Of a stretch of 9,665 nt of DNA, positions 1 through 9,665 are shown piece after piece. How positions within the stretch are numbered: the stretch's first letter is position 1; each line of letters begins with the position of its first letter. The stretch is from an uncultured Peptococcaceae bacterium (GTDB lineage: Bacteria; Bacillota; Peptococcia; Peptococcales; Peptococcaceae): the NCBI GenBank assembly GCA_945949655.1, contig CAMFFG010000027.1, positions 1 to 9,665 of the forward strand. Direction: 5' to 3'. The position numbers and the translations under genes are program-made. The notes under the pieces are model-generated. The model was not told the DNA's origin. It ran no database searches and saw only the letters and a list, made by a program, of their open reading frames with translations.

Positions 1-45
1 ATACTTACCCAGAACGGCGACAGGTGTGAAAACGACAAATGAGGT

Positions 46-86
46 ATAATATAAATGCCCGTCGCAGCGATGGGCATTTATATTAT
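46..86 (-). terminator. Operon-end inverted repeat, probable intrinsic terminator
   Basis: Positions 46-60 are the exact reverse complement of 72-86, a 15-bp perfect stem whose distal part is AT-rich and proximal part is GGGCAT/ATGCCC. The 11-base centre (61-71) can pair further as TCG-CAG-CGA. It begins directly after the TAA stop (87-89) of the last operon gene. Read on the minus strand, the descending arm ends in an AT-rich stretch (ATTTATATTAT) rather than a clean U-run, so termination is likely but not textbook. Being almost symmetric, it could also terminate transcription entering from the left. Positions 1-45 to its left show nothing I can identify. Confidence 0.6.
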
Positions 87-455
87 TTAATTCGGGATGG
101 TGTATATATTGATGTGGTTTCTGGCTGGGTCGACCATGCGGAACATATGCCAGCCGTATGGACGGAAGAAAGGCTCTTGCGTCACAGCACCCAGTTCCTT
201 GGCTCGGCGGTAAACCTCCTGCAGACTTGGAACCTGCAGTTGGAAATGGATTGGGCCATATTCGGGAAAAGGGTTTTCCTGCACCAGGAGCACGATTTTC
301 GAACCGGCCAGATTATATTTGACGCCACGGTCTTCCGAGCCCTCGTCCCAGCCATAAAAGGGCTGGACGGAAAAGACCTGCTCATAAAAGCGGCGGCATA
401 TCTCGTATTGCTCCTGAGAAACATAGAGCAGAAGCTGAAAATCCAGATAGTCCAT
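87..455 (-). CDS. Single-domain VOC (glyoxalase/bleomycin-resistance fold) protein, operon copy 3
   Basis: This 122-residue protein is one complete VOC domain, two beta-alpha-beta-beta-beta modules, so it would be expected to dimerise. The start at 455 is chosen over an in-frame ATG at 503 because AAGGAGGGG lies 6 bases upstream; that site overlaps the TAA stop of the amidohydrolase gene, implying translational coupling. Visible features are a first strand FQLLLYV with Q7, the family signature W36...D42-R43-G44, and second-module strand IHFQLQV with H70. The usual metal-binding glutamates at strands 4 and 8 appear replaced (IVLLV near residue 55; HINIY near 115). Q7 and H70 could still contribute to a site. 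It shares the W...DRG motif with the two larger VOC proteins upstream. No enzymatic function can be assigned; a ligand-binding role or a subunit of a larger VOC assembly are both possible. Confidence 0.85.
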   Translation of the reverse strand: MDYLDFQLLLYVSQEQYEICRRFYEQVFSVQPFYGWDEGSEDRGVKYNLAGSKIVLLVQENPFPEYGPIHFQLQVPSLQEVYRRAKELGAVTQEPFFRPYGWHMFRMVDPARNHINIYTIPN

Positions 456-466
456 AAAGCCCCTCC

Positions 467-1873
467 TTATTGATTGCTGCAATATGGAGCAAACGCGCTG
501 CACCGATTGCGCAGCACTCGCGTACAGACCTGCTCGCCCTCCTGCAGAAGCTTTTCTTCGTCTACACCGGCAAGACGGTCATTCTGATAGACCACCCGGC
601 CATTAATCATGGTCAGCCAGACATTGCCGGTAATGCCCAACTTTGGCAGAATCGAAGCCGGATCATGCAGCGCTCCGGCATATTCCAGCCGCTGTACATC
701 CACCAGGAAAAGATCCGCTGCTTTTCCGGCGGCCAGACGCCCCAACTCCGGCCGGCCAATCATGTCTGCACCACCTGCTGTGGCCATTTTCAGCATCTCG
801 TACGGAGTGGGGCAGCTACCCCGCTGCTTGCTGAGAAATGTCTGCATCAGATAAGCCAGGCGCAAGGTGTCCAGCATATTGGAGCCATCGTTGGTGGCAC
901 AGCCGTCTACGCCCAATCCCAAAGGGATACCAGCCTTTTGCATGCCGGGAATGTCCAGAATCTCACTACCGCCCAGCATAGTGGGTGCAGGACAATGGGA
1001 AATACCCATCCCATTGCGGGCCAGCAGATCATATTCCTGAGGCAGAGTCTCTCGGCCATGAGCCAGCCAAATGTCACTCCCCAGAAAGCCAATGCGGCGG
1101 CACCACTCCAGCGAGCGCACGCCGAAGCGGCGAACCATACTGCTGTTTTCCCCTTCACACAGATGCGTATGCATGCGAAGATTGCTGCTGCGGGCTAGAC
1201 GGATGGTTTCAAGGAAGGTGTCTTCGGTGCAATTGATGGGCTGGCAAGGGGCAAGCACAATCTGCTGCATGGAAAAGGGCGCAGGATCATGGTAAAGGGC
1301 CAGCAGCCGCTCACAATCCTGAAGATATTCCGCGGTTGTTTCGCACATCTCATCCGGGATGGTGCTGCCCTGCCAACGGGGCAGCGTATTTGTACCACGG
1401 GCGGCCAGAAAACGGAAACCCATCATTTGGGCCACCTCCATCTGGCGGTCTATGGCCCGTTTTCCGGTATGTGTTGTATAGCAGTACTGATGATCCACGG
1501 AGCAGGTGCAGCCGTGCTTAATCAGGTCTGCCATACAGGCAGCGGAGGAATAGAAAATCACATTATCGTCAATGCAGATAAAAACCTTATAGATTTCATC
1601 GAGCCACTGCATCAGTGTCAGACCCGGCCGGTCAATGGTCATAAGATTGCGAACGAAAGCCTGAAAAAAGTGATGGTGGGTATTGACAAAGCCTGGGTAC
1701 ACATATTTCCCGGCAGCATCGATTACATGTGCGCCGTCGGCGCAGAGGTTGCGCCCTACAGCTTCGATTTGGTTGCCATTGATAAGGAGGTCAGCGCCGT
1801 AAAGAATGCGGTCCTGCTCGTCACAGGTCACAATGGCCCGTGCGTTGCGGATTAGCGTTTTTTCAGACATCAT
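467..1873 (-). CDS. COG0402 amidohydrolase, 8-oxoguanine deaminase-like
   Basis: This 468-residue cytoplasmic TIM-barrel amidohydrolase (subtype III, mononuclear metal) would hydrolytically remove an amino or similar group from a nitrogen heterocycle. The composite beta domain lies at about 1-60 and 380-430. Predicted ligands are all present: H66 and H68 in PGFVNTHHH, H237 in HTHLCE, H272 in LAHG and D323 in GVDG, with E240 as the acid/base. The PGFVNTHHHFFQ block, the GCTCSVDHQY block (121-130) and GVDGCATNDGSNM (321-333) resemble 8-oxoguanine deaminases and the related hydroxyatrazine/triazine hydrolases more than guanine or cytosine deaminases, so an oxidised or substituted purine or pyrimidine is the likely substrate, by inference. 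ATGATG at 1873/1870 overlaps the TGA of the upstream VOC gene, with AAGGTGGG upstream; the first ATG is taken. SsnA-type or isocytosine deaminases are alternatives. Confidence 0.9.
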   Translation of the reverse strand: MMSEKTLIRNARAIVTCDEQDRILYGADLLINGNQIEAVGRNLCADGAHVIDAAGKYVYPGFVNTHHHFFQAFVRNLMTIDRPGLTLMQWLDEIYKVFICIDDNVIFYSSAACMADLIKHGCTCSVDHQYCYTTHTGKRAIDRQMEVAQMMGFRFLAARGTNTLPRWQGSTIPDEMCETTAEYLQDCERLLALYHDPAPFSMQQIVLAPCQPINCTEDTFLETIRLARSSNLRMHTHLCEGENSSMVRRFGVRSLEWCRRIGFLGSDIWLAHGRETLPQEYDLLARNGMGISHCPAPTMLGGSEILDIPGMQKAGIPLGLGVDGCATNDGSNMLDTLRLAYLMQTFLSKQRGSCPTPYEMLKMATAGGADMIGRPELGRLAAGKAADLFLVDVQRLEYAGALHDPASILPKLGITGNVWLTMINGRVVYQNDRLAGVDEEKLLQEGEQVCTRVLRNRCSAFAPYCSNQ

Positions 1874-2673
1874 TTCCCACCTTGTCTGGCCAAATCTTGG
1901 GCTTTCATGTTGCGGCGATAGGCGAGAACTTCCACCACGTTTTTCTCTTCGTCACAGATCTGAAAGATTCGGTCTCCGTACCATGTATCCGTTAAGCCCA
2001 GAAGCACCTGAACGTCCTCCCGTTGAGAGAGCCAGTCGAAGCACGCGTTTACATCCTCTGCCTCGATGGTAGTCAACGCCGGGCCTTGGGGGGTGTTTTC
2101 CGTCATTTGGCGGATGTCAGTATAGCCGCCTGCGGAGCGCAGACGATAGCCTCGATCCTCAGGCCCACGGTCCCAGGAAGCTATCACGGGCATCTGCATA
2201 GAGTCGCGATAAAAAGCGGTAATTTTTTCCAAATCTCTGGCAAAGAGAATAGCGGTATACTCGTCAGTGAAATAACAGCTGCCGTCATCAGGGCCCGCAG
2301 GACTGTAATCCTCTGCACGCTGATAGATCTCTACCCAATTACCCACAGGATCTTTGATGCAGAAACTGTATTCACCCCAGGGATGTGCCCGCAGAGGATG
2401 GATGACTGTGACCCGGGGCTGAGATTTCAGATTTTTATAGCACAGTTCAATGTCCCGGGCTTCCAGACGCATGCCAGCCGGGCCCTGGGGGAGGGTGGGA
2501 TGACGGCAAATCAGTTCCAGCCGGTTGTCACCGATTTTAAACTTGCAGCCGCGGTCTATCGGGCTTGTGTACCAGCCGTACATCTGCGGCAGGCGCAGCA
2601 AATCCCGATAAAAGGATTGAAGCGTATCAAACTCCCAGGAGTAATAAACAATTCTGTATTCTTTGCGCCACAT
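1870..2673 (-). CDS. Two-domain VOC-fold protein, operon copy 2
   Basis: This 267-residue protein has two tandem VOC domains (about 3-120 and 135-255). Both carry the same internal signature: FYRDLL...W34...D40-R41-G42 in the first and FYRDSM...W167...D173-R174-G175 in the second, each followed by a P-Q-G-P turn. By eye, the four usual metal positions read R7, E53, a non-histidine and E115 in domain 1, and T140, D186, a non-histidine and E248 in domain 2, so neither has a normal His/Gln-Glu site. The tail EVLAYRRN matches EIYAYLRN in the neighbouring two-domain VOC protein, pointing to duplication of a two-domain ancestor. ATG at 2673 is preceded by AAAGGA; the gene starts 18 bases after its upstream neighbour and shares ATGA with the amidohydrolase. 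Cytosolic; function unknown (isomerase, lyase, or metal-independent ligand binding). Confidence 0.88.
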   Translation of the reverse strand: MWRKEYRIVYYSWEFDTLQSFYRDLLRLPQMYGWYTSPIDRGCKFKIGDNRLELICRHPTLPQGPAGMRLEARDIELCYKNLKSQPRVTVIHPLRAHPWGEYSFCIKDPVGNWVEIYQRAEDYSPAGPDDGSCYFTDEYTAILFARDLEKITAFYRDSMQMPVIASWDRGPEDRGYRLRSAGGYTDIRQMTENTPQGPALTTIEAEDVNACFDWLSQREDVQVLLGLTDTWYGDRIFQICDEEKNVVEVLAYRRNMKAQDLARQGGK

Positions 2674-2691
2674 GTTTTTTCCTTTCCGCTG

Positions 2692-3462
2692 TCAGTGCAT
2701 CAGAATTTCTTCCCGTACATTGCGCAGGTAGGCATAGATTTCAACCACATTGTTGCTGGGATCATAAAGCTGAAACAGGCGCCGTGCATCAAAATCCGTG
2801 TCACGCAGAACTCCGGCCTCCCGGTAATCTGTGCGCTTGCTCAGCCGGTCATACAGCTTGTTGACGCTGCTGGCCTCCAATCCGACCATAGACGGCCCCA
2901 TGGTGCAGCCATCCGGGCGGCGGAGCAGCAGCAGATGGGCATCGCCTGCCTGCACCAGCAGGGCATCCTGCCGGCGTTGAAGCAGCGGAAGACCCAGTTG
3001 CGCGCAGTAAAAATCCTCTGCCGCGGACAGGTCATCTTGGTAAAGCACACCGGTAAATTGACCGGAGAACATATCGGTTTTGTCTACATCGGCACCGCCG
3101 GTGCTCTCAGCGCTCTGCAGCAGGTGCACGACATTGCCGCCGCTGTCACGCAGAGTAACCTGACCCTCCGTTTGAGAGAGTATGTCAACGTCCGGCAATT
3201 CTTCCCGGATGCGCTCCATGCACAGAGACAAATCAACACACTCGGCCATAAACTCGCTGACACCCTGCTTGGGCAGAAAGGGGATCTGGGTGATTTCCAG
3301 ACGACCATTTCCTGTATAAAACCGATAGCCTTTCTGATCCGGGACGATGGCCCAGTTGTAATTTGGCTGCAGGCCAAGAACCTCCCGGTAGAAAAACACG
3401 CCGCTGTCGTAATCCTTCAGGTGCAGGATAAACCTGAATTCGTGAAATGTAATTGTATTCAT
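2692..3462 (-). CDS. Two-domain VOC-fold protein, operon copy 1
   Basis: This 256-residue protein has two VOC domains (about 5-118 and 133-246) joined by a short polar linker (S118-D130). Domain 1 has FYREVLGLQP, W37 and the degenerate version D42-Q-K-G of the DRG signature. Domain 2 has FYCAQLGLP but has lost the tryptophan and DRG, and looks the most diverged of the five domains in the operon. Metal-site equivalents read R10, E56, E70 and H113 in domain 1, and T137, L, M and E241 in domain 2. The R/T pairing at the first strands matches the other two-domain paralogue. The start at 3462 is preferred for its GAAGGGA site. An in-frame ATG at 3486 overlaps the permease stop as ATGA and would add eight residues (MNEEGNRY), so coupled initiation there is possible. 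Function unknown. Confidence 0.87.
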   Translation of the reverse strand: MNTITFHEFRFILHLKDYDSGVFFYREVLGLQPNYNWAIVPDQKGYRFYTGNGRLEITQIPFLPKQGVSEFMAECVDLSLCMERIREELPDVDILSQTEGQVTLRDSGGNVVHLLQSAESTGGADVDKTDMFSGQFTGVLYQDDLSAAEDFYCAQLGLPLLQRRQDALLVQAGDAHLLLLRRPDGCTMGPSMVGLEASSVNKLYDRLSKRTDYREAGVLRDTDFDARRLFQLYDPSNNVVEIYAYLRNVREEILMH

Positions 3463-3482
3463 GTACCTGTTCCCTTCTTCAT

Positions 3483-4433
3483 TCATTTTCCGCGCTGCTT
3501 GCAAGGCATGGACAGCGGATGGGCATAGGGAGCGCCGTTGGCCGCCGGAGCACGCATCCGCATGCCGGTAAGTTTGATGCCGATAAGAGCCGCCAGATAG
3601 GGCATCATCTGGGTCAGCTGCGTAGCTACGCCAAAGCTCTGCAGGCGCATCCGCAGTGCGGACATGACACCAAAGAGCAGTGTGGCAAAATACCCGCCTA
3701 CCGGCGACCACTGGCCAAATTGGTTGGCGGCAAAAGCCATGAACCCGGTTCCGGCGGACATGTCATTGACAAAGACATTGGCCGAACTCAGGCACATGAC
3801 AGCTCCGGCCATTCCGGCGAACACACCGCCCAATACCACGGCTTGCATACGCAGATGGTAGACATTGATCCCAAGGGTTGCTACAGCGGCAGGATTTTCA
3901 CCGACAGCACGCACTCGCAGACCCCAGGCTGTCTTTTTCAGCAGATACTGCATAATGGCCACCGCTAAAAAACCCAAATATACGCAGGCGGGGTAACCGC
4001 TAAGCATAGTGCCCAGAACAGGGATAGAGGCAATACCAGGGATAGTTAACGTCTGAAACCCGGCAATCCAGGGAGAAATGCCCGTCGTATCCCACAGGGA
4101 ACGCATCATCATATAGGCAAAGCCCGGTCCGAACAGGTTTAAACCGATGCCGATGACGATATGCTGGCCATTGCAGTAGATGGCCAGCAGGCCCAAAATA
4201 ACAGCCAGCAGAGCGCCTGCCATACAGCCGCACAGCAGTCCGACCCAGGGGCTGCCGATATAGTAGGTACCCACTGCGGCACAGAAGCCGCTGAAAAGCA
4301 TGGTTCCTTCAATACCAATGTTGATCACACCGGCACGCTCGCTGATCGTACAAGCCAGCGTACCCAAGGCGATGGGTGCGGTGAGGCGTATGGCGGAGGC
4401 AAAAAAGTTTGCAAAGGAAATCCAGAAATCCAT
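3483..4433 (-). CDS. ABC importer permease, NupQ-like (BPD_transp_2, COG1079)
   Basis: This 316-residue multi-pass inner-membrane subunit belongs to the importer family that includes B. subtilis NupQ and S. mutans NupC; it should pair with the upstream permease to form the translocation pore. Hydrophobic segments run throughout (for example 10-30, 62-85, 90-110, 150-165, 197-220, 248-260). Family blocks include ERAGVINIGIEG (32-43), the cytoplasmic coupling region GLRVRAVGENPAAV (171-184) and GTGFMAFAANQFGQWSP (228-244). The ATG at 4433 overlaps the TAA of the upstream permease as TAATG and follows AAAGGAG by 10 bases; a longer reading from 4514 would lie inside the neighbour and is rejected. 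The C-terminal tail (about 291-316) is unusually proline- and base-rich. The family assignment is firm; the transported solute is inferred. Confidence 0.93.
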   Translation of the reverse strand: MDFWISFANFFASAIRLTAPIALGTLACTISERAGVINIGIEGTMLFSGFCAAVGTYYIGSPWVGLLCGCMAGALLAVILGLLAIYCNGQHIVIGIGLNLFGPGFAYMMMRSLWDTTGISPWIAGFQTLTIPGIASIPVLGTMLSGYPACVYLGFLAVAIMQYLLKKTAWGLRVRAVGENPAAVATLGINVYHLRMQAVVLGGVFAGMAGAVMCLSSANVFVNDMSAGTGFMAFAANQFGQWSPVGGYFATLLFGVMSALRMRLQSFGVATQLTQMMPYLAALIGIKLTGMRMRAPAANGAPYAHPLSMPCKQRGK

Positions 4434-5500
4434 TATTCGGCAGCTCCTTTCGTTTTGCCCGGATGGCCTATCCGCAGTTTGAGCCACTGCAGCAGATGAT
4501 CCAGCACATTCCAAACATCAGGGGATGCCACAAGCATGACGATCAGACCCTGCAGGACAGAAATCATCTCAGTTGTAACCTGACTGGTCAGGCTCATGCT
4601 GATAGAGGCGGAGCGCAGCATACCGAACAGAAATGCCGACAGTAACACTCCGACGGGGGAATTCATGGCAAGAGTGGCAACGGTGATGCCGTCCCACCCA
4701 TAGCCTGGAGAAAAGCCCATGACAAAACGCTTATACACTGCCAGGCACTGGATGGAGCCGCCCAACGCAAAGAGGCCGCCGCTGATAAACATAGCGACCA
4801 GTGTGCGCCGGTAGATAGGCAGGCCTGCCTGCTGCATGGCTCGGGCATTTTCTCCCATGGCCCGCAGGGAAAAGCCGAAGGGAGTTTTATACAGCATCCA
4901 AGTGACCGCTGCCACGCAAATCAGCGCCACGAAAATGCCATAATTGAACTGGGTGCTGGGAAAAAAACGGGGTAGGATGCTGCCCTCGTTTACCACCATG
5001 GTTTCTGTGTTGCTGGCCCCCGGACGCTGAAAAAAAGTCTTGACAATATACTCCGTCAGCAAAGAGGCAATCGAGTTCATCATAATGGTGGCTACGGACA
5101 GGGATGCCAAGTTACGCCCGGCGAACAGCGTGGGCAAAACCGCCCAACCGGCTCCCGCCAGAAAACCCGCCAGCAGTGCCAGCAGATAGCCCCACGGAGC
5201 CGGGAGCGGCACCGTCAGGCCTACAATGACTGAAGCAAGGCCGCCCACCAGCACCTGACCTTCACCACCGATGTTGAAAACGCCGCTCTGAAACGCAACT
5301 GCCGCACCAAGACCGGTCATGATCAGAGGCAGAGTATAGGCCAATACATTCAAAAAGCTCTTGATACTGCCGAAAGAGCCGACCAGAATGCTCCAGTATA
5401 CGCCAAACGGTTCCCGTCCGGTGAAACGGATCGTCAGCCCAAACAGGACCAACGCCAGAACCAGCGAGAACAGTGACAATCTGATCCTTGTTTTTTTCAC
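4433..5500 (-). CDS. ABC importer permease, NupP-like (BPD_transp_2, COG4603)
   Basis: This 355-residue multi-pass permease is the larger partner of the heterodimeric channel, related to B. subtilis NupP. It starts at a GTG (5500) preceded by AAAGGAGGG at 6 bases, the strongest ribosome site in the operon. A first membrane segment (about 8-26) is followed by the family blocks FNIGGEGQVLVGG (75-87), ATIMMN (137-142), the EAA-like cytoplasmic coupling loop GFSLRAMGENARAMQQAGL (209-227) and GFSPGYGWDGI (262-272). The tail (about 340-355) is basic and presumably cytoplasmic. Length and motif order are normal for the family, and no frame damage is seen. It is separated from the binding-protein gene by 100 bases carrying a strong stem-loop, and overlaps the next permease by one base. 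Confidence 0.93.
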   Translation of the reverse strand: MKKTRIRLSLFSLVLALVLFGLTIRFTGREPFGVYWSILVGSFGSIKSFLNVLAYTLPLIMTGLGAAVAFQSGVFNIGGEGQVLVGGLASVIVGLTVPLPAPWGYLLALLAGFLAGAGWAVLPTLFAGRNLASLSVATIMMNSIASLLTEYIVKTFFQRPGASNTETMVVNEGSILPRFFPSTQFNYGIFVALICVAAVTWMLYKTPFGFSLRAMGENARAMQQAGLPIYRRTLVAMFISGGLFALGGSIQCLAVYKRFVMGFSPGYGWDGITVATLAMNSPVGVLLSAFLFGMLRSASISMSLTSQVTTEMISVLQGLIVMLVASPDVWNVLDHLLQWLKLRIGHPGKTKGAAE

Positions 5501-5543
5501 AGTGTCCCTCCTTTGGCAGATACCGATGGATCTGCGAATAAGG

Positions 5544-5580
5544 CATGGGGCTGAAAGCTACAGGAGTTTTCAGCCCCGTG
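5544..5580 (-). promoter_or_regulatory. Stem-loop between receptor and permease genes
   Basis: GGGGCTGAAA at 5547-5556 is the exact reverse complement of 5568-5577, a 10-bp stem with an 11-base loop, and three further outer pairs are possible (CAT 5544-5546 with GTG 5578-5580, one of them a G-U). There is no U-run after it on the minus strand, so it is probably not an efficient terminator. It resembles the intercistronic stems that protect the 3' end of a binding-protein message and lower expression of the downstream permeases. The role is inferred. Confidence 0.6.
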
Positions 5581-5600
5581 TCCGGTACGTGGGCTCCTTA

Positions 5601-6650
5601 TCAGGCAGCCTTCCACACCTTTGCTTCTTCAATCGAGCCGGGAACAACAATAGAGCCGCTCTTGATGGCTTCTACGGCCGCATTGTACTTGTCCATCACC
5701 TCAGTGGGAATCTGATATTCAGAGCCGTCAAAGTCCAGATACAAGCTGCTCTCCGCAATGCCCTTTTCGATGGAACCGGCGGTAAACTTGCCGTCGATCA
5801 CATCCTCAATGGCTTCCTTGGCGCAGGCGGGGAAGTCACGGATGGCGCTGGCAATGTTGGTCTGGGGAGCGTCGGAATTCAGATTGCCATCAAAGAAGAT
5901 GGTCAAAAAGCCCTTTTCCTTACCGGCGTTCAGAATACCCAGGCCACCGGCGCTGGCTGTGTGATAAATGAGGCTGGCACCCTGCTCGCTCATGGATGTG
6001 GCCAATTCATAGCAGCCATTGACCTCTGCCCAGCCATTGGCATAGTCCACCAGGACCTCGCAGTCAGGGTTTACATAGTGTGCACCTGCAATCATGCCGG
6101 CCGCGCCAAGATTGCACAGAGGAATGTCGTGGGCACCGATAAAGCCCAGCTTGTTGGTGTCGGAAAGGCCAGCACCCAGAACACCTGCCAGGAAACCCAA
6201 CTCCTGGTCGCGCCAAGTGTAGCTGCGGATATTGTCGCCTTCCACAGCGGCATCCAGAATGACAAACTTCTGCTCAGGATAGTTGGGGGCAACATTCTCC
6301 AGACTGGAACTCTGGCTGCCGCCCAGGCAGATGATCAGGTCGCAGTCGCCGCTGTCGGCATAGCCGGAAATCAGACCCTCATACTCGGCGTCATCCTTAG
6401 GCTCAGAATAAACCCACTGGATACCCATGGAGCTTTCTGCTTCCTCCATGCCATTATAGAGGGCATCGTTAAAGGACTTGTCACCCAGTCCGCTGGAAGC
6501 AAACACGACGGCAATTTTGGTGGTTTCAGAGTCGGCTTCGCCTCCGTTATCCTGCTTGTCGGCAGGCTGACCGCAGGCGGCCAGCGCCAGCACCATGCAG
6601 GCGGATAACATCAGGGCAAGCCACTTCTTCAAATTTGCTGTGAATTTCAT
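5601..6650 (-). CDS. BMP/Med-family solute-binding lipoprotein (purine-nucleoside receptor type)
   Basis: This 349-residue extracytoplasmic receptor (PF02608) would be lipid-anchored to the outer face of the membrane and deliver ligand to the two permeases. The signal peptide MKFTANLKKW plus a hydrophobic core ends in the lipobox L23-A-A-C26; an acidic, Gln/Asn/Gly-rich linker runs to about 44. The mature domain opens with KIAVVFASSGLGDKSFND (45-62), the ligand-contacting block of this family, followed by DLIICLGG (104-111) and YHTASAGGLGILNAGKEKG (229-247). Characterised relatives (PnrA/TmpC, BmpA, NupN) bind guanosine, inosine or other purine nucleosides, though related receptors take other ligands. 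The ATG at 6650 follows AAGGAGG closely. It sits between two stem-loops, which suggests it is expressed at a different level from the rest of the transporter. Confidence 0.93.
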   Translation of the reverse strand: MKFTANLKKWLALMLSACMVLALAACGQPADKQDNGGEADSETTKIAVVFASSGLGDKSFNDALYNGMEEAESSMGIQWVYSEPKDDAEYEGLISGYADSGDCDLIICLGGSQSSSLENVAPNYPEQKFVILDAAVEGDNIRSYTWRDQELGFLAGVLGAGLSDTNKLGFIGAHDIPLCNLGAAGMIAGAHYVNPDCEVLVDYANGWAEVNGCYELATSMSEQGASLIYHTASAGGLGILNAGKEKGFLTIFFDGNLNSDAPQTNIASAIRDFPACAKEAIEDVIDGKFTAGSIEKGIAESSLYLDFDGSEYQIPTEVMDKYNAAVEAIKSGSIVVPGSIEEAKVWKAA

Positions 6651-6678
6651 TTTGGTTCCTCCTTGAATTTAATTAAAA

Positions 6679-6698
6679 GCTGCCGGTTTGATGGCAGC
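6679..6698 (-). terminator. Terminator-like hairpin between ATPase and receptor genes
   Basis: GCTGCC at 6679-6684 pairs with GGCAGC at 6693-6698 across an 8-base loop. On the minus strand the stem is followed directly by TTTTAATTAAATT, the arrangement of a weak intrinsic terminator. It lies in the 62-base gap after the ATPase stop and 15 to 20 bases before the receptor's ribosome site. It could attenuate read-through or act as an RNA processing/stability element. The stem is only 6 bp, so termination is probably partial. Confidence 0.45.
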
Positions 6699-6712
6699 AG
6701 AATCAACTGCTT

Positions 6713-8254
6713 TCAGACATGTTCGCCCAGCATCATGCGGCCAAGAGCCTCCCGATCAGTGGCATCAGCGTCTACAAAACCCATAATTTCGCCCCGGAAG
6801 AGAACCATAATCCGGTCAGAAATTTTGATTAGTTCATCCAAATCACTGGATATGAGAAGCACAGCACAGCCCTGCGATGCGGCGTCCAGGATGCGGCGCT
6901 GAATATAGTCCGCAGAAGCGATGTCAACCCCTCGGGTGGGCTGGGCTGCAACGAGCAGGCGGCAGCCGCGGACAAGCTCACGGGCGACTACGATTTTCTG
7001 CTGGTTGCCTCCGGAAAGGGTACCCACCACCGACTCTTCGGTGGCGGCAATGCTATAGTCTGAGATCTTTTTTCGCGCATCCTGCCGGACAGCATTCCAA
7101 TCCTCCAATAACGCGCTTCGCGCAAAGGGCTTTTCGTCATAGGTATTGAGCAGCGTGTTCTCAAACAGCCGCATACCCAAAATTAGGCCCATGCCCTGCC
7201 GGTCATCGGGGATACTGCCCATACCGGCATCGCGGATCTGCTTGGTGGAATAACGGGTGATGTCCTTCTCACACAAATAAATACTTCCCCTGCTCGGCTG
7301 GCACAGCCCCATCAACGCCTGTGCCAGCGGCGTTTGGCCATTTCCCTCGATACCGGCCACGCCCAATACCTCGCCGGCCCGTATGGAAAAAGTGACGTCC
7401 TTCACCGGTGCGCCGCCATGGGCGGGCACGGACAAATTCTCTACCTGCAGAACAGTTTCACTGCCGATGGGGTGGGGCTGTCGTCTGCCAGCCGATATTG
7501 ATTTGCCGACCATCATTTGGGTCAGCTCGCCCATTTGGGTTTCTGCCGGGGTGGTGGTGCCCACGATATGCCCGTGCCGGATAACTGTCATGCGGTCCGC
7601 GATCTGATAAACCTCGCGCAGCTTGTGGGTGATAAAAACAATGGATTTGCCCAGATTACGCAACTGGCGCAGCACATCAAACAGTGCGTCTGATTCCTGA
7701 GGCGTCAGGAGAGCGGTGGGCTCGTCAAAAATGAGAATGTCTGCTTTGCGGTACAGCAGCTTCACAATTTCCACTCGCTGCCGCTGACCGATGGTCAACT
7801 TGTCCACCAGGGCCTCCGGGTCTACATCCAGTCCAAAGGACGCGGCTAATTCCTGAATCTGACGGTTGGCCTCCTGCCGCTTTAGTCGTCCACTCCATGT
7901 TTTTATTTCCTGACCCAGCATGATATTCTCAGACACAGTAAGATGCGGAATCAGCATCAGTTCCTGATGCACCATGCCAATGCCGTGGGCGATGGCGTCG
8001 GCGGGGCTTTTCAAGGTCACCGGTTTTCCGGCAAGAATGATTTGCCCTTGATCCGGCTGCTCTATGCCATAGAGCATTTTCATGAGCGTGCTTTTTCCAG
8101 CGCCATTCTCGCCCAAAAATGCATGCACTTCGCCGTGGCGCAGAGTAAAGTTGATATGATCATTGGCCTGTACAACGCCGCCATAGCATTTGCACAGGTC
8201 TATGCATTGCAGAACTGCCGATGCTTCATCACAAAACTGAGAACATTGCGTCAT
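6713..8254 (-). CDS. ABC importer ATPase, NupO-like, two fused nucleotide-binding domains
   Basis: This 513-residue ATPase drives the importer from the cytoplasmic face. NBD1 (about 12-250) is canonical: Walker A GENGAGKST (48-56), Q97 of the Q-loop, a variant signature LTIGQRQRV (153-161), Walker B ILIFDEP (173-179) and switch H210. NBD2 (about 265-510) has an intact LSGGNQQK signature (413-420) but a degenerate Walker A, GIEGNGQT (301-308, Lys replaced by Gln), and Walker B LLVAAQP (434-440). This pattern is normal for the NupO/sugar-type ATPases and means one competent ATP site. The IPDDRQGMGLI block (348-358) also fits. The start at 8254 is favoured because a G-rich ribosome site lies 9 bases upstream, family length matches, and a longer reading from 8383 would run through the promoter and operator. 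Confidence 0.93.
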   Translation of the reverse strand: MTQCSQFCDEASAVLQCIDLCKCYGGVVQANDHINFTLRHGEVHAFLGENGAGKSTLMKMLYGIEQPDQGQIILAGKPVTLKSPADAIAHGIGMVHQELMLIPHLTVSENIMLGQEIKTWSGRLKRQEANRQIQELAASFGLDVDPEALVDKLTIGQRQRVEIVKLLYRKADILIFDEPTALLTPQESDALFDVLRQLRNLGKSIVFITHKLREVYQIADRMTVIRHGHIVGTTTPAETQMGELTQMMVGKSISAGRRQPHPIGSETVLQVENLSVPAHGGAPVKDVTFSIRAGEVLGVAGIEGNGQTPLAQALMGLCQPSRGSIYLCEKDITRYSTKQIRDAGMGSIPDDRQGMGLILGMRLFENTLLNTYDEKPFARSALLEDWNAVRQDARKKISDYSIAATEESVVGTLSGGNQQKIVVARELVRGCRLLVAAQPTRGVDIASADYIQRRILDAASQGCAVLLISSDLDELIKISDRIMVLFRGEIMGFVDADATDREALGRMMLGEHV

Positions 8255-8263
8255 CACGAATCG

Positions 8264-8276
8264 CCCCCCCTTTTTT
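8264..8276 (-). promoter_or_regulatory. Homopolymeric A6G7 ribosome-binding site of the ATPase gene
   Basis: On the minus strand six A residues (8276-8271) run into seven G residues (8270-8264), 9 bases before the ATG. It is the only plausible Shine-Dalgarno sequence for the first operon gene and is unusual in being two adjacent homopolymers, a composition prone to length change. Confidence 0.55.
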
Positions 8277-8302
8277 GCGGAATCCCCCGGAACATTGTCA
8301 AC

Positions 8303-8331
8303 ATTATACAGCGGCTTTCCCAAAATATGAA
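8303..8331 (-). promoter_or_regulatory. Predicted sigma-A promoter of the transporter operon
   Basis: On the minus strand a perfect -10 TATAAT (8308-8303) lies 17 bases after a -35-like TTCATA (8331-8326, four of six consensus positions). The predicted start is near 8296, giving a leader of about 42 bases to the ATG at 8254. The weak -35 fits a promoter that needs an activator, and the dyad at 8345-8373 is correctly placed for one. Confidence 0.65.
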
Positions 8332-8344
8332 GAACGAATATACG

Positions 8345-8373
8345 ATACATCCCAATCGGTTTTTCCGATGTAT
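8345..8373. promoter_or_regulatory. Candidate LysR-family operator (T-N11-A dyad)
   Basis: ATCGG (8355-8359) and CCGAT (8365-8369) form an inverted repeat around five T residues. Within it T8356 and A8368 satisfy the T-N11-A rule of LysR-type binding sites. Outer arms ATACATC (8345-8351) and GATGTAT (8367-8373) add a second, overlapping dyad. The centre at 8362 is about 66 bp upstream of the predicted operon start, matching the usual recognition-site position near -65. The divergent LysR-type gene makes its product the obvious ligand of this site. Confidence 0.55.
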
Positions 8374-8408
8374 TTATCATCAAAAATGAACAAATAATTC
8401 CGGTTCAA

Positions 8409-8444
8409 ACTATTCGTTTTAGGAATTGCATTTTGACTATTCGT
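8409..8444. repeat. Direct repeat ACTATTCGT, possible second operator
   Basis: ACTATTCGT occurs at 8409-8417 and again at 8436-8444, 27 bp apart. The core TATTCGT recurs inverted at 8334-8340, next to the operon's -35. The first copy sits in a short AAAC-N5-GTTT dyad (8407-8419). The second lies inside the predicted spacer of the regulator's own promoter. Such placement suits binding by the regulator or another factor; the binding itself is inference. Confidence 0.35.
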
Positions 8445-8454
8445 GTGTTATCCT
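8426..8454 (+). promoter_or_regulatory. Weak candidate promoter of the LysR-type gene
   Basis: A -10-like TATCCT (8449-8454) with an upstream TGT (8446-8448) that fits an extended -10 is 17 bases from TTGCAT (8426-8431). The -35 matches only half the consensus. The start would be near 8461, leaving a leader of about 93 bases. The ACTATTCGT repeat at 8436-8444 falls between the two boxes, which would suit autorepression. An alternative TTGACT at 8433-8438 has no acceptable -10 at the right distance. Confidence 0.35.
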
Positions 8455-8553
8455 GAAAAAACACAGGAAAACATTGGAAATACAGGGCACTTTTCGTTTG
8501 TGCAAAACAGCAATAGTGTATGGGCATTTTTGTGTTTGTGTGAGGGATAATCG

Positions 8554-9453
8554 ATGACATTAAAGCAGATTCTTTATATCCGAACCGTCAGCGAGGCGGG
8601 ATCTATCGGTAAGGCGGCGAAAATGCTGTTTATCTCCCAGTCCAGCCTGTCAGAATCCATCCGAAACCTTGAGGACGAATATGACATGGAGCTTTTTGAG
8701 CGCAACAGCAAGGGGATCTCCCTGACACATCAGGGAGAGGAGTTTTTGAAGGATACGCAATTACTGGCAAGCCTATATCAGGATCTGGATAACAAATATA
8801 AGCACCGGCGTGGGGAGCGAGAGTATTTTTGCGTCGCTTCTTTGCACCATGTTTCAGGCATAGATGCATTTGAGAGCATCGTGCATCTGCCTGAAAATCA
8901 AAAGTACCGGCTGGGGTATCTCGAGGGGAACATGGATCAGGTGCTGGAAAATGTGGAAACCAGCCAGGCTGATGTTGGCGTGCTGTTTTTTGCCAGCGAC
9001 AGCCGCAGCGCCATCATCAAGGCCTGCAATCGGCGCAATATTTTTTTCCAGCATCTGAAATACGATCAATTGCACATATATGTGCACAAGCTGCACCCGT
9101 TGGCCAAACAGAAAAGCGTGACGCTGCGGGATATTCAGGCCTATCCCTTTATTTCTTACGAAGAGTGCAACCCATCATCCCCCCGCTTTACCACCACGCA
9201 CCGTCAGTGGGATCCGCGGCAGCAGATCATTTCCGTGTCAGACCGGGCCATGGCTTATTCACTGCTCGCCCAGAGCAGGGCGTATGTGACCGGCTCCGGA
9301 TATCTGACCCGAGAGGATCAGCGCCGGGAGCTGGTGTGCATTCCTATTACAGATCTGGGGCAGATCGAGATCGGTTATATCAGCAATCCCTCTCGCGTGC
9401 TGCCGGAGATCGCCATGGAGTTCATCGAGCGGCTAAAGGCCATCACGGTATGA
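8554..9453 (+). CDS. LysR-type transcriptional regulator
   Basis: This 299-residue DNA-binding regulator has a standard N-terminal winged helix-turn-helix (residues 1-60) with GSIGKAAKMLFISQSSLSES at 16-35 and the wing FERNSKGISLTHQGEEFL, a linker helix to about 88, and a periplasmic-binding-protein-like effector domain to the C-terminus. Length is typical. The ATG at 8554 follows GAGGGA by 6 bases. It is transcribed away from the importer operon, the usual arrangement for a LysR protein that controls its neighbour and itself, and the intergenic region holds a T-N11-A dyad at the expected distance. The co-inducer cannot be read from sequence; a compound imported or produced by the operon is the natural inference. 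Confidence 0.93.
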   Translation: MTLKQILYIRTVSEAGSIGKAAKMLFISQSSLSESIRNLEDEYDMELFERNSKGISLTHQGEEFLKDTQLLASLYQDLDNKYKHRRGEREYFCVASLHHVSGIDAFESIVHLPENQKYRLGYLEGNMDQVLENVETSQADVGVLFFASDSRSAIIKACNRRNIFFQHLKYDQLHIYVHKLHPLAKQKSVTLRDIQAYPFISYEECNPSSPRFTTTHRQWDPRQQIISVSDRAMAYSLLAQSRAYVTGSGYLTREDQRRELVCIPITDLGQIEIGYISNPSRVLPEIAMEFIERLKAITV

Positions 9454-9485
9454 AAAATTGCAGGAAATCACTATAAAAAAGCACC

Positions 9486-9530
9486 GGACTGATTGAACAG
9501 TCCAGCAAAAACGGACTGGTATCGTCCCAG
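9486..9530 (+). terminator. Alternative hairpins after the LysR-type gene
   Basis: GGACTG (9486-9491) pairs with CAGTCC (9498-9503) across a 6-base loop. The same CAGTCC can instead pair with a second GGACTG (9513-9518), whose CTGG (9516-9519) can also pair with CCAG (9527-9530). A short A-run and AGCAAAAAC follow rather than a U-run. It starts 33 bases after the regulator's stop and may end or stabilise its message, but lacks a classical terminator tail. Confidence 0.3.
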
Positions 9531-9604
9531 ATGCTCGAAAGTCAAATGTACGTTGCCGTGACGGATGTACGATACACATGACATACTGCAAAAAGAATAA
9601 ATAT

Positions 9605-9623
9605 CCCCCGGCAAAGCCGGGGG
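9605..9623 (-). terminator. GC-rich hairpin, probable terminator for a gene entering from the right
   Basis: CCCCCGGC (9605-9612) and GCCGGGGG (9616-9623) form a perfect 8-bp all-GC stem with a loop of three A residues. Read on the minus strand it is followed by ATATTTATTCTTTTT, a reasonable U-rich tail, so it would terminate leftward transcription from beyond the window. On the plus strand there is no U-run after it. Confidence 0.55.
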
Positions 9624-9642
9624 TCAGTCTGTCAAAGAATCC

Positions 9643-9665
9643 CTGCTTTCAGGCAACGAAAGCAG
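9643..9665. repeat. Inverted repeat at the window edge
   Basis: CTGCTTTC (9643-9650) is the exact reverse complement of GAAAGCAG (9658-9665), with a 7-base loop AGGCAAC. The stem reaches the last base of the window, so any tail or longer pairing is cut off. It could be a plus-strand terminator for the regulator or part of an intergenic repeat unit together with the hairpin at 9605-9623. Confidence 0.45.

Follow-up and report, generated by a model that had tools for sequence, protein, structure and literature searches.

An operon of an uncultured Peptococcaceae bacterium combining a BMP-type importer, a guanine-deaminase-type amidohydrolase and three VOC proteins

Closest described systems and organization of the operon

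The NdmH enzymes are N2,N2-dimethylguanine hydrolases that were reported in 2026 (PMC13054789). In the description given there, W85 of poNdmH flanks the substrate and the W85A substitution costs 125-fold, while the loop region 297–307 is close to the leaving group; the available portion of PMC13054789 mentions no VOC gene for NdmH or AtzB. Among BMP receptors, AtzT was crystallised with guanine (PMC6834077) and the pocket of 7x0r had guanosine fitted (PMC9601137). The initial annotation stated that VOC proteins belong to no known purine route, but two precedents speak against this. A bacterial caffeine-degradation cluster contains the VOC gene orf11, whose role is putative and function unproven, and the GntR gene orf8 (PMC10380055), and toxoflavin lyase is a VOC enzyme that acts on a 7-azapteridine (PMC3143149, PMC5749703).

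The window, meaning the whole stretch of DNA analysed here, comprises 9,665 nt (positions 1–9,665 of contig CAMFFG010000027.1 from an uncultured Peptococcaceae bacterium). Eight minus-strand genes spanning 87–8254 are tightly packed or overlapping (Table 1), with intergenic spacings from the ATPase gene to VOC3 of 62, 100, -1, 20, 18, -4 and 11 bases, and every encoded protein family scores above its Pfam gathering score. The whole eight-gene set is found by tblastn, with order kept, in genomes G021, G779 and G022; nucleotide identity to the window is 99.4% for G021, 77% for G779 and, over most of the operon, about 72% for G022. The G122 contig runs through the importer and VOC1 and stops after the start of VOC2, and that of G023 encodes VOC2, the deaminase and VOC3. 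The arrangement is thus present in several uncultured Clostridia representing four lineages, with G122 and G023 counted only as far as their contigs cover. The operon is no chance assembly, because pairwise dN/dS is 0.04–0.15 in 11 of 12 comparisons. The initial description of eight closely spaced or overlapping genes on one strand, forming one apparent transcription unit, is borne out by the ORF coordinates and the order conserved in G021, G779 and G022; the pairing of VOC and amidohydrolase genes, set beforehand as a test, is likewise conserved in related genomes.

Table 1. Features of the operon and its flanks
Feature	Position	Strand	Basis
Hairpin of 15 pairs, immediately 3' of VOC3	46..86	-	no T-run tail
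VOC3, single-domain VOC protein, last operon gene	87..455	-	Pfam Glyoxalase_6, 30.2 bits
Guanine-deaminase-type amidohydrolase, ATGA overlap with VOC2	467..1873	-	Pfam Amidohydro_1, 175.5 bits
VOC2, two-domain VOC protein	1870..2673	-	Pfam Glyoxalase_2, 61.4 bits
VOC1, two-domain VOC protein	2692..3462	-	Pfam Glyoxalase, 42.9 bits
Permease B, start shares one base with permease A stop	3483..4433	-	BPD_transp_2, 138 bits
Permease A	4433..5500	-	Pfam BPD_transp_2, 121.1 bits
BMP/PnrA-type substrate-binding lipoprotein	5601..6650	-	Pfam Bmp (PF02608), 167.8 bits (gathering 24.1)
ABC importer ATPase, two ATPase domains, first operon gene	6713..8254	-	Pfam ABC_tran, 180.5 bits
Promoter-like site 5' of the ATPase gene	8331-8303	-	10/12 consensus
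LysR-type regulator, divergent	8554..9453	+	Pfam HTH_1 and LysR_substrate

The amidohydrolase and its side clade

The best NCBIfam and PDB sequence matches of the amidohydrolase are to 8-oxoguanine deaminase, yet the score against this family (NF006055/PRK08203) is 380.2 bits and falls below the curated cut-off of 532. The two best PDB matches are 7ww2, named 8-oxoguanine deaminase, and 3hpa, which we take to be the same enzyme; the C-S-P-F-S segment of both, our own choice of an 8-oxoguanine deaminase feature, is absent from the window enzyme, which reads C210-Q-P-I-N214. The third match, at 217 bits, is 2paj, presumably an isoxanthopterin deaminase. Canonical guanine deaminase (TIGR02967) was also rejected, at 100.1 bits against a cut-off of 375.4. 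The initial label of 8-oxoguanine-deaminase-like therefore gives way to the NdmH/AtzB cluster, whose CQNN signature is present. With a constant offset of 3 through the published numbering of poNdmH, its C213, Q214, N217 and N165 correspond to C210, Q211, N214 and N162, and its catalytic Q74, E243, H275 and D326 to Q71, E240, H272 and D323; of the 75 aligned rows, 74 or 75 retain each of these residues. Counterparts of W93, Y98, Y133 and P300 are also shared with the cluster. The counterpart of the substrate-flanking W85 is Arg82, and therefore the window enzyme is not classed as an NdmH.

In a quick tree the window enzyme falls within a clade of 22 rows (SH-aLRT 99). The 167 other rows contain 158 positions that are at least 95% conserved, of which seven are altered in the clade (72, 239, 274, 298, 303, 304 and 325), including Trp274 to Arg and Pro304 to Glu. 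Arg274, Thr298, Ser303, Glu304 and Cys325 replace residues kept in 159–167 of the 167 related rows. All seven positions lie no more than three residues along the sequence from a catalytic or signature residue, or else fall in the loop 294–304, a category open to 60 of the 158 (hypergeometric P 9e-4, kinship of rows ignored). At a 90% threshold, 10 of 13 altered positions are near active-site residues (P 1e-3, kinship again ignored), and the inner 15 rows alone exhibit weak enrichment (P 0.03–0.04). Tyr82 is replaced by Arg in 19 of the 22 rows; P0041 and P0042 are clade rows that keep Tyr82, and P0054, outside the clade, combines Arg82 with Trp274. The clade locus L036 encodes Arg82 and Arg274, but its 21 kb lack a VOC gene. 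Of 573 related loci, the best 80 were considered, and 46 of these have a BMP receptor gene on the fetched stretch; these relatives, which share the signature, come from Clostridia, Spirochaetes, Cloacimonadota and others.

VOC proteins, importer and transcript signals

All three VOC proteins belong to the VOC superfamily by scores above the Pfam gathering score, and the operon encodes five VOC domains because VOC1 and VOC2, which are 29% identical, hold two each. Copies 65–78% identical are found for VOC1 in G122, G022 and G779 and for VOC3 in G022, G023 and G779, with diverged copies of VOC3 in G093 and G535. VOC2, whose predicted model has a pLDDT of 89, is the least diverged enzyme-side gene, with a divergence below that of the deaminase. 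Its metal-ligand positions by register read R7 E53 M68 E115 and T140 D186 T201 E248. The glyoxalase I quartet H/Q-E-H-E is complete in no domain of VOC1, VOC2 or VOC3, as read by eye from the register against E. coli GlxI, whose second ligand falls in a gap. Among 16 VOC2-like proteins none of the His positions is invariant or close to it, many charged residues are invariant and VOC2 keeps seven invariant Arg; the type-1 copies of VOC3 keep a His at one metal-ligand position. Toxoflavin lyase TflA/TxDE is described with metal-binding H60, E113 and E138 and aerobic activity (PMC3143149). The lack of an invariant His separates the VOC2-like proteins from two-domain glyoxalase I of Zea mays (15–17% identity) and GLOD4 (12%), and may set them apart from toxoflavin lyase. 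VOC proteins that do without a metal may serve purely to bind a ligand.

A profile search for the VOC2 family in 400 genomes of the family of G021 gave six strong matches (E <= 2e-22), all six adjoining the importer, the deaminase or both, with a contig end hiding the other side in two. A second arrangement, seen in G093 and G535, places related VOC proteins beside a non-orthologous guanine-deaminase-type enzyme that is TIGR02967-like (286 and 295 bits, below the cut-off of 375.4). The BMP receptor of G093 scores 161 bits to AtzT and 181 to 3s99, and the VOC2-like gene of G535 is reduced to its C-terminal half. These type-2 loci also contain a GntR gene, as does the caffeine-degradation cluster, in which a VOC gene lies amid purine-alkaloid genes; that cluster differs by its N-demethylases and purine permease (PMC10380055), and orf11 is likened by its description alone.

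The BMP receptor matches 7x0r at 125.5 bits, 4pev at 112, 9q1u at 91.5 and PnrA (2fqw) at 82.7. AtzT (6pi5) is of the same Pfam family but is matched weakly, at 51.3 bits, and the window receptor lacks two motifs, ND-GW and the GDSYDQ type, which 36 and 34, respectively, of the 41 related receptors contain. By sequence it appears closer to nucleoside receptors than to the type of most related receptors. The best NCBIfam match of the ATPase, NF047930, gives 480 bits, below its cut-off of 670.

The divergent LysR gene is the probable regulator of the operon, with likewise divergent orthologues in G022 (66%) and G779 (80%); at the G122 locus there is just a LysR gene of 34% identity, which points in the operon's own direction. 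The hairpin (-22.1 kcal/mol for a 71-nt stretch, z -5.0, 0 of 200 shuffles equally good) is the likely transcript end. The promoter-like site is the window's best match, though the 11 such matches in the window are not above chance (8.1 expected, sd 3.4). A purine riboswitch was found neither in the window nor in 13 loci.

Proposed function and alternatives

We give an even chance to a reading in which the operon imports a guanine-like heterocycle, the amidohydrolase hydrolyses its 2-amino or N2-substituted position, and the VOC proteins bind and probably convert the ligand or product in a metal-free manner. The BMP receptor and ABC permease would take up the compound, possibly sensed by LysR, and the aminohydrolase would attack it. 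VOC2 and VOC1 would then perform a non-oxidative, likely catalytic step on that ligand or on its xanthine-like product, and VOC3 would act as well. A guanine analogue is the likely substrate of the deaminase, judging from the residues that have been characterised in NdmH enzymes, and the VOC proteins are predicted to act on the deaminase's compound. The surroundings of the active site gain two Arg and one Glu, and VOC2 holds its seven invariant Arg; the ligand is therefore likely an unusual, probably charged guanine analogue, with a polar or anionic character beyond that of N2,N2-dimethylguanine. Speaking against this reading, a molybdenum hydroxylase is near the operon only in G022, with none found by tblastn on the fetched stretches of G021, G779, G122 and G023, so that no onward xanthine route is visible. 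No nucleosidase or phosphorylase is recognised by Pfam in the window, which led the initial annotation to suggest a free base or non-nucleoside ligand; a nucleoside is also possible because the best receptor match, 7x0r, has guanosine fitted in its pocket. The broader initial idea, that a modified purine or a related N-heterocycle is taken up and converted, is supported as likely.

Ordinary purine salvage for nitrogen, in which guanine, guanosine or 8-oxoguanine is imported and deaminated and the VOC proteins are passengers with a general detoxification role, would suit a BMP importer, a family that carries purines, as well as the guanosine-fitted receptor match and the nearest NCBIfam model at 380 bits. 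It is nevertheless rather unlikely, as otherwise near-invariant positions are altered beside the active site, VOC2 is less diverged than the deaminase and no strong relative of VOC2 was seen outside such loci in the genomes searched; the tested AtzB-cluster enzymes are also described as weak on guanine (PMC13054789). The VOC proteins could instead be metal-free sequestering proteins, as in bleomycin and tiancimycin resistance, that shield the cell during uptake and hydrolysis of a toxic N-heterocycle. This is distinctly improbable, since a dedicated importer argues for a nutrient, the many charged invariant residues also fit catalysis and three dissimilar VOC proteins exceed the need. The defence role raised in the initial annotation found no backing in PADLOC-DB (anti-phage defence), where neither the deaminase nor any of the three VOC proteins had a match.

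It is very unlikely that the imported compound is some different N-heterocycle, for example a pterin or something triazine-like, and that the deaminase has left guanine chemistry entirely. The 217-bit match to 2paj and the described promiscuity of AtzB-cluster enzymes, xenobiotics included (PMC13054789), point that way, but the CQNN and all catalytic residues are kept and related VOC proteins accompany TIGR02967-like guanine deaminases. There is a slim chance that the operon serves specifically to break down anionic adducts or analogues of guanine, through the Arg82/Arg274/Glu304 hydrolase and a new class of metal-free, arginine-lined enzymes of the glyoxalase fold. Ligands could be N2-carboxyethyl- or N2-carboxymethylguanine, which are guanine glycation products, or a carboxylated deazaguanine or pterin; the hydrolase would release the N2 substituent as an amino acid, leaving xanthine, and the VOC enzymes would work on glycated or carboxylated bases.

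The genomic context of NdmH is named as a planned follow-up in PMC13054789. The side clade, in which otherwise fixed residues adjacent to the active site have turned charged, is found with three dedicated VOC proteins in four lineages, which suggests that anaerobic communities contain a ligand so far unrecognised. Cluster P0040 of the deaminase, with 83% identity to the enzyme of the window, has 3,407 members, and cluster P0002 of VOC2 has 2,245. The operon offers a concrete handle on metal-free VOC proteins, and should its ligand prove to be a guanine that is damaged or modified, it would show how anaerobes recycle such bases.

Organisation and conservation of the operon

The operon is real and conserved, and is built of parts from known families. 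The coordinates and overlaps found for its eight genes are the same as those of the initial annotation. Of its three glyoxalase-fold (VOC) proteins, VOC1 and VOC2 are two-domain proteins and VOC3 is a single domain. The complete gene order is kept in genome G021 with 99.4% nucleotide identity across 9.6 kb, in G779 with 77% nucleotide identity (permease B being present by tblastn) and in G022 with about 72% across most of its length. This bears out the pairing of VOC and amidohydrolase genes for which the initial annotation had suggested a genome comparison, as all three genomes carry both in the same gene order. Contig ends cut the copy in G122, which runs from the importer side through VOC1 into the start of VOC2, and that in G023, where VOC2, the deaminase and VOC3 are visible. 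Four lineages are counted, because the copies in G000 (the genome of the window) and G021 are nearly identical, as are the deaminases of G022 and G023.

Features of the operon and of related loci
Feature	Location	Strand or direction	Content
Eight-gene unit	window	minus	ABC ATPase, BMP receptor, two permeases, VOC1, VOC2, amidohydrolase, VOC3
Deaminase (amidohydrolase)	window, 467-1873	minus	
LysR gene	window	divergent from the eight-gene unit	
15-pair hairpin	window, directly 3' of VOC3		
Type-2 locus	G093, G535		guanine deaminase, VOC3-like, VOC2-like, ABC importer with BMP receptor, Amidohydro_2-type gene
Type-2 regulator gene	G093, G535	opposite strand	GntR in G093 (Pfam), similar in G535 (by eye)
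LysR-type gene, G122	L133:1-591	operon's own direction	
ABC transporter ATPase gene, G022	L136:1-444	same as VOC3	
ABC transporter ATPase gene, G023	L139:2828-3580	same as VOC3	
Direct repeat, G021	L134:12194-12561, L135:4082-4449		368 bases, 96.5%
Clade deaminase and second amidohydrolase gene	L036:9998-12759		
VOC3-like remnant, G535	L160:9521-9844		
Stretch 3' of the type-2 BMP receptor, G535	L159:15532-19650		
Gene cluster upstream of LysR, G022	L136:11577-19605	operon's strand	

Pairwise dN/dS was computed for six genes each against G779 and G022. Of these 12 comparisons 11 yield a ratio, in the range 0.04-0.15; VOC2 against G779 yields none, its dS being saturated. Among the four enzyme-side genes the lowest dN is that of VOC2 (0.085 and 0.105), with 0.109 and 0.190 for the deaminase. 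The regulator differs in G122, since the LysR-type gene upstream of that operon is only 34% identical to that of the window and runs in the same direction as the operon. In G022 and G023, VOC3 is followed by another ABC transporter ATPase gene. No description of the operon was found in the literature searched, a scope that lies mostly outside subscription papers.

G000 is a bin of 285 contigs (68% complete) from a family sampled by 13 genomes, and is the sole VOC match among the 21 genomes of its order, these genes being absent from the other 20. The window contig matches a segment of a 70-kb G021 contig at 99.4%; G021 belongs to another family, sampled by at least 400 genomes. Mis-binning of the contig and its recent transfer both fit. 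Composition was given up as a guide to the host, as the mean tetranucleotide profiles fail to split G000 from G021 (correlation 0.911 vs 0.908); the GC content of sampled stretches differs (45-49% and 55-60%) and that of the window is 53%. In G021 the operon region is flanked by a direct repeat, the second copy of which overlaps an SprT-like reading frame, and a serine recombinase lies between the operon and the repeat. The segment bracketed by the repeat may be mobile.

The deaminase and its importer

The initial label of 8-oxoguanine-deaminase-like needs correction. The best NCBIfam model for the deaminase is 8-oxoguanine deaminase, but the score of 380 bits does not reach the cut-off of 532, and residues of NdmH, an N2,N2-dimethylguanine hydrolase, are present. 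The NdmH marker residues were published in 2026 (PMC13054789, available excerpt). The window deaminase has all four residues of the CQNN signature and the catalytic Q71, E240, H272 and D323 (constant offset of 3 to NdmH numbering), together with counterparts of NdmH W93, Y98, Y133 and P300. Of the 75 rows aligned, 73-75 keep each of these residues; the rows are the window and 74 full-length deaminases from 80 loci (the best 80 of at least 573; L018 is a near-copy of the window). The two best PDB matches differ from the window deaminase at its C-Q-P-I-N segment, and NdmH W85 is replaced by Arg82.

The window deaminase falls in a clade of 22 rows (SH-aLRT 99, tree by a quick method), which was compared with 167 other rows. 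Arg274 is found in 22 of the 22 clade rows vs Trp in all 167 others, Cys325 in 22 vs Ser in 164, and Ser or Thr at position 303 in 22 vs Phe in 159. Thr298 (21 rows vs Ala in 167), Glu304 (21 vs Pro in 159) and Arg82 (19 vs Tyr in 153) follow the same division, with Arg82 also in one row outside the clade, P0054. Among 158 near-invariant positions the seven changed in the clade all lie inside a 60-position active-site set (P 9e-4), as do 10 of 13 changed positions at a 90% threshold (P 1e-3), and the inner 15 clade rows alone give an enrichment P of 0.03-0.04; these values ignore kinship, and rest on a set and thresholds of our own choosing, with nearness taken along the sequence and not in space. 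On these residues, we read the changes as a likely substrate shift toward a more polar or charged compound.

VOC genes accompany Arg274 in four of the five clade loci having context (L018, L019, L020/G023 and G779; not L036) vs 0 of 76 others; the associated P of 3e-6 has descriptive value only, as kinship is ignored, residue 274 was read in 70 of the 76 and G779 was itself found by a VOC search. The L036 deaminase gene, which has no VOC genes beside it, shares a 4-base overlap with a second amidohydrolase gene, the best model for which is 5'-deoxyadenosine deaminase (256 bits, under the cut-off of 522). The protein clusters P0025, P0026 and P0072 have the same longest-contig size of 34,316 bases and seemingly come from one contig.

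A BMP receptor gene is located near the deaminase in 46 of the 80 loci (fetched stretches; best 80 of at least 573), which belong to Clostridia, Spirochaetes, Cloacimonadota and others. The wider NdmH-like family is predicted to be a widespread module for guanine-analogue import and hydrolysis. Xanthine dehydrogenase was rejected as the standard partner, its molybdenum subunit occurring in just 3 of these best 80. A MerR-type regulator is found near the deaminase in 32 of the same 80 (L018-L097).

An ND-GW motif occurs in 36 of 41 aligned rows of receptor relatives and a G(D/N)S(Y/W)DQ motif in 34; both are missing from the receptors of the window and L019. The best PDB match of the window receptor is 7x0r, a structure with guanosine fitted (PMC9601137, available excerpt), and AtzT, the BMP receptor crystallised with guanine (PMC6834077, likewise an excerpt), scores far lower at 51 bits. 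The one relative tested, the L025 receptor, scores 149 bits against 3s99 and 141 against each of 7x0r and AtzT; "AtzT-like" is thus a loose label, 3s99 scoring highest and 7x0r equal to AtzT. Because the window receptor differs in type from the L025-type relatives, two kinds of BMP importer have paired with the deaminase family. A reading of the ligand as base or nucleoside from the BMP pocket was given up, since receptor types differ between loci.

VOC proteins and a second arrangement

A VOC profile (alignment A2) run against 400 genomes of G021's family gives 10 matches passing E 1e-8, of which six are strong (E at most 2e-22) and four weak, the latter put aside as generic VOC proteins. Importer and deaminase adjoin the VOC genes in four of the six (G021, G779, G093 and G535), and the remaining two show the importer side (G122) or the deaminase side (G023). 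G022 is the sole strong match among the 103 genomes of its family (one of two matches put aside as generic) and among 391 sampled genomes of its class (17 of 18 put aside); one of five matches was put aside in one further search. From the deaminase side, VOC genes are found at three of the best 80 of at least 573 related loci (L018, L019 and L020). Within the genomes searched, the VOC proteins appear rare and tied to this setting.

Other accounts of the VOC genes were rejected. A phage origin is opposed by the absence of the VOC2 pattern from viral contigs and of PHROG matches to the VOC proteins, and a plasmid origin by the finding of one weak match each for VOC2 and VOC3 (30% identity) and no plasmid copy of the operon. 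A defence role has no PADLOC match, and the incomplete VOC metal quartet argues against a metal-dependent glyoxalase or dioxygenase.

In G093 and G535 the VOC genes belong to a second arrangement, type 2, with a non-orthologous enzyme. These deaminases are TIGR02967-like, with 286 (G093) and 295 (G535) bits under a cut-off of 375. The VOC2-like gene is complete in G093 and reduced to its C-terminal half in G535, the Amidohydro_2-type gene is assigned on a Pfam basis in G093, and the G093 BMP receptor scores 181 bits against 3s99 and 161 against AtzT. Guanine deaminases form two clusters, one with AtzB and one with E. coli GuaD (PMC13054789, available excerpt); the enzymes of type 1 (the window-like operon) and type 2 look like one from each. 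The strongest hint of a guanine-type VOC ligand, one not bound to a single enzyme, comes from the type-2 loci. The G535 stretch with the Amidohydro_2-like gene also contains KDPG aldolase-, KDG kinase- and aminotransferase-like genes (by eye), a sugar-acid context. Far from the type-2 locus, G535 has an isolated VOC3-like remnant that is nearly identical to G779 VOC3, for which no operon neighbour was recognised.

Predicted ligand and pathway

A screen of the window and of 13 loci for a riboswitch that might point to the ligand was negative at gathering thresholds, the sole hits being a tRNA and a lysine riboswitch. In the flanks of operon copies, molybdenum hydroxylase is present near the operon in G022, and tblastn gave no match on the fetched stretches of G021, G779, G122 and G023. 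The G022 cluster upstream of LysR encodes a molybdenum hydroxylase (three subunits), a UbiD-type decarboxylase, D-glutamate-cyclase-like and arylmalonate-decarboxylase-like proteins, PAC_bac and ANTAR.

Beyond gene content, we infer every step of the following mechanism. A guanine-like ligand would enter through the importer of the operon, and the amidohydrolase would swap its 2-amino or N2-substituted group for oxygen. VOC2, with VOC1 and VOC3, may carry out non-oxidative, metal-free handling of the same ligand or of a xanthine-like product, and LysR is probably the ligand sensor. The changed deaminase pocket together with dedicated VOC partners is unusual.
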